Shown here in pieces: positions 1-59,045 of a stretch of 59,045 bases of DNA (within the stretch, counting starts at the first letter, position 1; the number at the start of each line of letters is the position of its first letter). This DNA comes from a virus. Both the position numbers and the translations under genes were made by a program. The DNA lies in the IMG/VR virus record IMGVR_UViG_3300025151_000040, positions 1 through 59,045 of that record; one strand, written 5' to 3'. The notes beneath the pieces were generated by a model, which was not told where the DNA came from, did no database searches, and worked only from the letters and a program-made list of their open reading frames with translations.

Positions 1-241
1 TTCTGGAGACACCTTTAGTGGTATTATATTTGGTGATACGTTTGACGTAGGTGCTCCAACAGACGCAACGGTGACAGCAGCTAAATTAACAAGTATTAAC
101 GGGGCGTATAGAAACGTACAAACATTAACAGGAGGATTATCTGTTTCATCTTCTGAAAATGCTAGTATAGTAGGTCCTGTAACGGTGTCCTCAGGACAGA
201 CAATAAACGTAGCTAGTGGTGGAACACTAGTGATATTATAG
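1..241 (+). CDS. Tail-fibre-like protein, C-terminal part (wraps the origin)
   Basis: The frame beginning at base 2 is open to a stop at 239-241 and has no start of its own. Joined to the last 14 bases of the window (ATG at 59032) it gives a complete 84-residue protein beginning MSTLDSGDTF. The C-terminal half is a Ser/Thr/Val/Gly-rich beta pattern that resembles the C-terminus of the protein at 58595-59035 (both contain a QT(L/I)T segment followed by GPVT and a terminal GxLxV-type end), so the two are adjacent paralogues. Role is probably in the tail tip, judged from position only. Confidence 0.7.
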   Translation, partial: SGDTFSGIIFGDTFDVGAPTDATVTAAKLTSINGAYRNVQTLTGGLSVSSSENASIVGPVTVSSGQTINVASGGTLVIL

Positions 242-250
242 GAGTAAATA

Positions 251-619
251 GTGGCAGATTGTGCACAAGCAATACAGTCCATCGGCACTTACGAATTTGT
301 TATTCGTGGTAATGTGACTACTGAAGCTGAGTTCAACTCAAACGTTGAATGGGTTGTCGGTAAAGACTCCAATGACACAGCTATCATGGGCGCAAAGCCA
401 GACGCTGTTACTTGGGCAAAAGTCAAAGCTGATATGGACAAACAGGATGCATTCGCATCACAAAAAATAATTAACGAAACAGCAAGAGCTTATCTTGCAT
501 CAACTGACTGGATGTCAGTCAGAGAAGCAGAGGGCGGAACTGCTATGCCTTCTGATGTAAAAACAAAAAGAGCAGAAGAACGTGCTAAGGTTGTGGATTA
601 CGCAAACTTTAGCGGATAG
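251..619 (+). CDS. Conserved small tail-region protein
   Basis: 122 residues from a GTG start preceded by GGAGTAAATA. Rich in Ala, Lys and Asp, predicted mostly helical in the second half, with no signal peptide or membrane segment. It stands between two tail-fibre genes and is followed after 8 bases by a gene of similar size. The position suggests a fibre assembly or accessory protein, but I recognise no domain. Confidence 0.75.
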   Translation: MADCAQAIQSIGTYEFVIRGNVTTEAEFNSNVEWVVGKDSNDTAIMGAKPDAVTWAKVKADMDKQDAFASQKIINETARAYLASTDWMSVREAEGGTAMPSDVKTKRAEERAKVVDYANFSG

Positions 620-627
620 GAGAAAAA

Positions 628-981
628 ATGGCATCATTAGCAACAAAGGTAAAACTTTACTGTGAAGCAAACTCAAAGACTGTAGACTTTACAAAGGATG
701 TTTTACTTCAGGATGATTCTGACGGTAAAGGTCCTTACATTAAAGAATGGAATATTTCTGGTTTGGACAAACCTACAGACTCACAACTCGCTGCACAAGA
801 AACAGCAGGTAATACTGAAGAGAAAAACAATCAAGTTAGAGCTACAAGAAGAGCAGGTTACGGAGATATCGGTGATCAGCTAGATCTGTTATATAAAGAT
901 TTGGTAGCAGGTAAAGTAGACTCAACAGGTGAGTGGGCAAAAAAAATTAAAACTGTCAAAGACGCAAACCCTAAATCATAA
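628..981 (+). CDS. Tail-fibre-associated small protein with GYGDIGDQLD motif
   Basis: 117 residues, ATG preceded by AGGAGAAAAA. The segment RRAGYGDIGDQLDLLYKDL near residues 77-95 is the conserved core (R-x-Y-x-x-I-x-D-Q-L-D) of small proteins found beside tail fibre genes in many phages, followed by a W-x-x-x-I-x-x-V-K tail. Function in that family is not firmly known; fibre assembly is the usual guess. Confidence 0.75.
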   Translation: MASLATKVKLYCEANSKTVDFTKDVLLQDDSDGKGPYIKEWNISGLDKPTDSQLAAQETAGNTEEKNNQVRATRRAGYGDIGDQLDLLYKDLVAGKVDSTGEWAKKIKTVKDANPKS

Positions 982-991
982 GGAGTAAATA

Positions 992-1537
992 GTGGTATCG
1001 CAGTTAAAGGTAAATGAGATTATAAAGCAGTCAGGCTCATCAATTACGATTGGGGAGGACGGAGATACTTTATCTGGACCTTTTACTAATACCCCTGCTT
1101 TTTATGCAGAACTTACTACAGATTACGGAATTAGCGATAACACCTCTACTTTAATAAAATGGCAAACTACTATATTTGATACAGATACAGGATATAGCTC
1201 TAGTACAGGTAGATATACAATTCCTACAGGAAAGGGCGGTAAATATGTTTTATTTGTAGGTGCTTTGATACAATCAGGTGCAGACCAAAACATGGCTAAT
1301 GCCGTTATTTATTTAAAAAAGAATGGTACTATTGTTAATAGTAATCTTAACTATTACAACTCTACAAGAATACATTATAAAACATTTAACACCATTCATT
1401 ATGAAACTTGTGCTGCGGGTGATTACATAGAAGCATATTGTTTGTGTGATACTCAGAATGGCGGTGGTGCTAGTGTGTTAGGCAATGCAAATGCAGGATA
1501 TTCACATTTTGGAGCATACAGGATTATAGGAGCATAG
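992..1537 (+). CDS. C1q-like tail fibre / receptor-binding protein (copy 1)
   Basis: 181 residues from GTG, with the same GGAGTAAATAGTGG start region as the gene at 251. The N-terminus (LKVNEIIKQSG) resembles fibre attachment segments. Residues about 35-181 have the C1q/TNF-like jelly-roll pattern: paired aromatic beta strands, a tyrosine-rich middle and an end reading FGAYRIIGA. C1q-like trimers bind surface ligands. The next gene is a diverged paralogue with the same architecture and the same IGA terminus. Confidence 0.65.
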   Translation: MVSQLKVNEIIKQSGSSITIGEDGDTLSGPFTNTPAFYAELTTDYGISDNTSTLIKWQTTIFDTDTGYSSSTGRYTIPTGKGGKYVLFVGALIQSGADQNMANAVIYLKKNGTIVNSNLNYYNSTRIHYKTFNTIHYETCAAGDYIEAYCLCDTQNGGGASVLGNANAGYSHFGAYRIIGA

Positions 1538-2074
1538 ATGACCAGTAAACTAAAAGTAAATATACTCGCTGATGGTGGTGATAATGCGATCTTGACTTCC
1601 GATGGATCAGGCTCTTTAACTATTAATAATGCTGCGTTAAAAAATACTCCGGCTTTTTCTGTTAGACTAAGTAGCAATCAGACATTATCAAACAATACTC
1701 TTACAAAAATTACATTAGATACTGAAGATTACGATACAGATAATGCTTTTGCGTCTAACAAATTTACAGTACCTAGTGGTGGTGCTGGTAAATATAAGAT
1801 TACATTAAATATATATTGGAGTTTTGGTAATACTGAAAGTGCCTCTGAAATACAATTACATTTGTATAAAAATGGTTCATCAGTACAAAGAGAATGGATT
1901 TCATTTAATCCTAGTGGCAGAATGTCAGGTGCGGCTCAAACATTAACTATGGATATGAGTTTAGCAGCATCTGATTATTTAGAAATGTACGCACGTGGTT
2001 ATACTGGTGGTGCTTCTATTGCCGCTGTAGATACACAAACAAGAATGCACGGATTTAGGTTAATAGGAGCATAG
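1538..2074 (+). CDS. C1q-like tail fibre / receptor-binding protein (copy 2)
   Basis: 178 residues, ATG directly abutting the previous stop. The layout matches copy 1: a short LKVNIL attachment segment, then NTPAFSVRL and a beta-rich C1q-like domain ending GFRLIGA. The central loops differ strongly from copy 1, which is what is expected of surface-exposed ligand-binding loops. Probably forms a trimeric tip; fold assignment is from pattern, not from a search. Confidence 0.65.
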   Translation: MTSKLKVNILADGGDNAILTSDGSGSLTINNAALKNTPAFSVRLSSNQTLSNNTLTKITLDTEDYDTDNAFASNKFTVPSGGAGKYKITLNIYWSFGNTESASEIQLHLYKNGSSVQREWISFNPSGRMSGAAQTLTMDMSLAASDYLEMYARGYTGGASIAAVDTQTRMHGFRLIGA

Positions 2075-2075
2075 C

Positions 2076-3194
2076 ATGCCACTGAACACGATCCCCAATA
2101 AAGGTTTAACGAGTAGAGGTTATCCAAGCGATAGAATTGTAACTCCTTTAATTATAAACGGAGATATGTCCGTGGCTCAGAGAGGTACATCTGCTACAGG
2201 ATTAACAAATGGTAGCAGTGGGTTTCACACAGTTGATAGATTTAGATATTCAGAAGCTGGTGCTCCTAGTTCACAAATAACGATGACACAAGATACAAAT
2301 GTACCTACAGGACAAGGTTTTGTAACAGCTATGAAATTTGATGTAACCACAGCACAAGGCTCAATGTCCGCTGCAGACAGAGTTACTTTTGACCAAAAAA
2401 TAGAAGCACAAAATTTACAATTATTAAAATATGGAACATCAAATGCAGAAAAATTAACTTTATGTTTTTGGGTTAAAGCAACCAAAACAGGAACTTATGT
2501 AGTGTGGATTTATTCACCTGATGGCACTAGAAGTGTAGCAAAGCAATATACAGTGAGTGCATCTGATACTTGGGAAAAAAAGACAATTAATATACCTGCG
2601 GATACAGGCGGAACAATTAATAATGATAATGGAGAGGGTTTTAGAGTAAGTTGGTTTATAGCAGCAGGTTCTAATTTTACCAGTGGAACATTAGCATCAT
2701 CTTGGGAATCTCATACCGCTGCTAATACAGCGGTGGGTCAAGTAAATGCCACAGATAGTACATCTAATAATTGGCATATAACAGGCATACAACTCGAAGT
2801 CGGTGAGTTTGATTCCACAACCATACCTAGTTTTCCTTTTGAGAGTTATGCGAATAGTTTAGAAAAATGTCAAAGGTATTATTTCGAAGAGGGTAACAAT
2901 GCACAAAGTTTTGTTGCAGGTGCTTTTAATGCCTCTGATTCACCTTTCAGATATCAATTTATGAAACCAATGAGAGCAGCGCCTTCAGGTTCAATAGGTG
3001 GCTCAATAAACACAGATTTAAAACTTTATAGTGCGGGAAGTGATAAAACTTTGACTGCTGTATCTTTTGCAGCTATTACTACACATGGTGCAAGAGTAGA
3101 AATATCCTCTTCTGGTGCATTTACTGCGGGTCAGACAGGACATTTTTATTTACTAAATAATACAGGAAAATTAAAATTTGATGCGGAGTTATAG
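2076..3194 (+). CDS. Tail fibre with carbohydrate-binding-type domain
   Basis: 372 residues. It has the recognisable order NGDMSVAQRG near residue 30, VDRF near 51, a jelly-roll middle with LCFWVKA and YTVSASDTWEKK, then GIQLEVGEF and a CQRYYFE segment near residue 270. This arrangement is known from a widespread family of phage and bacterial fibre proteins with a CBM-like beta sandwich that is thought to bind glycans. It sits in the fibre cluster and overlaps nothing. Confidence 0.75.
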   Translation: MPLNTIPNKGLTSRGYPSDRIVTPLIINGDMSVAQRGTSATGLTNGSSGFHTVDRFRYSEAGAPSSQITMTQDTNVPTGQGFVTAMKFDVTTAQGSMSAADRVTFDQKIEAQNLQLLKYGTSNAEKLTLCFWVKATKTGTYVVWIYSPDGTRSVAKQYTVSASDTWEKKTINIPADTGGTINNDNGEGFRVSWFIAAGSNFTSGTLASSWESHTAANTAVGQVNATDSTSNNWHITGIQLEVGEFDSTTIPSFPFESYANSLEKCQRYYFEEGNNAQSFVAGAFNASDSPFRYQFMKPMRAAPSGSIGGSINTDLKLYSAGSDKTLTAVSFAAITTHGARVEISSSGAFTAGQTGHFYLLNNTGKLKFDAEL

Positions 3195-3368
3195 ATGATA
3201 CAGACAGTAACAAAAATTATAAGTGCAATTGATAATTCAATTACATATAAAGTTGTTTCTCAAGATAATTCAACAATCTATGTACCTCACGACACTGCAA
3301 ACCGACACTATCAAGAGATTCTTGAGTGGGTTGCTGCGGGTAATACAATAACCGACCCAGGGTCGTAA
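3195..3368 (+). CDS. 57-residue tail-region protein
   Basis: ATG follows the previous stop directly, with a coupled TAGATG. The product is 57 residues with a conserved-looking end: YVPHDTANRHYQEILEWV followed by AAGN. Short proteins with an N-x-x-Y-x-x-x-x-x-W-V-x-x-G-N signature are common next to phage fibre genes. No known function. Position and coupling make it a real gene. Confidence 0.7.
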   Translation: MIQTVTKIISAIDNSITYKVVSQDNSTIYVPHDTANRHYQEILEWVAAGNTITDPGS

Positions 3369-3371
3369 TAA

Positions 3372-4634
3372 ATGAATTTTGCGAGATTAGCATTCGCTGA
3401 AGCCCCTTTCTCTGCGGAAGGTGGAACTAGTATAGCAGTCGCTGTTACTGGTCAAGCCCTCACTACTACATTAAATAGTGTATCAGTTGACGTAACTACC
3501 GGTGTTGCAGTCACTGGTCAAGCCCTCACTACTACATTAAATAGTGTAATTGTATCAGCTCAAGGAGAGATCTCAGCTTCAGGACAAGCTCTTACTGGAT
3601 CTGTAAACAATGTCGTAGTAGCAGGACAAGCTGTTATAAGTGAAACAGGTTTTGGTTTAACTTCAACATTAGGAGATGAATCAGTAGCTATTAACATAGC
3701 TATTGCTCAAGTAGGACAAGAATTAACTTCAACTTTATCTGACGAAGTTGTTGTAGGATCTGCAGTAGTTGTAGAAACAGGAGTTCAAGGAAATACAAGT
3801 TTAGGAAGTGTTGCTGTTCAAATCCCTGGTGATGTAGTTATAAATGGACAAGAAGCTACAGTTTCTCAAGGAAATGAAACTGCAATTGGCTCAGCTTTAG
3901 TTGTTCCTAAAGGAGTAACTCAAACTTTCACTGTAACAGTAGCTTCAGTCGGAGGCGCTAATAAATACTTCATAGACGGAGTTCAACAGCCTACTCTTGA
4001 ATTAAAAGAAGGTAATGTTTACATATTCGATTGGTCAGCCGCTACAGGGCACCCTGTTAGGTTTTCTACCACTAGTGATGGTACACATAGTGGAGGTAGT
4101 GAATATACTACAGGGGTTGTAAAAGACGATAGTAATTATAAAACAACTATAACTGTTGCCGCTTCTGCTCCTACTCTATATTATTACTGTCAATATCATA
4201 GTGGTATGGGAGGTCAAGCTAATACTCCTACTAATACAGATTATCAAGGTCAATCTGCTACTACAAGTTTAGGAAGTGTTACAGTTGAGCTTGTAACCGA
4301 TATAGTTGTTACAGGTCAAGAATTAACTACATCATTAGGAAGCACTACTCAAGTTGGAAGTGCTGCAATTGCTGTTACTGGTCAAGCATTAACAACCACT
4401 TTAAACGATGTAGTAGTAAAGAATAATCAAGTATTCTCAGTAACAGGGCTTTCTGCAACTACATCTGTAGGAACTGTATCAATAGTAGGGCAACAAATTC
4501 TTTCAATTTCTGGATTTTCTGCTAATATTAATATAGGTTCACCTAATTTCTGGCAACCTATACCAGGGGCAAGTAATTCGTGGACTGAAGTAAACACTTC
4601 GAATACAAACACATGGAAGGACATAGCGGCATAA
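3372..4634 (+). CDS. Repeat-rich tail fibre with embedded cupredoxin domain
   Basis: 420 residues. Residues 20-180 and 290-395 are made of degenerate units of about 22 residues of the type VTGQALTTTLNSV, expected to form a beta-rich shaft. Between them, residues about 183-285 form a cupredoxin-like domain: a strand with GHPVRFS (His227) and YYYCQYHSGMGG with Cys273, His276 and Met279, i.e. all four type 1 copper ligands in the right order. The last 30 residues (SNSWTEVNTSNTNTW) look like a tip attachment motif. Related copper-domain fibres are known in marine phages; whether copper is bound here is inference. Confidence 0.7.
   Translation: MNFARLAFAEAPFSAEGGTSIAVAVTGQALTTTLNSVSVDVTTGVAVTGQALTTTLNSVIVSAQGEISASGQALTGSVNNVVVAGQAVISETGFGLTSTLGDESVAINIAIAQVGQELTSTLSDEVVVGSAVVVETGVQGNTSLGSVAVQIPGDVVINGQEATVSQGNETAIGSALVVPKGVTQTFTVTVASVGGANKYFIDGVQQPTLELKEGNVYIFDWSAATGHPVRFSTTSDGTHSGGSEYTTGVVKDDSNYKTTITVAASAPTLYYYCQYHSGMGGQANTPTNTDYQGQSATTSLGSVTVELVTDIVVTGQELTTSLGSTTQVGSAAIAVTGQALTTTLNDVVVKNNQVFSVTGLSATTSVGTVSIVGQQILSISGFSANINIGSPNFWQPIPGASNSWTEVNTSNTNTWKDIAA
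3447..3548 (+). repeat. Two perfect 36-bp direct repeats
   Basis: Bases 3447-3482 and 3513-3548 are identical and 66 bp (22 codons) apart in frame, inside the fibre gene. They encode the TGQALTTTLNSV unit. Nearby protein repeats have diverged at DNA level, so this pair is a recent duplication or gene conversion in the fibre shaft. Confidence 0.85.
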
Positions 4635-4635
4635 A

Positions 4636-5634
4636 ATGGCATCAACTTATTCAAGTAGATTAAAATTAGAATTAATGGAAGCTGGCGCAAATGCTGGCGT
4701 ATGGGGAAATAACACTAACGAAAATTTACAAGTTATCGATGCTGCAGTAGGAGGTTATTTAGCTAAATCTGTAGCAGGAAGTTCTAACGTTACTTTAACA
4801 AGTTCTAATAGAGATCCAGATGTTGAATCTACTAATGAAGCAGGTAATAAAGTAATTGAATTTACAGGAACACTATCTGGTAATATTTATGTCTTTTTAC
4901 CAGCAGTAGAAAAAGAATACATTATACATAATAATACTACAGGGTCTCATACTTTACATGTAGCTCCTACTGGTCATGCAGCTAATGGCATAGCTATTAC
5001 TCAAGGAACTCACACTGTTACCTACGTTAAAAACGGAGATGATATGGTAGATCTTTTTGCAGATGGCACTAGTTCTTTAGGAACTGTTAATGTTGCAGTA
5101 TTGAATGCAACTACAGTAACTGGTGATGGTTCAGCTTTAACAGGAATAGATGCTTTTCCTAGTTCAACTAAAATGTTATTTCAACAATCTGCAGCACCTA
5201 CTGGTTGGACTAAACAAACTACGCATAATAATAAAGCTTTACGTGTCGTATCAGGTTCCGTAAGTTCAGGTGGCTCTAATACTTTCGCTGCAGCGTTTAA
5301 TACTAATAATACTATTAGTGGAACTACTGGTGGCACCGCAGTTACTATATCGGGATCAACCGCTGGTCACTCAATCACACAAGCTGAACTACCAAACATA
5401 ACTCTAACTCCACAACAAAAAGCAAAAACAGAAGACAAAGGTCCTTTGAACAGAGGTTCTTCTTCTGGTGGAGGTGCTGGTTACGAATTTCTTGACATAC
5501 CTTTGGGTGGTTCAGGTACAGCTCACAGTCACGCTGCAGGATCATTAGCAGGTGGATCGCATACACATACTTTTTCTACTAACTTAAATCTAGATGTACA
5601 ATATGTAGATTTAATTATTGCAGCAAAAGATTAA
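4636..5634 (+). CDS. Tail fibre / tail collar-type tip protein
   Basis: 332 residues. The N-terminal 40 residues (SSRLKLELMEAGANAGVWG) are a recurrent fibre-start pattern. The C-terminal 170 residues have PTGWTKQ, then glycine and serine-rich strands, HSITQAELP and two His-x-His pairs (HSH near residue 299 and HTH near 315), ending DVQYVDLIIAAKD. This is the collar-type C-terminus in which His-x-His pairs coordinate metal along a trimer axis. It probably contacts the host surface. Confidence 0.7.
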   Translation: MASTYSSRLKLELMEAGANAGVWGNNTNENLQVIDAAVGGYLAKSVAGSSNVTLTSSNRDPDVESTNEAGNKVIEFTGTLSGNIYVFLPAVEKEYIIHNNTTGSHTLHVAPTGHAANGIAITQGTHTVTYVKNGDDMVDLFADGTSSLGTVNVAVLNATTVTGDGSALTGIDAFPSSTKMLFQQSAAPTGWTKQTTHNNKALRVVSGSVSSGGSNTFAAAFNTNNTISGTTGGTAVTISGSTAGHSITQAELPNITLTPQQKAKTEDKGPLNRGSSSGGGAGYEFLDIPLGGSGTAHSHAAGSLAGGSHTHTFSTNLNLDVQYVDLIIAAKD

Positions 5635-5635
5635 T

Positions 5636-5905
5636 TTGAAAATTGAAATTAAAGATAACTGTCCTCTCAATAATTTTACTCCTTGTAAAAAATTTGACTG
5701 TGCTTGGTTTACTCAAATAAGAGGAACTCACCCTCAAACTGGTGAAGAAATTGACGAGTATGGCTGTGCTATTGCTATGCTTCCTTTATTACTAATAGAA
5801 AATTCTAGACAAAGTAGTCAAGCTGGTGCTGCAATAGAAAGCTTTAGAAATGAAATGGTTAAAGCTAATAATCTTAGTAATTTATTAAAATTAAAGAAAA
5901 AGTAA
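5636..5905 (+). CDS. Conserved four-cysteine protein of the tail region
   Basis: 89 residues from a TTG at 5636; an in-frame TTG at 5618 would add six residues, and neither has a clear ribosome binding site. The conserved core is DNCPLN, PCKKFDCAWF, HPQTGEEIDEYGCA and AAIESFRNEMVKAN, with four cysteines that could hold a metal. It overlaps the start of the tail nozzle gene by one base (TAATG). The family recurs next to gp10-like genes in marine phages; function is unknown. Confidence 0.7.
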   Translation: MKIEIKDNCPLNNFTPCKKFDCAWFTQIRGTHPQTGEEIDEYGCAIAMLPLLLIENSRQSSQAGAAIESFRNEMVKANNLSNLLKLKKK

Positions 5906-7764
5906 TGTACAACAAAGTTCAGTTTAGACCTGGTATAGATAAAGAAAATACTGAATATGGTGCTGAAGGTTCATGGATAGATTGTGATAAAGTAAGATTT
6001 AGATTTGGACTTCCTCAAAAAATAGGAGGCTGGCTTAAAGTAGCAAGTTCAGCTATGGTAGGAGTTGTTAGAGGAATTAAGACTTGGTTTGATTTAGACG
6101 GAAGTCGATATATAGGTTTAGGAACTAATAAAAAAGTTTACATATTTAACGGAGGTAACTTATATAATGTTACTCCTCTTAGACAGAGCAATACTTCTTT
6201 AACGAATATATTTACTACTACTAATGGAAGTGCTAATGTTACTGTAACTGTAAACAGTCATGGAACTAGTGCTGGTGATTTTGTTATATTCGATACTATA
6301 TCTTCATTAACTTCAGGTACTAATTTTACAGCTTCTAACTTTACAACAGGAGAATTTGAAGTACAAGGAGTAGCAAATGGAAACGCTTTTTTTATTCAAA
6401 TGCCGTCAGCTGAGTCTGGCTCTGGTATAACTAATAAAGGAAATGGAAACGCTAAATTTGAATTAAACGCAGAACCCGATGTTCAAACTTTAGGATATGG
6501 TTGGGGTACATCAACATGGAATACGGAAACATGGGGTACAGCTCGATCTACTTCTAACGTTACTTTAGATATGGGTATGTGGAGTTTCGATAATGCCGGT
6601 GAAGATTTATATGCTTGGAAAAAAAATGATAGTACATATTTATGGGATACTTCAGCAGGCTTAGCTAATAATCGTATGACCGCAGTTACTAATGCTCCTA
6701 CAGCTTCAGTTACTGGTTTAGTTTCTACTCCTGATAGACATTTAATTTGTTTTGGAACTGAGATAACTATAGGAACTCCTAGCACTCAAGATACCATGTT
6801 TATTAGATGGTCAGATCAAGAAAATTTTACTCAATGGACTCCTAGTACAACTAACACGGCAGGCTCTCAAAGATTAGGTGAAGGAAGTAGAATAATATCT
6901 GCAAAGAAAACTAGAAATGAAATTTTAGTATGGACTGATCAAGCACTTCATAGTATGCAGTTTATTGGTCCTCCTTTTACTTTTGGATTTAGATTACTAG
7001 GTACAGATTGTGGAGCTGTTGGTATGAATTCTACAGTAGTTGTTAATGATACAGCATACTGGATGTCAGAAGGTCGTTTTATGATTTATAGAGGAGGTAT
7101 ACAAGAACTTCCCTGTAGTGTGAAAAGTCATGTATTTGGTGATATTAATACTGCTCAAAATACTCAAGTATATGCTGGTGAAAATAATGAATTTAATGAA
7201 GTTATATGGTTTTATTGCTCGTCTAGTTCAAGTCAAGTAGATAAGTATGTTATTTATAATTATCAAGAACAAGTATGGTATGTAGGAAATTTAAGTAGAA
7301 GTGCATGGGTAGATCAAGGAGTATTTTCAGTTCCTCAAGCTACTGAATATGATTCTACTTCTACTGCAGCAACTTCAGATACTTTAAATGGAGTATCCGC
7401 TGGTCGTAGTTTTATATACGAACATGAAACAGGAACTTCAGATGATGGTAGCACTATGAATACGTTTTTAACTAGTGGAGATGTAGATATAGCAGACGGA
7501 GATCAATTTATGTTTATTAGAGGATATATACCAGATTTTAAAAATTTACAAGGAACTGTAAAAATGAATTTATTATCTAGAGATTTTCCTACAGATACTC
7601 AAACTCAATCTGGTAATATAGATATTACAACAAGCACTAAACAAGTTAATACTAGATCGAGAGGGAGACAAATCGCTGTAAAAATTAGTAGTGATTCAGG
7701 CACGAATGATCAATGGAGATTCGGAACGTTAAGAGTAAATGCTAGACCAGATGGTAAAAGATAA
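5905..7764 (+). CDS. P22 gp10-like tail nozzle / packaged DNA stabilisation protein
   Basis: 619 residues. The opening VQFRPGIDKENTEYGAEGSW then DKVRFRFGLPQKIGGW is typical of the gp10 family that forms the hexameric nozzle closing the portal in P22-like tails. The middle has repeated W-rich strands as expected of a beta-propeller-like body. It lies next to four-cysteine and fibre genes and, with the P22-like portal and adaptor genes at 47-57 kb, shows a short non-contractile tail. Confidence 0.75.
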   Translation: MYNKVQFRPGIDKENTEYGAEGSWIDCDKVRFRFGLPQKIGGWLKVASSAMVGVVRGIKTWFDLDGSRYIGLGTNKKVYIFNGGNLYNVTPLRQSNTSLTNIFTTTNGSANVTVTVNSHGTSAGDFVIFDTISSLTSGTNFTASNFTTGEFEVQGVANGNAFFIQMPSAESGSGITNKGNGNAKFELNAEPDVQTLGYGWGTSTWNTETWGTARSTSNVTLDMGMWSFDNAGEDLYAWKKNDSTYLWDTSAGLANNRMTAVTNAPTASVTGLVSTPDRHLICFGTEITIGTPSTQDTMFIRWSDQENFTQWTPSTTNTAGSQRLGEGSRIISAKKTRNEILVWTDQALHSMQFIGPPFTFGFRLLGTDCGAVGMNSTVVVNDTAYWMSEGRFMIYRGGIQELPCSVKSHVFGDINTAQNTQVYAGENNEFNEVIWFYCSSSSSQVDKYVIYNYQEQVWYVGNLSRSAWVDQGVFSVPQATEYDSTSTAATSDTLNGVSAGRSFIYEHETGTSDDGSTMNTFLTSGDVDIADGDQFMFIRGYIPDFKNLQGTVKMNLLSRDFPTDTQTQSGNIDITTSTKQVNTRSRGRQIAVKISSDSGTNDQWRFGTLRVNARPDGKR

Positions 7765-8015
7765 TGGCATTTAAAAGACCTCCTAGCCTTCCGATAGCTA
7801 GATCTGACGATGAATTAATGCAAGTATATAATCAAGCTATTGTTGATTTAGAACAGTATTTATTAGAAATTACTCAACCCGCAGATACGGGATTTACTAC
7901 TAGTAATGTAACTACTAATAAAGCTTTAGATCCTACATCTGCTAACTTAGCTACCGTAGCAAATACTTTAGCTACTTTAATAGATGCTTTAAAATCGAAA
8001 GGATTAATTGGTTAA
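7764..8015 (+). CDS. Small tail-associated protein
   Basis: 83 residues, ATG overlapping the previous stop (TAATG). The N-terminal half is helical with LMQVYNQAIVDLEQYL; the rest is Thr/Ala-rich (TTSNVTTNKALDPTSANLATVANTLATLIDAL) with a heptad-like ending. Position between nozzle and acetyltransferase suggests a structural or assembly role. No family recognised with confidence. Confidence 0.7.
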   Translation: MAFKRPPSLPIARSDDELMQVYNQAIVDLEQYLLEITQPADTGFTTSNVTTNKALDPTSANLATVANTLATLIDALKSKGLIG

Positions 8016-8451
8016 TTATAGAAAAGCTACTTTAGAAGATGTAAAGCCGATTAGAAACTTACTTTTAAACTGGCTTGAAGAATCGCCTTTAAAATTAGGA
8101 AAACCTAATACTAGAAAGGGAGATTCTTACATATATGATATAATTTATAATAACTTCGTAATAGTGGCTGAAAAAGATAATAAAATCATAGGAACTATAT
8201 CAGTAATTGATGAAGATACTTGGTATACAGATAAAAAGTTTTTTAGAGTGAATTGGCTTTATGTAGATAGTAAAAAAAGAAATAGTAGAATAGCAAAAAA
8301 ATTGCTAGAATATGTTAAAGAATACGTTAAAATAAACAAAATGCCTTTGATACTTGAAATGACACAAGGACATGATATTGATAGAAAACATCAATGGTTA
8401 ATTAGACAAAACTTTGAATACCTTGGTGGAACATATGGAGATAATTTATAA
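8008..8451 (+). CDS. GNAT-family N-acetyltransferase
   Basis: 147 residues from a TTG at 8008, preceded by GAAAGGA and overlapping the previous gene by 8 bases. It has the GNAT order: YRKATLEDVKPIRNLL (alpha 1), FVIVAEKDNKIIGTISV (beta 2-3), RVNWLYVDSKKRNSRIAKKLL (beta 4 and the acetyl-CoA loop, here KRNSRIA for the usual Q/RxxGxG/A) and a C-terminal strand. Such genes are frequent among phage virion genes and may modify a host or virion protein; the substrate cannot be told. Confidence 0.75.
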   Translation: MVNYRKATLEDVKPIRNLLLNWLEESPLKLGKPNTRKGDSYIYDIIYNNFVIVAEKDNKIIGTISVIDEDTWYTDKKFFRVNWLYVDSKKRNSRIAKKLLEYVKEYVKINKMPLILEMTQGHDIDRKHQWLIRQNFEYLGGTYGDNL

Positions 8452-9551
8452 TGGGAAGTTTATTTAAACCAGCTACAACTGTTGTAGAGGCACCTAGTCA
8501 AAGTCAAGTACAATATGATATCCCACAGTATTTTAAAGATTTACAAGAAGATGTATTTGCTAGAGCCAATACAGCAAGTCGACAACCTTTTCAAGCTTAT
8601 CAAGGTGAACGTATAGCAGATTTAACTGCTCTTCAAAATGCTGCAATTACTCAAGCACAAACTAATTTAGGACAGTTCGGTCAATCTGGTGTAATACCTG
8701 AAGCTCAAAATAGAGTAAGAGATGCAGCTAATATAGCAGGAACTCAATTTACTACTAATATTGCAAATCAGTATATGAATCCTTTTATGGATACTGTAGC
8801 TAACAATGCAATAAGAAATTTACAAGAAGAATCTGCTAGAGCACAACAAACAGCTAGAGCACAAGCCGTTTCAAGAGGTGCATTTGGTGGAGCAAGACAA
8901 GGAATACAAGAAGCTACTCTTCAAGCTGAAACTGCAAAAAAAGCAGGAGATTTAACAGCTCAATTACAAGCACAAGCTTTTCAAGATGCAGCAAATAGAT
9001 TTGCTACTGATCGTGGTGTTGCAGCTCAAGGCCAATTAACTGCAGCTCAAGCAATCCCTGGTTTACAAGCTCAAGGTGGACAAGTCGGTTTACAAGAAGC
9101 GGCCGCTGCAACTCAATTTGGTGGACTACAACAAGCAATTCAACAGCAACGATTACTAGAAGATTACCGTGATTTTGTAGAACAACAAGGATTTGAAAGA
9201 GGACAATTAGGATTCTTATCAAGTATTCTTACAGGTGCTCCTATACGTTCTTACGGCGAAGAACGTTCAGGTACAGTAGGACAAGTTATAGGAGGTACTT
9301 CTCCTTTTGGTCAAATAGCAGGGGCTATTGGATCAGCTTATATGATGAGTGATTCTCGTTTAAAAGAAGATATTAAACTAGTAGGTAAATCTCCATTAGG
9401 AATAAATATCTATGAATTTAAATATATTAATAGCCCTGATAGATATCAAGGTGTAATGGCGCAAGAAGTGCCAGAAGCTTCTATTAATATTAATGGTTTC
9501 TTAGCTGTAGATTATAATAAAATAGATGTAGATTTTAAGAAGCTAAGGTAA
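8451..9551 (+). CDS. Probable DNA-ejection protein with C-terminal S74 chaperone domain
   Basis: 366 residues. Residues 1-290 are Ala/Gln-rich and helical (many Q-A-x-x repeats), as in internal ejection proteins. The last 67 residues are a short S74 (endosialidase-type) intramolecular chaperone: SDSRLKEDI at 300-308 with the Ser300 and Lys305 expected for self-cleavage, then GINIYEFKY and GVMAQEVPE. S74 domains usually fold and then leave trimeric fibres, so their presence on a helical protein is notable. The gene overlaps its neighbours by a base and leads two larger ejection-type genes. Confidence 0.7.
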   Translation: MGSLFKPATTVVEAPSQSQVQYDIPQYFKDLQEDVFARANTASRQPFQAYQGERIADLTALQNAAITQAQTNLGQFGQSGVIPEAQNRVRDAANIAGTQFTTNIANQYMNPFMDTVANNAIRNLQEESARAQQTARAQAVSRGAFGGARQGIQEATLQAETAKKAGDLTAQLQAQAFQDAANRFATDRGVAAQGQLTAAQAIPGLQAQGGQVGLQEAAAATQFGGLQQAIQQQRLLEDYRDFVEQQGFERGQLGFLSSILTGAPIRSYGEERSGTVGQVIGGTSPFGQIAGAIGSAYMMSDSRLKEDIKLVGKSPLGINIYEFKYINSPDRYQGVMAQEVPEASININGFLAVDYNKIDVDFKKLR

Positions 9552-9552
9552 T

Positions 9553-11481
9553 ATGTCAACAGCTTTAAATGTAAAAGAAGATTTTAATATTCTTCAAAAC
9601 TTCATAAAAGAAAATAATCAAGAAGGTATAGATCGTATTTACGAAAAATATGGTGGAGAAGAAAGATTTGAAAACGCCATAATGAATTATAATGAAGCAA
9701 ATGAACGTCCGCCTGGTGAAGACGAAGTAATGTCTACTGAAGAAGTTCTTGAATTAATGGACAAAAGAGCAGATGAGGGACAGGTAACTCAAGATGCTAC
9801 TTCTATTCTTTCTGATTTAGATAAGTTTAAAAACGCTGAAAAAGAATTTCAAAACTACGAAGAAAAAATAGCCCTTGCAGATAATATTATAAGTTTAGCT
9901 AATTTAAATGAACAGCAAGGAGATTTATTAAAAGAAAGTTTAGGGGCTAATAATAAAGGAATATTCGGAACAATTACAGATGGTGTTAAAAGCATAGGAG
10001 ATATCTTTACAGGTAGAACTGATTTTGATTTAGATACTTTTAGGGCCGCCGCACTTACAGCTGAAAAACTACCAATAGGTTCAGAGAATGTCGGATCACT
10101 TTACGGTGCTGCTTTTACTGATACGCCTGGTAAAGAAGTATTTAAAGATAGACTTATGGATCCTAGAACTCAATTCTTTTTACGATTAGCAAGAGAATCA
10201 GGAACACCTTCTTTCGCTTCTCCTTTTGCACGTGTCGCTAATGCTGCAGTTCAAACGGGTGAAGCTGAACAACAAAAATTATTAAACTTATTAAAGTATA
10301 GAGATAAAAATAAAACTACTGATAAAACAACAACTAAACAAATAAGATACACGATAAAAGCAAACGACCCTTACTTTTCAGATTTAGGTTTTGCGTCAGG
10401 AACACCTGGGTATGCCACTGTTCAATTAGAAAACGGAAAAATAACAAACTATTTAGATTTTGCTTTATCTACTCAAAAAGTAGCAGACGAAGAATTCGAT
10501 CCTCAAAAATTTCCTATAATTGAAAGTGAAGATAAAAGAATTTTTACAGAATTTGATTTAGATTCAAATATAACACAAAGAAATATATTACAAGAAAATG
10601 TTAGATTAGCTTCACAACTAGACGGACAAAAAGGTGTAACTAACGCAGATCAACTTTTATCGCCTATTGTAGAATTTGTAGCTCAAAAAAGTCCAGATCT
10701 TGCTAATACTCTTGCAGGAATAGTTAATAGAGAAGTAAAAGATTTTGAAATATTTAAAGATTTAGAAGCTAATGTGTTTGATCTTTTATTAGACGATCTT
10801 AAAAATTTATACCCTGTATCTGATAACGATATGAGAGTTATTAAAGCATCTAAACCTTTAGGGGCTTTTGGATTTGGTTTACGTTCATCTCAATTATTAG
10901 CTTTTAAAGAATATGATATTTTAAAAAATCAAGCTGAAAGAGAATTCATAATAAAGAATGGTCAATTAAATCAACAACCAACTTCCTTTTCAAATAAAGG
11001 CATAGAGTATAACGGTAAAATGTATTATACAGCGTCTAACTATGGAAATGCTGTCTTACAAGATAGAATAAATGCTGAGTGGAAAAAATCAGGAATTACA
11101 GATGAACAAATGGATAAGTGGGGTTTTAGAAAAGAAGATGGACAATACAATAATGTTACTAAATTAATAGCTATAAACGGAGTAGAAGTTGCTGAAGCAT
11201 TCGGAGAACCTAGCGATAAGATATTCTTATCAAAAAGTAAAGAAGCTGAAAGCTTATTAGACACTTTAAATTTACCAGCTGACCCTGACGATTTAACTAC
11301 GCCTTTAGTTTTAAGTTTAGCAGAGGGAGAGAAAGCGAGACAAGAAATATTAAGATTAGATTCAGGACCAGGTGATGCTATATATGACGCTTGGGTAGAA
11401 AAATATCCAGGTTTAGATGTTAATACGTCAATTATTATTCAACTTTATCCTAATTACGATGTTGATGTTGATATTGAATAA
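9553..11481 (+). CDS. Large virion protein, probable ejection/internal protein
   Basis: 642 residues, no membrane segment, charged and helical at the N-terminus (residues 1-140), then a mixed segment around GRTDFDLDTFRAAALTAEKL and a RESGTPSFASPFARVANAAV stretch. I do not recognise the fold. The position between the S74 protein and a 985-residue protein is where podoviruses keep proteins carried inside the head and ejected with the DNA. Confidence 0.65.
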   Translation: MSTALNVKEDFNILQNFIKENNQEGIDRIYEKYGGEERFENAIMNYNEANERPPGEDEVMSTEEVLELMDKRADEGQVTQDATSILSDLDKFKNAEKEFQNYEEKIALADNIISLANLNEQQGDLLKESLGANNKGIFGTITDGVKSIGDIFTGRTDFDLDTFRAAALTAEKLPIGSENVGSLYGAAFTDTPGKEVFKDRLMDPRTQFFLRLARESGTPSFASPFARVANAAVQTGEAEQQKLLNLLKYRDKNKTTDKTTTKQIRYTIKANDPYFSDLGFASGTPGYATVQLENGKITNYLDFALSTQKVADEEFDPQKFPIIESEDKRIFTEFDLDSNITQRNILQENVRLASQLDGQKGVTNADQLLSPIVEFVAQKSPDLANTLAGIVNREVKDFEIFKDLEANVFDLLLDDLKNLYPVSDNDMRVIKASKPLGAFGFGLRSSQLLAFKEYDILKNQAEREFIIKNGQLNQQPTSFSNKGIEYNGKMYYTASNYGNAVLQDRINAEWKKSGITDEQMDKWGFRKEDGQYNNVTKLIAINGVEVAEAFGEPSDKIFLSKSKEAESLLDTLNLPADPDDLTTPLVLSLAEGEKARQEILRLDSGPGDAIYDAWVEKYPGLDVNTSIIIQLYPNYDVDVDIE

Positions 11482-11483
11482 AA

Positions 11484-14441
11484 ATGTCCAAAGAATTATT
11501 AAAAAAAATAGAAAATTCTAGTACAAGTGAACTAGATACACTTATAAATGAATTAGATACTACAAGGAAAGAAGAAAAACAACCGAATGTTTTAGGCTAC
11601 GATGTTGACGTCATGAAGCAAGGCATTGACGATTACAATAAAGAATTAGAAGAATATTTAATAGAAAAAGAAGTAAGATTTAAATTTCCTTTACAACCAG
11701 GAACAGAAGAGTTCACTAATGCAATAGTGCCAGAAAACGTTAAATTAGAATTTTTAGGAGATTTTCAACCTAGTAAAACTACATCTTTAAAAATGTTAGG
11801 GTTAAACAGTCAAGAAACTGACAGTTATGCTAACTTCATGTACAATCTAATGTACGGCGCTTCTTCAAACATGGGTCCAGATACAGTTAAAGAATATGTA
11901 GGAAATGTTATTCAAACGTTTAACCCTGGTGAAGATATTCAAATGTCATATGCTAGTGAGTTAGAACCAGAATCGCCTAGAGATATAAACAGAATTCAAG
12001 AATTAAAAGATGCTGGATTTAACGTAGATGTAGATGATAATTTATTATTATATAAAGTAGGAGATGGTAATTGGTCAGTCGTAAATGAGCCTGGATTTTC
12101 TGAAGGTGATTTAGGATACTTTACTAAAGATATTGCAAGTGTTTTATTAGAAATACCAGCGTATGCTAAAGGCGGACCAGTAGGGGCCGGTTTAGCTGCA
12201 GGATTTGTAGAGTCAGTAGCTCAAATGGGTGCTTACATGACTAATCAAAAATTAGCAGGGAAAGAAGTAACTGCAGAAGAATTTAGAGATAAATTCATAA
12301 ACTCTTTACCAGATGCTGCATTTGCAGGAGTAAGTACAGCGGTACTAACTAAGGTAGCAGATAAAGCATACAAGTTTATTATGAATAAATTAGGATCTCC
12401 TAAACAAAAACTTAAAGATGATGAAATAGAAGAAAGCACTGCGGCTGTTGAATCAGGTTCTACAACTATAAATAAATTAGACGAAATTAATAAAGACATA
12501 CAAGAAGTAACGGGTAATACTTCAGCTAAAGTTCAATTAACCTTAGGAGAGGCTACTGGTAGTTACGACTTACTTGCAAAGGAAAATAGCATACAAAAAA
12601 TACCTGAATTAGCTGATAAATATAATCAAGCTTATAAACAAAAAATAATTTTATCTCAAAATAGTTTAGAAGAATATACAACTAAAATTTTAGGAGAAGA
12701 ACCCACTCCTAAAACTCAAGTAGTAAGTGAGTTAGGAGAGAACATACAAACAGGAGTAAGTGAAGGTTTAGAAAAAAACACTCAAAAAATATTAGATAAT
12801 TATACTCAAGATTTTTCAAGTTTTAGTAAAATATATGATTTAATAAATAAAAGTTCTGACGGAGGTATAGATTTATTAGAAAACACTAACTTTATTACAA
12901 ATATATTTAATCAACAAAAAAAATTACTTAACACTGAATTAGAAGCAATTGAAGGTAACGTATCTAGAATATTAGGTAATTACTCTGAAGAGATAACTAA
13001 TAATTTAGTTACTTTAAGTAGTTTTAGAAAAACTTTAAATTTAATAGACAACAATAGAAGTTTCTTAAGAGAATTAGATCCTAAAAGTGCTGAATATAGC
13101 ATATTTAAAAATTTCTTAGATTTTACTAAAGAAGGTAGAAAAACTAAAACATTAAGCTTAGAACAAACTCAACAGCTTATACAGTATGTAGATGCTTTAT
13201 CTTCAGATAGTTTTTCTGCTGCATTAAAAAATGTACCAGATGCTAAGAAAGCAGAGTTTAGACAGTTATTATCTGCGTTAAGAAGAGATCTAAGAAGAGG
13301 AGTTAATAAAAATTTAAGTAAAAATGATGCTAATGAATTATTTGCTAGTTACGATAATTTAAGAAATCTAAGAAAAGATTTCGATAATAATGTTATTAAT
13401 GAATTATTCATACAATCTAAATCCGGCAAAGTAAAATTAGCAGACGGTCATATTATAAACCACGTGCTATCTAATGAAAGATTTGCTATTGAGATGGCAA
13501 GTATCTTAAATCAAACTCCTAACTTAGCTAAAAAAGCAGTATTTGAACAAGCTATAATAGATGATTATATAAAAAATGTTTTAGGTGATTTAGGTATTCC
13601 TTCAAGCGAACTTGCTAAGAGAGCAGATAAGTGGTTTGCTTCAAACAAATACATAGACAATTTTTTTACAGGAGAAAATAGAAACATTATAAAACTAATG
13701 CAATCTCCTAGAAAATTTGATCAATACGTTAAAACAATGAATAAAAGAAAAGAAAGTGCTTTAGGAAGAGTAAATAAAGAATATGAAGAATTTACTAGCA
13801 TGGACCCTGCAAACTACTTAGATTATTTTAAAAAAAATCCTACTCAATTTAATAAAATAATTAGTATTATTAGATCAGGAGATTCAGCACTAGCTAATCA
13901 AGTGCGTAGACAAACTCAACAATTCTTTTTAAGAGAATTTTATGATGCAACAACATCTTATGATGCTAGAGCTGGTATGTATGCGTTTGATGGAGCCAAG
14001 CTTTTAGAGTTTTTAAAAGTTAATAATAATAGAGAAATGTTATTAAATATCTTTGGTGAACAAAGAGGCGCTAAATTCATAGGTGCTTTTGACGATATTG
14101 GAAATATTTTATTAAATTTTCAAAAGAAAATTACAGATATAGAAAAGGAACCAGTAATAACTAGAGCAGGGCTTGATATAGTTTTTGGTCCTTTAAATAG
14201 AAAAAGAACAATCTTAAGAGGAATTACTAGAGCAGTAAAATTATTTGGTGCTGAAGATTATATGGATAACGTGTTAGATGTAGAAACGTATATAAAAACT
14301 TTACTTGATCAAGAAAAACTAGGAACAGTAACCGCTGTATCAGGAACTCAAGCAATTGAAGCAGATCAAGAACCACCTAAGCCAACTTCAATGGTCGATA
14401 AAATAGTGGATAGTGTAGGTTCGTTAGAGATATTTAATTAG
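11484..14441 (+). CDS. 985-residue internal virion / ejection protein
   Basis: The largest gene of the window. It is charged and helical, with long heptad-like segments in residues 300-650 and a short glycine/alanine-rich segment near 225-260 (GGPVGAGLAAGFVESVAQMG) that could enter a membrane. The C-terminal third contains basic helices. Size, place (upstream of lysis, downstream of the nozzle) and composition agree with the large internal core proteins of podoviruses. I see no convincing lytic transglycosylase or protease motif. Confidence 0.65.
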   Translation: MSKELLKKIENSSTSELDTLINELDTTRKEEKQPNVLGYDVDVMKQGIDDYNKELEEYLIEKEVRFKFPLQPGTEEFTNAIVPENVKLEFLGDFQPSKTTSLKMLGLNSQETDSYANFMYNLMYGASSNMGPDTVKEYVGNVIQTFNPGEDIQMSYASELEPESPRDINRIQELKDAGFNVDVDDNLLLYKVGDGNWSVVNEPGFSEGDLGYFTKDIASVLLEIPAYAKGGPVGAGLAAGFVESVAQMGAYMTNQKLAGKEVTAEEFRDKFINSLPDAAFAGVSTAVLTKVADKAYKFIMNKLGSPKQKLKDDEIEESTAAVESGSTTINKLDEINKDIQEVTGNTSAKVQLTLGEATGSYDLLAKENSIQKIPELADKYNQAYKQKIILSQNSLEEYTTKILGEEPTPKTQVVSELGENIQTGVSEGLEKNTQKILDNYTQDFSSFSKIYDLINKSSDGGIDLLENTNFITNIFNQQKKLLNTELEAIEGNVSRILGNYSEEITNNLVTLSSFRKTLNLIDNNRSFLRELDPKSAEYSIFKNFLDFTKEGRKTKTLSLEQTQQLIQYVDALSSDSFSAALKNVPDAKKAEFRQLLSALRRDLRRGVNKNLSKNDANELFASYDNLRNLRKDFDNNVINELFIQSKSGKVKLADGHIINHVLSNERFAIEMASILNQTPNLAKKAVFEQAIIDDYIKNVLGDLGIPSSELAKRADKWFASNKYIDNFFTGENRNIIKLMQSPRKFDQYVKTMNKRKESALGRVNKEYEEFTSMDPANYLDYFKKNPTQFNKIISIIRSGDSALANQVRRQTQQFFLREFYDATTSYDARAGMYAFDGAKLLEFLKVNNNREMLLNIFGEQRGAKFIGAFDDIGNILLNFQKKITDIEKEPVITRAGLDIVFGPLNRKRTILRGITRAVKLFGAEDYMDNVLDVETYIKTLLDQEKLGTVTAVSGTQAIEADQEPPKPTSMVDKIVDSVGSLEIFN

Positions 14442-14725
14442 TGTCTCTGAGTAAATCGGTCAAAGGAACATCATCAGAGCATGCCGGAATTTCTTGGTTA
14501 TTAAAACAAGGCTATCATGTATTTAAAAATGTACATGTTACTGGTTTTATAGACGTAGTTATATTTAATGGTAAAGAACTAATAGGTATAGATATTAAAA
14601 GTGAAACATTTAGAAAGAAAAACGGACAAAAGATCTATAGAAAACCTACTAGTAAACAAGATGAATATGGTGTAAAATTGTTATTCGTAAAAAAAGACGG
14701 AGAGTGTTATTTTGGAAACCATTAA
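14441..14725 (+). CDS. Small PD-(D/E)XK nuclease-like protein
   Basis: 94 residues from GTG at 14441 overlapping the preceding stop. It has the core of a PD-(D/E)XK nuclease: Glu13 in a first helix, GFIDVVIF with Asp38, and LIGIDIKSE with Asp51-x-Lys53, then a YGVKLLFVK strand. The size matches Holliday-junction-resolvase-like or group I intron homing nucleases of this fold. It overlaps the lysozyme by 14 bases. A free-standing homing nuclease between virion and lysis genes is one reading; a recombination nuclease is the other. Confidence 0.65.
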   Translation: MSLSKSVKGTSSEHAGISWLLKQGYHVFKNVHVTGFIDVVIFNGKELIGIDIKSETFRKKNGQKIYRKPTSKQDEYGVKLLFVKKDGECYFGNH

Positions 14726-15134
14726 AGAACGTATAATTAAACACGAAGGTAAAATAAATAAGATATATAAAGATTCTTTAGGTCTTAAAACCTTTGGTGT
14801 AGGACATTTAGTATTACAATCTGATGATTTAGAAGAAAATGTAGAATATTCAGATGACGTTGTTATGAGATATTTTGAAAAAGACTTTGAAACTGCAGTA
14901 GGAGATGCCGATAAATTCATAGATAAGAACGAACATCCAGAAGATATTTATGGTGTTATAATCGAAATGTGTTTTCAACTAGGATATCCTCGTCTTTGTG
15001 GCTTTAAAAAGTTTAAGGCCGCTTTAGAAAATAAAGATTATGTAACAGCTTCAGCAGAAATGTTAGACAGCCGATGGGCTAAACAAACACCTAATCGAGC
15101 AAATGGTTTAGCAGATATTGTGAGGAACGTATAA
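14712..15134 (+). CDS. Endolysin, T4-type lysozyme (GH24)
   Basis: 140 residues from a TTG at 14712 with CGGAGAG eight bases upstream. The catalytic trio of T4 lysozyme is in place with exact spacing: Glu12 (KHEG), Asp21 (YKDSLG) and Thr27 (KTFGVGHL). The C-terminal lobe has CFQLGYPRLCGFKKF and SRWAKQTPNRANGL. No signal peptide, so release to the wall needs the holin encoded directly downstream (TAATG overlap). It cleaves the glycan strand of peptidoglycan at the end of infection. Confidence 0.92.
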   Translation: METIKERIIKHEGKINKIYKDSLGLKTFGVGHLVLQSDDLEENVEYSDDVVMRYFEKDFETAVGDADKFIDKNEHPEDIYGVIIEMCFQLGYPRLCGFKKFKAALENKDYVTASAEMLDSRWAKQTPNRANGLADIVRNV

Positions 15135-15520
15135 TGCTTTTAAATTTAGTTCCTACAATTTTAAAAGGAGTTGTTGACGTTGTTAAAACTAAAACCGAAA
15201 CTAAAAAACTTATGGCTCAAGCTGAGCAAACGCATGTTAGAAAAATGGCTGAAGGTGAAATTGATTACGCCATCGCAACACAAAAAAATATGCAAAATTC
15301 TTGGCGTGACGAATGGTTCACAATTATCCTCTCGATTCCACTCATTATAGTTTTTGCTGCAATATTTTTAAATAAACCTGAATGGATTACAAAATTAAAA
15401 GATGGATTCATAACTTTAGATGAGTTACCTGACTGGTACATATGGGCGTTATTGGCAGCTATAGCTAGTTCGTTTGGATTAAAAGTATCAGATCTTGCTA
15501 TTAAAAAATTTAAAAAGTAA
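15134..15520 (+). CDS. Holin (3-TM / gene-transfer-agent type)
   Basis: 128 residues. After a basic amphipathic N-terminal helix (residues 5-25) come a conserved SWRDEWFTIILSIPLIIVF segment with a first membrane span (about 60-77) and a second span WYIWALLAAIASSFGLKVSD (about 100-118). This order, including the S-W-x-D-E-x motif, is that of the holins first described in gene transfer agents. It follows the lysozyme with a one-base overlap, as expected for a lysis cassette. Confidence 0.75.
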   Translation: MLLNLVPTILKGVVDVVKTKTETKKLMAQAEQTHVRKMAEGEIDYAIATQKNMQNSWRDEWFTIILSIPLIIVFAAIFLNKPEWITKLKDGFITLDELPDWYIWALLAAIASSFGLKVSDLAIKKFKK

Positions 15521-15922
15521 TGGCCGATCCAAAAAAAAGGAAGTGGTAGAAGATTATTAAGAATGAAAATATCAGATCAAACAAGTATCTCCATGCCAAT
15601 GAGAAACTTGTTGAGTATTCTCGCAGCAGTAGCAATAGGTGTGTGGGCATACTTTGGAGTCATTGAACGATTAAATAATATTGAAACAAGACAAACTTTA
15701 TTTGAAGAAGACTTAGTTAAAGGTGCTGATCAAACGCCAGTCGATCAAGAACAGTTTATGTTATTAGAATTTGTATCAGGACAAGTAGAAGGTATGTCAG
15801 AAGATTTAGAAAATATGGCACATAACAAAGTTAATATACAAAGATTACAAACTGACATGGAAAAAGCACTTGAAGATATTGAAGAACTAAAAGATAAAAT
15901 AAGGGCAGCAAATGGTCACTAA
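15520..15922 (+). pseudogene. Membrane/coiled-coil protein; frame interrupted at an A8 tract
   Basis: An ATG at 15520 (TAATG with the holin stop) starts MADPKK but the frame ends at 15549. From the A8 run at 15531-15538 the other frame reads GSGRRLLR and continues through the ATG at 15563 into a 119-residue protein that stops at 15922. With one A fewer the gene would be continuous, about 133 residues. The ATG at 15563 has no ribosome binding site at normal distance. The product has one membrane span (residues 16-32 from 15563) and a coiled coil (33-115), like spanin-type or holin-associated proteins. Sequencing indel, programmed slippage or real inactivation are all possible. Confidence 0.6.
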
Positions 15923-16130
15923 AGTAATTATAGCTTTAATTTTATTTTCTGGTGGTACTATGATTGAACATACTGTAACAGATGGTGTTAAAGACTGCCT
16001 TGAAAAGAAAAGAATTATAGAACGCAACATGCAATCTGATACTGCAAGAGTATCTTGTGCTAAAGTTGAAGCACAAATAGAAACTATAGAAGGTGTGGAA
16101 TTTATTAGATCTTTGAGTAAGGTGGATTAA
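15912..16130 (+). CDS. Small secreted or membrane-anchored protein
   Basis: 72 residues, overlapping the previous gene by 11 bases. Residues 1-16 (MVTKVIIALILFSGGT) are a short hydrophobic signal or anchor; the remainder is hydrophilic with two cysteines (about 29 and 49) that could pair in the periplasm. It lies in the membrane-protein run after the holin, so a role in lysis or envelope modification is plausible. No family recognised. Confidence 0.7.
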   Translation: MVTKVIIALILFSGGTMIEHTVTDGVKDCLEKKRIIERNMQSDTARVSCAKVEAQIETIEGVEFIRSLSKVD

Positions 16131-16696
16131 TGGGGAATTGGTTTCTCTATTTAATAAGTTGTCTTATATTAACTTTAGTATTCGTTATTGGTGGCACAAA
16201 AAATTTTTACGCTGAAACGAACACTGTATCTAGTACAGTAGTAACTAATAGCACACCTCCTACTGCAAATGCTCCTACAATTATGAATAATAATAGTGAT
16301 ATATGTAAAGTTGGTGTGGGAGCCAGTGTGCAAAATAATGTAGTTGGTGTAGCTACAGGTGTAGTTATAGATGATGAATTATGTCAAAAATTAAAGCTAA
16401 GTCGTAGTCTATATGCTTACGGTATGAAGGTTGCGGCAGTATCCGTCTTATGTCAAGACTCTCGTGTTTGGGACGCTATGACTGATGCAGGAACCCCGTG
16501 CCCTGCTAGAGGTTCTATCGGAATAGAAGCTCAACAGTATTGGTCTAATAATCCTGATGAAATACCAGACGGCAGTAAATACAAATCAGAATATATTGCC
16601 GAAAATAAACCACCAGAAAAGGAGTTTAGTGATGCACAAAATGCTGCTCTATTTAAAACTTTGTTTATTCTTACTACTGGTATCCTTTTATTCTAA
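16130..16696 (+). CDS. Conserved secreted protein of the lysis region
   Basis: 188 residues. A hydrophobic signal/anchor spans residues 4-21. The mature part has TPPTANAPTIMNNNSDICK, GVGASVQNNVVGVATG, MKVAAVSVLCQDSRVWDAM and AGTPCPARG, with four cysteines and a hydrophobic C-terminus (LFKTLFILTTGILLF). Proteins with this AVSV(L/M)CQD and GTPCP pattern recur after holins in marine podoviruses and are of unknown function; two membrane ends suggest it spans or lines the periplasm. Confidence 0.7.
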   Translation: MGNWFLYLISCLILTLVFVIGGTKNFYAETNTVSSTVVTNSTPPTANAPTIMNNNSDICKVGVGASVQNNVVGVATGVVIDDELCQKLKLSRSLYAYGMKVAAVSVLCQDSRVWDAMTDAGTPCPARGSIGIEAQQYWSNNPDEIPDGSKYKSEYIAENKPPEKEFSDAQNAALFKTLFILTTGILLF

Positions 16697-18059
16697 AGCA
16701 GATACTTGTCTACCAGATGTAGAAGGTCTTTGCACGCCAGGAGTTACGATTGATGAACAAGTTACTGTAGAAAAAACTGAAGAAGATAAGGGAACAGAAA
16801 TTATCTATACAACGACTACCACGACTACAACTACGACTACAACAGTAACGAATGAAGATTCTGGAGACATCCTAGACGGAGGTAATGGATATGTATCATC
16901 TAACAAAGAAGGCGATATGGATATTGATTGGGGTGGCCAGGGTCCAGCATCCATGCCTTCAGGTAATTCTTGTTACGCTTTAGGTTCTGATAAGTGTGCT
17001 CAGATAACAGGAAGTGGTAATAATACTTCTACAATGGGAGTTGATGGCATGGGAACTACTTTTGTAAATACTATTGACATATCAGATTTAAATATAGACA
17101 ATGGTGGTCAAGTAAAGTATTCAATCGAAGTTGATAAAAGAGATGCTCAAGATAGAATATACATGCACGTTTCAGGATTTAACGGAACTACTTCAGTCTT
17201 TTCAGGTACTGACATCTTGTCTGACACTGGCATTGCATCAGGTTACCAATCATACAATGGGTCTTTCGATTTCAGTGGCATTTTAAATAAAGTTACTATT
17301 GAAATTGGTGGAAGAGACATAAATTTAGCTATTGGTCCACTATTTGATGATGTGACTGTTAATGTATTATATAATGTAATTGATACAATTATTACTCAAC
17401 AGATAACTTCTGTTGAAGAAATAGTTTATTTAAACATAGGAAATCCTACAGAATTAGATCTAATCGAAGAGATTATTGAATATAATGATATTACAATTGA
17501 CGAGTCAGGTGAAATTGAATTTGTTCCCATAGAAACTCCACAAGAAGATATTACTTACGAAACTGTAGAAATAGAAATAGATTTTGAGGTAGAAAATATA
17601 GAACCTGAAATAGAAGTGCAAGTTGCTTCTATAGAAGCTGAAATGGAAGCTGAAATAGAAATGGTTGAAGCTGAGGAAGAAATTACAGAAGAACCTCAAG
17701 AAGAATTACAAGAACCAGAACAAGAAACACCACAAACAGTACAAAAAGAAGAAGATTCAGAAGAAACGGTAGAAGAAGAGAAATCATCTGAACCTAAGAT
17801 ATCAGATAAGGAAAAAGCTGCTACTAAAATAGTAAAGAAGATTGATGATAAAGCTAGATATGACGATGCTGCTCAAACTAAAACTTTAATCGTAATGCAG
17901 ATACTTGGTAATACTAAAACGTTTTTTGATTCACAAGCAACAATTACTGATACTAATGTAGAAGAATATTTGTTAAAGACAATAGATGACAAATATGGTA
18001 TATTGTTTAGCAATTCACAAAATAACATAATGGAACAAATGATCAATGGCCAGTATTGA
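16632..18059 (+). CDS. Secreted protein with poly-Thr linker, beta domain and acidic C-terminus
   Basis: 475 residues from ATG 16632, which has AAAAGGAG seven bases upstream; an in-frame ATG at 16557 lies deep in the previous gene and lacks a site. Order: signal peptide with a signal peptidase-like end at SKADTC, a linker with a run of 12 Thr encoded by ACN codons near 16810-16845, a Gly/Asn-rich beta domain (residues about 90-250), a very acidic Glu-rich segment (270-390) and a helical end. It is translated just before two more membrane proteins. Function unknown. Confidence 0.75.
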   Translation: MHKMLLYLKLCLFLLLVSFYSKADTCLPDVEGLCTPGVTIDEQVTVEKTEEDKGTEIIYTTTTTTTTTTTTVTNEDSGDILDGGNGYVSSNKEGDMDIDWGGQGPASMPSGNSCYALGSDKCAQITGSGNNTSTMGVDGMGTTFVNTIDISDLNIDNGGQVKYSIEVDKRDAQDRIYMHVSGFNGTTSVFSGTDILSDTGIASGYQSYNGSFDFSGILNKVTIEIGGRDINLAIGPLFDDVTVNVLYNVIDTIITQQITSVEEIVYLNIGNPTELDLIEEIIEYNDITIDESGEIEFVPIETPQEDITYETVEIEIDFEVENIEPEIEVQVASIEAEMEAEIEMVEAEEEITEEPQEELQEPEQETPQTVQKEEDSEETVEEEKSSEPKISDKEKAATKIVKKIDDKARYDDAAQTKTLIVMQILGNTKTFFDSQATITDTNVEEYLLKTIDDKYGILFSNSQNNIMEQMINGQY

Positions 18060-18528
18060 ATATCAAGGTATAAAGTTTAGTGGTGGTAAATTCTTTATTA
18101 TACTATCTCTATTAGGAGCAATCGTAGGTGGAGGTTGGTCAGCTTATAAATTTTATGACGATTATCTAGATATGAAAGCGCAGATACAAAATTTTGTAGC
18201 TCCTGATCTTAGTGATTTCGATAAAAAAATCGCACTAGTAGAACAAGAATTAGAAATAATAAAAACTGAAATACCTATGATATTAGAAGAAGTAAGCTTA
18301 GTTGCTTCTACTGCAAAAGAATTAAAAGATGATTTGAAAGCAGACTTACGCCAAATGGAAGGCGATATTAGACATATAACTGAAATTGTAAATGATGTAG
18401 AAGATCGACAGAAAGAAGATGCTAGAGAACTTCTTGATGAAATGAAATTACTAGAAGAAAGTCTTGACTTAAAGATAGATAAAGCTTTAAATAATCCGTT
18501 GAATAATATGTCGGCTACTGTAAAATAA
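18046..18528 (+). CDS. Single-span membrane protein with coiled coil
   Basis: 160 residues. A glycine-rich membrane span (FFIILSLLGAIVGGGWSAY, residues 16-34) is followed by about 110 residues of heptad-patterned, acidic helix (VEQELEIIKTEI, LKDDLKADLRQMEGDI). The topology is that of a periplasmic coiled coil anchored in the inner membrane, as in spanin-like or holin-regulating proteins. It overlaps the previous gene by 14 bases. Confidence 0.7.
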   Translation: MASIEYQGIKFSGGKFFIILSLLGAIVGGGWSAYKFYDDYLDMKAQIQNFVAPDLSDFDKKIALVEQELEIIKTEIPMILEEVSLVASTAKELKDDLKADLRQMEGDIRHITEIVNDVEDRQKEDARELLDEMKLLEESLDLKIDKALNNPLNNMSATVK

Positions 18529-18532
18529 TACC

Positions 18533-18757
18533 ATGAACATAGATCTCAAGATAGCTACTCCATATATTGTAATGGTAGTAGGTTTTGCTATGACTTGGGG
18601 TATGTGGAAATCTAGATTAGAAGCTGTAGAAACTAAGGTAGATACTATTACTCAAATGCAGTTAGACGTAGCTGTAATAAAAGAAAAAATAGTTCAAATG
18701 GACGATAAGATGGCTTGGATAGAAGAATTCTTAATTAAAAATTATAAAGAATATTAA
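18533..18757 (+). CDS. Small membrane/coiled-coil protein
   Basis: 74 residues with one membrane span (ATPYIVMVVGFAMTWGMW, residues 8-25) and a short coiled coil. It looks like a shorter paralogue in design of the gene before it. Its last four bases overlap the 3' end of the helicase gene on the other strand, so the lysis operon and the minus-strand gene converge here. Confidence 0.7.
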   Translation: MNIDLKIATPYIVMVVGFAMTWGMWKSRLEAVETKVDTITQMQLDVAVIKEKIVQMDDKMAWIEEFLIKNYKEY

Positions 18758-20229
18758 ATCCATTCTTTCCAATTATCCCCTGTAATACTATCAGCTAAAG
18801 ACTTTTTATTGCGTAAAGCTTCGAATATCTTTTCATCAATAGTTTTAGGAGTTACAAAATCTATATAAGTAACTTTATTAGTTTGGCCTATTCTATGAGG
18901 TCTATCTTCCGATTGTAGTCTAACTTCTAAATCATAGCTATTAGCATAATAAATAACAGTAGTGGCGTTAGTTAAAGTTAATCCGTAACCACCAGTTCTA
19001 GGTTGTCCTATAAAATAATCTATTTCGCCAGCTTGAAATTGTGTAACTATTTCCTGTCTATCTTCAGATTTTGTGTCGCCATAATAAGTGGCGCATGTTT
19101 TATTAGGTAGATGTTTCTTTATAGCGTTTTCTATATCGTGAATAGATCTAGTATAGTTAGACCAAATAATAACTTGGCCTTCCGTTTCTTCAAGCACTTG
19201 AATTAATTCTGTTATTCGAGGGTTTACTTTATCTATTTCTTCTTCTCTTCCGTCATCATACTTTACGAAACCACACATGATTTGTTGTAATCTTAATAAT
19301 CGAGTAATAATAAGAGGAGCCGTTACAGATTTTTCTTCCGACAATTCTATATATGCTTTACGTCTTAATATATCATATACTTTCTTTTGTTTAGAAGTCA
19401 TTTCAATCTCTCGCTTTATGTAAATTTTATCTGGTAAATCTAAACATTCAGCTTTCGTTACACGATAAGAATAAGGTTTAATTATATCTTGTAGTTCATC
19501 TAAGTTTTGATAATCAACTATTTCATCAAACGTTCTCATATTAATAGTTCGCCTTCGTAAGACACAATAACGATTACGAAAACCATAAAAAGAAGATTGT
19601 AAGATATTATCAGAAAGAAAAGACATCTGAGTATAGATATCTATTGGCCCTGCAGTTACAGGTGTTCCTGTTAATATTCTACGATACTTTGCCATATTCG
19701 CAATCTTTAATAGATTCTTTGTTCTTCGAGCAGTTTTATGTTTTATCGTTGATGATTCATCTATAACAACCATAGACTTATGAACATTAAGAAAACGTTG
19801 AGTGTAGTGAAGTCCTTTTAGTGTACTAAAAGCTTCTATATTAATAATAAAGACTTTAAGACCGTTATGGCTAGACTTCATAAATTCGGTTAATCGTTCA
19901 ATATTCTTTTTCGTTTCAATAGGGTTCCATAACTCCATATAAATAGAATCAAGAACATCATCTGGCATATGTATAGGTATTTCTAACTTTAACCAGTTAC
20001 GATAAACACCTTTAGGTGCTACAATAATAGCACTATCTATACTGCCTTTTCTTGCAAGATAAGTTATCGTGTCTACAATAACTTTTGATTTACCAGTTCC
20101 TTGTTCCATAAATAGAGCATAATACTCTTCATCACGAGAAGTTTTAAAAACTTCCCATTGATGTTTAAATGGTTTCGTTTTATACTTATAGTCTATAAAT
20201 TCTTCATTACTAAAAGATACTTGCGTCAT
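18754..20229 (-). CDS. SNF2-family DNA helicase/translocase
   Basis: 491 residues, the only large gene on the minus strand. SF2/SNF2 motifs in order: KHQWE (Q-like, residue 22), EQGTGKSKV Walker A (44-48), APKGVYRNW, VVIDESS (Asp157-Glu158), LTGTP (187-191), WSNYTRSI, FIGQPRTGGYGLTL and EDRPHRIGQ (about 437-449), which is the SNF2-type motif VI. Length fits the compact phage helicases with only the two RecA-like domains. Likely acts in replication, recombination or protein displacement. Start ATG has only a weak GAAAG site; a TATAAT box lies about 40 bases upstream on this strand. Confidence 0.88.
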   Translation of the reverse strand: MTQVSFSNEEFIDYKYKTKPFKHQWEVFKTSRDEEYYALFMEQGTGKSKVIVDTITYLARKGSIDSAIIVAPKGVYRNWLKLEIPIHMPDDVLDSIYMELWNPIETKKNIERLTEFMKSSHNGLKVFIINIEAFSTLKGLHYTQRFLNVHKSMVVIDESSTIKHKTARRTKNLLKIANMAKYRRILTGTPVTAGPIDIYTQMSFLSDNILQSSFYGFRNRYCVLRRRTINMRTFDEIVDYQNLDELQDIIKPYSYRVTKAECLDLPDKIYIKREIEMTSKQKKVYDILRRKAYIELSEEKSVTAPLIITRLLRLQQIMCGFVKYDDGREEEIDKVNPRITELIQVLEETEGQVIIWSNYTRSIHDIENAIKKHLPNKTCATYYGDTKSEDRQEIVTQFQAGEIDYFIGQPRTGGYGLTLTNATTVIYYANSYDLEVRLQSEDRPHRIGQTNKVTYIDFVTPKTIDEKIFEALRNKKSLADSITGDNWKEWI

Positions 20230-20298
20230 TATATTATTCTTTCTGTTTAAATTTAAAAATTAATTTATATTATACTAAAAAATAAGAAAGGAGAAACA
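20230..20298. promoter_or_regulatory. Divergent promoter region
   Basis: A 69-bp AT-rich spacer between the minus-strand helicase and the plus-strand replication genes. A minus-strand TATAAT (complement of 20269-20274) overlaps a plus-strand TATACT (20271-20276), so the two promoters would share the same core and compete. The plus side leads to AGAAAGGAGAAACA before ATG 20299. No convincing -35 boxes. This is where transcription of the left-to-right replication block appears to begin. Confidence 0.5.
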
Positions 20299-20637
20299 AT
20301 GAGTTCTAAAGTATACATAGTACAAGAGAATCCATCGGTAAATGTTATGCCTGCCGCTAGATTCGGAGAACTAGATGTTATCTTTCCTTTCGGAAGTCAA
20401 ATAGTGTTTTCATCAAATAGAGCTATTTCTACTGTTAGAAAGAAATTAAAAAACTTTACAGATGAAGATTTCGTATTAGCTATGGGAGATCCGGCAGCAA
20501 TCGCTATAACGGCCATGGTAGCCGGTGAAATTAATAATGGCTATATGAAATTACTAAAATGGGATAAGCAAACTAAAGCTTATTATTCAGTAACAATTGA
20601 CTTATTCGGAAGAAAGGAGAAAGCTAATGTCAAGTGA
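20299..20637 (+). CDS. Conserved phage early protein, unknown function
   Basis: 112 residues with strong GAAAGGAG site. Conserved-looking features: VYIVQENPSVNVMPAARFG, then EDFVLAMGDPAAIAI and MKLLKWDKQTKAYY. Proteins of this type stand at the head of the replication block in many marine podoviruses, just before an SSB-like gene. No enzymatic motif is visible. Confidence 0.75.
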   Translation: MSSKVYIVQENPSVNVMPAARFGELDVIFPFGSQIVFSSNRAISTVRKKLKNFTDEDFVLAMGDPAAIAITAMVAGEINNGYMKLLKWDKQTKAYYSVTIDLFGRKEKANVK

Positions 20638-21208
20638 AATATTTAGTAGTCTTGAAGAAGATGCTAAACAACAACGTGAGATACCGACAGATGAAAAGTT
20701 AGGAAAACTAAATTTAGTTTGTCGTAAACTCGTAGAAAAAGAACGTCAGTATGCTGAGTATAAATCTTTAGCCAGTAAAACATATGAAGAAATTAAAGAT
20801 GTTAAGGAAAAAGAAATACCAGATGTAATGGCTTCTTTAAACATTAGTAAGTTCGTTATGGACGATGGCACTGAAATAGCTATAAAAGATGAGTTATACG
20901 CAAGTGTTAAAGAAGATAAGAGAACAGAAGCTTTAGAGTGGCTTGACTCTCAAGGTTTAGGAGATATTATTAAACATGATATAACTTTATCTTTTGCTCG
21001 TGGTGAGCATGAAGAAGCTGAGAGAATAAAAGACGTTTTAGAAAATAACGGTCAAAATAGCTACTTAGAAAAAGCTACTGTACATCCTCAAACTTTAAAA
21101 GCTACTTTTAAAGATTTAAGAAATAAAGGTGAAGATATACCGGAAGAATTATTTAATTGGTATGAAACACCTTTAGCTAAAGTAAAACTATCGAAAGGAG
21201 AAAAATAA
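20627..21208 (+). CDS. Conserved replication-region protein
   Basis: 193 residues from ATG 20627, chosen because GAAAGGAG precedes it; an in-frame ATG 30 bases earlier lacks a site. The N-terminal half is a coiled coil (LNLVCRKLVEKERQYAEY, KEIPDVMASLNISKFVMDDG), the C-terminal half has DSQGLGDIIKHDITLSFARG and a VHPQTLKATFKDL segment. This order is that of a widespread phage family found beside ssDNA-binding proteins; its function is not known. The spacing to the next gene is 4 bases. Confidence 0.75.
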   Translation: MSSEIFSSLEEDAKQQREIPTDEKLGKLNLVCRKLVEKERQYAEYKSLASKTYEEIKDVKEKEIPDVMASLNISKFVMDDGTEIAIKDELYASVKEDKRTEALEWLDSQGLGDIIKHDITLSFARGEHEEAERIKDVLENNGQNSYLEKATVHPQTLKATFKDLRNKGEDIPEELFNWYETPLAKVKLSKGEK

Positions 21209-21212
21209 CGAT

Positions 21213-21971
21213 ATGTCAGAGCAAAAGCAAGTTGCTAAAAAAGAAGCAACAAACGTAGTTTTATCTGAATTAGCTGATGAAATATTAGCTGACGCAGGTA
21301 AAGGACTTCAGAATGTTACAACTGAAGATATGAGTATTCCTAGATTGGCTATTGTTCAATCAGGAAGTCCTCAAAGGAAAAAGAAAGACGACAAGTATAT
21401 AGAAGGTGCTGAAGAAGGGCACGTCTTTAATACAGTAACTAATACTCTATATAGAGGGTCGATTAAAGTTGTTCCTTGTGAGTTTATGAAATCCTATGTA
21501 GAATGGATTCCTAGAGAGAAAGGTGGTGGTTTAGTTCAAACACATGAATCTAGACCTTCCGATCTAACGAAGAATGAGAACGGTCGCTTTGTACTTCCTA
21601 ATGGAAATGAAGTTGCTGATACAGCAGATCATTACGTTATGATTATTAATGAAGATGGTTCCTACGAACCTGCTGTAATGTCGATGACAGGGTCTCTTTT
21701 ATCCGTTTCTAGAAACTGGTTAACTAGAATGAAGTTACAAAAAGAAGTAATTGGTGGTAAAATGATTGAACCTCCGACATTCTATTACGCATGGGAAATC
21801 TCTACAAGAGAGAAAGATAATGATAAGGGTTCATGGTTCATTTACAATGTAGGAGATCCATCACCTATTACTAACGCAGATTTATATAAAGATGCGAAAG
21901 CTTTATCGGAATCTATTAAAAGAGGTGAGAAAAAAGCTGCAGCAGTAGATGGCGATGACATTCCATTCTAA
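21213..21971 (+). CDS. Single-stranded DNA-binding-like protein
   Basis: 252 residues. The body is beta-rich with a conserved IPRLAIVQSGSPQ start and a MSMTGSLLSVSRNW segment, and the protein ends in the acidic tail DGDDIPF, whose final aromatic residue is the signature of SSB and T7 gp2.5-type tails that recruit replication partners. It is directly coupled (TAATG) to the primase. The body is not a recognisable E. coli-type OB sequence, so the SSB role rests on the tail and the neighbourhood. Confidence 0.65.
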   Translation: MSEQKQVAKKEATNVVLSELADEILADAGKGLQNVTTEDMSIPRLAIVQSGSPQRKKKDDKYIEGAEEGHVFNTVTNTLYRGSIKVVPCEFMKSYVEWIPREKGGGLVQTHESRPSDLTKNENGRFVLPNGNEVADTADHYVMIINEDGSYEPAVMSMTGSLLSVSRNWLTRMKLQKEVIGGKMIEPPTFYYAWEISTREKDNDKGSWFIYNVGDPSPITNADLYKDAKALSESIKRGEKKAAAVDGDDIPF

Positions 21972-23488
21972 TGCTTGCAGAAAATTTTTATAATTTATTT
22001 AGTGGCTTAGACCGTGCTTACGGCAGATATGATTTAGATACAGATCAATCTGGCGTAAAGCGGTCTGGTACTGCAAGAACGATAGCTGAAAAGCTAACGT
22101 TAAAGCAATGGGAACTACACTTATTAGGTACGCAAGGACTTGGTGTAGTTCCTATTCGTGATGACGCAAAAGTTTTATGGGGAGCAATAGACATTGACGA
22201 GTATGATTTAGACGTAGATACACTCTCAAAGGGCCTAGGAACATCCCCTTTTATACCTTGTTTAACTAAATCTGGTGGAATACACTTATACATATTTTTT
22301 AAAAAAGCAATATCAGCTAAATTAGTTGTTGATAAGTTAAGACAAATTACTTCAGCATTAGGAAAACCTAGTGCAGAGATATTTCCTAAACAAATAAAAT
22401 TAGTTACTGATCGAGGAGATGTAGGAAATTGGATTAATATGCCATACTTCGGCGGTAAACGTTCTACGAGATATGCTGTATATAATGGAGAACATATTAC
22501 TAATCCTGAAGATTTTATTAAATTAGCTGACATTCGAAAGATAGATAGTATTGATGAAATAAAAATTCCACAACTTAAAGAGCAAGATAAGAAATTATTA
22601 CCAGATGGTCCACCTTGTTTAAAGTATTTACTTCAACATGGATTCCCAGAGGGTACAAGAAATAATTCATTATATAACATAGGAGTATATTTAAAGAAAG
22701 CACACCCTGACGAATGGGAAGAAAAGATAGAGGAGTACAATCATAATTATATGGAACCTCCTTTAAAATCTAAAGAAGTTCAAACAATTATTAAATCTTT
22801 AGAAAAGAAAGATTACAATTATATGTGCTCAGAGCAACCTATTAATGCGTTCTGTAATAAACCAGTGTGCTTAACTTGTAAATTTGGTATTAGCGATAAT
22901 GGAAATCTACCTGCGATTAGTGGAATTACTAAGATCAATACGGATCCTCCTACTTATTTCGTTACAGTGAATGATCAGAGAATTGGCCCTATCGATAGCT
23001 TAGAGATTATTAATCAAAAAAACTTTCAAAGGGTCGTATTCGAGAATATGAATACTCTTATGCCTATTGTAGCACAGCCACTTTGGCTTGAAACTATTAA
23101 CGAATTAATGGAAAAAATGGAGATTGTAGAGGTAAATTCCGATAGTTCTAACAGAGGAAGATTACTAGAATTATGCGAAAGGTTTTGTACAGGAAGCACT
23201 TCTTCTGATATAATCGAAGATCTATTACGAGGTCATGCAGTAACGCAAGATAACGTAACAATGTTTAGGATTAACGATTTTATGGAATTCCTAGAAAAAC
23301 ATAGATTCAAGGAATTTAAGTTACATGAAGTAACTGCTCATTTAAAAGAGTTTGGTGCTGAACACATGACTAAGAAGATTAAAGGAAAACATGTTAATTT
23401 ATGGTCAATGGCTAAGTTTGAAAGACAAGAAGAAGAGTTTACAAAGCCTGAAATTAACCATGATGATTATGGAGAAATAACTTTCTAA
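21971..23488 (+). CDS. Archaeo-eukaryotic-type DNA primase (Prim-Pol)
   Basis: 505 residues. The N-terminal half has the AEP core: LWGAIDIDEYD with Asp74 and Asp76 as metal ligands, KSGGIHLYIFF with His105 (s-x-H motif) and GNWINMPYFGG near 152-162. The second half has a helical PriCT-like segment (PPCLKYLLQHGFPEGTRNN) and a cysteine cluster (C in MCSEQ, CNKPVCLTC near 297-305) likely to bind zinc. No helicase domain is fused. It would prime the family A polymerase at 31955. Confidence 0.8.
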   Translation: MLAENFYNLFSGLDRAYGRYDLDTDQSGVKRSGTARTIAEKLTLKQWELHLLGTQGLGVVPIRDDAKVLWGAIDIDEYDLDVDTLSKGLGTSPFIPCLTKSGGIHLYIFFKKAISAKLVVDKLRQITSALGKPSAEIFPKQIKLVTDRGDVGNWINMPYFGGKRSTRYAVYNGEHITNPEDFIKLADIRKIDSIDEIKIPQLKEQDKKLLPDGPPCLKYLLQHGFPEGTRNNSLYNIGVYLKKAHPDEWEEKIEEYNHNYMEPPLKSKEVQTIIKSLEKKDYNYMCSEQPINAFCNKPVCLTCKFGISDNGNLPAISGITKINTDPPTYFVTVNDQRIGPIDSLEIINQKNFQRVVFENMNTLMPIVAQPLWLETINELMEKMEIVEVNSDSSNRGRLLELCERFCTGSTSSDIIEDLLRGHAVTQDNVTMFRINDFMEFLEKHRFKEFKLHEVTAHLKEFGAEHMTKKIKGKHVNLWSMAKFERQEEEFTKPEINHDDYGEITF

Positions 23489-23634
23489 TGGAAAAATGTA
23501 ATAAATGTGATTGCCCTTGTCATAAAGATATGACTTGTATGTGTGAATGTGCAGTTTGTGATTGTAAAAACTGTCAGCCACCAAAAGATGCTACTGTACA
23601 AGTAACAGGAGTATCGTTAGATTTAAAGTCATGA
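23488..23634 (+). CDS. Cysteine-rich 48-residue protein
   Basis: ATG overlaps the primase stop (TAATG) and the stop overlaps the next ATG (ATGA). The product has ten Cys in its first 29 residues (positions 4, 7, 9, 11, 17, 19, 21, 24, 26, 29) with C-x-C and C-x-x-C spacing, like metallothionein or a compact double zinc knuckle, then a 19-residue hydrophilic tail. The two coupled junctions support it as a real gene. Metal binding is inferred from composition. Confidence 0.7.
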   Translation: MEKCNKCDCPCHKDMTCMCECAVCDCKNCQPPKDATVQVTGVSLDLKS

Positions 23635-23759
23635 AAAAAGGTTTATGGGCAAATATTCATGCTAAGAGGAAGCGAGGAGCAAAGATGAGAAAGAAAGGAA
23701 GTAAAGGTGCGCCTACTAAAAAAGCTTTTGAACGTGCTAAAGCGACTTCGAAAAAGTAA
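23631..23759 (+). CDS. Small basic conserved phage protein
   Basis: 42 residues, ATG overlapping the previous stop. The sequence has MKKGLWANIHAKRKRG followed by MRKKGSKGAPT and a lysine-rich end. Near-identical short basic proteins with the NIHAKRKR and GxKGAPT blocks occur in a large number of unrelated phages. Function is unknown; nucleic acid binding is likely from charge. Confidence 0.75.
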   Translation: MKKGLWANIHAKRKRGAKMRKKGSKGAPTKKAFERAKATSKK

Positions 23760-23817
23760 AAAAGAGGACGAACATAGCGAACATTGGGGCATTGGCTCTT
23801 AAAAGAAAGGAAGTGCT

Positions 23818-24600
23818 TTGTATTTATTTTTTGACACAGAAACGAACGGCTTGTGGCGCCGTGATCTAGAAGCCACTGATCCAAAACAACCACATCTAGT
23901 ACAAATAGCTGCACAGTTAGTAGATGAAAATGAAAAAGTTATTAATCAATGTTCGATACTTATACGACCAGAAGGTTGGACTATTCCTAAAGATGCTGAA
24001 GATGTTCATGGCATCTCCAATGAGAAGGCAGCTACTTATGGTGTACCTCTTATTAGTGCCCTTTCTGTGTTTAATTCTATGGCAGCTTCGGCTCATACAC
24101 TTATCGCACATAACTTAGCTTTTGATTTGCAAATAATTGCAAGAGATTTTCATTATTTAAAAAAATCTTTTAAACAACCTAAAGACTTGCATTGTACTAT
24201 GATGAGTACAAAAGATATTCTTAAATTAGAAAGTGATTTTGACGATTACAAATTTCCTAAACTAGTTGAAACTTATGAACACTTTTTTAATGTAGCCTAT
24301 TTCGATTGGCACGATGCTTTAGCTGACGTTCAAGTATGTAGAATTATATATTTTCATTTAAAAAATAAAGGAATTGACTTAAAAGCACCGAGAGAACTTC
24401 CTAAAAAGTTGATTAAAGTAATGAATAATGACGATTACGAGGAATTAATCGGTTTAATTTCATCTATAAATAGAGATAATATAAGCGATTGGGAAAGCAA
24501 TTTTCTCAAAGACCAAGAAGAAAGAATTGACAAATACAAAGAAAAAGTGATGATATCTGATAAACAAATGAACATAATAAGGAGAATGGCAGAAAAATGA
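23818..24600 (+). CDS. DnaQ-like 3'-5' exonuclease (DEDDh)
   Basis: 260 residues from TTG 23818 with AGAAAGGAAG upstream. Exonuclease motifs: FDTETNG (Asp6, Glu8), LIAHNLAFDL (Asp103) and WHDALADV (His165, Asp170), which is the DEDDh set. A C-terminal 80-residue extension is helical. The DNA polymerase at 31955 has its own exonuclease domain, so this free enzyme may serve in recombination, repair or nucleotide salvage. It overlaps the next gene by 4 bases. Confidence 0.88.
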   Translation: MYLFFDTETNGLWRRDLEATDPKQPHLVQIAAQLVDENEKVINQCSILIRPEGWTIPKDAEDVHGISNEKAATYGVPLISALSVFNSMAASAHTLIAHNLAFDLQIIARDFHYLKKSFKQPKDLHCTMMSTKDILKLESDFDDYKFPKLVETYEHFFNVAYFDWHDALADVQVCRIIYFHLKNKGIDLKAPRELPKKLIKVMNNDDYEELIGLISSINRDNISDWESNFLKDQEERIDKYKEKVMISDKQMNIIRRMAEK

Positions 24601-25553
24601 AAACAGTTGTAGTAACAGGAGCCGCAGGATTCTTAGGAAGAAACTTGTGTGAACATTTATTAAATAAAGATTATAAAGTTGTTGGTATAGATAATTTTTT
24701 AACTGGTAGTGAACGTAATGTATTTGAACATGAAAACTATTACTTTTATGAAGCAGATATCGTTAAAGACGATTTATCAATGCTTCTTCGAGATCACAAT
24801 AAAAAAGGAATTAATTACATATATAACTTAGCTTGTCCTGCTTCACCAGATCATTATAAAACTCATGCTTTTCAAACGTTAGAAGCTTGTTATACAGGAT
24901 TAAAAAACATGATTACATATTCATTAGAGCAAGGAAATGTTAGAATGCTTCATACTTCTACAAGTGAAGTTTACGGAGATCCTCAAGTAGATGAACAGGA
25001 AGAGAAGTATTGGGGAAACGTAAATTCTTTCGGACCACGTGCTTGTTATGATGAAGGTAAAAGAGTTGGTGAAGCTTTAATCTATGAATCAATAAATAAA
25101 TTAAAATCAAATATAGGAATCGCAAGAATCTTTAATACTTATGGTCCTTATATGGCGATTAACGATGGTAGAGTTATATCTAATTTTATTACAGAAGGCT
25201 TAAAAGGCAATAATCTTATCATATACGGAGGCGGTTTTCAATCTAGATCTTTTTGTTATGTTGATGATACTATAAAAGGTTTAGTTAAAATTTGTGAAAG
25301 CGATTATAAAGAAATATTTAATGTAGGAAATCCTGATCGTTATACAATAGTTGAGATAGCTGAAATAATAGCAGAAAAAACAGATGCACCTGGTTGGAAA
25401 AATACTAACCCTTCACCAGACGATCCTTTACATAGAAAGCCTAACATTAAGAAAATACAAAATATGTTAGATTGGTCGCCTCAAATTTCTTTAGACAGTG
25501 GACTTGAAAGCACTATAGATTATTTTAAGCATGCTCTCGAAAGACAAAACTAA
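24597..25553 (+). CDS. UDP-glucuronate decarboxylase (UDP-xylose synthase)
   Basis: 318 residues, a normal length for the soluble enzyme. Extended SDR features: TGAAGFLG (Gly8, Gly11, Gly14) for NAD, ACPASPDHY near 79-87, TSTSEVYGDP with Ser123-Glu124, YWGNVNSFGPRACYDEGK with Tyr151 and Lys155, and QSRSFCYVDD. The GDP and NVN..GPRxCYDEGKR blocks are characteristic of UXS rather than of general sugar epimerases. The reaction is UDP-glucuronate to UDP-xylose plus CO2. Its place upstream of a hydroxymethylase-type gene and a glycosyltransferase suggests the pentose is used to decorate phage DNA; envelope or virion glycans are alternatives. Confidence 0.85.
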   Translation: MKTVVVTGAAGFLGRNLCEHLLNKDYKVVGIDNFLTGSERNVFEHENYYFYEADIVKDDLSMLLRDHNKKGINYIYNLACPASPDHYKTHAFQTLEACYTGLKNMITYSLEQGNVRMLHTSTSEVYGDPQVDEQEEKYWGNVNSFGPRACYDEGKRVGEALIYESINKLKSNIGIARIFNTYGPYMAINDGRVISNFITEGLKGNNLIIYGGGFQSRSFCYVDDTIKGLVKICESDYKEIFNVGNPDRYTIVEIAEIIAEKTDAPGWKNTNPSPDDPLHRKPNIKKIQNMLDWSPQISLDSGLESTIDYFKHALERQN

Positions 25554-27045
25554 AATAATATTAGGTCCACCTGGCACTGGTAAAACAACTACATTATTAA
25601 ATATTTTAGAAGAAGAAATAGAAAGTGGGATAGCACCAGAACGCATTGGCTTTGTATCTTTTACACGCAGAGCAATTAAAGAAGCTAGAGATAGAACACT
25701 AGAAAAATTTAAAGACATTGATAAAGATCAATTAGATTATTTTAGAACACTTCATAGTTTATGTTTTAGATCGTTAGGCTTAAATAGTGAAAGAATATTT
25801 AAAGGCTTACATATTACAGAGTTTAAAAAAATATTAAGAATAGATATGACTGGTGATGTTGACGAAGAACAGATTGTATCTAATGGTGCTAGTTTAGGAG
25901 ATCGTATGTTATTTTGCGATCAGTTAGCTAGGGCAAAGATGTGCCCTCTAAAAGATACATGGAGAGAGTTGAAGTGTGATTACTTATGGGAAGAACAGAA
26001 GTTATTCTCAGATACACTTGTTGATTTTAAAATGAAAAGAAATCTTCTTGACTTTACTGATATGTTAAGTTCTTTTTTAGATTCTGAGTACACTCCTGAT
26101 ATAGATATTTTATTTGTTGACGAGGCGCAAGACTTAACGAAGCTACAGTGGAAAGTAATTGATAAATTATCTAACTCTGTAAAAACTATTTATATAGCAG
26201 GAGATGACGATCAAGCTATATATAAGTGGGCAGGAGCTGACGTAGAAACTTTCTTAAATCTTGACGGAGAGATTAGAATATTACCTTTCAGTTATAGATT
26301 AAAAAAACGTGTTTTTGATTTAGCAAATCAAGTTACTAAAAGAATTATGCAAAGATACGATAAAGATTGGTCTAGCAGTGAGGAACAGGGATCAGTTAAT
26401 TATATTGAATCTTATGAATATGCGGATATGTCTCAAGGAGGTTGGTTAATTTTAGCAAGAAATAATTATCAATTGTATCCTATAGAAAAATATCTAAAGC
26501 AAAAAGGATATGTATTTGAAAGAAAGTTCGGTGGATTTAGAGCTAATAAACATGTTGTAGCAATTAGAACTTGGCTTCAGTTAAGTAAGGGTGATGAAGT
26601 TTCTTATGATTCTATAATGAAACTATATAGTTGTATAAGAACAGGAGAGGGAATTAAAAGAGGTTTTAAAAACGGAAACAGTTTAGATAAAGAAAAATCT
26701 TATACATATCAAGACTTAAGAAATAATCATGGTTTAATAGCAATGGGAAAGTGGGAAGAAGCTTTAGGATTAATTCCTGACGATGATAAATATTATTATC
26801 AAGCTTTAGAAAAAACAGGAGATTTATTTTACAATGAACCGAGAATAAGACTTAGCACTATACATGGAAGTAAAGGCGCTGAAGCTGAAAATGTTATGCT
26901 TCTTACAGATGTATCTTATGCTACATGGAAAAACATAAATGATCAATCAGATGATGAACATCGTGTTTTTTATGTAGGAATTACTAGAACAAAGAATAAT
27001 TTATTTATAGTGAATCCACAAGGGCTATATAGTTATCCGATATGA
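25531..27045 (+). CDS. UvrD/Rep-like SF1 DNA helicase
   Basis: 504 residues, overlapping the preceding gene by 23 bases. Motifs: LGPPGTGKTT (residues 11-20), VSFTRRAIKEA (Ia), ILFVDEAQDLT (II), AGDDDQAIYKWAGAD (III), FSYRLKKRV (IV), STIHGSKGAEAENVML (V) and HRVFYVGITRTKNNL (VI). It is a stripped-down SF1A helicase without the long UvrD C-terminus. Likely unwinds DNA in replication or recombination, and is a candidate main helicase since no DnaB or T7-type ring helicase is present. Confidence 0.88.
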   Translation: MLSKDKTKIILGPPGTGKTTTLLNILEEEIESGIAPERIGFVSFTRRAIKEARDRTLEKFKDIDKDQLDYFRTLHSLCFRSLGLNSERIFKGLHITEFKKILRIDMTGDVDEEQIVSNGASLGDRMLFCDQLARAKMCPLKDTWRELKCDYLWEEQKLFSDTLVDFKMKRNLLDFTDMLSSFLDSEYTPDIDILFVDEAQDLTKLQWKVIDKLSNSVKTIYIAGDDDQAIYKWAGADVETFLNLDGEIRILPFSYRLKKRVFDLANQVTKRIMQRYDKDWSSSEEQGSVNYIESYEYADMSQGGWLILARNNYQLYPIEKYLKQKGYVFERKFGGFRANKHVVAIRTWLQLSKGDEVSYDSIMKLYSCIRTGEGIKRGFKNGNSLDKEKSYTYQDLRNNHGLIAMGKWEEALGLIPDDDKYYYQALEKTGDLFYNEPRIRLSTIHGSKGAEAENVMLLTDVSYATWKNINDQSDDEHRVFYVGITRTKNNLFIVNPQGLYSYPI

Positions 27046-27689
27046 AAACAAAAAAAGAAATATTAGATTTATTTTTAAATCACATAGATTCAGAAATCTA
27101 TGAAGAACCTTACTCGAACATGCATGATGGTATTATAAGACAACAAGCTGACATATTTTTAGAAAGATTTTCTATATTAAAAGAAGATAAGATACTTGAC
27201 GTAGGTTGTGGCTTTGGTTTATTTCAACAATACTTAGCTCAAAAAGGATATCACAACACGATAGGAATTACAAAAGCTAAAAAAGATATAGATAATTTAA
27301 TAGAAACTAAAACACCTTTTAGAGAAACTGATATAACATTTACAGGTTTAGATAAAGATTATGTGAATCATATATGGTGTAGACATTGTATTGAACATAG
27401 TCCTTTTCCTTATTTAACGTTATTAGAGTTTAACAGAATTATGAAAAAAGATGGTTATTTATATTTAGAAATGCCAGCACCAGAACAGGCTGCTATACAA
27501 GAACATAAACAAAATCATTACTCTGTATTACCTAAAGAAATGTGGGCTAGTTTATTAATAAGATCTGGATTTAAAATTAAAAACTTTGAAACTATTGATT
27601 TAATGTTACAAAAGAAAAACGGAGAACAATATTCTGAATCGTGGTATTTTTATATGGCGCAAAAGACTTTAGAAAAATCTTTGTTTTAA
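27042..27689 (+). CDS. Class I SAM-dependent methyltransferase
   Basis: 215 residues, overlapping the helicase by 4 bases (ATGA). Motif I is ILDVGCGFGLFQQYL near residue 48-62, followed by an acidic strand end, HIWCRHCIEHSPFPY (motif IV-like) and a YLYLEMPAP strand. There is no DPPY or PC active site, so it is not an ordinary DNA base methyltransferase; small-molecule, sugar or protein methylation is more likely. Given the neighbours, methylation of a nucleotide sugar is one possibility, with no direct support. Confidence 0.75.
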   Translation: MKTKKEILDLFLNHIDSEIYEEPYSNMHDGIIRQQADIFLERFSILKEDKILDVGCGFGLFQQYLAQKGYHNTIGITKAKKDIDNLIETKTPFRETDITFTGLDKDYVNHIWCRHCIEHSPFPYLTLLEFNRIMKKDGYLYLEMPAPEQAAIQEHKQNHYSVLPKEMWASLLIRSGFKIKNFETIDLMLQKKNGEQYSESWYFYMAQKTLEKSLF

Positions 27690-27742
27690 AATAAAAATAA
27701 GTTATTATTATACTAATTAGAAAGGAGCATTAATAAATAACT
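27690..27742 (+). promoter_or_regulatory. Promoter-like spacer before the C5-methyltransferase
   Basis: A 53-bp AT-rich gap. TATACT at 27709-27714 lies in ATTATACTAA, a string shared with the divergent promoter at 20230-20298. It is followed by AGAAAGGAGC and then 16 bases before ATG 27743, an unusually long distance for the ribosome binding site. It may start a transcript covering the DNA-modification genes. Confidence 0.4.
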
Positions 27743-28792
27743 ATGAACGCAATCGGAAGTCATATCTTTGCTGGTGGGTTTACACTCGGAGTAGAGAAAC
27801 ATTTCAATGTACTAGCACATTTTGAAGGTGATGGCGCATATGGCGCTGACACGTTTTCTTTAAATAGACCTAATATACCAGTTTACTCTGGTCCTGCCGA
27901 CTGGCCTATTAAAGACTTTGAGGGTAAAATTGATTTCGTTTATGGTAACCCTCCTTGTGCTCCTTGGTCAACACTAGGAACGGGTGGTCGCAAAGATCTA
28001 GACTGGCGAGATGATCCTCGCATTGAAGCATGGTCTCATGTCTTTTCACTCCTTAATGACTTACAGCCAAAAGCTTTAGCGATTGAGTCCGTTCCTAGAG
28101 TATTTGCTAAAACAGGAGGTCGTCCTATGATTGACGACTTTACTAATAAAGCTATAAACTTAGGGTACAATGTTACTCATTTCTTACTTGACGGTCAGTA
28201 TACAAATTTAAATCATAGTCGTAGAAGATTCTTTTTTATGGCGCATAAAGGCGGTTTATCTTTTCCTAGATTGAATTGGAATCCAGCACCTACTATACAA
28301 GAAGTTTTAGGAGAAGTACCAGAACCTGGATACTGTAATTCATTTACTAAAACTGAAGCTGAGTTAGTACCTCAGTGCGGTCAAGGAGAACAGTTGAGAA
28401 CTGTATGGGAAAAATTAAATCCACCTGAAACTTGGGTAAGATCTGAAAAAGGAAGAAGAGGTGTAAAAGGTAGACCTCAATTTATGAAATGGAGATTACG
28501 AGCAAATAAACCTGCAGGAGTTATTGCTGGTGGATTCTACATTCACCCTACTGAACATCGATTATTAGGACATAAAGAATTAGCACACTTCGCAGGTTAT
28601 CCTCAAGACTATCAATGGGCAGGCTCTCCGACTGGTATAGGATCTTTAATCGCAAGAGGAGTTATGCCACCAGTAGGTGAATTTATAGGAAGAGTTGTAA
28701 AGAATTCTATAGCTGAAAATGAAGAAGCAAAGGAACAAGTACAGATGGTTGACTATACTAAACCACCTCAAATGGAAGATTTATTTACATGA
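27743..28792 (+). CDS. DNA cytosine C5-methyltransferase
   Basis: 349 residues. C5-MTase motifs are in order: IGSHIFAGGFTLGVEKHF (motif I), GNPPCAPWST with catalytic Cys72 (motif IV), AIESVPRVF (motif VI, ESV for the usual ENV), NHSRRRFFFMAH (motif VIII), and GHKELAHFAGYPQDY with IGSLIARGVMPPV (IX-X). Target recognition would lie in residues about 190-260. It would methylate C5 of cytosine in a short site using SAM. It sits beside genes that look able to make hydroxymethylcytosine, so its real substrate deserves a test. Confidence 0.85.
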   Translation: MNAIGSHIFAGGFTLGVEKHFNVLAHFEGDGAYGADTFSLNRPNIPVYSGPADWPIKDFEGKIDFVYGNPPCAPWSTLGTGGRKDLDWRDDPRIEAWSHVFSLLNDLQPKALAIESVPRVFAKTGGRPMIDDFTNKAINLGYNVTHFLLDGQYTNLNHSRRRFFFMAHKGGLSFPRLNWNPAPTIQEVLGEVPEPGYCNSFTKTEAELVPQCGQGEQLRTVWEKLNPPETWVRSEKGRRGVKGRPQFMKWRLRANKPAGVIAGGFYIHPTEHRLLGHKELAHFAGYPQDYQWAGSPTGIGSLIARGVMPPVGEFIGRVVKNSIAENEEAKEQVQMVDYTKPPQMEDLFT

Positions 28793-29166
28793 GCCAGTAT
28801 AAAGATATTGATTCTTTTCATAAAAAATTTAAATTTAATCAAGGCAAAGGAATTGAATCAATGAATTATAATTTTGGTAACTGGCGTGTTGACTTTCTTA
28901 TGGAAGAGATTGCTGAGTTGACCGATGCTTTAGATAATAAAGATGATGTAGAAATACTAGATGCTTTAGTTGATATCTGTTATGTAGCTATGGGAACAGC
29001 TTGGTTAATGGGTTTACCATTTGAGAAAGCATGGAAAGAAGTACAACGGTCTAATATGGAAAAGATTAGACAAGCTAGTGATCGATCTGAATTTGACGTA
29101 GTTAAACCTGAAGGTTGGAAAAAACCAGATATAAAAGGAATAGTTAAAAAATGGCGAAAATCTTAG
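28789..29166 (+). CDS. MazG-like nucleotide pyrophosphohydrolase
   Basis: 125 residues. The all-alpha NTP-PPase signature is present: EEIAEL with Glu39, Glu40 and Glu43, then EILDALVDICYVA with Glu55, Asp58 and Asp62 as metal ligands. T4 gp56, the dCTPase that keeps cytosine out of phage DNA, belongs to the same superfamily, and this gene lies between a C5-MTase and a glycosyltransferase. A dCTP/dUTP pyrophosphatase is therefore a good guess; ppGpp or general house-cleaning is the alternative. Confidence 0.78.
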   Translation: MSQYKDIDSFHKKFKFNQGKGIESMNYNFGNWRVDFLMEEIAELTDALDNKDDVEILDALVDICYVAMGTAWLMGLPFEKAWKEVQRSNMEKIRQASDRSEFDVVKPEGWKKPDIKGIVKKWRKS

Positions 29167-30191
29167 TTACAGGATTCACTGCTAAAGGAATTGGTAGTGG
29201 TGATAATAAATTAAATATCGCAACAAGTGCGAATCTACTTCCGAAAGCATTAAAGATGGTAGGACATGAAGTAATTCAAAGACCTATTATACCAGGTGAT
29301 GATGTTTCACAATACGATCATGTATTTGTATTTATGTTTCCACCGAATAGTTTACCAAGTGCTTATACTTATGGCGCAATGTATACATTAGCTAAAAGAC
29401 CAGACGCTGTTTGCTGTCTTGACGATTGGCAAACTAAAGATGTACCGTCAGGGTTTGCTACATTTGCAAGAGAAGGCCACTGGCGTTTATGGAAAACCCA
29501 TACACAATCTGGTGCGCCTATGAAAAAACGATATTACAACGAAGCACTAGAGTATAAACAAGAACTAAACGACTTGTGCACTACAATGGGATTTGAAGAA
29601 TGGCCGTATAGATGTCTTGCACCAGTGTATAGAACTGGTAATATTGAAGCATTAGGTATAAAAGCGAAAGAATTAATTGCATGGGATCCTACTCCTATTT
29701 GCGATTCCTATATGGAAACGCCTACAGATCTATTTAGTATTGATCAACAAGTTGACGTTAAAAATAAAGAAAAGAAATGGGTTTATGCTTCTCTCATTCA
29801 AAAGCCAGGTTGGTTAGAAAGAACACCTGGCGATTGGGAAGTACAAGCTTATGGTAATAAAAATTTAGGACAGGAAAGAATTAGTGAACATGAACTGTAT
29901 AAAATATATCAGAAATCATGGGGAGTATTAGTACCTCCTCACTATCACACTTTAAAGAAAAGCGGTTGGTGGAGAGTTCGTTATGGAATGATTAAAGATG
30001 CTGAATGTATTACTTGTGGAGATCCTACGGAACTATCAATCTTCTTTGAAGATAGAGTTAAACCTAGAAAAGCGATAGAATTGATGAGTGATAGTGAATT
30101 AAAAGATTATCGCAATAAACAGTTATTAGATTACGAAGACGTATTTTGGTCTAAAGAGGAATTAAAAAACTTTATAATAGATTTATTATGA
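29151..30191 (+). CDS. GT-B-like glycosyltransferase, candidate DNA glycosyltransferase
   Basis: 346 residues overlapping the MazG gene by 16 bases. The N-terminus (ILVTGFTAKGIGSGD, then LPKALKMVGHEV and DHVFVFMFPP) looks like the first Rossmann domain of a GT-B enzyme. The second half has KKWVYASLIQKPGW, a YGNKNLGQ strand, SWGVLVPPHYH and GWWRVRYGMIKDAECITCGD, resembling the sugar-nucleotide pocket of the T4 hydroxymethylcytosine glucosyltransferases (acidic residues after R-x-x-x-M). Identity is by pattern only. Context of hydroxymethylase-type, kinase and UDP-sugar genes fits transfer of a sugar to DNA. Confidence 0.5.
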   Translation: MAKILVTGFTAKGIGSGDNKLNIATSANLLPKALKMVGHEVIQRPIIPGDDVSQYDHVFVFMFPPNSLPSAYTYGAMYTLAKRPDAVCCLDDWQTKDVPSGFATFAREGHWRLWKTHTQSGAPMKKRYYNEALEYKQELNDLCTTMGFEEWPYRCLAPVYRTGNIEALGIKAKELIAWDPTPICDSYMETPTDLFSIDQQVDVKNKEKKWVYASLIQKPGWLERTPGDWEVQAYGNKNLGQERISEHELYKIYQKSWGVLVPPHYHTLKKSGWWRVRYGMIKDAECITCGDPTELSIFFEDRVKPRKAIELMSDSELKDYRNKQLLDYEDVFWSKEELKNFIIDLL

Positions 30192-30739
30192 ACGGAATAT
30201 TAATTGTAGAAGGACCAGATGGTGCTGGTAAGACTACATTAATAAATCAACTTAGAGAACACTGGTTATTTAAAACTCGCTACATGCATCTGCGAGTTCA
30301 TAAAGAAATGGAAAAGTGGCACTGCGCTACTGCGAGAAGAGCCATTCGATTATCAAAAGATTATCTTGTTATCTTAGATAGACATTGGCCTAGTGAACAA
30401 ATCTATTCTTATGAACGATCACCTGGTCCAAGCTACGATCCTACGAATATGGTTGATTGGCTAAAGAGTCATGGTGCAATCTATATATGGGCTATACCAG
30501 AAGATTATCAAAGGTTGATTGAAGAACATAAAACTAGAAGAGAAGAAAGACATGAAGAGTACCACGATATAACGAAAGTTGTTAAAAGATATTACGATCA
30601 TTGGTACGGTACTTATGAAGGGCCAGATAATTATTTAAAGAAGATACAACCATTAAATAAAAGAAATGACTTCATACGATACGATCGGTTTACTGATAAA
30701 GATATCTTAGATAAAATAATAGATAGATTAAGACCATAG
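30188..30739 (+). CDS. Deoxynucleoside monophosphate kinase-like P-loop protein
   Basis: 183 residues. Walker A is VEGPDGAGKTT (residues 7-17) as in thymidylate kinases. Then come LDRHWPSEQIY (the DR(Y/W/H) nucleoside-binding motif) and RREERHEEYHDI (lid-like Arg/Glu run). T4 gene 1 kinase phosphorylates hydroxymethyl-dCMP; this protein would do the same step if the next gene is a dCMP hydroxymethylase. dTMP kinase activity is the conservative alternative. It overlaps the GT by 4 bases. Confidence 0.75.
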   Translation: MNGILIVEGPDGAGKTTLINQLREHWLFKTRYMHLRVHKEMEKWHCATARRAIRLSKDYLVILDRHWPSEQIYSYERSPGPSYDPTNMVDWLKSHGAIYIWAIPEDYQRLIEEHKTRREERHEEYHDITKVVKRYYDHWYGTYEGPDNYLKKIQPLNKRNDFIRYDRFTDKDILDKIIDRLRP

Positions 30740-30752
30740 AAAGGAGAACTTA

Positions 30753-31538
30753 ATGCCTATGAATCATGCTAATGAAGTCTACCGTAATCTAATTGATGAA
30801 GTAGTAGACAGAGGATACGGAGCAGATCCTCGTGGTATGTTTACGAAAGAAATTATAGGACACACGACTAGATGTTCTATGAGTTCACCTATCGTTACGA
30901 TACCAGAAAGAGAACTCGGATATAAATTCATGTTCGCTGAAGCACACTGGATACTCTCTGGCGATAACCGAGTATCAACAATTAAACCTTACTCGAAAGC
31001 TATTAAAAGATTTAGTGATGACGGAGTATTTTATTTCGGAGCCTACGGTCCTAAGATCGTAGATCAACTACCTTATATATGTAAAGCTTTAAATGACGAT
31101 TTAACGACACGTCAAGCTTGTATTAATATATGGAGAGAGAAACCACCAGTATCGAGAGATATACCTTGCACGTTATCTTTACAATTTCTAATTCGAAGAG
31201 ATACCTTATATGTTATATCTAATATGAGAAGTAATGACGTATGGCTCGGTTGGCCTTACGATAACTTTAATTTTAGTATGATCGGTTTATCTGTCTGTCT
31301 CCTAATGAGACAAATGCATAATAAGAAACTTAAACTAGGAATGCTTATTAATAATGCTGGTAGTAGACATCTTTACAAGGAGAACTTCGAAAAAGCTTAT
31401 AAAGTTGCCGATTCAACAGCTTTAGGTTTTGGCTATGAAACTATTACGCCTGAAAGATTTAGTAGTTTTGAGGACTTAAAAAACGAATTAAAAGTATACA
31501 AGGATAACCCAAGTGAATTCCTCTTCGCACACACTTAG
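30753..31538 (+). CDS. Thymidylate synthase family protein, predicted dCMP hydroxymethylase
   Basis: 261 residues. Family residues: catalytic Cys139 in RDIPCTLSLQF, Arg159-Ser160 and Asp162 in MRSNDVWLGWPYD, and RHLY near 205-208 for the sugar. The residue 31 after the catalytic Cys, Asn177 in E. coli thymidylate synthase, is Asp170 here (PYD for PFN). Asn177 reads uracil; the Asp at this place is what makes T4 gp42 a dCMP hydroxymethylase, and dCMP-specific engineered TS has the same change. His after the catalytic Cys (PCH) is Thr. The product is therefore predicted to be 5-hydroxymethyl-dCMP. GAAAGGAG precedes the start. Confidence 0.8.
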   Translation: MPMNHANEVYRNLIDEVVDRGYGADPRGMFTKEIIGHTTRCSMSSPIVTIPERELGYKFMFAEAHWILSGDNRVSTIKPYSKAIKRFSDDGVFYFGAYGPKIVDQLPYICKALNDDLTTRQACINIWREKPPVSRDIPCTLSLQFLIRRDTLYVISNMRSNDVWLGWPYDNFNFSMIGLSVCLLMRQMHNKKLKLGMLINNAGSRHLYKENFEKAYKVADSTALGFGYETITPERFSSFEDLKNELKVYKDNPSEFLFAHT

Positions 31539-31983
31539 ACCTAGTAAAGACGAATACTTTATGGACATGTGCTTTCTTGTATCTCAACGTAGCACGTGCA
31601 TGAGAAGGCAAGTAGGAGCTGTTTTAGTTAATAAGAGAAAACATGTTCTTGCTACAGGATATAACGGTGTAGCTGCAGGTCAACCTCATTGTTTAGATAT
31701 ACCTTGTATCGGTGCAAAATCTGTTAGTGGTACAGATTTAGAATTATGCGAAGCTGTTCATGCAGAACAAAATGCTCTACTTCAGTGTCAAAATGTGTTT
31801 GAAATAGATACATGTTACGTTACAGTATCTCCTTGTATGACGTGTACTAAGTTATTATTAAACACAAGTTGCCAAACGATAATCTATGCTGAAGATTACG
31901 TTGATCAGAATGCAAGAAAGTTATGGGAACGACACGATAGAAAGTGGGTAAGATTTGACGACGGATCTTTTCAAACCCACTAG
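31513..31983 (+). CDS. dCMP deaminase
   Basis: 156 residues from GTG 31513 inside the previous gene (26-base overlap). RPSKDEYFMDMCFLVSQRST, GYNGV and the zinc site (His83 and Glu85 in HAEQNAL, Cys108 and Cys111 in SPCMTC) match phage dCMP deaminases. It converts dCMP to dUMP for dTTP synthesis. In T-even phages the same enzyme balances dTTP against hydroxymethyl-dCTP, which fits its place beside the hydroxymethylase-type gene. Confidence 0.9.
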   Translation: MNSSSHTLRPSKDEYFMDMCFLVSQRSTCMRRQVGAVLVNKRKHVLATGYNGVAAGQPHCLDIPCIGAKSVSGTDLELCEAVHAEQNALLQCQNVFEIDTCYVTVSPCMTCTKLLLNTSCQTIIYAEDYVDQNARKLWERHDRKWVRFDDGSFQTH

Positions 31984-33820
31984 CGATTGGACTCCACCTA
32001 CAGTATTACCAGATCTTTCTTCTTCGAAGATTATCGGTATTGACTTAGAAACATTCGACCCTGGTTTAAAAAAACATGGACCTGGAAGCATCAGGAAAGA
32101 TGGACATGTTTCTGGTATTAGTATAGCAGGAGATAATTACAAGGGTTACTATCTTCCTATCGCACATCAAGACGGTGGTAATCTTCCTAAACCTTTAGTT
32201 ATAAATTATTTAAAAGAATTGTTTTCTACAGATACTCCTAAAGTATTTGCTAATGCTCTCTACGATTTAGAATGGTTGCATAATTTAGGAATAAAAGTAA
32301 ATGGTAAATGCTATGACGTTCAATTACTAGAACATCTTATTGATGAGAATCAAAAAGATTATTCTCTAAAAGCATTAGGTCTAAAGTATGTTGGTGAGGG
32401 TAAAGATGAAACTTTATTAGTTGACGCCGTTAGATCAATCTTAGGAAAGAAAGATGTAAAAGGAAACTTATGGCGACTTCACAGTAGCTATGTTGGACCG
32501 TATGCTGAACAAGATGCTATCTTACCTGTAAAGATATTAAAAGAACAATGGAAGAAAATAAAAAAACAAGAATTAAATCGTATTGTACAATTAGAAACTG
32601 ATCTTACTCCTTTACTGCTAGATATGAGAGTACAAGGAGTTAATGTTGACTTAGATAATGCGGATCAAGTATCTAAAAGATTAGAAAGACAAGAACATGA
32701 AGCTCAAGATATTTTAAACAAGAAGTCAGGAATTGACTGTAACGTATGGGCAAATGAAAGTTTAGGAAGAGCATACGATAACTGCAGTATTCCTTATGGT
32801 AGAACTCCTACAGGGAAACCTAGCTTTACTCAAAGCTTTCTTGACTATGCTGAAGATGAATTATCAAGTTTAGTTTTAAAGGTAAGAAAACTAAACAAAC
32901 TAAGAACTACTTTTATTCACGGCATGATATTAGAAAAGCACGTAAACGGAAGAGTACATTGTCAATTTAATGCGAGAGGTGCTGTTACGGGTAGATTTAG
33001 TTCTAGTAACCCTAATCTTCAACAAGTACCTGCTCGTGATGAAGAACTGTCTAAATTAATACGAGGCCTCTTCTTGCCTGAAGAAAATGAAAAATGGTAT
33101 TGTATTGATTACGCACAACAAGAACCTAGACTTCTAGTTCATTTTGCTTCACGACTAAAATTACCAGAAAGTGTTACTGCTTTATCAGCTTATAAGAATG
33201 ATGAGACAACTGACTTTCATACGATGGTCGCTTCTATGGCAGGAATAAAAAGAAAACAAGCTAAGACGATTAACTTAGGTTTGTTTTATGGTATGGGTAA
33301 AAAGAAATTAGCCAATCAATTAGGATTAGAAACTAACGATGCTGAGAAATTATTTCGTCAGTACCATACTCGTGTTCCTTTCGTAAGAGGTCTTTACGAT
33401 AGAATGTTGAACTATGCGTCAAAGAACGGATACATAAAAACTTTACTTGGTCGTAAAAGACATTTCGATCTATGGGAAAATGCTAACGACTTCGGAAGCA
33501 TGGGTCATCCGTTAGAGAAAGCAAAAGAGATTTATAAAGGAAAACCTATTAGACGTGCATATACACATAAAGCACTTAATTCTTTAATACAAGGAAGTGC
33601 GGCTGACGTAACGAAAGCTGCAATGTTAAAAGTATACAAAGCAGGGTTATTGACTCCTCTCATTACAGTTCATGATGAACTTGACTTCTCTATTCCACAA
33701 GACGATAAGGGAAAAGAACAATTAAAAGAGATAGTGCATGAAATGAAAAACTGTGTTGACTTAGATCTTCCTCTTCAGGTTGACGTAGAATCTGGTAGTA
33801 ATTGGGGTAACATTGAGTGA
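31955..33820 (+). CDS. polA-like: Family A DNA polymerase with 3'-5' exonuclease
   Basis: 621 residues from TTG 31955, 29 bases inside the deaminase. Exonuclease domain: IGIDLETF (Asp30, Glu32), ANALYDLEWL (Asp104) and AEQDA (Asp187). Polymerase domain: TGRFSSSNPNLQQVP, motif A CIDYAQQEPR (Asp385), motif B RKQAKTINLGLFYG (Arg433, Lys437, Leu441, Tyr445) and motif C TVHDELD (Asp574). Leu441 is at the place of E. coli Phe762. There is no 5' nuclease domain, as in T7-like polymerases. This is the replicative polymerase. Confidence 0.95.
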   Translation: MTTDLFKPTSDWTPPTVLPDLSSSKIIGIDLETFDPGLKKHGPGSIRKDGHVSGISIAGDNYKGYYLPIAHQDGGNLPKPLVINYLKELFSTDTPKVFANALYDLEWLHNLGIKVNGKCYDVQLLEHLIDENQKDYSLKALGLKYVGEGKDETLLVDAVRSILGKKDVKGNLWRLHSSYVGPYAEQDAILPVKILKEQWKKIKKQELNRIVQLETDLTPLLLDMRVQGVNVDLDNADQVSKRLERQEHEAQDILNKKSGIDCNVWANESLGRAYDNCSIPYGRTPTGKPSFTQSFLDYAEDELSSLVLKVRKLNKLRTTFIHGMILEKHVNGRVHCQFNARGAVTGRFSSSNPNLQQVPARDEELSKLIRGLFLPEENEKWYCIDYAQQEPRLLVHFASRLKLPESVTALSAYKNDETTDFHTMVASMAGIKRKQAKTINLGLFYGMGKKKLANQLGLETNDAEKLFRQYHTRVPFVRGLYDRMLNYASKNGYIKTLLGRKRHFDLWENANDFGSMGHPLEKAKEIYKGKPIRRAYTHKALNSLIQGSAADVTKAAMLKVYKAGLLTPLITVHDELDFSIPQDDKGKEQLKEIVHEMKNCVDLDLPLQVDVESGSNWGNIE

Positions 33821-34214
33821 AGCTAATCTATGGACTCTTGCTCGTAAGCATCTTAATGATTTCTTTCTACAGCGCATTGAAACTGCCATTGAACGAGGAA
33901 TCCCTGATCTATTTTACTGTTCCCCTACTGGCGTTTCCGGTTGGATAGAAGGTAAATATGCTGATAAACCAGTTAAAGAAACATCTAAAGTTAGACTAAA
34001 GATATCTGTTGAGCAAATCGCTTGGCATCGATCATTTTCTCGATATAAAGGGCGTGTATATATCTTAGCTAAAGTCAGTAAGGAAATATATTTATACCGG
34101 CCAGAAATGGCTGAAAAGCTGATTTCTGGCGTTATTTATACCGATTTAAAGGAATTATCTATCGCATCTGATTGGAAATCAATAAAAAAGGCCCTCTCCG
34201 AAGAGAAGGCCTAA
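33813..34214 (+). CDS. VRR-NUC-like PD-(D/E)XK nuclease
   Basis: 133 residues from TTG 33813, overlapping the polymerase by 8 bases. ETAIERGIPDLFY with Asp32 and GWIEGKYA with Glu46-x-Lys48 form the PD-(D/E)XK site, followed by VEQIAWHRSFSRYKGRVYILAKV, a typical Q-x-x-x-x-x-x and beta-strand end of VRR-NUC domains. Such nucleases resolve junctions or trim replication intermediates. The last codons lie in a hairpin that reads as a terminator on the other strand. Confidence 0.8.
   Translation: MSEANLWTLARKHLNDFFLQRIETAIERGIPDLFYCSPTGVSGWIEGKYADKPVKETSKVRLKISVEQIAWHRSFSRYKGRVYILAKVSKEIYLYRPEMAEKLISGVIYTDLKELSIASDWKSIKKALSEEKA
34183..34211 (-). terminator. Minus-strand intrinsic terminator with UUCG loop
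   Basis: On the minus strand the stem is GGCCTTCTC, loop TTCG, GAGAGGGCC, then six T (complement of A 34184-34189). One position is T-G on this strand, a valid wobble, but A-C on the plus strand, and the plus strand has no T run after the hairpin. The structure therefore works only for a transcript moving right to left. It sits inside the 3' end of a plus-strand gene. Confidence 0.65.
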
Positions 34215-34356
34215 AAGGAGTACTCACATCTTATTGTTATAATCTAGGAGGACTATATGAACAAGAATAAACTTTATTGTACTTATAATTAAAATAATTG
34301 CGACAAAATTCTTTCAATCGTATATAATAAATTTAATATAAAGAAAGGAGAATCAA
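34215..34356. promoter_or_regulatory. Intergenic region with overlapping opposite promoters
   Basis: On the plus strand TATAAT at 34238-34243 preceded by TG makes an extended -10 box, and TATAAT at 34323-34328 lies upstream of AAGAAAGGAG and ATG 34357. On the minus strand TTGTTC (complement of 34259-34264), a 17-base spacer and TATAAC (complement of 34236-34241) would start an RNA of about 45 bases ending at the terminator at 34183. That RNA would contain UACUCCUUUU, complementary to the AAAGGAG core used by many genes here. All from inspection. Confidence 0.45.
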
Positions 34357-35121
34357 ATGGCCGACATTGAAGCTATTAAAAAGAAGATCGCAAAACTACT
34401 TGCGATGGCTAACGATTCAGGTGCTTCCGAAGCTGAAGCGCAGATGGCTTTTGAAAAAGCACAGGAATATCTTGCGGAATATAATTTAAACGCAGAAGAT
34501 GTTACTAACGATTTAGAACATGAAGATATTACTGACGAAGCTTTTACAGAGCAAGTAAGAGAGAACTGGCAGATTAGTTTACGAACTGCTACTGCTCGTC
34601 TTTACTTTTGTAAATACTATTACTCAACAGGAGTGCTAGATGAGAACTACAAGAAAGCTACGGAACATAACTACGTTGGTAGACCTCATAATATAGCGGT
34701 TGCGAAATCGATGGTATCGTATCTTATTAATACAATAAAGAAACTAGGAGAAGAACACGTAGCACCTATACCTGGCGATAAACGTACACTTAACGGTATT
34801 CGAAGAAACTTCGAATTAGGTTGCGCTTCTAAAGTTACAGCAAGGGTAAACGAAAGATACCGAGAGATAGAGCAACAAGATCCAGGGCACTATCAAATCG
34901 CAGGAGAGAAAAGTAATCTTCCTGCTCTTTATAAATCAGAGTTAGCTTTATGCCAAGATCATTTAAAGAATCAAGGTATTCATCTTACCACTTCGAAATC
35001 AAGACGTAACGTTACGAATGGTATGGCTTATTCACGAGGTAGAACAGCTGGTGAAAAAGTATCGATAAATACACAAATATCTGGTAAATCAGCTAGTCGA
35101 TATATGTTAGGAAATGGCTAG
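34357..35121 (+). CDS. DUF2786-type protein
   Basis: 254 residues after a strong GAAAGGAG site. The first 45 residues (KKKIAKLLAMANDSGASEAEAQMAFEKAQEYL) are the DUF2786 helical pair, found in many phages and bacteria. The remainder has a YVGRPHNIAVAKSMVSYLINTI helix and a Ser/Arg-rich end with SRGRTAGEKVSI, as in the usual partner region. Function is unknown; the gene heads the block of small early genes. Confidence 0.8.
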   Translation: MADIEAIKKKIAKLLAMANDSGASEAEAQMAFEKAQEYLAEYNLNAEDVTNDLEHEDITDEAFTEQVRENWQISLRTATARLYFCKYYYSTGVLDENYKKATEHNYVGRPHNIAVAKSMVSYLINTIKKLGEEHVAPIPGDKRTLNGIRRNFELGCASKVTARVNERYREIEQQDPGHYQIAGEKSNLPALYKSELALCQDHLKNQGIHLTTSKSRRNVTNGMAYSRGRTAGEKVSINTQISGKSASRYMLGNG

Positions 35122-35392
35122 AAAATACAAAGACTTCGATTTAACAAAATGTGATCTCGTTCATGTTACCTGGTTAGATGCTTTCGATGCATTAGGAACC
35201 GGGTGGCATGAATGGGAGGATATCGAAAAAAAAGCGGTACTAGCAAAGTGTAATAGTGTAGGATATTTGTTTAAGGAAGATGACGAAAAGATCGTGCTTG
35301 TCGCCGATGAAACTGGCGAGTTCGGAAGTAGGATCACGGTCATCCCTAAAAGCTGGCAAATTGATATTAAATATTTGAAGAAACCGAAATGA
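35114..35392 (+). CDS. Conserved small phage protein with VHVTWLDA motif
   Basis: 92 residues, overlapping the previous gene by 8 bases. KCDLVHVTWLDAFD, NSVGYLFKEDDEKIVLVADE and VIPKSWQIDIKYL form a small beta-barrel-like pattern that recurs in phages of many hosts. Function unknown. Coupled by ATGA to the next gene. Confidence 0.75.
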   Translation: MARKYKDFDLTKCDLVHVTWLDAFDALGTGWHEWEDIEKKAVLAKCNSVGYLFKEDDEKIVLVADETGEFGSRITVIPKSWQIDIKYLKKPK

Positions 35393-35616
35393 GAACTGTT
35401 TATCCATATCTGGTAAAACTTTACTATGTTAAAAGTGGTGAACTAAAAAGCATAGAGTTTCAAGAATATGACGACCTAGAGTATTCTAATATCGGTCGTA
35501 TTGTTCAACGCATGGAAGATAAGCTAGGTGTTGATACAGTTAAAAACATATTAGTAAAGCCTGATATTTCTAATATTACAATTACAGGTTATCAAACTCC
35601 TCTCACTATTCATTAG
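35389..35616 (+). CDS. Small early protein, unknown
   Basis: 75 residues, ATG overlapping the previous stop. Mixed alpha/beta, acidic middle (QEYDDLEYSNIGRIVQRM). No motif recognised; retained for coupling and codon pattern. Confidence 0.65.
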   Translation: MRTVYPYLVKLYYVKSGELKSIEFQEYDDLEYSNIGRIVQRMEDKLGVDTVKNILVKPDISNITITGYQTPLTIH

Positions 35617-35671
35617 CGGTTTATACTGTTTCGATTCGTATTTATAATCTATTATAAGAAAGGAAAACATT

Positions 35672-35950
35672 ATGAAAATACGATATGCCCATAGAACTCT
35701 TTTAGAGTTTATTAACCAGTGGTCCTTGCAGCATCACGATCACGGCTATAACGAAAAGTGTTTTAAAGATCTAGAATTAGACATGAACTTCCCTGTAAAA
35801 GAAGTTAAAGATGTTAAGAATAATAATAAGGTAAAGTATGTTACATTTCTTCTTGACGATGAAGGAAAGCATGCTCATTTTTATATGAGAGTCAAAGATT
35901 TCGATGCTCTTCCTATATTCGATACAGGAGAAAGTATTACACTTCACTAA
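35672..35950 (+). CDS. Small early protein, unknown
   Basis: 92 residues. TATAAT at 35643-35648 and AGAAAGGAAAAC lie upstream, so it probably begins a transcript. The sequence has FINQWSLQHHDHGY at the start and YVTFLLDDEGKHAHFYM further on, six histidines in all. No family recognised. Confidence 0.65.
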   Translation: MKIRYAHRTLLEFINQWSLQHHDHGYNEKCFKDLELDMNFPVKEVKDVKNNNKVKYVTFLLDDEGKHAHFYMRVKDFDALPIFDTGESITLH

Positions 35951-35953
35951 TTA

Positions 35954-36157
35954 ATGAAATGGTTTTTAGTAGGCTGGATCTGTTTAGGAGCAGGGGTTGA
36001 TCAGAAATGTGTGCGTATGGGATCTGAAGTTATCCATGAGTCATATAATGAATGTAATGAATACTTTAAGGTAATCAGAGAAGATTTTTCTGATGTAGAA
36101 AACCTTGAATGGAGATTCAGTTGCGTTGAAGCAGGGTTGATTGAAGATGCTTTATAA
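35954..36157 (+). CDS. Small protein with N-terminal hydrophobic segment
   Basis: 67 residues. Residues 1-14 (MKWFLVGWICLGAG) could be a signal or anchor, and four cysteines (about 10, 19, 33 and 57) may pair outside the membrane. It ends where a minus-strand gene ends. No ribosome binding site is obvious, so it may be translated by coupling to the gene just before it. Confidence 0.6.
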   Translation: MKWFLVGWICLGAGVDQKCVRMGSEVIHESYNECNEYFKVIREDFSDVENLEWRFSCVEAGLIEDAL

Positions 36158-36319
36158 AGTTCTTCTTACATAATTAGGAAGAGTGCCATCTTCCTTGTAT
36201 TGATGATAGGCAGCAATCCAATCTTTTTTATATTCAGCTTGTAAGAATTGTTTTAACGCACTATCAACAGTAGGCTCCATAACGAAATAACCACTAATTA
36301 TTTTTAAAAATTTTATCAT
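36152..36319 (-). CDS. 55-residue minus-strand gene
   Basis: Between the plus-strand genes at 35954 and 36541 the minus strand carries an open frame of 55 codons from ATG (complement of 36317-36319) to TAA (complement of 36152-36154). The product begins MIKFLKIISGYFVMEPTVD and continues with SALKQFLQAEYKKDWIAAY and YKEDGTLPNYVRRTL. The regular amphipathic helix and the absence of any plus-strand frame across the stretch support it. The ribosome binding site is weak. It converges with the gene at 35954, overlapping by six bases. Confidence 0.6.
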   Translation of the reverse strand: MIKFLKIISGYFVMEPTVDSALKQFLQAEYKKDWIAAYHQYKEDGTLPNYVRRTL

Positions 36320-36392
36320 GTTGACTTTATACTTTTGTTTATTTAAAAAGATTAGTGTTTATTTTGCACAACTGACATGATAAAAAATAATC

Positions 36393-36472
36393 GGCGGCAT
36401 TTAATAAAAATAAATCCGTGTATATATAGCAAAAAATCACTAGTCGTCTATCCTCGATTAGTTTGTGCCGCC
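36393..36472. repeat. 7-bp inverted repeat closing an 80-base structured segment
   Basis: GGCGGCA at 36393-36399 pairs with TGCCGCC at 36466-36472; both are GC-rich islands in very AT-rich DNA. Inside, ACTAGTCG (36439-36446) pairs with CGATTAGT (36455-36462) over eight positions with one G-T pair. The size recalls a tRNA but no T-arm or anticodon arm can be drawn. A structured RNA, a protein-binding site or an origin element are possible. Confidence 0.5.
36431..36462 (-). terminator. Second minus-strand terminator-like hairpin
   Basis: Read on the minus strand, ACTAATCG, an 8-base loop and CGACTAGT are followed by GA and six T (complement of A 36431-36436). On the plus strand the hairpin is followed only by TTTGTG. 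It could end a short RNA started at the minus-strand TATAAT near 36512. Confidence 0.5.
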
Positions 36473-36540
36473 ACTTAAATATTCTTGTTTAAACTGTTCT
36501 AAAATTTATTTATTATAAAGAAATAAGGAGAAAGACACAT

Positions 36541-36855
36541 ATGACTAAAAAAGCAGTGTACGTTGTTCATAGCAACGATCAAGAACTTCCTAAAGCTATT
36601 GGCGATAAGAAGCCAGATCTTAAGGAACTTCAAGAACACGTCGGCGGTTATATTCAAATATTACCAGGTCGACTTAACGGTAGATCTTGTTCTATCGTTA
36701 TTAATGAAGAGGGTAAAATCTACGGAATGCCTCCTAATAAACTTGCTACGGAATATTGGCACGAGTATTACAAGTGGAAATTCAAGGCGAAAGCTGAGGA
36801 TCTCATAGACGTAATAGCTGGCCCTGCTGTTATACTAGAGGGTTACCGTTTATGA
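36541..36855 (+). CDS. DUF3846-like early protein
   Basis: 104 residues after AATAAGGAGAAAG. LKELQEHVGGYIQILPG, then INEEGKIYGMPPNKLATEYW and DVIAGPAVIL match the order of DUF3846 proteins (VGG, NEEG, PxN, GxAvil), small alpha/beta proteins of unknown role carried by many phages. Coupled to the next gene by a 4-base overlap. Confidence 0.75.
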   Translation: MTKKAVYVVHSNDQELPKAIGDKKPDLKELQEHVGGYIQILPGRLNGRSCSIVINEEGKIYGMPPNKLATEYWHEYYKWKFKAKAEDLIDVIAGPAVILEGYRL

Positions 36856-37169
36856 ACGGCCAATACAAAGCTTTAGATACGGTTCGAGATTACTTGAGCC
36901 GTATTCTTCATAGTGATAGGCCAGATAATATGGATCTACTAATGTTCGATGACGAAGTTGTTATCGGTTATTCTCAGGCTGAAGGCTACTACTATTTTCG
37001 TTGTTATGAAGATACGAAATGGGGTGGCTCAGAATCTGTTCGAGGGTGGCTCGATGATATTAAAGATCAAACTATTATTAAAAGGTTTAACGATCTCATG
37101 GCTCATTACGACTATCAAGGATTTGAGATCCTTGAGGAATTATACGGAGTGTTTTATGGCGACAAATGA
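36852..37169 (+). CDS. Small acidic early protein
   Basis: 105 residues, overlapping the previous gene by 4 bases. Aromatic and acidic: DNMDLLMFDDEVVIGYSQAEGYYYFRCYED then a helical end. No family recognised. Confidence 0.65.
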   Translation: MNGQYKALDTVRDYLSRILHSDRPDNMDLLMFDDEVVIGYSQAEGYYYFRCYEDTKWGGSESVRGWLDDIKDQTIIKRFNDLMAHYDYQGFEILEELYGVFYGDK

Positions 37170-37431
37170 TAAAGACTATATGGCCAGTTATATGCGTGGC
37201 TATATGAGAAACAAGAAGGTATATTACCTGAATGACATCACGAGTGCTTGTATGGAAAAGATTTTATACCATTGGCAGCGCCGTGCGGAAAAAGAAGGGA
37301 TAGTAGGAAAGATTACAAAAAACTTAATCTTAAACCATATTGTCCAAGACTATATGAAGAAATCGGTTCCTAATGGTAAGGAATTTCTTTATAATAAAAT
37401 AAAGGAGAAAGATAATGCAACAGAAAGTTAA
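37156..37431 (+). CDS. Small basic early protein
   Basis: 91 residues from ATG 37156, chosen because CGGAG lies seven bases upstream; an in-frame ATG about 200 bases earlier would be buried in the preceding gene. MASYMRGYMRNKKVYYLNDI is followed by a helical HWQRRAEKEGIVGKITKNLILNHIVQDYMKK, which looks like a short DNA-binding ribbon or helix protein. Function unknown. Confidence 0.65.
   Translation: MATNDKDYMASYMRGYMRNKKVYYLNDITSACMEKILYHWQRRAEKEGIVGKITKNLILNHIVQDYMKKSVPNGKEFLYNKIKEKDNATES
37390..37411 (+). promoter_or_regulatory. TATAATAAA plus ribosome binding site module
   Basis: TATAAT at 37390-37395 is followed at once by AAAATAAAGGAGAAAG and ATG 37415. The same arrangement, TATAATAAA then AAGGAGAAAG within about ten bases, occurs before the genes at 40801 and, in weaker form, 41564, 40344 and 34357. 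It lies inside the 3' end of the previous gene. Confidence 0.45.
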
Positions 37432-37645
37432 GACTATACATCGTGTAGAAAGTATTAGCACATCTTCTATAGAGAATCAATTAGAGGGTATCTTTCGTGC
37501 TCATGTTAATATGTGTAATGAGATATCAACTTTAAGAAAATGTCTTAATTCAATTATGGGTAAGATTTTAATTGAAAAGGAGGTAGAGATTGTCAACGAT
37601 AAAACGAATACACATCAATCAGTCGATCCTTCGCCGAAATCATAA
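37415..37645 (+). CDS. Small early protein, unknown
   Basis: 76 residues behind TAAAGGAGAAAGATA. Helical, with ISTSSIENQLEGIFRAHVNM and LRKCLNSIMGKILIEKE. The 3' part overlaps the next gene by 56 bases in another frame, a large overlap even for this genome. No family recognised. Confidence 0.6.
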   Translation: MQQKVKTIHRVESISTSSIENQLEGIFRAHVNMCNEISTLRKCLNSIMGKILIEKEVEIVNDKTNTHQSVDPSPKS

Positions 37646-37871
37646 GACAGGAGATCGAGAAGCTTGCATCACGATTAAGACGAGAGGTCGATCTATCTAT
37701 GCGCAGAACGTAGATATTATGGGTAAATCGGAAGTTGTCTACTCACACGATAAACCTCTTAAATGCGGTGCTAGAATATGGATAGAAACGACAGCGCCCG
37801 TTTGGTATTTACCACCAGGGTATAAAAGTATGGTATTATTAGCAGAGAAAGGAGAAAGTGATCATGTATAA
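37590..37871 (+). CDS. Small early protein, unknown
   Basis: 93 residues from TTG 37590, supported by AAAAGGAGGTAGAGA upstream. Basic N-terminus (IKRIHINQSILRRNHKTG) and a beta-rich remainder ending near VWYLPPGYKSMVLLAEKG. No family recognised. Confidence 0.6.
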   Translation: MSTIKRIHINQSILRRNHKTGDREACITIKTRGRSIYAQNVDIMGKSEVVYSHDKPLKCGARIWIETTAPVWYLPPGYKSMVLLAEKGESDHV

Positions 37872-37971
37872 ATATACACATATCGCAGATGTACTTATTA
37901 ATAAGTACGGTTGGCAACGAGTTCCGTGGTTTAAAAGTTGGAGGGAGGTCTATATTGTCAGACGAGTATAG
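37864..37971 (+). CDS. 35-residue early peptide
   Basis: ATG 37864 has AGAAAGGAGAAAGTGATC upstream at normal distance. The product MYKYTHIADVLINKYGWQRV plus 15 residues is aromatic and basic. Both ends overlap neighbouring genes, as elsewhere in this block. Function unknown. Confidence 0.55.
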   Translation: MYKYTHIADVLINKYGWQRVPWFKSWREVYIVRRV

Positions 37972-38299
37972 CAAATATAGAAATATCGAGCATTGGGTAA
38001 CTGATACTCAGAGCAAACAGACGATTCGAGAAATCTCTAATCACGGTTGCGTTTCGGGTATCGTTACGGAACTGATCTATTATAGTGATACAGTGAAGTT
38101 TTATAATGCTTTTGAGGACGAGATATGGAATCGATTAGATGCTGCCGCTACGAATATAGGAAGCAGTGATATCATTTCATTTATCGGAACATATCTTGAT
38201 ACTAAGCATATCGGAAGCTTAACCCAATTCAAGAATGCTTTAGCTTGGTGGGCAGTCGAAGATGTAGCAAACGATTTAGGTAATAGAGAAGAGATATGA
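37955..38299 (+). CDS. DUF7222-like conserved phage protein
   Basis: 114 residues from TTG 37955, chosen for the GGAGGGAGG site just upstream and because the conserved part begins SDEYSKYRNIEHWVTDTQSK. Then come HGCVSGIVTELIYYSDT and QFKNALAWWAVEDVANDL. This protein is widespread in phages of marine and soil bacteria; function unknown. An in-frame ATG at 37889 has no site. Confidence 0.75.
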   Translation: MSDEYSKYRNIEHWVTDTQSKQTIREISNHGCVSGIVTELIYYSDTVKFYNAFEDEIWNRLDAAATNIGSSDIISFIGTYLDTKHIGSLTQFKNALAWWAVEDVANDLGNREEI

Positions 38300-38514
38300 T
38301 GGGTATATATAGTCTACCGACTAGGTTGTTTAAGCTAGAAATAAGGCTCAGGCATCAGCTAAGTAAACAAATATTAGAAGGTAGAACTAATGAAGGCATT
38401 CTTGTACGAGGAATAAAGAATGAGAACAGATTTAATACACTAATGCAACGATATCATGTAGTAACGAAACATGTTCGTGAGTATTTGGACAGTCATGAAA
38501 GGAGTACAAAATGA
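38296..38514 (+). CDS. Small basic early protein
   Basis: 72 residues, 4-base overlap on both sides. Rich in Arg and His, helical (LFKLEIRLRHQLSKQIL, MQRYHVVTKHVREYLDSH). Possibly nucleic acid binding. No family recognised. Confidence 0.65.
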   Translation: MMGIYSLPTRLFKLEIRLRHQLSKQILEGRTNEGILVRGIKNENRFNTLMQRYHVVTKHVREYLDSHERSTK

Positions 38515-38717
38515 TAAATCCAGAGGTAGTAGTAGATAAAGTAGGACGTATTTTTGATAAACTTAATGTAAACGAAAAGTACAGATTTACATATAAAGAA
38601 ATGCAATTGTTAAAAGAAGCTGCAATGTTAGATTTACTAACATCTAGTCAATTACGAGGCTTAATTTTAGTTCTTGCTGATGAATATATCTTAAAACCCG
38701 AATTTACTAGTGATTAA
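38511..38717 (+). CDS. Small helical early protein
   Basis: 68 residues behind GAAAGGAGTACAAA. YRFTYKEMQLLKEAAMLDLL and LRGLILVLADEYIL are amphipathic helices. It ends the run that began at 35114. Function unknown. Confidence 0.65.
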   Translation: MINPEVVVDKVGRIFDKLNVNEKYRFTYKEMQLLKEAAMLDLLTSSQLRGLILVLADEYILKPEFTSD

Positions 38718-38927
38718 AAAAGCAATTGAGAAAATCAGTAAATCTTAATCGCTAAATGGCAATCCCTAATCCTAAATGGTTATTATTATTGTATATCAAT
38801 AAGAATAAAGGGATTAGTATAGAATTCAGAGGCAATCCAGGCAATCCACACGGAGGCCATTCAGAGGCCAAATGATGAATTGTATTTATATAAAAAGGCC
38901 TCTATATAGTATAGAAAGGAGATTTGT
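38718..38927 (+). other. 210-bp intergenic region with nested repeats
   Basis: Contains CTAATCC (near 38767) and GGATTAG (near 38812) as arms of a long stem, a short direct repeat GGCAATCCAGGCAATCC near 38831-38847, GAGGCC (38864-38869) with GGCCTC (38897-38902) as a second inverted pair, and TATAGT at 38905-38910 before GAAAGGAG. It may be a structured leader for the tiny gene at 38928. Confidence 0.4.
38756..38875 (+). CDS. Possible 39-residue gene
   Basis: An ATG frame of 39 codons within the intergenic region: MAIPNPKWLLLLYINKNKG followed by a Gly/Asn/Pro/His-rich end with the repeat GNPGNP. No ribosome binding site precedes it, and the DNA also has paired arms, so RNA structure could explain the sequence instead. 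Confidence 0.3.
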   Translation: MAIPNPKWLLLLYINKNKGISIEFRGNPGNPHGGHSEAK

Positions 38928-38990
38928 ATGGATATACTATTGTGGGCTGTAGTAATTATAGGCGCTTATATTGTGCTACACTTAAATTAA
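38928..38990 (+). CDS. 20-residue membrane peptide
   Basis: ATG behind a strong AGAAAGGAGATTTGT. The product MDILLWAVVIIGAYIVLHLN is a single membrane span with almost nothing else. Two other peptides of this kind occur at 39710 and 43127, each with clear translation signals. Confidence 0.6.
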   Translation: MDILLWAVVIIGAYIVLHLN

Positions 38991-39054
38991 TAAAAATGTT
39001 TACTACGGCGGTTTTTCGTATTAGTATTAAAAAAATAGAAAGGAGAAAGCAGTT

Positions 39055-39417
39055 ATGTCTGTTTCAACTAATACCCAAAAGGGTAAATCTAAAACTCCTA
39101 AGGCTGTAAAAGCCAAAGGTGTTAAAGCTAAGAGTAAGGTTGCACCTACTCCTAGAGAAAAACAGGGCACATATAAATACGACAGAGATGCTCGTATACA
39201 GATATGTGTAGAGAAAAACCCAAAGAGAGAAGGCTCTAAGGGTTATAAGATGTTTGAGATCTACAAGAATGGTCTTACTATTCGAGAGTTCTTAGCATCT
39301 GGTGGTAGAACCATCGATATCGATTGGGATAGAGAACGAGGTTTTATCGCTACAGAAGATAGAGATAAAGAGGGTATGGCAAGTAAAACCCCTAAAGCTA
39401 CCTTTACTTTAAAGTAA
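39055..39417 (+). CDS. Early protein with NPK-GSK motif (paralogue 1)
   Basis: 120 residues behind GAAAGGAGAAAGCAGTT. A basic 35-residue N-terminus (KGKSKTPKAVKAKGVKAKSK) precedes the domain: RIQICVEKNPKREGSKGYKM, FEIYKNGLTIREFLASGG and IDIDWDRERGFI. The NPKRxGSK..(F)EIY..G.T..E.L..GG...D..WD pattern occurs in many phages. The genes at 42540 and 43282 share it in diverged form. DNA or RNA binding is likely but unproven. Confidence 0.75.
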   Translation: MSVSTNTQKGKSKTPKAVKAKGVKAKSKVAPTPREKQGTYKYDRDARIQICVEKNPKREGSKGYKMFEIYKNGLTIREFLASGGRTIDIDWDRERGFIATEDRDKEGMASKTPKATFTLK

Positions 39418-39473
39418 TTGTATACTTTGTTTTTATTATTCTTAGTATTATTTTATATTCATTTTCTTTTTCT

Positions 39474-39500
39474 GATAGGGGTCGTATTCCGGCCCCTGTC
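39474..39500 (+). other. GC-rich hairpin in the 39.4-39.5 kb spacer
   Basis: GATAGGGG (39474-39481) pairs with CCCCTGTC (39493-39500) with an 11-base loop. No T run follows, so it is not a standard terminator; it lies 28 bases before ATG 39528 and close to its AAGGAGG site, where it could affect translation or stabilise the 5' end. Confidence 0.45.
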
Positions 39501-39527
39501 TATTAATCATAAACCAAGGAGGCTTAT

Positions 39528-39713
39528 ATGGCAAACACTGTAGAAGATATTATCAACGATATAGTATGCGATAAGGTTGAGGAAGAAGTCAACAACGCAG
39601 ATATTGAAACTATGGTCGAAGATAAGGTCGGCGAATACTTAGACGACAATATTGTTGAACTAATCAAAAACAACTTAGATGATATAGTTAAACTGCTGAA
39701 AGACAAGTTATGA
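39528..39713 (+). CDS. 61-residue acidic protein
   Basis: Strong CCAAGGAGG site. The product is highly acidic and hydrophobic in alternation (VEDIINDIVCDKVEEEVNNA, DNIVELIKNNLDDIVKLL), a pattern of amphipathic helices. Small acidic early proteins may act as DNA mimics or inhibitors of host factors; this is only a suggestion. Confidence 0.7.
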   Translation: MANTVEDIINDIVCDKVEEEVNNADIETMVEDKVGEYLDDNIVELIKNNLDDIVKLLKDKL

Positions 39714-39784
39714 GATTAAATCAGCAAACTACCATAATTGTACTGTTATTACTGTTAGTCTTAAAACAGTACGGTGTCTTATGA
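39710..39784 (+). CDS. 24-residue membrane peptide
   Basis: Start and stop both overlap the neighbours by four bases (ATGA), which ties it into the operon. MRLNQQTTIIVLLLLLVLKQ is one hydrophobic span with polar ends. Second of three tiny membrane peptides in the early region. Confidence 0.6.
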   Translation: MRLNQQTTIIVLLLLLVLKQYGVL

Positions 39785-40311
39785 ATATCTTTGCTCTTTC
39801 ACGATGTGCTCAAACGTCAGCTGAATGGCTATGCGATAAGCATGTCGTGAAGATGATATTAGAAACAGGCCAGATGTTATCGACAGCTCATCATGAGTTA
39901 AAATCTAAACATCTTGGTAGATATAAATATTATGAACCAGCATATGTAAATCACCCATGTACTGTATGGGCTAGAACTTCTCATGCTAATTACTTCTGGT
40001 TATACGAACACTTTGAAAGACTATGTCAACTGTACGAAGAGATATACCACAGAACTCATAAGACATGGGTTAAACTTCACAAAGCTTGTAGTATGAGTCC
40101 ATTCGAATTAACTGGTCCTTTTAAAACACCTGATAGTAGCTTGATTGACTTGACTGAGTTTCCTCAATGTATGCCAGATAAATACAAAGATACAGATTCA
40201 CACTTAGCATATCGAAGATATTACATAGGTGAAAAGCTACATTTCGCAGAGTACAAGAGTAGAAAGATTCCTGCGTGGATTGCTTCAAAAGATGTTTATC
40301 TTGATAATTAA
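39781..40311 (+). CDS. Conserved phage protein with CDKHVVKM motif
   Basis: 176 residues. CDKHVVKMILETGQMLSTAHH, NHPCTVWARTSHANYFWLYEH and a C-terminal YRRYYIGEKLHFAEYKSR then IPAWI are conserved blocks of a family present in many tailed phages, sometimes loosely linked to pyrimidine dimer glycosylases. I cannot confirm an enzyme activity from the sequence. Coupled to the membrane peptide upstream. Confidence 0.75.
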   Translation: MNIFALSRCAQTSAEWLCDKHVVKMILETGQMLSTAHHELKSKHLGRYKYYEPAYVNHPCTVWARTSHANYFWLYEHFERLCQLYEEIYHRTHKTWVKLHKACSMSPFELTGPFKTPDSSLIDLTEFPQCMPDKYKDTDSHLAYRRYYIGEKLHFAEYKSRKIPAWIASKDVYLDN

Positions 40312-40343
40312 TTCTTTATTATAAAATTATAAGGAGAAAGAAT

Positions 40344-40553
40344 ATGGCAGATCATTGTAATATATGCGATACTCGTAGACCAGAAGGTGGTACGAAAGCG
40401 ATGGTACTTTCTAACAATATAGGAAGTCAATGGGTTGAGTTCTGTAACGATTGTGCAGATACTCAAATGCGTAATGAAGAAACAAAAGAAGTAATTACAG
40501 TTAAAGAACTGTACGACAGAATAACTTTAAGGAGGACTCAACATGATACTTAA
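40344..40553 (+). CDS. Zinc-ribbon-like small protein
   Basis: 69 residues behind ATAAGGAGAAAG. C-x-x-C at HCNICD and C-x-x-C at EFCNDCAD, 28 residues apart, form a likely zinc site. It may be a nucleic acid binding or adaptor protein. It overlaps the next start by 11 bases. Confidence 0.7.
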   Translation: MADHCNICDTRRPEGGTKAMVLSNNIGSQWVEFCNDCADTQMRNEETKEVITVKELYDRITLRRTQHDT

Positions 40554-40767
40554 ATGTAGAGCACAAATACCATACGACCCTACTACTATTAACGATCAAA
40601 CTAGGTTTTATTATATAACTGTAGAAATACCTTGCAAGACTTTCGAAGATGGTAAGAGAGAATTTTATGACACGTTAGAAACTATTTGTCCAGCACTCGA
40701 TGGTAGCAGGTTATGGAAAGACAGATACTACATGAAAGAATTTAAAGATGTTTCATTAGGTAGTTAA
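40543..40767 (+). CDS. Small early protein, unknown
   Basis: 74 residues with AAGGAGGACTCAAC upstream. Beta-rich start (LKCRAQIPYDPTTIN) and mixed remainder. Not recognised. Confidence 0.6.
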   Translation: MILKCRAQIPYDPTTINDQTRFYYITVEIPCKTFEDGKREFYDTLETICPALDGSRLWKDRYYMKEFKDVSLGS

Positions 40768-40773
40768 ATACTT

Positions 40774-40797
40774 TATAATAAACAAAAGGAGAAAGAA
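40774..40797 (+). promoter_or_regulatory. TATAATAAA plus ribosome binding site module
   Basis: TATAATAAA at 40774-40782 followed by CAAAAGGAGAAAGAAA and ATG 40801. If TATAAT is a -10 box, the RNA would begin within the ribosome binding site, so the AT-rich stretch may instead serve the ribosome. Same layout as at 37390 and 41530. Confidence 0.45.
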
Positions 40798-40800
40798 AAA

Positions 40801-41193
40801 ATGCGTGACGAATATCAAAACTTAGAAGATCAACTTATTGACTCTGTTCGATACTTTAAATCTGGTAGCAAACTACAAGATAGGGCTTTTAAAAAGGCTT
40901 ACACTATGTTGATATATAAACAGATGGACGAAGTTAATCTTGCTATATCTAGATTACAGAGTTTAGTTAATTCATGGGAATGTTGCGATGGTATGGACGA
41001 TATAAACGAACTACCTGGCTTCTGCGATAACTACCCATTCAAACATTCATTAGATGAAATGGATACTATGTGGGGCGATATGACTGAAGAGCAGAAGAGA
41101 GAATATAACAGCTTGCAGTTTCAAGCATTAAAAGAAAGACGCAGAAAACTAGGAGACAAGAAATATATACCAGATGAAAAAGGAGACAAATAA
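40801..41193 (+). CDS. Early protein with PGFxxNYPFK motif (copy 1)
   Basis: 130 residues. A helical body ends in DDINELPGFCDNYPFKHSL, then DEMDTMWGDM and a charged tail. The next gene carries the same central motif (EDIPGFGYNYPFKCDLADI then KWGEF), so they are tandem paralogues. Function unknown. Confidence 0.7.
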   Translation: MRDEYQNLEDQLIDSVRYFKSGSKLQDRAFKKAYTMLIYKQMDEVNLAISRLQSLVNSWECCDGMDDINELPGFCDNYPFKHSLDEMDTMWGDMTEEQKREYNSLQFQALKERRRKLGDKKYIPDEKGDK

Positions 41194-41526
41194 ATGGACG
41201 TAAAAAAGATTTGGCAAGAAAAAGTAGTTAATTTTACAATGACTGAAATGTTGGCTCAGAACTATGAAGAAGCGCAACATAGAGCGAAAGCATATCATTA
41301 TATGGCAATCATAAACGAATGTATTAAAGAACTACAACAAATCCAAGAGAAGTATTGGGTTAATATGTTAGCTAGTGATGTTAGCGACATGAAGCTAGAA
41401 GATATTCCAGGTTTTGGTTATAATTATCCATTCAAATGCGATCTAGCAGATATAAAACCTAAATGGGGTGAGTTCCCATGCTTCGAACATGAAGTAGAAA
41501 AAAAGGTTTCATCTGGTAAAGAATAA
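41194..41526 (+). CDS. Early protein with PGFxxNYPFK motif (copy 2)
   Basis: 110 residues, ATG directly after the previous stop, with GGAGACAAATAA as binding site. Same order as copy 1: helical body with MAIINECIKELQQIQEKYW, then the PGF..NYPFK motif and a WGEF segment. Diverged to the point that only the motif aligns well. Confidence 0.7.
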   Translation: MDVKKIWQEKVVNFTMTEMLAQNYEEAQHRAKAYHYMAIINECIKELQQIQEKYWVNMLASDVSDMKLEDIPGFGYNYPFKCDLADIKPKWGEFPCFEHEVEKKVSSGKE

Positions 41527-41563
41527 TTATATAATAAACAAACTTAAAGAAGAAAGGTTAACA

Positions 41564-41833
41564 ATGAAAGCATACGCAGTATTCGAGAATATCAACAATA
41601 CTATTTCTAATGGTGTTACCGAAAATCAATTTCATTTGCATTTGTCTATTCCTACTTTAGCTTGGCACGATAGTTCTGGTGGAATAGTAACATGGCGTAA
41701 AGAAACCAAAAGACTGTCTCACTTCGTTTTGTTCGCCACTAAAGAAGGAGCAGAAGAACACATGTTCGAAAGACAAGACGAAGCCCCTGGCGATTATATT
41801 ATCAAGGAAATAGATATAACAATTAACGATTAA
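41564..41833 (+). CDS. Small early protein, unknown
   Basis: 89 residues behind AGAAGAAAGGTTAAC; TATAAT at 41530-41535 is the nearest promoter-like string. Beta-rich with LHLSIPTLAWHDSSGGIVTW and a C-terminal GDYIIKEIDI. Not recognised. Confidence 0.65.
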   Translation: MKAYAVFENINNTISNGVTENQFHLHLSIPTLAWHDSSGGIVTWRKETKRLSHFVLFATKEGAEEHMFERQDEAPGDYIIKEIDITIND

Positions 41834-41842
41834 AACCTAGTA

Positions 41843-41878
41843 TTTACTTATCTGGCCTTTTAGTTTATAGATAATTCT
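41843..41878 (+). promoter_or_regulatory. Promoter-like region of the small terminase gene
   Basis: TTTACT (41843-41848), 17 bases, TATAGA (41866-41871), then 7 bases to ATG 41879. There is no ribosome binding site. A transcript starting the usual distance after the -10 box would begin at or next to the ATG, so the message could be leaderless. See similar TATAG boxes before 46002 and 54187. Confidence 0.4.
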
Positions 41879-42340
41879 ATGGATAAAGGACCAGATAATA
41901 TTATTGATTTTACTAGTGCCGAAAGTAAGATTTTATCCGACAAGGAAAAGAAGTTTGTCGAATATATCTTTCAAGGTTTAGGTAAGAAACAAGCGGCTTT
42001 AGAAGCCGGTTACGCACAATCTGCAGCGCACGTTCAAGCTACCCGCCTACTAAAGAAGGATAAAATACGCAAGGCCCTTGATCGTTTGCGCTCTCTTCAA
42101 CATCAACAAACCATTCATACTATGGACAAGGAGATCGAATCGATTGATGCCATGATCCAAGAAGCTAGAGAAAGAGGGCAAATAGGTGCAGCGGTTCAAG
42201 CTGCCAGGCTCAAGGCACAAATGTTAGGGTACCTTGTTGATAAGAAAGAGATCAAGACAACAAACCTTGACACCATGAGCGATGACGACATAGCCCAATA
42301 CCTTGATTCCCTAAAAGCATCCTACAGCAACCCACAATAA
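41879..42340 (+). CDS. terS: Terminase small subunit
   Basis: 153 residues. LSDKEKKFVEYIFQGLGKKQ then AALEAGYAQSAAHVQATRLL and a following KDKIRKALDRL are the helix-turn-helix region of Terminase_2-type small subunits; the middle is a coiled coil (oligomerisation) and the end is acidic (DDDIAQYLDSL). It recognises the packaging site and works with the large subunit at 44452, from which it is separated by two small genes and repeat-rich DNA. Confidence 0.85.
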   Translation: MDKGPDNIIDFTSAESKILSDKEKKFVEYIFQGLGKKQAALEAGYAQSAAHVQATRLLKKDKIRKALDRLRSLQHQQTIHTMDKEIESIDAMIQEARERGQIGAAVQAARLKAQMLGYLVDKKEIKTTNLDTMSDDDIAQYLDSLKASYSNPQ

Positions 42341-42539
42341 GTGGTTGATGGTTGTTGACTGTTGACCCTAGGACCTAGAATCTATACTGTACAATCATGT
42401 ACCAGTAGTTCGTAGTACGAGGTACACGTCTGTACAACCCTGTACAACCAGTCAAAAGTTTTCCACAACTTTAAAATAAAGATGTTTACTTTTGTTATTT
42501 ATTTTAGTAAAATAAAACCACAATAAAGGAGAAAGAAAA
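42341..42539 (+). repeat. Repeat-rich region after the small terminase gene
   Basis: No gene. It has TTGATG/TTGACT/TTGACC strings at 42345-42367, TGTACA at 42388-42393, a tandem 10-base repeat TGTACAACC(C/A) at 42431-42450, further GTAC strings between them, and TTTTCCACA near 42469, which resembles a DnaA box. The last 60 bases lead to AAAGGAG and ATG 42540. Location beside terS makes a packaging site likely; origin of replication is the alternative. Confidence 0.5.
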
Positions 42540-42893
42540 ATGAAAAAAGCAAAACTACCTAAAGTAACTACTATGATCGGCAACGACAAAGTATTATTTA
42601 AACTTGTTAACCCTAAGCAGCAAGGAAGTAAATCACATGAGATTTATGGAAAAGCACAGAAAGCTACCACAGTTAAGGAAGCATTCGAACAGGGTTATAG
42701 ATCAATAGATATCGCATACGATACTATGAATAATGGCAAATTTAAAAAGCCTAATGTTCTTATCGCAAGATATCTTAAGAAAGACCACAAGGAATTATAT
42801 TTGACATTCCTTAAGGAATTCGAAGGCGCAAAGCTAAGTAAGGAAATGCAAGACAACCTTAACGAATTCACAAAAATAATCAGTAAGTTATAA
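42540..42893 (+). CDS. Early protein with NPK-GSK motif (paralogue 2)
   Basis: 117 residues behind ATAAAGGAGAAAGAAAAA. LFKLVNPKQQGSKSHEIYG, then TTVKEAFEQGYRSIDIAYD align with the core of the gene at 39055. The C-terminal 45 residues are helical and differ. It is flanked by the two repeat regions and followed by a strong terminator, so it may be a dedicated regulator of that locus. Confidence 0.7.
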   Translation: MKKAKLPKVTTMIGNDKVLFKLVNPKQQGSKSHEIYGKAQKATTVKEAFEQGYRSIDIAYDTMNNGKFKKPNVLIARYLKKDHKELYLTFLKEFEGAKLSKEMQDNLNEFTKIISKL

Positions 42894-42899
42894 TATAAC

Positions 42900-42925
42900 A
42901 AGGGGCCTTCGGGCCCCTTTTTTTT
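42900..42925 (+). terminator. Strong intrinsic terminator
   Basis: GGGGCC (42902-42907), TTCG loop, GGCCCC (42912-42917), then eight T (42918-42925). Textbook rho-independent terminator ending the early block on the plus strand. Confidence 0.92.
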
Positions 42926-43080
42926 AACCTTGATCGTTGATCACCGTTGATCTGTTGACTCTTGATCACAGCTTTTGCTGTTTAAGTAGGGAGTAGGGAG
43001 TAGGAGGTATATATAATATATATAACAATTATTATGGCGCAAGTCGGCGCATCTCTGATCAACTATAATATATATATGTT
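42926..43080 (+). repeat. Iteron-like repeats and AT-rich tract
   Basis: Four TTGATC (42930-42935, 42937-42942, 42947-42952, 42962-42967) and one TTGACT lie within 40 bases. A small CAGC-TTTT-GCTG hairpin follows, then three tandem heptamers AGTAGGG/AGTAGGG/AGTAGGA (42985-43005), a run of TATATAATATATATAA, a GCGC pair and another TGATCA. Iterons next to an AT-rich unwinding tract are the layout of a replication origin; the nearby terS also allows a packaging site. Confidence 0.5.
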
Positions 43081-43126
43081 TCAAATTGTTTTAATTTTTT
43101 ATATTCTAATTTTAGAAAGGAAAAAG

Positions 43127-43192
43127 ATGGATACTATAATTTATCTATTATTTATGGGGTTTTTGTTTTATTTATCCTCACATTTTTTTTAA
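43127..43192 (+). CDS. 21-residue membrane peptide
   Basis: ATG behind TTTAGAAAGGAAAAAG. The product MDTIIYLLFMGFLFYLSSHF ends with one more Phe and is a single hydrophobic span. Third tiny membrane peptide of the early region; it lies in DNA with no other gene. Confidence 0.55.
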   Translation: MDTIIYLLFMGFLFYLSSHFF

Positions 43193-43281
43193 AAAAAAGA
43201 TGAAAAATAATTTTACTTTTTTCGAAAAGTATGAAATAAATATACTATCTTTAATATAAAGATAGAAAGGAGAAAGAGAAA

Positions 43282-43671
43282 ATGAGTAAATCTAAAGTAG
43301 ATGAAAAAGGAAAAGGAAAACTAAATAAATTTCCTTCTTCTTTAATTAGAATTAAAGATAATTTAATTCTTCATCGTTTAGTAAACGATAAAAAAGGAAA
43401 ATCGTTTATTAGATTAGAGAATTATAAATTCTCTACTACTATTGAAAATTCCGTTAAAAACGGAATGAGTAAAGACGATTACGATTATAATACTTCTAAG
43501 CTTAAAACTATCTATTCGATAGATTTAAAAAATCTTAATAAAGATTTTAAATTAAGATACTTAGATACTATTAATCTAAATCTTTCATTTCTTAAAGATA
43601 CTAAAATTTCTAATAAGGAAGAATTAGTAAATTTAAATAAGAAAGCTTTAGAGATAGTAAATAAATTATAA
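43282..43671 (+). CDS. Early protein, diverged NPK-GSK relative (paralogue 3)
   Basis: 129 residues behind GATAGAAAGGAGAAAG. HRLVNDKKGKSFIRLENYKF, TTIENSVKNGMSKDDYDYN correspond to the LVNPKxxGSK..EIY..TVKEAFxxGxxxxDxxYD core of the gene at 42540, with the NP lost. Very rich in Lys, Asn and Leu, and its codons are the most AT-rich of the window. Confidence 0.6.
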   Translation: MSKSKVDEKGKGKLNKFPSSLIRIKDNLILHRLVNDKKGKSFIRLENYKFSTTIENSVKNGMSKDDYDYNTSKLKTIYSIDLKNLNKDFKLRYLDTINLNLSFLKDTKISNKEELVNLNKKALEIVNKL

Positions 43672-43844
43672 TCTAAGTTAATTTTTTTCTACGAGGAAAA
43701 TAAAATTCCTCGTAGAATATTCGTATTAAGTTTAACGAAAAACTTCGTATAAGTTTCAGAAAAAACAGGTGCCTGTGCCTGTAGGAGCGAGTAGCGACTG
43801 AACAAATAGCTTTTATATGTATAAATTTCATATATAAATAATTG
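43672..43844 (+). other. 173-bp spacer with a long hairpin
   Basis: Contains a perfect 12-bp inverted repeat (43687-43717), a second arm pair AAGTTT/AAACTT (43728-43733, 43740-43745), a doubled TTCGTAT, and GTGCCT repeated near 43772-43784. No gene. It separates the early genes from the large terminase operon and may end one transcript and start another. Confidence 0.5.
43687..43717. repeat. Perfect 12-bp inverted repeat
   Basis: TTCTACGAGGAA (43687-43698), 7-base loop, TTCCTCGTAGAA (43706-43717). The plus strand has no T run after it, but T7 lies before it. It may be an RNA processing site, a rho-dependent stop or the binding site of a dimeric protein. Confidence 0.7.
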
Positions 43845-44495
43845 ATGGCTTTTCTCGTAGCAAACATTCCACCTATTGAAGTTTATGTAAAAAAAGAGTA
43901 TCTTTATGACCATGAAAAAGGTCATGGAGAATTTGAAAAAGGTGTTTGGGTCACTGCTAAGTCGATTACCGGCAGAGCTTTGTATTTCGAAACGTACTTA
44001 TATAATTCTGGCGCTCTTTTTGATAAGCTGCCTATATCTGCTTTCTGCTCAAAGCCAGTAAAGCCAGAAGAAAGTTTACCATTAGAAGAGTTACAGTTAT
44101 GGGATTGTTTCAGTTACCACATTTCTGTTATAGAAAAGTGTAACGCAGGAACAGGTCGTTGTAAGTATTTCTCACCAAATAAAAATTGGCATTACGGAGT
44201 TTATCTGTTTACGATAGATTCTGCACACGCCGATCCTAACATTCCTAACTGTGGTTACTCAGAAGTTCCTAGTCAACATAAGTCTTTCAATATTATTGAA
44301 TTAGATAATGGTCATTATGCAGCTCAACCAAATAATCGAGTTATATTTTACGATAAAAGTTTGTCTCCGAAAGAAATGACGTTCCCTGATTATAAAGTTT
44401 CTACTATTGAATATAGTGTCGAGCATCATTCTAAATGGGTTGCAGGAGATGATGAAAGTTTCTTTTATGAACTTAGAGATACTACAAAAAGCTGA
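43845..44495 (+). CDS. Conserved terminase-adjacent protein
   Basis: 216 residues from ATG 43845 (a TTG lies directly before). FLVANIPPIEVYVKKEYLYD, GEFEKGVWVTAKSITGRALY, LQLWDCFSYH, YGVYLFTIDSAH and NIIELDNGHYAAQPNNR are conserved blocks of a protein regularly found next to terL in marine podoviruses. Beta-rich, no known function; a packaging or head role is suggested by position. It overlaps the large terminase by about 40 bases. Confidence 0.75.
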   Translation: MAFLVANIPPIEVYVKKEYLYDHEKGHGEFEKGVWVTAKSITGRALYFETYLYNSGALFDKLPISAFCSKPVKPEESLPLEELQLWDCFSYHISVIEKCNAGTGRCKYFSPNKNWHYGVYLFTIDSAHADPNIPNCGYSEVPSQHKSFNIIELDNGHYAAQPNNRVIFYDKSLSPKEMTFPDYKVSTIEYSVEHHSKWVAGDDESFFYELRDTTKS

Positions 44496-45975
44496 ACAGA
44501 TATTACTAGATAAAAAGGCTCCTCAAGAGATTCGAGAGAAAGCTTTTCTTGTAATTAAAAATCAAAAAGAAAAACAGGAAGTATCTGGAGCACAAACTTC
44601 TGTACTAAAGTTTGCTCAACATATGTATAACGGCTATAGTACTCCTGCTCATATACAATTAATTGCTAAAAGTTTAGAGGCTCTTGAACGAGATGAATTT
44701 GATCGTCTAGCTATATTCATGCCACCAAGACATGGAAAGTCTATGTTATGTTCCGAGATGTTTCCTGCCTGGTTCCTTGGTCGTAATCCTAAAAACTTTG
44801 TTATTCAATCTACTTATGCTCAAGAACTAGCTGATGACTTTGGACGCAAGGTTCGTAACCATGTGAAATCGGAAGAGTTCCTTAAAGTTTTTCCGAACAC
44901 GACACTTCGAGATGATTCTACTTCAGCGAAACGTTTTCATACAGTTCAAGGTGGAACATACTCAGCGGTCGGTGCGGGTGGTGCAATTACAGGTCGTGGT
45001 GCACACTTGTTAATTATTGATGATCCGATAAAAGGGCGAGAAGATGCTGAATCTCAAGTTCAAAGAAGAAATCTTATCGAGTGGTATAAATCGGTCGCAT
45101 TCACACGATTAATGCCTGGCGGAAAAGTAATCATCATTCAAACGAGATGGCACGAAGAAGATCTCGCAGGTTGGGTTTTAGAAAACGAACCAGGAGCATG
45201 GAAAGTTTTAGATCTCCCTGCGCTTAACGATAACGGGGATGCCCTGTGGCCAGAAGCTTATCCCGTAGAAAAATTAAAAAAGATTCAAGCGACAGTCGGA
45301 GAAAGAGTTTGGCAAAGTTTGTACCAGCAGAAACCGAGTGCGGAGCAAGGACAAATTTTAAAAAGAGATTGGTGGCGTGTATGGGAGAAAAAAAGATTAC
45401 CAGGATGTCATACGATTATTCAATCGTGGGATACTGCGTTTAGTGCGAAAGAAACTGCAGACTATTCAGCTCGAACTACATGGGGAGTGTTTACACATAT
45501 AGACGAAGAAGGAAGAGATCAAGCTTGTATAATTTTATTAGAGATGTGGCGTAATCGTGTCGAGTATCCTGAACTAAGAAAAGAAGCTCAACAATCTTTT
45601 TTCGATTGGAAGCCCGATGTCGTCTTAGTCGAGAAACGAGCATCAGGACAGAGCTTACTTCAAGATTTAAGAAGAGCAGGTGTTCCTGTAAAAGAATTTA
45701 CACCAGATCGAGATAAAGTTTCGAGAGCCCATGTCGTAGCATCAATGTTAGAAACAGGATTAGTTTGGGTTTTAAATGAAGCGTGGGTCGATGATTTAAT
45801 TCAAGAATGTGCTTCCTTTCCTTATGGAAAGCACGACGATTTAGTAGATACAACTACTCAAGCGTGGCAACTTATACGAGATAACTATTTAGTTTCTCAC
45901 CCTTTAGATCCAGAAGATGAAGAATGGGACGATAAACCTTATCGCTTAGTACAGAAAAAGTCCTTTTACAGTTAA
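44452..45975 (+). CDS. terL: Terminase large subunit
   Basis: 507 residues from ATG 44452; ATG 44467 is equally possible and ATG 44407 is unlikely. ATPase: FMPPRHGKSML Walker A (about 92-97), HLLIIDDPIKG Walker B (about 186-195) and IQTRWHEEDL (motif III-like). Nuclease: IQSWDTAFS (first Asp), LVEKRASGQSLLQDL and KHDDLVDTTTQAW (last Asp pair). It cuts concatemers and drives DNA into the head. The circular permutation of the assembled genome fits headful packaging, though this terminase type is not decisive. Confidence 0.93.
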   Translation: MKVSFMNLEILQKAEQILLDKKAPQEIREKAFLVIKNQKEKQEVSGAQTSVLKFAQHMYNGYSTPAHIQLIAKSLEALERDEFDRLAIFMPPRHGKSMLCSEMFPAWFLGRNPKNFVIQSTYAQELADDFGRKVRNHVKSEEFLKVFPNTTLRDDSTSAKRFHTVQGGTYSAVGAGGAITGRGAHLLIIDDPIKGREDAESQVQRRNLIEWYKSVAFTRLMPGGKVIIIQTRWHEEDLAGWVLENEPGAWKVLDLPALNDNGDALWPEAYPVEKLKKIQATVGERVWQSLYQQKPSAEQGQILKRDWWRVWEKKRLPGCHTIIQSWDTAFSAKETADYSARTTWGVFTHIDEEGRDQACIILLEMWRNRVEYPELRKEAQQSFFDWKPDVVLVEKRASGQSLLQDLRRAGVPVKEFTPDRDKVSRAHVVASMLETGLVWVLNEAWVDDLIQECASFPYGKHDDLVDTTTQAWQLIRDNYLVSHPLDPEDEEWDDKPYRLVQKKSFYS

Positions 45976-45986
45976 TAAAATATCGT

Positions 45987-46001
45987 TATAGTATTTTCAT
46001 T
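45987..46001 (+). promoter_or_regulatory. TATAG box before a gene without ribosome binding site
   Basis: TATAGT at 45987-45992 with 9 bases to ATG 46002 (TATAGTATTTTCATTATGG). No Shine-Dalgarno sequence. Same composition as the boxes at 41866 and 54174, so a late promoter giving near-leaderless messages is suspected. Confidence 0.4.
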
Positions 46002-46235
46002 ATGGCAAGTATGTACAAAGCGACCAAACCTATGCCGGCGAAATCTAGTCCTAATTATGCGAAAGCTTTAATAGATGAAGATGATCGTTTCTACGATAAA
46101 TATCCAGCGTGTCGTCAAGATGATGAAATGCTCGTTGAAGCTATGAACAATCCAGGAAAAGAAATTACCAGCGAAAGCATGCAAGAAACACCTATGAAAG
46201 TAAGTGGCATGATGGTCATTAAAATTAAGGGGTAA
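46002..46235 (+). CDS. Small protein of the head region
   Basis: 77 residues. YKATKPMPAKSSPNYAKALI then DDRFYDKYPACRQDDEM and a MKVSGMMVIKIKG end. No family recognised. Starts the run of small basic and acidic proteins between terminase and portal. Confidence 0.65.
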   Translation: MASMYKATKPMPAKSSPNYAKALIDEDDRFYDKYPACRQDDEMLVEAMNNPGKEITSESMQETPMKVSGMMVIKIKG

Positions 46236-46238
46236 ATT

Positions 46239-46412
46239 ATGAAAGGCGATTTAAACAAAGACGGCAAGATGTCATCTTATGAAAAGAAACGTTCAATGGC
46301 TATTGAAAAAGCTATGATGAAAAAGGGCGGCAAGAAAAAGAAGATGACTAAAAAGAAAATGTCTAAAAAAGACATGATGAAAAAACTAATGAAGATGAGG
46401 AAGAAAAAATAG
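46239..46412 (+). CDS. 57-residue basic protein with EF-hand-like loop
   Basis: ATG three bases after the previous stop, with AAGGGG nearby. Residues 4-15 read DLNKDGKMSSYE, a canonical 12-residue calcium loop (D-x-N-x-D-G-x-M-x-x-x-E). The other 42 residues are almost all Lys and Met (KKGGKKKKMTKKKM). The basic part likely binds DNA or the inner capsid surface. Confidence 0.7.
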   Translation: MKGDLNKDGKMSSYEKKRSMAIEKAMMKKGGKKKKMTKKKMSKKDMMKKLMKMRKKK

Positions 46413-46414
46413 TC

Positions 46415-46540
46415 ATGGGCGGAAGTAGATATGATGAATTAAGAGCACTTCTAGAGGAAGCACAAGAAGCAGGAGATGATGATAAGATTATAGAAATCGA
46501 ATCTGATATTGCAAAAGAATTCCCAGAAGATGATGATTAA
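46415..46540 (+). CDS. 41-residue acidic protein
   Basis: ATG two bases after the previous stop; its stop overlaps the next ATG. YDELRALLEEAQEAGDDDKI then an acidic end. A charged partner to the strongly basic proteins around it is conceivable. Function unknown. Confidence 0.65.
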   Translation: MGGSRYDELRALLEEAQEAGDDDKIIEIESDIAKEFPEDDD

Positions 46541-46824
46541 TGGCTCGAAAACGAGATAAGCAACCTCCTAAGACGAAGAAATATTTTCGCTCTACGAAAA
46601 GTGGTGCGGGTATGACTAAGGCGGGTGTAGCTCGTTATCGAAGAGAGAACCCAGGTTCTAAATTAAAAACTGCTGTTACAGGGAAAGTTAAAAAAGGAAG
46701 TAAGGCAGCTAAGAGAAGAAAATCTTACTGTGCTCGTTCCGCAGGACAAATGAAGAAGTTTCCTAAAGCAGCCAAAGATCCTAATTCTAGATTACGTCAA
46801 GCTAGAAGAAGGTGGAAATGCTAA
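46540..46824 (+). CDS. DUF6321-like basic phage protein
   Basis: 94 residues, TAATG coupled. GMTKAGVARYRRENPGSKLK, TGKVKKGSKAAKRRKSYCAR and RLRQARRRWKC are the blocks of a basic protein carried near the portal in very many phages (GSKAAKRRKSxCAR and RRWxC). Role unknown; possibly head interior. Confidence 0.8.
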   Translation: MARKRDKQPPKTKKYFRSTKSGAGMTKAGVARYRRENPGSKLKTAVTGKVKKGSKAAKRRKSYCARSAGQMKKFPKAAKDPNSRLRQARRRWKC

Positions 46825-46851
46825 GAGCATTATTTACGAAACAGATATCTA

Positions 46852-47085
46852 ATGGCAAAAAGAAAAAAACTAAAAAGAGCACCAAAAGAAAAAGGCGTTC
46901 CAAAAAAATATCTTAGTGGAACTTCTGGTAAATTAAGATCAAGAAGAGCTGCAGCTATTAGAAAAAGAGGAAAAGATTATAAGGGAGAGGGAGCACTTCC
47001 TGGCGATCTTGATTCAAAAGGAAGATACAAGGGCGGTGCTAAAAAAAGTAAACACACAGCAAAATTTAAAAGGATGTACGGATAA
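46852..47085 (+). CDS. Small basic head-region protein
   Basis: 77 residues. KGVPKKYLSGTSGKLRSRRA, then GRYKGGAKKSKHTAKFKRMY match a recurrent phage pattern (GVPxKYLSG ... SKHT..F..MYG). No ribosome binding site is visible; a short overlapping frame from 46819 could carry ribosomes in. Function unknown. Confidence 0.7.
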   Translation: MAKRKKLKRAPKEKGVPKKYLSGTSGKLRSRRAAAIRKRGKDYKGEGALPGDLDSKGRYKGGAKKSKHTAKFKRMYG

Positions 47086-47366
47086 TGTCTAAAGTAACTA
47101 AAGCACTTCAAAATAAAGCAAAGAAAACAGGTAAGTCTGTATCTACGTTAAGAAAAATATATAATCGAGGGCTAGCAGCTCATAGAACTTCGGGACACCG
47201 CACGGGTGCTTCTCCACACGCATGGGCGATGGCTAGAGTTAATTCAGCTACTACGGGTGGTAAAGCCGCTAAAGTAGATGCTGATATTTTAAAGGGTAAA
47301 AAAAGTAAAAATAGAAACCCAGATGGTACGAAGAAAAAAACTAAAAAGAAAGGCAAGAAAAAATAA
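47085..47366 (+). CDS. DUF5824-like basic phage protein
   Basis: 93 residues, TAATG coupled. VSTLRKIYNRGLAAHRTSGH, then RTGASPHAWAMARVNSATTG and a Lys-rich tail. The YNRGLAA..(T)GHRxGASxHAWAMARVNS block is shared with DUF5824 proteins of many phages, found near portal genes. Function unknown. Confidence 0.75.
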   Translation: MSKVTKALQNKAKKTGKSVSTLRKIYNRGLAAHRTSGHRTGASPHAWAMARVNSATTGGKAAKVDADILKGKKSKNRNPDGTKKKTKKKGKKK

Positions 47367-47626
47367 TGACAAAAAATGAAGCTCTGTTAGAATCGCAAAG
47401 GAAACAAATTAAAAAATTAGAAAAAGAAATAGTTAAATATCAATCACGAGAATCTCAAAAGAACGAAGCACTAAAAGAAAAAGATTTGCATATAAAATTT
47501 TTAACAGATCGCTTATCTCAATGGGCAGATAAATTTTTTGACTTACGAACCAACTTTATAAATTTACCTTTATCAAAACAAATAGAAAAACAAAGAGAGA
47601 TGCAAAGTGGCGGAATCGGACAATAA
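47366..47626 (+). CDS. Coiled-coil protein upstream of portal
   Basis: 86 residues, TAATG coupled. Almost entirely heptad pattern (LESQRKQIKKLEKEIVKYQ, LKEKDLHIKFLTDRLSQW). It overlaps the portal start by 20 bases. Likely a small structural or assembly protein. Confidence 0.7.
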   Translation: MTKNEALLESQRKQIKKLEKEIVKYQSRESQKNEALKEKDLHIKFLTDRLSQWADKFFDLRTNFINLPLSKQIEKQREMQSGGIGQ

Positions 47627-49928
47627 TATAGAAGATATATTATCTGTATCTGAAGATGGATCTGTAGAAGTAGATATTTCTGAAGAAGAGCAGGAAGAAG
47701 AGGAATTTGTAAATCCTTATGAAACAGATCATTATGCTAATTTAGCAGACGGATTAGATAAAGATAGACTAGCAGAAATTTCTTCAGATCTTCTAACTAA
47801 ATTTGAAAACGATAAATCTTCTAGAAAAGATTGGGAAGATCAATACTCTAAAGGATTAAAAATGTTAGGAGTTATTTCTGAAGATAGAGATGACCCATTT
47901 CCTGGTGCTTCAGGTGTACACAATCCTTTAATGGCAGAAGCAGCAACTCAGTTTCAAGCTAGAGCTGTAGCTGAGATGTTTCCACCAGGAGGCCCTGCTA
48001 AAACTCAGATCATAGGAAAGATAACTGAAGAAAGAGAACGTCAAGCTCAAAGAGTACAAGAGTTTATGAACTATCAGATTACTCAACTAATGCCAGATTA
48101 CTTTAGCGAGTTAGATCAGATGTTATTTAACTTATCTCTTGCAGGTTCAGCATTTAAAAAAGTATATTACGATACTGCTACAGATCAAGTATGTGCAAAG
48201 TTCATACCTGCTGAAGATTTAGTAGTTTCATATACCACCACTGAATTAGATACTAGTCCTCGATATACGCAGATTATGAAATTAACTACTAATGATGTTA
48301 AAAAATACATGAAATCTGGTTTTTATCGAAACATAAAACTATCAGATCCAAGTGATGATGGTGAAGAAAGTCGTGTTCAACAAACTTTAGATGAAATAGA
48401 CGGAATTACAGGAAGCTTAAGTGATCAAAATAGACAAGTTTTAGAATTTCATGTCGATTATAATTTAGAAGATAACGAAGAAGAAATAGAATTACCTTAC
48501 ATTATTACGATAGATCGTGCTACATCACAAGTTTTAGCTATTAGACGTAACTACAAAGAAGATGATAAACTAAAAAATAAGCGAGTTTACTTTATTCATT
48601 ATAAATATTTACCTGGTTTAGGCTTTTACGGCTTTGGTTTAATACATATGATAGGTGGATTACAGCATGCAAGCACTGGTGCGTTACGTGCATTACTAGA
48701 TAGTGCAGCTTTCGCTAACTTAAACGGAGGATTTAAGGCAAAAGGTGCTAGAATTGAAGGTGGAGATATAACTGTATCGCCTGGTGAATGGGTAGAAGTA
48801 GAAGCTTATGGCGATGATTTAAGAAAATCGTTTATTCCTCTTCCATTTAAAGAACCATCGCCTACTTTAATGCAGTTATTAGGAATTTTAACTGAATCTG
48901 GTAGAAGATTTTCGTCTATTGCTGATGCTATGGTCGGAGATGCAGCTTCATCTGCTCCTGTAGGAAGCATTGTAGCTCAAATAGAGCAAGGTTCTAAGGT
49001 ATTTAGTGCTATACATAAGCGATTACACATGTCTCAAGGTAAAGAACTAAGACTAATTGGAGAATTAAACGGAGAATTTTTAGATAATGAGTATCCTTAC
49101 GAAGTTATAGGCGATGAAAAGATGGTAAGACGAAAAGATTTCGATGGACGTGTAGATATTATACCCGTTAGTGACCCAAATATCTTTTCTGCTTCTCAAA
49201 GAATAGCGATGGCGCAAACTGAACTTCAATTAGCTCAATCTGCTCCTCAAATTATAGATGTAAAGAAAGCTTATGAAAGATTAATTAGAGCTTTAAACAT
49301 ACCAGAGCCTGAAGAATTACTAATTGAAGAAATGGAACCTAAAAGAATGGACCCCGTATCTGAAAACATGGCACTTTTAAATGGAAAACCAATAAAATCT
49401 TTTGCTGATCAAAATCACACAGCTCATTTAGCCGTTCATCAACAATTTTTAGCAGATCCACGATTTGGTGGAAATAAACAGGCACTTGAAGCTATATTAG
49501 GTCCTATGTTAGCTCATATGGGAGAACATTTAGCGTATCAATATAAAGGAACAATGCAAAGTATAGGACAACAAGCAGGATTACCAGTTAATATTCCTGA
49601 TATGAGTTCAGATGAAGAACAACAAGAATTATCTCCTGAAGCTGAAAATGCTTTATCACAATTTGAAGCTCAAACTGCTCAATTATTAGCTCAAAGTCAA
49701 CCACCTAATGAAGAACAAATGAAAGAGCAAAGAGAATCTCAAAAAGATCAAGCTGAACTTGCATTAAAAGGAAAAGAAATGCAAATAAGAGAAGCACGTT
49801 TCGTTGAGGGAGTTAAAAAAGACGCTAGAGTTCAAGATAGATTAGAAAGAGAATCTAAGCTAAAAGCGGTCGATCAAGCTATAAAAATAGCAGAAAGGAA
49901 AGATGCTGCAAGGAAAGAAAAGTCTTAG
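47607..49928 (+). CDS. Portal protein (P22-like)
   Basis: 773 residues from GTG 47607. An acidic N-terminus is followed by RKDWEDQYSKGLKMLGV, DPFPGASGVHNPLMAEAATQ and AEMFPPGGPAKT, then an alpha/beta body with LSLAGSAFKKVYYD and FIPAEDLVVSY, and a Gln/Glu-rich helical C-terminus (650-773) as in the barrel of P22-type portals. The dodecameric ring takes the DNA from the terminase and holds the adaptor and nozzle. Confidence 0.88.
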   Translation: MAESDNNIEDILSVSEDGSVEVDISEEEQEEEEFVNPYETDHYANLADGLDKDRLAEISSDLLTKFENDKSSRKDWEDQYSKGLKMLGVISEDRDDPFPGASGVHNPLMAEAATQFQARAVAEMFPPGGPAKTQIIGKITEERERQAQRVQEFMNYQITQLMPDYFSELDQMLFNLSLAGSAFKKVYYDTATDQVCAKFIPAEDLVVSYTTTELDTSPRYTQIMKLTTNDVKKYMKSGFYRNIKLSDPSDDGEESRVQQTLDEIDGITGSLSDQNRQVLEFHVDYNLEDNEEEIELPYIITIDRATSQVLAIRRNYKEDDKLKNKRVYFIHYKYLPGLGFYGFGLIHMIGGLQHASTGALRALLDSAAFANLNGGFKAKGARIEGGDITVSPGEWVEVEAYGDDLRKSFIPLPFKEPSPTLMQLLGILTESGRRFSSIADAMVGDAASSAPVGSIVAQIEQGSKVFSAIHKRLHMSQGKELRLIGELNGEFLDNEYPYEVIGDEKMVRRKDFDGRVDIIPVSDPNIFSASQRIAMAQTELQLAQSAPQIIDVKKAYERLIRALNIPEPEELLIEEMEPKRMDPVSENMALLNGKPIKSFADQNHTAHLAVHQQFLADPRFGGNKQALEAILGPMLAHMGEHLAYQYKGTMQSIGQQAGLPVNIPDMSSDEEQQELSPEAENALSQFEAQTAQLLAQSQPPNEEQMKEQRESQKDQAELALKGKEMQIREARFVEGVKKDARVQDRLERESKLKAVDQAIKIAERKDAARKEKS

Positions 49929-50118
49929 GCCTACAGGAGAGGAAATTAGACAAGCTAAAAAATTTCTTCAAAATAAAAAAGTAAAGCCTCAAGTTATTAA
50001 GCCTAACTTATTTGCTATGGCTTCAAAAGAAATAAATAAAGATTATGATCAAACTTTGCAATCTATTTTAGAAATATTAAATGCTAAAAATAACAGAAGC
50101 AATTCAAGAAGAAATTAA
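49903..50118 (+). CDS. Small basic protein after portal
   Basis: 71 residues, 26-base overlap with the portal gene. LRPTGEEIRQAKKFLQNKKV then a helical middle and a basic end. Not recognised. Confidence 0.6.
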   Translation: MLQGKKSLRPTGEEIRQAKKFLQNKKVKPQVIKPNLFAMASKEINKDYDQTLQSILEILNAKNNRSNSRRN

Positions 50119-50284
50119 AAAACTTAGAAGAGATTTATCTGAACGAACAGTTAATCCAGGTTTTAATACTAACGAACAATATATTAAAACTATCGGAATT
50201 GTTTATGGTTTAGATAGAGCCAGAGATATTATTAAAGATATTTCTGAACGATACATGAAAGGAGATATACTCGAAGATGAGTAA
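50081..50284 (+). CDS. Small helical protein
   Basis: 67 residues, overlapping the previous gene by 38 bases and the next by 8. LKITEAIQEEIKKLRRDLSE then NEQYIKTIGIVYGLDRARDI. The YxxxxGxxxGLxxA pattern occurs in small phage proteins between portal and capsid genes. Function unknown. Confidence 0.6.
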   Translation: MLKITEAIQEEIKKLRRDLSERTVNPGFNTNEQYIKTIGIVYGLDRARDIIKDISERYMKGDILEDE

Positions 50285-50651
50285 TATTGTCATGAATAAC
50301 GATTGGCATACAGATAATGATATAGCCGATCCTAAAGAACTACCGATACCATGCGGTTATCGAATACTTATTCGACCAGTTGCACCTATTAAAAAAACTC
50401 AAGGTGGAATTATTCTAACTGATAAAGCTGTAGAAGATCAAACGTATCTTAACAGTAAAGGAAGAGTTATAGCTATGGGAAGTGAGTGTTACGACACAAA
50501 AAATCCATGGTGCAAAATTGGAGATTTTGTAGTATATGGTAGATATGCAGGAAGTAAGATTGACGTTGGTGGCGTTAAGATGCTCCTGATAAATGATGAT
50601 GAAGTATTAGCTGTTCTACCGAACCCTGATATTTTAACGACTAAAGTATAA
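50277..50651 (+). CDS. GroES-like co-chaperonin
   Basis: 124 residues. The Cpn10 fold signature is clear: GYRILIRPVAPIKKTQGGI, LTDKAVED, SKGRVIAMGS, WCKIGDFVVYGRYAGSKI and VKMLLINDDEVLAVL. The mobile loop (TQGGIILTDKA) contains the hydrophobic tripeptide used to dock on GroEL. As with T4 gp31, it probably works with host GroEL to fold the capsid protein encoded 2 kb downstream. Confidence 0.85.
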   Translation: MSNIVMNNDWHTDNDIADPKELPIPCGYRILIRPVAPIKKTQGGIILTDKAVEDQTYLNSKGRVIAMGSECYDTKNPWCKIGDFVVYGRYAGSKIDVGGVKMLLINDDEVLAVLPNPDILTTKV

Positions 50652-50692
50652 ACACGTGATTCACCCTCACGCAATACATGGGAGGTTAAACC

Positions 50693-51643
50693 ATGATAGA
50701 CGAAGAACTAAAAGAAGTCGAGGTAACCCTCGATGAAGAAAAAGAAGAACAGGACAATCAAAATCCAATTGAAAAAGCAATCAATGAAGAACAGTTGGAT
50801 TCTGAAGGAGATTCTGTATCGGAAGCAGTGGGAGAAGAAAAGCCTGCACTAGAAACCGAACTTTCTACAATTAAATCTGAAATAGAAGAAATAAAAAAAG
50901 AACCTTATTCTGAAAGAGTAAAAAAACGTATTGCTAAAGAAGTTGCAAAGACTAGAGCTGCAACAGAAAAAGCTAAGCTACTTGAAGAAAGGTTAGCTAA
51001 GATAGAATCTTCTATGGAAGAAAAAGAAAAAGAAGAGAAGGAAGTTCAATATAAAACCGTGTCCCAACAGTTAAAAGAAGCTATCGAATCTGGTGAAACT
51101 GATAGACAAGTTGAATTAATGGAAGCTATGTCAGATCTAAGACAAAATAAAGTTAAAGAATCAGTGCAACCAAAAACTGAAACAGCTGAAGATAAAATTA
51201 AGGCAGTTCCAGAATTAGCTAAAGGTTGGATAGAAAATAATAAACACTGGTGGAATCAACCTGGTTTTAGAGAGGCTACGTCTTTATCTTTTGGTATTGA
51301 TACTCAATTAGTAGAAGAAGGTTTTGACGTAAATGATCCGGAATATTACGAAGAATTAGATAAAAGAATATCTAAGTTTTTTCCTGATTTGATAAAACCA
51401 CAGGAAACAGCCGATAAAAACACTTCACAAGATGATAAAAAAACTGTATCTTCAGAACAGAAGAGAGTGCAATCGCCAGTTGCAGGTGTTTCTCGATCTA
51501 CATCGGGTTCTGCTAAAAGCGTTAAGCTGTCGTCTGATGATTTAGCAAATGCTAAAAAATTCGGAATAGATATTAGCGATCCAGCGGCACTGAAAAGATA
51601 TGCAAAAGAAGTTGCAAGTCTTTCAATACAGGACAAACAATAG
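50693..51643 (+). CDS. Capsid scaffolding protein
   Basis: 316 residues after TGGGAGGTTAAACC. Very acidic and helical in residues 1-150 (EEIKKEPYSERVKKRIAKEV, LLEERLAKIESSMEEKEK), a W-rich patch (GWIENNKHWWNQPGF) and a Ser-rich, basic C-terminus. This composition and the place just before the capsid genes are those of scaffold proteins. Confidence 0.8.
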   Translation: MIDEELKEVEVTLDEEKEEQDNQNPIEKAINEEQLDSEGDSVSEAVGEEKPALETELSTIKSEIEEIKKEPYSERVKKRIAKEVAKTRAATEKAKLLEERLAKIESSMEEKEKEEKEVQYKTVSQQLKEAIESGETDRQVELMEAMSDLRQNKVKESVQPKTETAEDKIKAVPELAKGWIENNKHWWNQPGFREATSLSFGIDTQLVEEGFDVNDPEYYEELDKRISKFFPDLIKPQETADKNTSQDDKKTVSSEQKRVQSPVAGVSRSTSGSAKSVKLSSDDLANAKKFGIDISDPAALKRYAKEVASLSIQDKQ

Positions 51644-51657
51644 AAGGAGCCTGATAA

Positions 51658-52089
51658 ATGACAACTAAAGAAACACGAGATGAGCTTTCTCGTAAAAAAG
51701 CTTGGAGACCGCCATCATTGTTAGAGGCGCCACCAGCGAGGCCAGGATATAGGCAACGTTGGGTAGCGACTAGCATTTTAGGTCAAGATAACCCAACTAA
51801 TTGGGCAAAACGAATGCGAGAAGGTTGGCAACCTAGAGATCCTAAAAATTTACCAAAGGATTTTCCGGTTGCTACAATTGAACATGGAAAATTTGCCGGT
51901 TACATTGGCGTTGAAGGAATGGTTCTCTGCGAAATGCCAGAGGAAATGGTTGCTGAACGTAATAATTATTATGCTCAAAAAACACACAACCAAGAACTTG
52001 CAGTCAGTAATGACTTACATAGAGTAGAACAACCAGGTAATCCTATCCAACGAGAACATAGATCTAAAACGACAACAGGTGGTGAGTAA
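51658..52089 (+). CDS. Conserved head-region protein between scaffold and capsid
   Basis: 143 residues with AGAAGGAGCC upstream. AWRPPSLLEAPPARPGYRQR then RMREGWQPRDP and GKFAGYIGVEGMVLCEMPEE are conserved blocks of a protein found at this place in many marine phages (PPSLLxxP..P.G...RW, LREGWE, GKHxGVIGVGGLVLxxxPEE). Possibly a minor head protein; function unknown. Confidence 0.7.
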   Translation: MTTKETRDELSRKKAWRPPSLLEAPPARPGYRQRWVATSILGQDNPTNWAKRMREGWQPRDPKNLPKDFPVATIEHGKFAGYIGVEGMVLCEMPEEMVAERNNYYAQKTHNQELAVSNDLHRVEQPGNPIQREHRSKTTTGGE

Positions 52090-52121
52090 GGCAATGGCAA
52101 TTTTAAGGAGGTAAAAATAAA

Positions 52122-52691
52122 ATGGCTAACGCAAATCAACCACAAGGTTTTGTGCCACTAAGACACTTAACCGGCGGCATGATTAGAGCCAATGAATACC
52201 TAATCGAAAACGGTCAAGCTCAAAATTTCTTTTCTGGCGATATCGTAGATCTCGGAGCAGATGGATTTTTAGATAGCTTTGCTAATGCAGATAAAGCGAT
52301 TGGTGTATTTTACGGCGTTGAGTATGTCGATGAAACTACAGGTGATGTGAAGTTCTTAAAAAAATGGGCTTCAGGCACCACTGTGAAAGCAGGAACAGAA
52401 GTAAAGGCTTATGTATATGATGATCCAATGATTACCTATAAAATACAAGCAGGAAACGGTTCAATAGCTCAAGCTAATATTGGTGAGACAGCTAATGTAT
52501 TATTAACTGCAGGTAATTCTACTTATGGATACTCACAACATGAGTTAGACAATGATACTCTTTCAAATGGATCAAGAGTCCTAAGAGTATTAAGATTAAT
52601 TGATATGCCAGAAAATGATTTCGGTGCTGATGCGAAAGTTGAAGTTACTATTAATCAACATAGATTGGCAGTTCAAGGCGCAGGAATCTAA
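52122..52691 (+). CDS. Probable head decoration / minor capsid protein
   Basis: 189 residues behind TTAAGGAGGTAAAAATAA, one of the strongest sites of the window, as expected for an abundant protein. QGFVPLRHLTGGMIRANEYL, NFFSGDIVDLGADGF, AIGVFYGVEYVD and a beta-rich middle fit beta-tulip decoration proteins. Direct neighbour of the major capsid gene. Confidence 0.65.
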   Translation: MANANQPQGFVPLRHLTGGMIRANEYLIENGQAQNFFSGDIVDLGADGFLDSFANADKAIGVFYGVEYVDETTGDVKFLKKWASGTTVKAGTEVKAYVYDDPMITYKIQAGNGSIAQANIGETANVLLTAGNSTYGYSQHELDNDTLSNGSRVLRVLRLIDMPENDFGADAKVEVTINQHRLAVQGAGI

Positions 52692-52701
52692 GGAGTAAGT
52701 T

Positions 52702-53610
52702 ATGGCATTAAATAGATCTTTATTTACAAAACAACTTAACTTAGGCCTCAACACTATTTTTGGTATGGAATATGACCGTTACCCAGAGCAGTGGAGAGAA
52801 TTATTTTCTGTTGAACAATCACAAAAAGCTTTTGAAGAAGATGTACAAATGATTGGTTTCGGTGCAGCTCCTACTAAAGCAGAAGGCGCAGCCATCTCTT
52901 ACGAATCAGGAAGAGAAGGTACCGTATCAAGATACACACACGAGACAATCGCATTAGCATTCTCAATTACTGAGGAAGCTGAAGAAGATGGTCTTTACGG
53001 TTCTCTTGGTGCAAAATACGCTAAAGCTTTAGCAAGATCAATGCAGCACACAAAAGAAATTAAAGGTGCGAACATCTTAAACAACGGCTTTAACACAGTA
53101 ACAGGCGGTGATGGAGTAAGCATGCTTAACTCAGCTCACCCACTTGGCGGTGGCGGAACAGCTTCTAACATTTTAGGAACTGCAGCTGACTTATCCGAAA
53201 CATCTCTAGAAACTATGTTAATTCAGATTTCTGAAATGACAGATGACAGAGGTATTCCGGTTGCAGCAACAGGTCAAAAATTGATCGTTCCACCAGAGCT
53301 AATGTTTATTGCTGAAAGAATCGTAAACAGTAATTTAAGACCAGGAACAGCTGATAACGATATTAACGCTATGAAATCTATGGGTATGATCCCAGGTGGA
53401 GTAGCAGTTAATCAACGTTTAACTGATCCAGATGCGTTCTTCTTAATGACAGATGTGCCAGATGGCTTGAAGCATTTCGTAAGACGTAACTTAAAGAAAG
53501 CTGTTGAAGGTGATTTTGAAACAGGAAACTTACGCTACAAAGTATCTGAAAGATACTCTTTCGGTTTTACCGATTGGAGAGGAATCTTCGGAACTCCAGG
53601 CGCAGCCTAA
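52702..53610 (+). CDS. Major capsid protein
   Basis: 302 residues behind AAGGAGTAAGTT. N-terminal helix LFTKQLNLGLNTIFGMEYDR, then the beta-hinge and spine regions (YTHETIALAFSITEEAEEDG, KYAKALARSMQHTKEI) and a C-terminal LRYKVSERYSFGFTDWRGIF. Size, codon choice (more GC-rich third positions than neighbours), gene order scaffold-decoration-capsid and an adjoining hairpin all support the major head protein, most likely of HK97 fold. Confidence 0.82.
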   Translation: MALNRSLFTKQLNLGLNTIFGMEYDRYPEQWRELFSVEQSQKAFEEDVQMIGFGAAPTKAEGAAISYESGREGTVSRYTHETIALAFSITEEAEEDGLYGSLGAKYAKALARSMQHTKEIKGANILNNGFNTVTGGDGVSMLNSAHPLGGGGTASNILGTAADLSETSLETMLIQISEMTDDRGIPVAATGQKLIVPPELMFIAERIVNSNLRPGTADNDINAMKSMGMIPGGVAVNQRLTDPDAFFLMTDVPDGLKHFVRRNLKKAVEGDFETGNLRYKVSERYSFGFTDWRGIFGTPGAA

Positions 53611-53620
53611 TAATTAATTA

Positions 53621-53645
53621 AAGTGAGGGTGATATGCCCTCACTT
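53621..53645 (+). other. Hairpin after the capsid gene
   Basis: AAGTGAGGG (53621-53629), 7-base loop, CCCTCACTT (53637-53645), a perfect 9-bp stem. There is no T run, so it is probably a 3' stabiliser or processing site of the capsid message rather than a terminator; transcription likely continues to 53682. Confidence 0.7.
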
Positions 53646-53681
53646 CCCTAAGACATAAATGACTACTAAGGAGGTAGACTA

Positions 53682-54137
53682 ATGGGTACAACAACTTTTT
53701 CTGGCCCGATAAAAGCCGGAACAATTAGAGATACATCAGGTACAACAGTTGGAACTGATGTAACAAATGTAGGTTCTGTCGTAATGGCACAATCTAAAGT
53801 AATCGATATTATAGGAGCAGACGCAAACGATCAAGTATGCGCAACTATTCCTGCTAACTCTCAGATTATAGACGTAATTTTAAACGTTACCACAGTTAAT
53901 AACGATGGTGGTGCTGCTACTGTTAGCGTAGGAACTTCAGCTGATCCAAATGCATTTCTTAATGCAGTAAATGTAAAAGCTTTAGCAACTACTCATGGAA
54001 CTTTAGATACTGAAGCTACTGATGTAGGAACTACAGATATACAGGTTTTAGCAGATTTTGCTGCCGCCAGTAACGATGGTACTACTGGTGCAGCTACTGT
54101 AACTGTACTATACATTCAAAATAATAACTTATCTTAA
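53682..54137 (+). CDS. Virion protein after the capsid gene
   Basis: 151 residues behind TAAGGAGGTAGACTA. TTFSGPIKAGTIRDTSGTTV and a beta-rich remainder with many Ala, Thr and Val (TVNNDGGAATVSVGTSADPN). Proteins with this FSGPI(K)AGTI start are common near capsid genes in marine phages; a head decoration or spike role is likely but unproven. Confidence 0.7.
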   Translation: MGTTTFSGPIKAGTIRDTSGTTVGTDVTNVGSVVMAQSKVIDIIGADANDQVCATIPANSQIIDVILNVTTVNNDGGAATVSVGTSADPNAFLNAVNVKALATTHGTLDTEATDVGTTDIQVLADFAAASNDGTTGAATVTVLYIQNNNLS

Positions 54138-54144
54138 TATAAAT

Positions 54145-54170
54145 AGGGCCTTTTAAAGGCCCTTTTATTT
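54145..54170 (+). terminator. Intrinsic terminator after the head genes
   Basis: AGGGCCT (54145-54151), 5-base loop, AGGCCCT (54157-54163), then TTTTATTT. Ends the transcript that covers the capsid genes. Confidence 0.85.
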
Positions 54171-54173
54171 GTA

Positions 54174-54186
54174 TATAGTTAACATT
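54174..54186 (+). promoter_or_regulatory. TATAG box after terminator
   Basis: TATAGT at 54174-54179 with 7 bases to ATG 54187, directly behind the terminator and without a ribosome binding site. The combination terminator, TATAG box, ATG points to a new late transcript. Confidence 0.45.
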
Positions 54187-54651
54187 ATGGCGAAAGGTTT
54201 AGATAAATTAATTTACGATCCTAGTTTAGAACAACAACCAGACTTTTTTGAAATACAAAAGAAATTACAAGAAAAAAATAAAGATATAAAATCTTCTGAA
54301 GAAGAAGAAGTTCTAGACGTAGATCTTGGTGCAGATAGCGATTCAGATGACTCTAGTGATAAAGTAGATGACTCTAGTGATAAAGTAGATGAAGCAGCTT
54401 CTCAATTAGCTAAATATGCGGATGCTTATAAAAAAATATCTGCAAATTCATCAGCAATAAAACCAAAAGCAGGAGCAAACTTAATGGGAGCAACTAGATC
54501 TATGAGCCCATTTGGTGCATTAGGAAAAGTAGAACAATCTTCAAGCCCATATTTTGCTTCTCAAGGAGCATTAACTAATGCTAAATTTAAAGATATAAAT
54601 AATAAAATTCAAACTTTAAGAAAAATTTTACAAGGAGGTGTAAATGTCTAG
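54187..54651 (+). CDS. Acidic virion-region protein with tandem repeat
   Basis: 154 residues from ATG 54187. A KGLDKLIYDPSL start, a very acidic middle (residues 38-72) with DDSSDKV repeated twice, then a Ser/Ala-rich helical end with SSPYFASQGALTNAKFKDIN. Possibly a small assembly or connector protein; not recognised. Confidence 0.65.
   Translation: MAKGLDKLIYDPSLEQQPDFFEIQKKLQEKNKDIKSSEEEEVLDVDLGADSDSDDSSDKVDDSSDKVDEAASQLAKYADAYKKISANSSAIKPKAGANLMGATRSMSPFGALGKVEQSSSPYFASQGALTNAKFKDINNKIQTLRKILQGGVNV
54346..54387 (+). repeat. Two perfect tandem 21-bp repeats
   Basis: Bases 54346-54366 and 54367-54387 are identical, encoding DDSSDKV twice in frame. Identity at every third base shows a recent duplication, so copy number may differ between relatives. 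Confidence 0.9.
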
Positions 54652-54931
54652 TTCAGATATTTTCGCTAAGAGCACTACTACAACAGGAAGCGATGTTACT
54701 TTATTCGCTGGACCAGCAAGAATAAAAGGTTTTATTGTAACTCCTACAGGAACTGCTGGTACTGTTACTTTTAAAGACGGAAGTTCAACACTATTTGCGT
54801 TAAGCACAGCTGCGTCTGCAGCTTCTGGTCCAGTTCAGATTTCTTTACCATCTGAAGGGATTAAGTGTTCAACTAACGTTGCAGTAAATTTAACTGCAGG
54901 TGTATCAGCGATAACAGTATTTATGGCGTAA
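54644..54931 (+). CDS. Small beta-rich virion protein
   Basis: 95 residues behind AAGGAGGTGTAA. TTTTGSDVTLFAGPARIKGF and alternating strands up to VNLTAGVSAITVFMA suggest a small beta sandwich, perhaps a head or connector decoration. Overlaps its neighbours by 8 and 1 bases. Confidence 0.7.
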   Translation: MSSSDIFAKSTTTTGSDVTLFAGPARIKGFIVTPTGTAGTVTFKDGSSTLFALSTAASAASGPVQISLPSEGIKCSTNVAVNLTAGVSAITVFMA

Positions 54932-55614
54932 TGGCTACATCAGGTACAGCTACTTTTAACTTAACGGTTACTGATGCGATTGAAGAAGCTTTAGATCGTA
55001 TTGGTGGAAATCCTATTTTAGGTTATGATATACGTTCAGCGAAACGTAGTCTTAACGTTATGTTTGCAGATTGGGCTAATCGAGGAGTTAATCAGTGGAC
55101 ATTAGAAAAGAAAACTTTATCTTTAACTGCGAATACATCTTCATATACTTTAGATAGAGATACTGTAGATATAGTCGATTTATATGTAACTAGAGATACT
55201 ACAGATTTCGCTGTTCAAAGAATTAGTTTAACTGACTATAACGCATATCCTAATAAAGCAACTACAGGAAGAGTAACTCAATACTATTTACAAAAAGATA
55301 AAACCCCTGTTTTATTTTTTTACCCAGCACCAGAAAATGCTACAGACACAGTTACATATTGGAGAATAAGAAAAATACAAGACGTTTCAGCTTTAAGTTC
55401 TAGTGGTAGTGAGCAAGATATTGATATTCCTTTTAGATTTTATGAATGTATGGTAGCAGGATTAGCATACTATATGGGAATGAAAAGAGCAGGAATAGAT
55501 TTAACTAAAATATCTTTTTTAAAAGCTGAATATGAAACTGCTTTTACTAGAGCAAAAGACGCAGATCTAAATGAAACATTTAGAATAGTTCCAGGTTATA
55601 GAAGTGGTTTTTAA
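54931..55614 (+). CDS. Head-to-tail adaptor (P22 gp4-like)
   Basis: 227 residues. Helical start with TDAIEEALDRIGGNPILGYD and SLNVMFADWANRGVNQW, beta middle (SSYTLDRDTVDIVDLYV), YWRIRKIQDVSAL and a C-terminal helix with FYECMVAGLAYYMGMKRAGI. This matches the adaptor family that docks under P22-like portals. It links the portal to the nozzle. Confidence 0.75.
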   Translation: MATSGTATFNLTVTDAIEEALDRIGGNPILGYDIRSAKRSLNVMFADWANRGVNQWTLEKKTLSLTANTSSYTLDRDTVDIVDLYVTRDTTDFAVQRISLTDYNAYPNKATTGRVTQYYLQKDKTPVLFFYPAPENATDTVTYWRIRKIQDVSALSSSGSEQDIDIPFRFYECMVAGLAYYMGMKRAGIDLTKISFLKAEYETAFTRAKDADLNETFRIVPGYRSGF

Positions 55615-55981
55615 CAATAGACGTAGACCAGTAAAAGCACCTTCTTTTCCTTTTGCAAGGGGAACGTATGCTAGAGCTATTTCAGATCGTTCAGGTTTAG
55701 AATATCCATATAGAGAAATGGTTCGTGAATGGAATGGATTATTAGTTCATATAAGCGAGTATGAACCTAAACATCCTCAATTAGATCCTATTGTATTTAA
55801 TGATCCAGAAGCGTTAAAAAATGCTAGACCACAAGCACCTCTTTCAGCTACAGGAGGTGTACCAAATCAAATATCAGTAACTTTCCCTGGCACGTTTGGA
55901 GACACAGGTAAAAACGTAGCGGTAGCTACAGGGAATTCAATCGGATTGGAGTTAGGAAATGTCTCAGTCGTTATCAGCTGA
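55604..55981 (+). CDS. Head-completion-type protein that has lost its zinc cysteines
   Basis: 125 residues from GTG 55604. The middle reads ARAISDRSGLEYPYREMVRE, then WNGLLVHISEYEPKHPQLDP and DPEALKNARP. In relatives known to me this region is a zinc knuckle with C-x-x-C before Y and again before EPKHPQ; here the cysteines are Ser and Ile/Ser. The C-terminus is a beta strand pair (ISVTFPGTFG). It overlaps the adaptor by 11 bases. Confidence 0.65.
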   Translation: MVFNNRRRPVKAPSFPFARGTYARAISDRSGLEYPYREMVREWNGLLVHISEYEPKHPQLDPIVFNDPEALKNARPQAPLSATGGVPNQISVTFPGTFGDTGKNVAVATGNSIGLELGNVSVVIS

Positions 55982-56744
55982 TAATGCATATCTTATGTTA
56001 TGCACACCTTGTTATGGTGGCGTAATGCACGAAGCTTATTTTCATAGCGTTGTAAAATTATTACAAGAAGCTAAAAATAATAATTATAAAATTCACATTA
56101 ACACAATGGGAAATGAAAGTCTTATTACTAGAGGAAGAAACACTATGGTTTCTCAATTTATGGATAGCGAATACTGTACTCATTTACTATTTATAGATGC
56201 TGATATAGCGTTTAGACCTGAATTAGTTACTAAATTAATAAATTTTGATAAAGACGTAGTTACAGCTGTGTATCCTAGAAAATCTATTGAATGGCAAAAT
56301 CTTAATTACTATTTAAAAAAAGGAAATACAGATTCGATAGAACAGAAATTATTAGGATATAATTTGAATTTTGCAGATCCTTTAAATATAGAAGTAGATA
56401 ATGGTTTCGTAGAAGTATTAGATGCTGCAACTGGATTTATGTTAATTAAAAAAGATGTATTTGTAAAAATGAGAGAAAGTTATCCAGAGTTAAAATATAA
56501 ATCAGATCAGATTATTAATAATAAATCTTATTCAAGCGATTGGTGTTATTCCTTTTTTGATTGTATGATAGATCCAGATAGCAAACGATATTTAAGTGAA
56601 GATTACACATTTTGTCGAAGATGGCAAAAAATAGGCGGTAAAATATACTCAGAAATACAAAGCCCTTTAACTCATTTTGGCACATATGCATTTAAAGGAA
56701 ATGTATCGCATAAATTTGCAAAAAAAGATAATATAGACATATAA
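55959..56744 (+). CDS. GT-A-type glycosyltransferase in the structural block
   Basis: 261 residues, overlapping the previous gene by 23 bases. LCTPCYGGVMHEAYFHSVVK and NESLITRGRNTMVSQFMDS lead to LLFIDADIAFRP, with Asp80-x-Asp82 as the metal and UDP-sugar motif. Then AATGFMLIKKDVF, YLSEDYTFCRRWQKIGGKIY (ED as probable base) and a final TH in LTHFGTYAF. These features are those of family 2-like GT-A enzymes. It may glycosylate capsid or tail proteins, or modify host surface glycans. Confidence 0.75.
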   Translation: MSQSLSADNAYLMLCTPCYGGVMHEAYFHSVVKLLQEAKNNNYKIHINTMGNESLITRGRNTMVSQFMDSEYCTHLLFIDADIAFRPELVTKLINFDKDVVTAVYPRKSIEWQNLNYYLKKGNTDSIEQKLLGYNLNFADPLNIEVDNGFVEVLDAATGFMLIKKDVFVKMRESYPELKYKSDQIINNKSYSSDWCYSFFDCMIDPDSKRYLSEDYTFCRRWQKIGGKIYSEIQSPLTHFGTYAFKGNVSHKFAKKDNIDI

Positions 56745-57397
56745 TGGCAACGACATACTCAGATCTAAAAACGGACATTCAAACTTGGATGCAAAACACT
56801 GGTACTGATTTTACTAATCAATTAGACACTTTTATTAATAATACAGAACAACGATTACTAAGAGAAATTGATCCTGAAGCTTTTACATTTAATAAATTTA
56901 GTACTTTAACTAGTGGAAATAGGTTTATGAATAACCCAGATGATCTTTTAATTATAAAAAACCTTTTAATACAAAACGGAGATGATAGAATCTTTCTTGA
57001 GATGAAAACTGATGAATTTATATATGAATTTTGGCCTGACGCAAGTCAAACAGGAGTGCCTAAATTTTTTGCAAATTTTGATGACGATTCTACTTTAATA
57101 GCGCCGACACCGAATTCTAATTTTACAGTAGAAATGCAATACATAGCCCGTATACCAACTCTTTCAGGATCTAATACAACTAATTGGTTAACTGAATACG
57201 CTGACGATGCATTATTATACGGTTGTTTATCTGAAGCTTCTATATTTACAAAAAATATGGAAGATTATGCGTTATATGATAAAAGATATCAGGAAATTGT
57301 TCTAGGATTGAATAATCAATCTCGAAGAAGAAGAAGAACTGACTACGAATTTCCTGCTAGTCCGGCTGGTACGGATACCTTAACAGGAAGCCAATAA
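56744..57397 (+). CDS. SU10-type adaptor / tail protein
   Basis: 217 residues, TAATG coupled. NTEQRLLREIDPEAFTFNKF, MKTDEFIYEFWPDASQTGVP and LIAPTPNSNFTVEMQYIARI, then LLYGCLSEASIFTKNM match the order of the adaptor family described in phage SU10 and common in marine podoviruses. With the gp4-like protein it would build the short tail neck. Confidence 0.75.
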   Translation: MATTYSDLKTDIQTWMQNTGTDFTNQLDTFINNTEQRLLREIDPEAFTFNKFSTLTSGNRFMNNPDDLLIIKNLLIQNGDDRIFLEMKTDEFIYEFWPDASQTGVPKFFANFDDDSTLIAPTPNSNFTVEMQYIARIPTLSGSNTTNWLTEYADDALLYGCLSEASIFTKNMEDYALYDKRYQEIVLGLNNQSRRRRRTDYEFPASPAGTDTLTGSQ

Positions 57398-57408
57398 GGA
57401 GGTAAGAC

Positions 57409-57828
57409 ATGGCAATAACACAAGCACTCTGCACTGTATTTAAAGAGGACTTAATGAACGCAGGAAGAAATCTAACTTCTGATACATTAAAGTTAGCTTT
57501 ATATACAAGTTCAGCATCACTAGGAGCAGCAACAACTGCTTATTCTACATCGAATGAAATATCTGGTTCAGGTTATTCAGCAGGTGGCGCAACACTATCT
57601 AGCGTAGCTGTTACTACTGACGGAACTACAGCAATCTTCGATGCAGCAAACGTAACGTTTACTAGTGCTACAATTACAGCAAGAGGAGCATTGATTTATA
57701 ATAGCTCAAATTCTAACTCAGCTATTTGCGTATTAGATTTTGGTAGTGATAAATCATCTTCAAATGGAACTTTTGAAATACAGTTTCCTGCTGCTAATGC
57801 TAGTAATGCTTTAATTAGAATCGCATAG
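57409..57828 (+). CDS. Beta-rich tail/virion protein
   Basis: 139 residues behind AAGGAGGTAAGAC. CTVFKEDLMNAGRNLTSDTL, KLALYTSSASLGAATTAYST and EISGSGYSAGGATL, ATITARGALIYNSS are the blocks of a virion protein found in many phages with short tails or fibres (KxALYTSSA, GYxAGGxxL, ITARGALIYN). Function is not known; tail-tip or decoration. Confidence 0.72.
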   Translation: MAITQALCTVFKEDLMNAGRNLTSDTLKLALYTSSASLGAATTAYSTSNEISGSGYSAGGATLSSVAVTTDGTTAIFDAANVTFTSATITARGALIYNSSNSNSAICVLDFGSDKSSSNGTFEIQFPAANASNALIRIA

Positions 57829-57837
57829 GAGTTTTAA

Positions 57838-58218
57838 TTGGCATTTGTAGTAAACGATAGAGTAAAGGAAGAAACAACCACGACAGGAACTGGCACAGTA
57901 AACTTAGCCGGAGCCGTTGCAGGTTTTGAATCTTTTGTATCAGGAATAGGTAATAGTAATAATACCTATTACGCTATCGTAAGTGATTCAGCATTTGAGG
58001 TAGGTATAGGAACAGTTACTGATGCTAGTCCTGATACATTATCGAGAGATACGATAATTAGTAGTTCAAATTCTGATAGTGCTGTCAATTTCGGAGCAGG
58101 AACTAAAACTGTATTTTGCACTTTACCTGCTTCTAAAACAATATACATTGATAATAACGGCGATGCCGTAGGAGCAGCCTCTCCGGCTTTCGCTACTAAA
58201 ATGGCATTAATGCTATAA
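57838..58218 (+). CDS. Tail fibre-type protein
   Basis: 126 residues from TTG 57838 with TAGGAG upstream. VVNDRVKEETTTTGTGTVNL, AGAVAGFESFVSGIGNSNNT and YYAIVSDSAFEVGIGTVTDA are the signature of a widespread fibre family (DRVxETTTTTGTGxxxLxGA.xGFxxF...). It probably attaches a fibre to the tail. Confidence 0.75.
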   Translation: MAFVVNDRVKEETTTTGTGTVNLAGAVAGFESFVSGIGNSNNTYYAIVSDSAFEVGIGTVTDASPDTLSRDTIISSSNSDSAVNFGAGTKTVFCTLPASKTIYIDNNGDAVGAASPAFATKMALML

Positions 58219-58229
58219 ATGAGGAAATA

Positions 58230-58586
58230 ATGGCACAAGATTTTGAAAGAAAAATACCATATAATTCATCAGGAAATATTGCGATCGGTACGACAGCTAG
58301 AACAGTTTTAACATCTAACTCAGATGACACTATTATAGGAATTAGATTAACTAACATTACTAACGCTACAATAAAAGCGAATGTTTATATTACAAGTACA
58401 GCTAGTGGTGGATCTGCTGATTCATTTTTAGCTTATCAATATCCTATCGCAGCAGGAGGTGGAGTAGAGTTAATAGATGGTGGTTCTAGAATTGTATTAC
58501 AAAGTGGCGATGTTTTAAAAGTTCAAAGCGATACAGCTTCTAGCTTACATGGTTGGGTATCTTTAGTTGATTCAGCAAGCACGTAG
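58230..58586 (+). CDS. Small beta-rich tail protein
   Basis: 118 residues behind GAGGAAATA. ERKIPYNSSGNIAIGTTART, NITNATIKANVYI and GGGVELIDGGSRIVLQSGDV then SSLHGWVSLVDS. The pattern is of a small jelly roll; related stretches occur as separate tail proteins in marine phages. Function unknown. Confidence 0.7.
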   Translation: MAQDFERKIPYNSSGNIAIGTTARTVLTSNSDDTIIGIRLTNITNATIKANVYITSTASGGSADSFLAYQYPIAAGGGVELIDGGSRIVLQSGDVLKVQSDTASSLHGWVSLVDSAST

Positions 58587-58594
58587 GAGATAGT

Positions 58595-59035
58595 ATGGGC
58601 TACTTAGGAAATCCAGTTACAAAAAATTTCACAACCACCACATCAGTTCAAACATTAACCGGTGATGGTTCTGTATCATACGCACTTTCTGCAGCGGCAG
58701 CCGTGCCGGAAGATATTGCGGTTTTGCGTAATGGCGTTCGTCAAAAACCAACGACAGACTATTCAGTCAACGGTGCGCAAATTACTTTTACTACAGCTTT
58801 AGCATCAAGTGATACTTGTTTTGTTATTTTCTTAAACGGAATTTTATTAGATCAAAACACACCAGGTGCAAACAGTATTCAACCAAGCATGATGACATCA
58901 TTTAATGGCGTCTTTGAAAATTTACAAACTATAACCGCTACGACTACAGTAGCGTCAACCGATAACGCATTCTTAGCGGGACCTGTGACATTTACAGGAA
59001 CAATTACAGTGGAGGGTAATCTTACAGTCGTATGA
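58595..59035 (+). CDS. Tail fibre protein
   Basis: 146 residues behind GTAGGAGATAGT. FTTTTSVQTLTGDGSVSYAL and EDIAVLRNGVRQKPTTDYSV form the usual fibre-attachment repeat (DYSVNGAQITFTTALASSDT), followed by LLDQNTPGANSIQPSMM and an intertwined beta end (GPVTFTGTITVEGNLTVV). Its last two bases overlap the start of the gene that wraps to base 1, whose C-terminus is similar. Confidence 0.75.
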   Translation: MGYLGNPVTKNFTTTTSVQTLTGDGSVSYALSAAAAVPEDIAVLRNGVRQKPTTDYSVNGAQITFTTALASSDTCFVIFLNGILLDQNTPGANSIQPSMMTSFNGVFENLQTITATTTVASTDNAFLAGPVTFTGTITVEGNLTVV

Positions 59036-59045
59036 GTACACTTGA
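59032..59045 (+). CDS. Start of the tail-fibre-like gene that continues at base 1
   Basis: ATG AGT ACA CTT GA runs off the end. Adding base 1 (t) completes GAT, and the frame at base 2 is the open one that ends at 241. The overlap ATGA with the previous gene is the coupling seen all over this genome. The joined product has 84 residues. Confidence 0.7.

Follow-up and report, generated by a model that had tools for sequence, protein, structure and literature searches.

The run of genes ahead of the polymerase in this viral genome raises the question of what is done to cytosine in its DNA, and with which sugar. Within the window, by which we mean the whole stretch of 59,045 nucleotides that was analysed, the original prediction had identified seven genes as a candidate pathway for pentosylated hydroxymethylcytosine; their coordinates are confirmed, all lie in one direction on the plus strand, and the polymerase gene (PolA) directly follows the dCMP deaminase gene. 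That prediction had overlooked a class I SAM-dependent methyltransferase gene within the operon (27042..27689, also on the plus strand; PF13489, 6.9e-14) and did not mention the UvrD helicase and exonuclease genes breaking into or bordering the run. The operon genes are co-directional and overlap by 4-29 nt at most junctions, each module gene is under purifying selection (dN/dS 0.05-0.23), and synteny extends to 11 further metagenomic phage contigs from IMG/VR, where protein identity falls to about 50%, counting only contigs that cover the position of the UDP-glucuronate decarboxylase gene (UXS). The gene run is real, operonic and far beyond chance. A megablast search of the module against phages returned no match, and the uncultured phage is, as had been proposed, podovirus-like and unrelated to T4, belonging to a group near HTVC027P, DSL-LC04 and Pam1.

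What the operon would do to the base is read chiefly from a thymidylate synthase (TS) homologue at 30753..31538 (PF00303, 1e-18), whose closest solved sequence is the CMP 5-hydroxymethylase MilA (E 1.5e-19). It keeps the catalytic Cys, with Asp at 177, Thr at 147 and Asp at 143 in E. coli TS numbering, and D143, C146, T147, D169, G173 and D177 are all identical to T4 gp42; in MetaGPA, no two positions discriminate contigs with modified cytosine better than 147 and 177 (PMC8670742). The dCMP-type active site claimed for it is thus borne out, the signature being that of a predicted dCMP hydroxymethylase and not of a dUMP enzyme. Compared with RB69-type enzymes it has D143 for E, D169 for N, G173 for V and Y209 for F; the E143/N169/V173 pattern of RB69_048c and Gualtarvirus is not present, and these residues speak against an RB69-type 5-hydroxy-dCMP synthase. 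The same module includes a MazG/PRA-PH-type nucleotide pyrophosphohydrolase (28789..29166; PF01503, 1.7e-14; phrog_671, 1.7e-30), by this family match a predicted dCTPase and candidate for the role of gp56; a TMPK-like P-loop dNMP kinase (30188..30739; phrog_761, 8e-11; PF02223, 6.5e-6, below the cut-off), on this weak match a predicted hydroxymethyl-dCMP kinase and candidate for the role of gp1; and a dCMP deaminase (31513..31983; PF00383, 7.2e-22; phrog_174, 2.2e-41). An isolated relative, Stenotrophomonas phage AXL3 (TS 44% identical), has the methyltransferase, MazG, kinase, TS and dCMP deaminase genes in unchanged order, but unlike the window carries neither the glycosyltransferase nor UXS; of 37 restriction enzymes, 35 fail to cut its DNA, which withstands those with G/C in their sites and is cleaved only where the site consists of A and T alone (PMC7504290). 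In ct3Et533, as in AXL3, the base module is present and the glycosyltransferase absent.

The predicted DNA glycosyltransferase (GT) gene, at 29151..30191, sits between the MazG and kinase genes, overlapping both, and encodes a member of the unnamed phage family phrog_14998; neither Pfam, PHROGs, NCBIfam nor PDB-sequence searches gave it a function. The GT-B-like fold first proposed for it is recovered in an AlphaFold (AF2) model (pLDDT 86.9), for which the nearest solved structure in a Foldseek search of the PDB is T4 DNA beta-glucosyltransferase (BGT; 1qkj, 1nzd and 1c3j, E 1.4e-6), filling ranks 1, 2, 3 and 5 at a moderate fold overlap (TM about 0.5). Comparison with DNA glycosyltransferase profiles agrees: in hhalign the GT profile scores 62 against the BGT family profile over 303 columns at ~15% identity (E 8.8e-8, on a rough pairwise calibration), whereas 30 column shuffles reach no more than 25.8 and unrelated families no more than 28.4. 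The BGT signal appears only profile against profile, single-sequence alignment with T4 BGT being insignificant, as is alignment with the single RB69 ORF003c sequence (probability 0.6%). In what we take to be the catalytic and UDP residues of BGT, Asp100, Arg269 and Glu272, the Asp91/Asp92 pair of the GT (Asp92 invariant) aligns at Asp100 and Arg277 at Arg269, and nothing aligns with Glu272. Scanning 84,980 genomes of bacteria and archaea turned up no relative of the GT and therefore gives no host or prophage clue.

Among other phages the family keeps varied company. In Gualtarvirus it lies inside RB69-type arabinose clusters, between the arabinose-5-phosphate isomerase and ORF53_52 genes and near a TS-family synthase, and in other lineages it adjoins UDP-galactopyranose mutase (UGM), a neighbour which suggests that relatives of the GT probably use other sugars. 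In actinophages, Gualtarvirus and the T4-like phages of Aeromonas and Erwinia, the genomes that carry it also encode a hydroxymethylase or a hydroxy-dCMP synthase; two UGM-adjacent carriers, C48C1 and IMG G002 (cyanophage-like), have no TS-family protein, so its distribution reaches beyond hydroxymethylcytosine DNA. We tentatively suggest, as a reading that could quite possibly fail, that phrog_14998 comprises widespread, uncharacterised DNA glycosyltransferases of BGT fold, whose donor varies by lineage and is shown by the neighbouring sugar-nucleotide enzyme: UXS (xylose/arabinose) here, UGM (furanose) in the Aeromonas/Erwinia T4-like phages and actinophages, and RB69-type arabinose genes in Gualtarvirus. 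The podovirus-like clade would then make xylosyl- or arabinosyl-hydroxymethylcytosine via UDP-glucuronate decarboxylation, a route not described before. Unannotated so far, the family would predict new sugar-cytosine bases in isolated phages whose DNA is measurable now, namely Aeromonas Aes012, Erwinia FBB1, Gordonia GMA2/GodonK and Morganella Rgz1; Aeromonas phage 60AhydR15PP is a further isolated carrier.

The proposal of a pentose depends on UXS (24597..25553; PF01370, 7.6e-42; human UXS1 in the PDB, E 5.5e-78), in which the motifs TSTSEVYG, YxxxK, RxFNTYGP and NDGRV are conserved among relatives. By sequence and motifs this is a genuine UDP-xylose synthase, as the assignment of a UDP-glucuronate decarboxylase had implied, and the predicted source of a UDP-pentose donor. 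It tracks the GT: the two co-occur in 12 of 12 genomes (the window and 11/11 contigs covering the UXS position), UXS persisting even in GT carriers that are only about 50% identical, and all eight hydroxymethylase phages that lack the GT also lack UXS. In one genome, G001, the kinase directly follows MazG, as though the place of the GT had been left vacant. All carriers of both genes form one clade, and their joint gain may therefore be a single event. The window contains no UDP-xylose 4-epimerase, which would give a route to UDP-arabinose, and no UDP-glucose dehydrogenase.

Nor is there an evident place in the pathway for the DNA cytosine-C5 methyltransferase (27743..28792; PF00145, 1e-23), which is present as predicted, has intact catalytic motifs with conserved PPC, ESV and RRRF, and recurs together with the GT and hydroxymethylase in actinophages; an intact enzyme of this kind is odd if every C5 position is occupied. 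The SAM-dependent methyltransferase, found in the operons of L002, L006, L009 and L038-L043 and absent from L004 and L007, may possibly add a further decoration. The clade strongly avoids CGCG, and also CGWCG and TACGTA, which counts against full modification, since complete shielding of the genome should make such avoidance unnecessary. Loss of CGCG through steric crowding of neighbouring modified CpGs is disfavoured, GCGC and CGSCG not being depleted.

Taken together, the active-site residues, the fold, the coupling of UXS to GT and the resistance of AXL3 DNA make hydroxymethylcytosine with a transferred sugar likely and a pentose the best guess for that sugar. Each computational check capable of refuting the original prediction of pentosylated cytosine turned out in its favour. 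The prediction is nevertheless only partly supported, because the pentose is drawn from linkage alone and because of the missing epimerase and dehydrogenase, the UGM genes beside GT relatives and the unplaced C5-methyltransferase; what stands is the gene set, the TS signature, the GT-B fold and UXS. The gene evidence is strong that one operon encodes nearly all the predicted enzymes for converting cytosine to hydroxymethylcytosine and adding a sugar, and we consider it probable that it yields a genome with glycosylated 5-hydroxymethyl-dC, most likely bearing a pentose, in place of dC. We infer every reaction, its acceptor and its sugar from gene identities, residues, predicted fold, synteny and coupled gene presence. 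The MazG-type enzyme would convert dCTP to dCMP and the deaminase would drain remaining dCMP to dUMP/dTMP, together lowering normal dCTP; the TS homologue would place a hydroxymethyl group on dCMP, using methylene-tetrahydrofolate and water, and the P-loop kinase with a host kinase would raise hydroxymethyl-dCMP to the triphosphate for incorporation into DNA by PolA. Phage UXS would turn host UDP-glucuronate into UDP-xylose, which host enzymes might then epimerise or ring-contract, and the BGT-like enzyme would attach this pentose to the hydroxymethyl groups of the DNA, where it would shield against restriction and Cas enzymes.

Of the competing explanations, the one that we take most seriously, while thinking it unlikely, is that hydroxymethylcytosine is glycosylated with a host hexose (UDP-glucose/UDP-galactose) and that UXS serves, for example, host-surface or virion glycosylation. 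UDP-glucose is the donor for T4 BGT, whose fold is nearest; UXS-like genes occur elsewhere in surface-polysaccharide contexts (Aphanizomenon phage Yong-DA); and a second, GT-A-like gene at 55959-56744 in the structural cluster co-occurs with UXS in two larger relatives, G004 and G006. However, HTVC023P has that gene too while lacking any gene of the epimerase family, and the UXS of the window lies inside a nucleotide/replication operon of overlapping genes and is kept in all 12 GT carriers, even at about 50% identity. Somewhat less probable still is a pathway that stops at sugar-free 5-methyl- or 5-hydroxymethyl-cytosine, with the GT acting elsewhere, on host lipopolysaccharide or a virion protein for instance. 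The base module without a GT in ct3Et533 and AXL3, and the GT family with UGM in cyanophage-like genomes that lack a hydroxymethylase, are consistent with this, but the nearest fold to the GT model is a DNA glycosyltransferase, the gene is wedged between MazG and kinase with overlaps on both sides, and its family accompanies hydroxymethylase or hydroxy-dCMP synthase genes in the three phage groups named above.

The TS homologue might instead make 5-hydroxy-dCMP in the manner of RB69, the sugar being set on the ring oxygen (5-O-pentosyl-dC), since Gualtarvirus combines the same GT family with an RB69-like synthase and 5-ara-dC is established in Mosigvirus (PMC13390438); the T4-gp42 residues at positions where RB69-type enzymes differ make this improbable. 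Most doubtful is that these are ordinary pool genes, a variant TS, kinase, deaminase and MazG supplying dTMP, with UXS and GT as passengers: MazG, dCMP deaminase and TS-family genes are indeed common in phages, but Asp 177 and Thr 147 argue against dUMP use, as do strict synteny, purifying selection and the restriction resistance of AXL3 DNA (PMC7504290) against the reading as a whole.

A glycosylated hydroxymethylcytosine made in this way would follow the same chemical logic as T4 (gp56, gp42, gp1, cd, BGT/AGT), with the discriminating residues of gp42 and a GT of BGT-like fold, but here the phage is small, has no relation to T4 and brings a family A polymerase, a MazG-type pyrophosphohydrolase, a TMPK-like kinase and its own donor-sugar enzyme. 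Within the literature surveyed, T4-like phages are the only ones in which a pentose on cytosine has been established, and the making and transfer of UDP-pentose are stated to be unclear (PMC6024577, PMC13390438). Here almost the whole of a candidate pathway is packed into one operon of an unrelated small phage, which pairs a textbook donor enzyme with a transferase that can be tested. Sugar-cytosine bases bear on restriction, CRISPR and type IV defence, and are of interest as reagents. The precedent first cited, arabinose in T4 relatives, holds for a pentose on cytosine but not for the base, since RB69-type phages carry arabinose on 5-hydroxy-dC, established for Mosigvirus as 5-ara-dC, and not on hydroxymethyl-dC (PMC13390438). 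The predicted pentose on cytosine and the phage sugar genes are shared with RB69 and Mosigvirus (PMC6024577, PMC13390438), whereas RB69 employs a 5-hydroxy-dCMP synthase and an ORF003c-type transferase, neither of whose signatures occurs in the window, which also has no match to the arabinose-5-phosphate isomerase or ORF53_52 genes. In the Shewanella phage Thanatos a (deoxy)pentose on cytosine, putatively xylose-derived, has been shown experimentally, and a phage enzyme forms UDP-xylose, as is predicted here (PMC12838424); there it arises through a pyrophosphorylase from xylose-1-phosphate, a text search of that paper finding neither 'decarboxylase' nor 'glucuron', and here it would come from UDP-glucuronate decarboxylation. 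The modified-cytosine phages of MetaGPA share the base module (TS-D177, PRA-PH and dCMP deaminase) and differ in its decoration, which is a carbamoyl group (5-carbamoyloxymethyl-dC) in those phages and a predicted sugar in the window (PMC8670742).

All genes named in the original prediction are present on one strand in the ORF listing of the window, which is one entire IMG/VR virus record, in the order exonuclease, UDP-glucuronate decarboxylase (UXS; 24597-25553, plus strand), UvrD helicase, SAM methyltransferase, C5-methyltransferase, MazG, glycosyltransferase (GT; 29151-30191), kinase, thymidylate synthase (TS) homologue (30753-31538), dCMP deaminase, PolA and VRR-nuclease-like protein, and most neighbouring genes overlap, by 4 to 29 nt. 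Pfam and PHROGs agree with the predicted families for all except GT, for which Pfam has no match and PHROGs a single one, phrog_14998, of unknown function. The nearest relatives of the large terminase come from a podovirus-like group: 023Pt_psg01, Pelagibacter phage HTVC027P and DSL-LC04. Since primase, UvrD and PolA lie near each other in DSL-LC04 and 023Pt_psg01 and the modification genes are not there, these genes look, from gene order, like an insertion into a replication cassette. A 217-aa protein (43842-44495; phrog_3704, annotated 'ferredoxin') adjoins the terminase, and the window also encodes a pyrimidine dimer DNA glycosylase-like protein (39781-40311; PF03013, compare T4 denV) and, within a virion structural ORF, imperfect 45-nt repeats at 66-nt spacing (3438-4412).

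The best solved sequence relative of the TS homologue is MilA, a CMP 5-hydroxymethylase (E 1.5e-19), with thymidylate synthases and T4 gp42 ranking lower. At positions 143, 146, 147, 169, 173 and 177 of E. coli ThyA it carries D C T D G D, identical to T4 gp42 and different from ThyA itself (L C H D G N), which bears out the dCMP-type active site first proposed; positions 147 and 177 are the best separators of modified-cytosine contigs in MetaGPA (PMC8670742). The 5-arabinosyl-dC of RB69-type phages is built on 5-hydroxy-dC (PMC13390438), but their enzymes have E C T N V D at these positions, which argues against that product here and for hydroxymethyl-dC, whose synthesis we consider likely. 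The nearest experimental support for the base module (MazG, kinase, TS homologue, deaminase) changing DNA is, by analogy, the restriction resistance of AXL3, an isolated relative with a 44% identical TS and the same order of methyltransferase, MazG, kinase, TS and deaminase; 35 of 37 enzymes failed to cut its DNA, and the two that cut have A/T-only sites (PMC7504290).

Structure prediction might have shown that 29151-30191 does not encode a glycosyltransferase, yet its AlphaFold model, built from an alignment of 32 family members (pLDDT 86.9, pTM 0.86), is nearest to T4 beta-glucosyltransferase (BGT), which takes ranks 1, 2, 3 and 5 in a Foldseek search of the PDB (best E 1.4e-6); selenosugar synthase SenB is fourth and T4 alpha-glucosyltransferase lower (E about 0.01-0.03). 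The TM-scores lie near 0.5, a usual value for two-domain GT-B enzymes that differ in domain closure. The comparison with DNA glycosyltransferase profiles suggested with the original prediction was also positive: a GT profile (37 members) matched a BGT profile (six members) with 94.4% probability and a score of 62 over 303 columns, against maxima of 25.8 for 30 column-shuffled BGT profiles and 28.4 for unrelated families. The alignment places the Asp91/92 region of GT on BGT Asp100 and Arg277 on Arg269, and contains no counterpart of Glu272, all three BGT positions being catalytic or UDP-binding. That this enzyme glycosylates DNA is probable.

A survey of the GT family in phage records and IMG/VR contigs finds it together with a hydroxymethylase-signature TS in Aeromonas/Erwinia T4-like phages, actinophage DSL-LC01 and its kin, Manatee phage ctIqW946 and Gordonia phages, some of which (L014, L022, L023, L025) have a second, diverged copy a few genes from the first. 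UDP-galactopyranose mutase directly adjoins the family gene in the Aeromonas/Erwinia phages, DSL-LC01 and several of its kin, and follows it immediately in 17/17 loci extending past GT in cyanophage-like contigs (L084-L100, L013), while in Gualtarvirus the gene lies between arabinose-5-phosphate isomerase and an RB69 ORF53_52-like gene, with 5-hydroxy-dCMP synthase a few genes away. That the gene keeps turning up beside one sugar-nucleotide enzyme or another suggests that the donor can be read from its neighbour; in the window the donor would then be UDP-xylose or a derivative. For some of the family the site of action or the acceptor must be a different one, because cyanophage C48C1 and contig G002, the two genomes checked, have GT and mutase and no TS-family protein.

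UXS matches human UXS1 across residues 2-317 (E 5.5e-78), has only UXS1 entries below E 1e-30 and keeps its catalytic motifs in relatives, so that its original assignment stands. The 59,045-nt window contains no UDP-glucose dehydrogenase and no other epimerase-family gene; UDP-glucuronate must therefore be supplied by the host, and because UDP-arabinose would depend on a host epimerase, UDP-xylose would be the plainest donor. The structural cluster holds a second candidate user, a GT-A-like gene (55959-56744; phrog_1574, weak similarity to Anp1 and Glycos_transf_2) whose product could in principle take UDP-xylose. The window shares this gene with HTVC023P and Sinorhizobium, Caulobacter and cyanophages, but HTVC023P has it without any epimerase-family gene, which counts against such use. 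The pentosylated hydroxymethylcytosine originally predicted thus gains from the hydroxymethylase residues, the BGT-like model and a genuine UXS, with pentose a moderately favoured best guess for the sugar.

Among relatives of GT and the TS homologue taken from IMG/VR, the block is syntenic in 11 other contigs with the upstream part covered, at roughly 72-100% identity per gene in four (L002, L004, L006, L007) and 41-67% in seven (L009, L038-L043), and none of the 11 lacks UXS or GT. UXS is absent from eight phages with a hydroxymethylase-type TS and no GT (G001, G007-G009, HTVC200P, ct3Et533, ctUtU524, AXL3); in G001 the kinase directly follows MazG. As the carriers of both genes form one clade, the pattern is worth a single joint gain or loss with long joint retention, not 12 events. 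Between the window and three relatives dN/dS is 0.05-0.23 for all module genes (UXS 0.16, GT 0.08-0.11).

The C5-methyltransferase and the missing motifs do not fit so readily. The former (27743-28792) has intact catalytic motifs and is kept with GT, MazG and the hydroxymethylase in the window's clade and in distant actinophages, but if every C5 is occupied, the phage's own DNA would offer it nothing to methylate. The window has no CGCG at all (27.9 expected); the tetramer occurs twice in four UXS- and GT-bearing genomes including the window (87.8 expected) and is nearly absent throughout the clade (window, G003-G006, L004, L006, L007, L009, L038-L043), against 334 observed and 334 expected in four control genomes without GT. 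CGWCG (CGACG/CGTCG) and TACGTA are also depleted in the clade, with normal counts in relatives that have no GT; GCGC and CCGG show no depletion in these genomes. Avoidance of this kind would be expected if the genomes faced restriction, or some other sequence-specific activity, against which the modification gave no protection; examples are attack on DNA not yet fully modified, a modification-dependent nuclease, or the methyltransferase that the phage itself encodes. This avoidance is the main point holding down confidence in the scheme. The SAM methyltransferase (27042-27689) is missing in L004 and L007, and phage records hold almost no relatives of it, a Manatee Spring record being the single one; its methylation target could be the sugar or something else.

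Our search of the openly readable literature found no description of a UXS in a phage DNA-modification pathway or of the phrog_14998 family. The predicted transferase family and donor route would be new, while the kind of pathway is already known: pentosylated cytosine is established in T4-like phages, where RB69 carries arabinose (PMC6024577, with the correction in PMC13390438) and Shewanella phage Thanatos, which makes UDP-xylose by a pyrophosphorylase, a pentose (PMC12838424), whereas the window encodes a predicted UDP-glucuronate decarboxylase.
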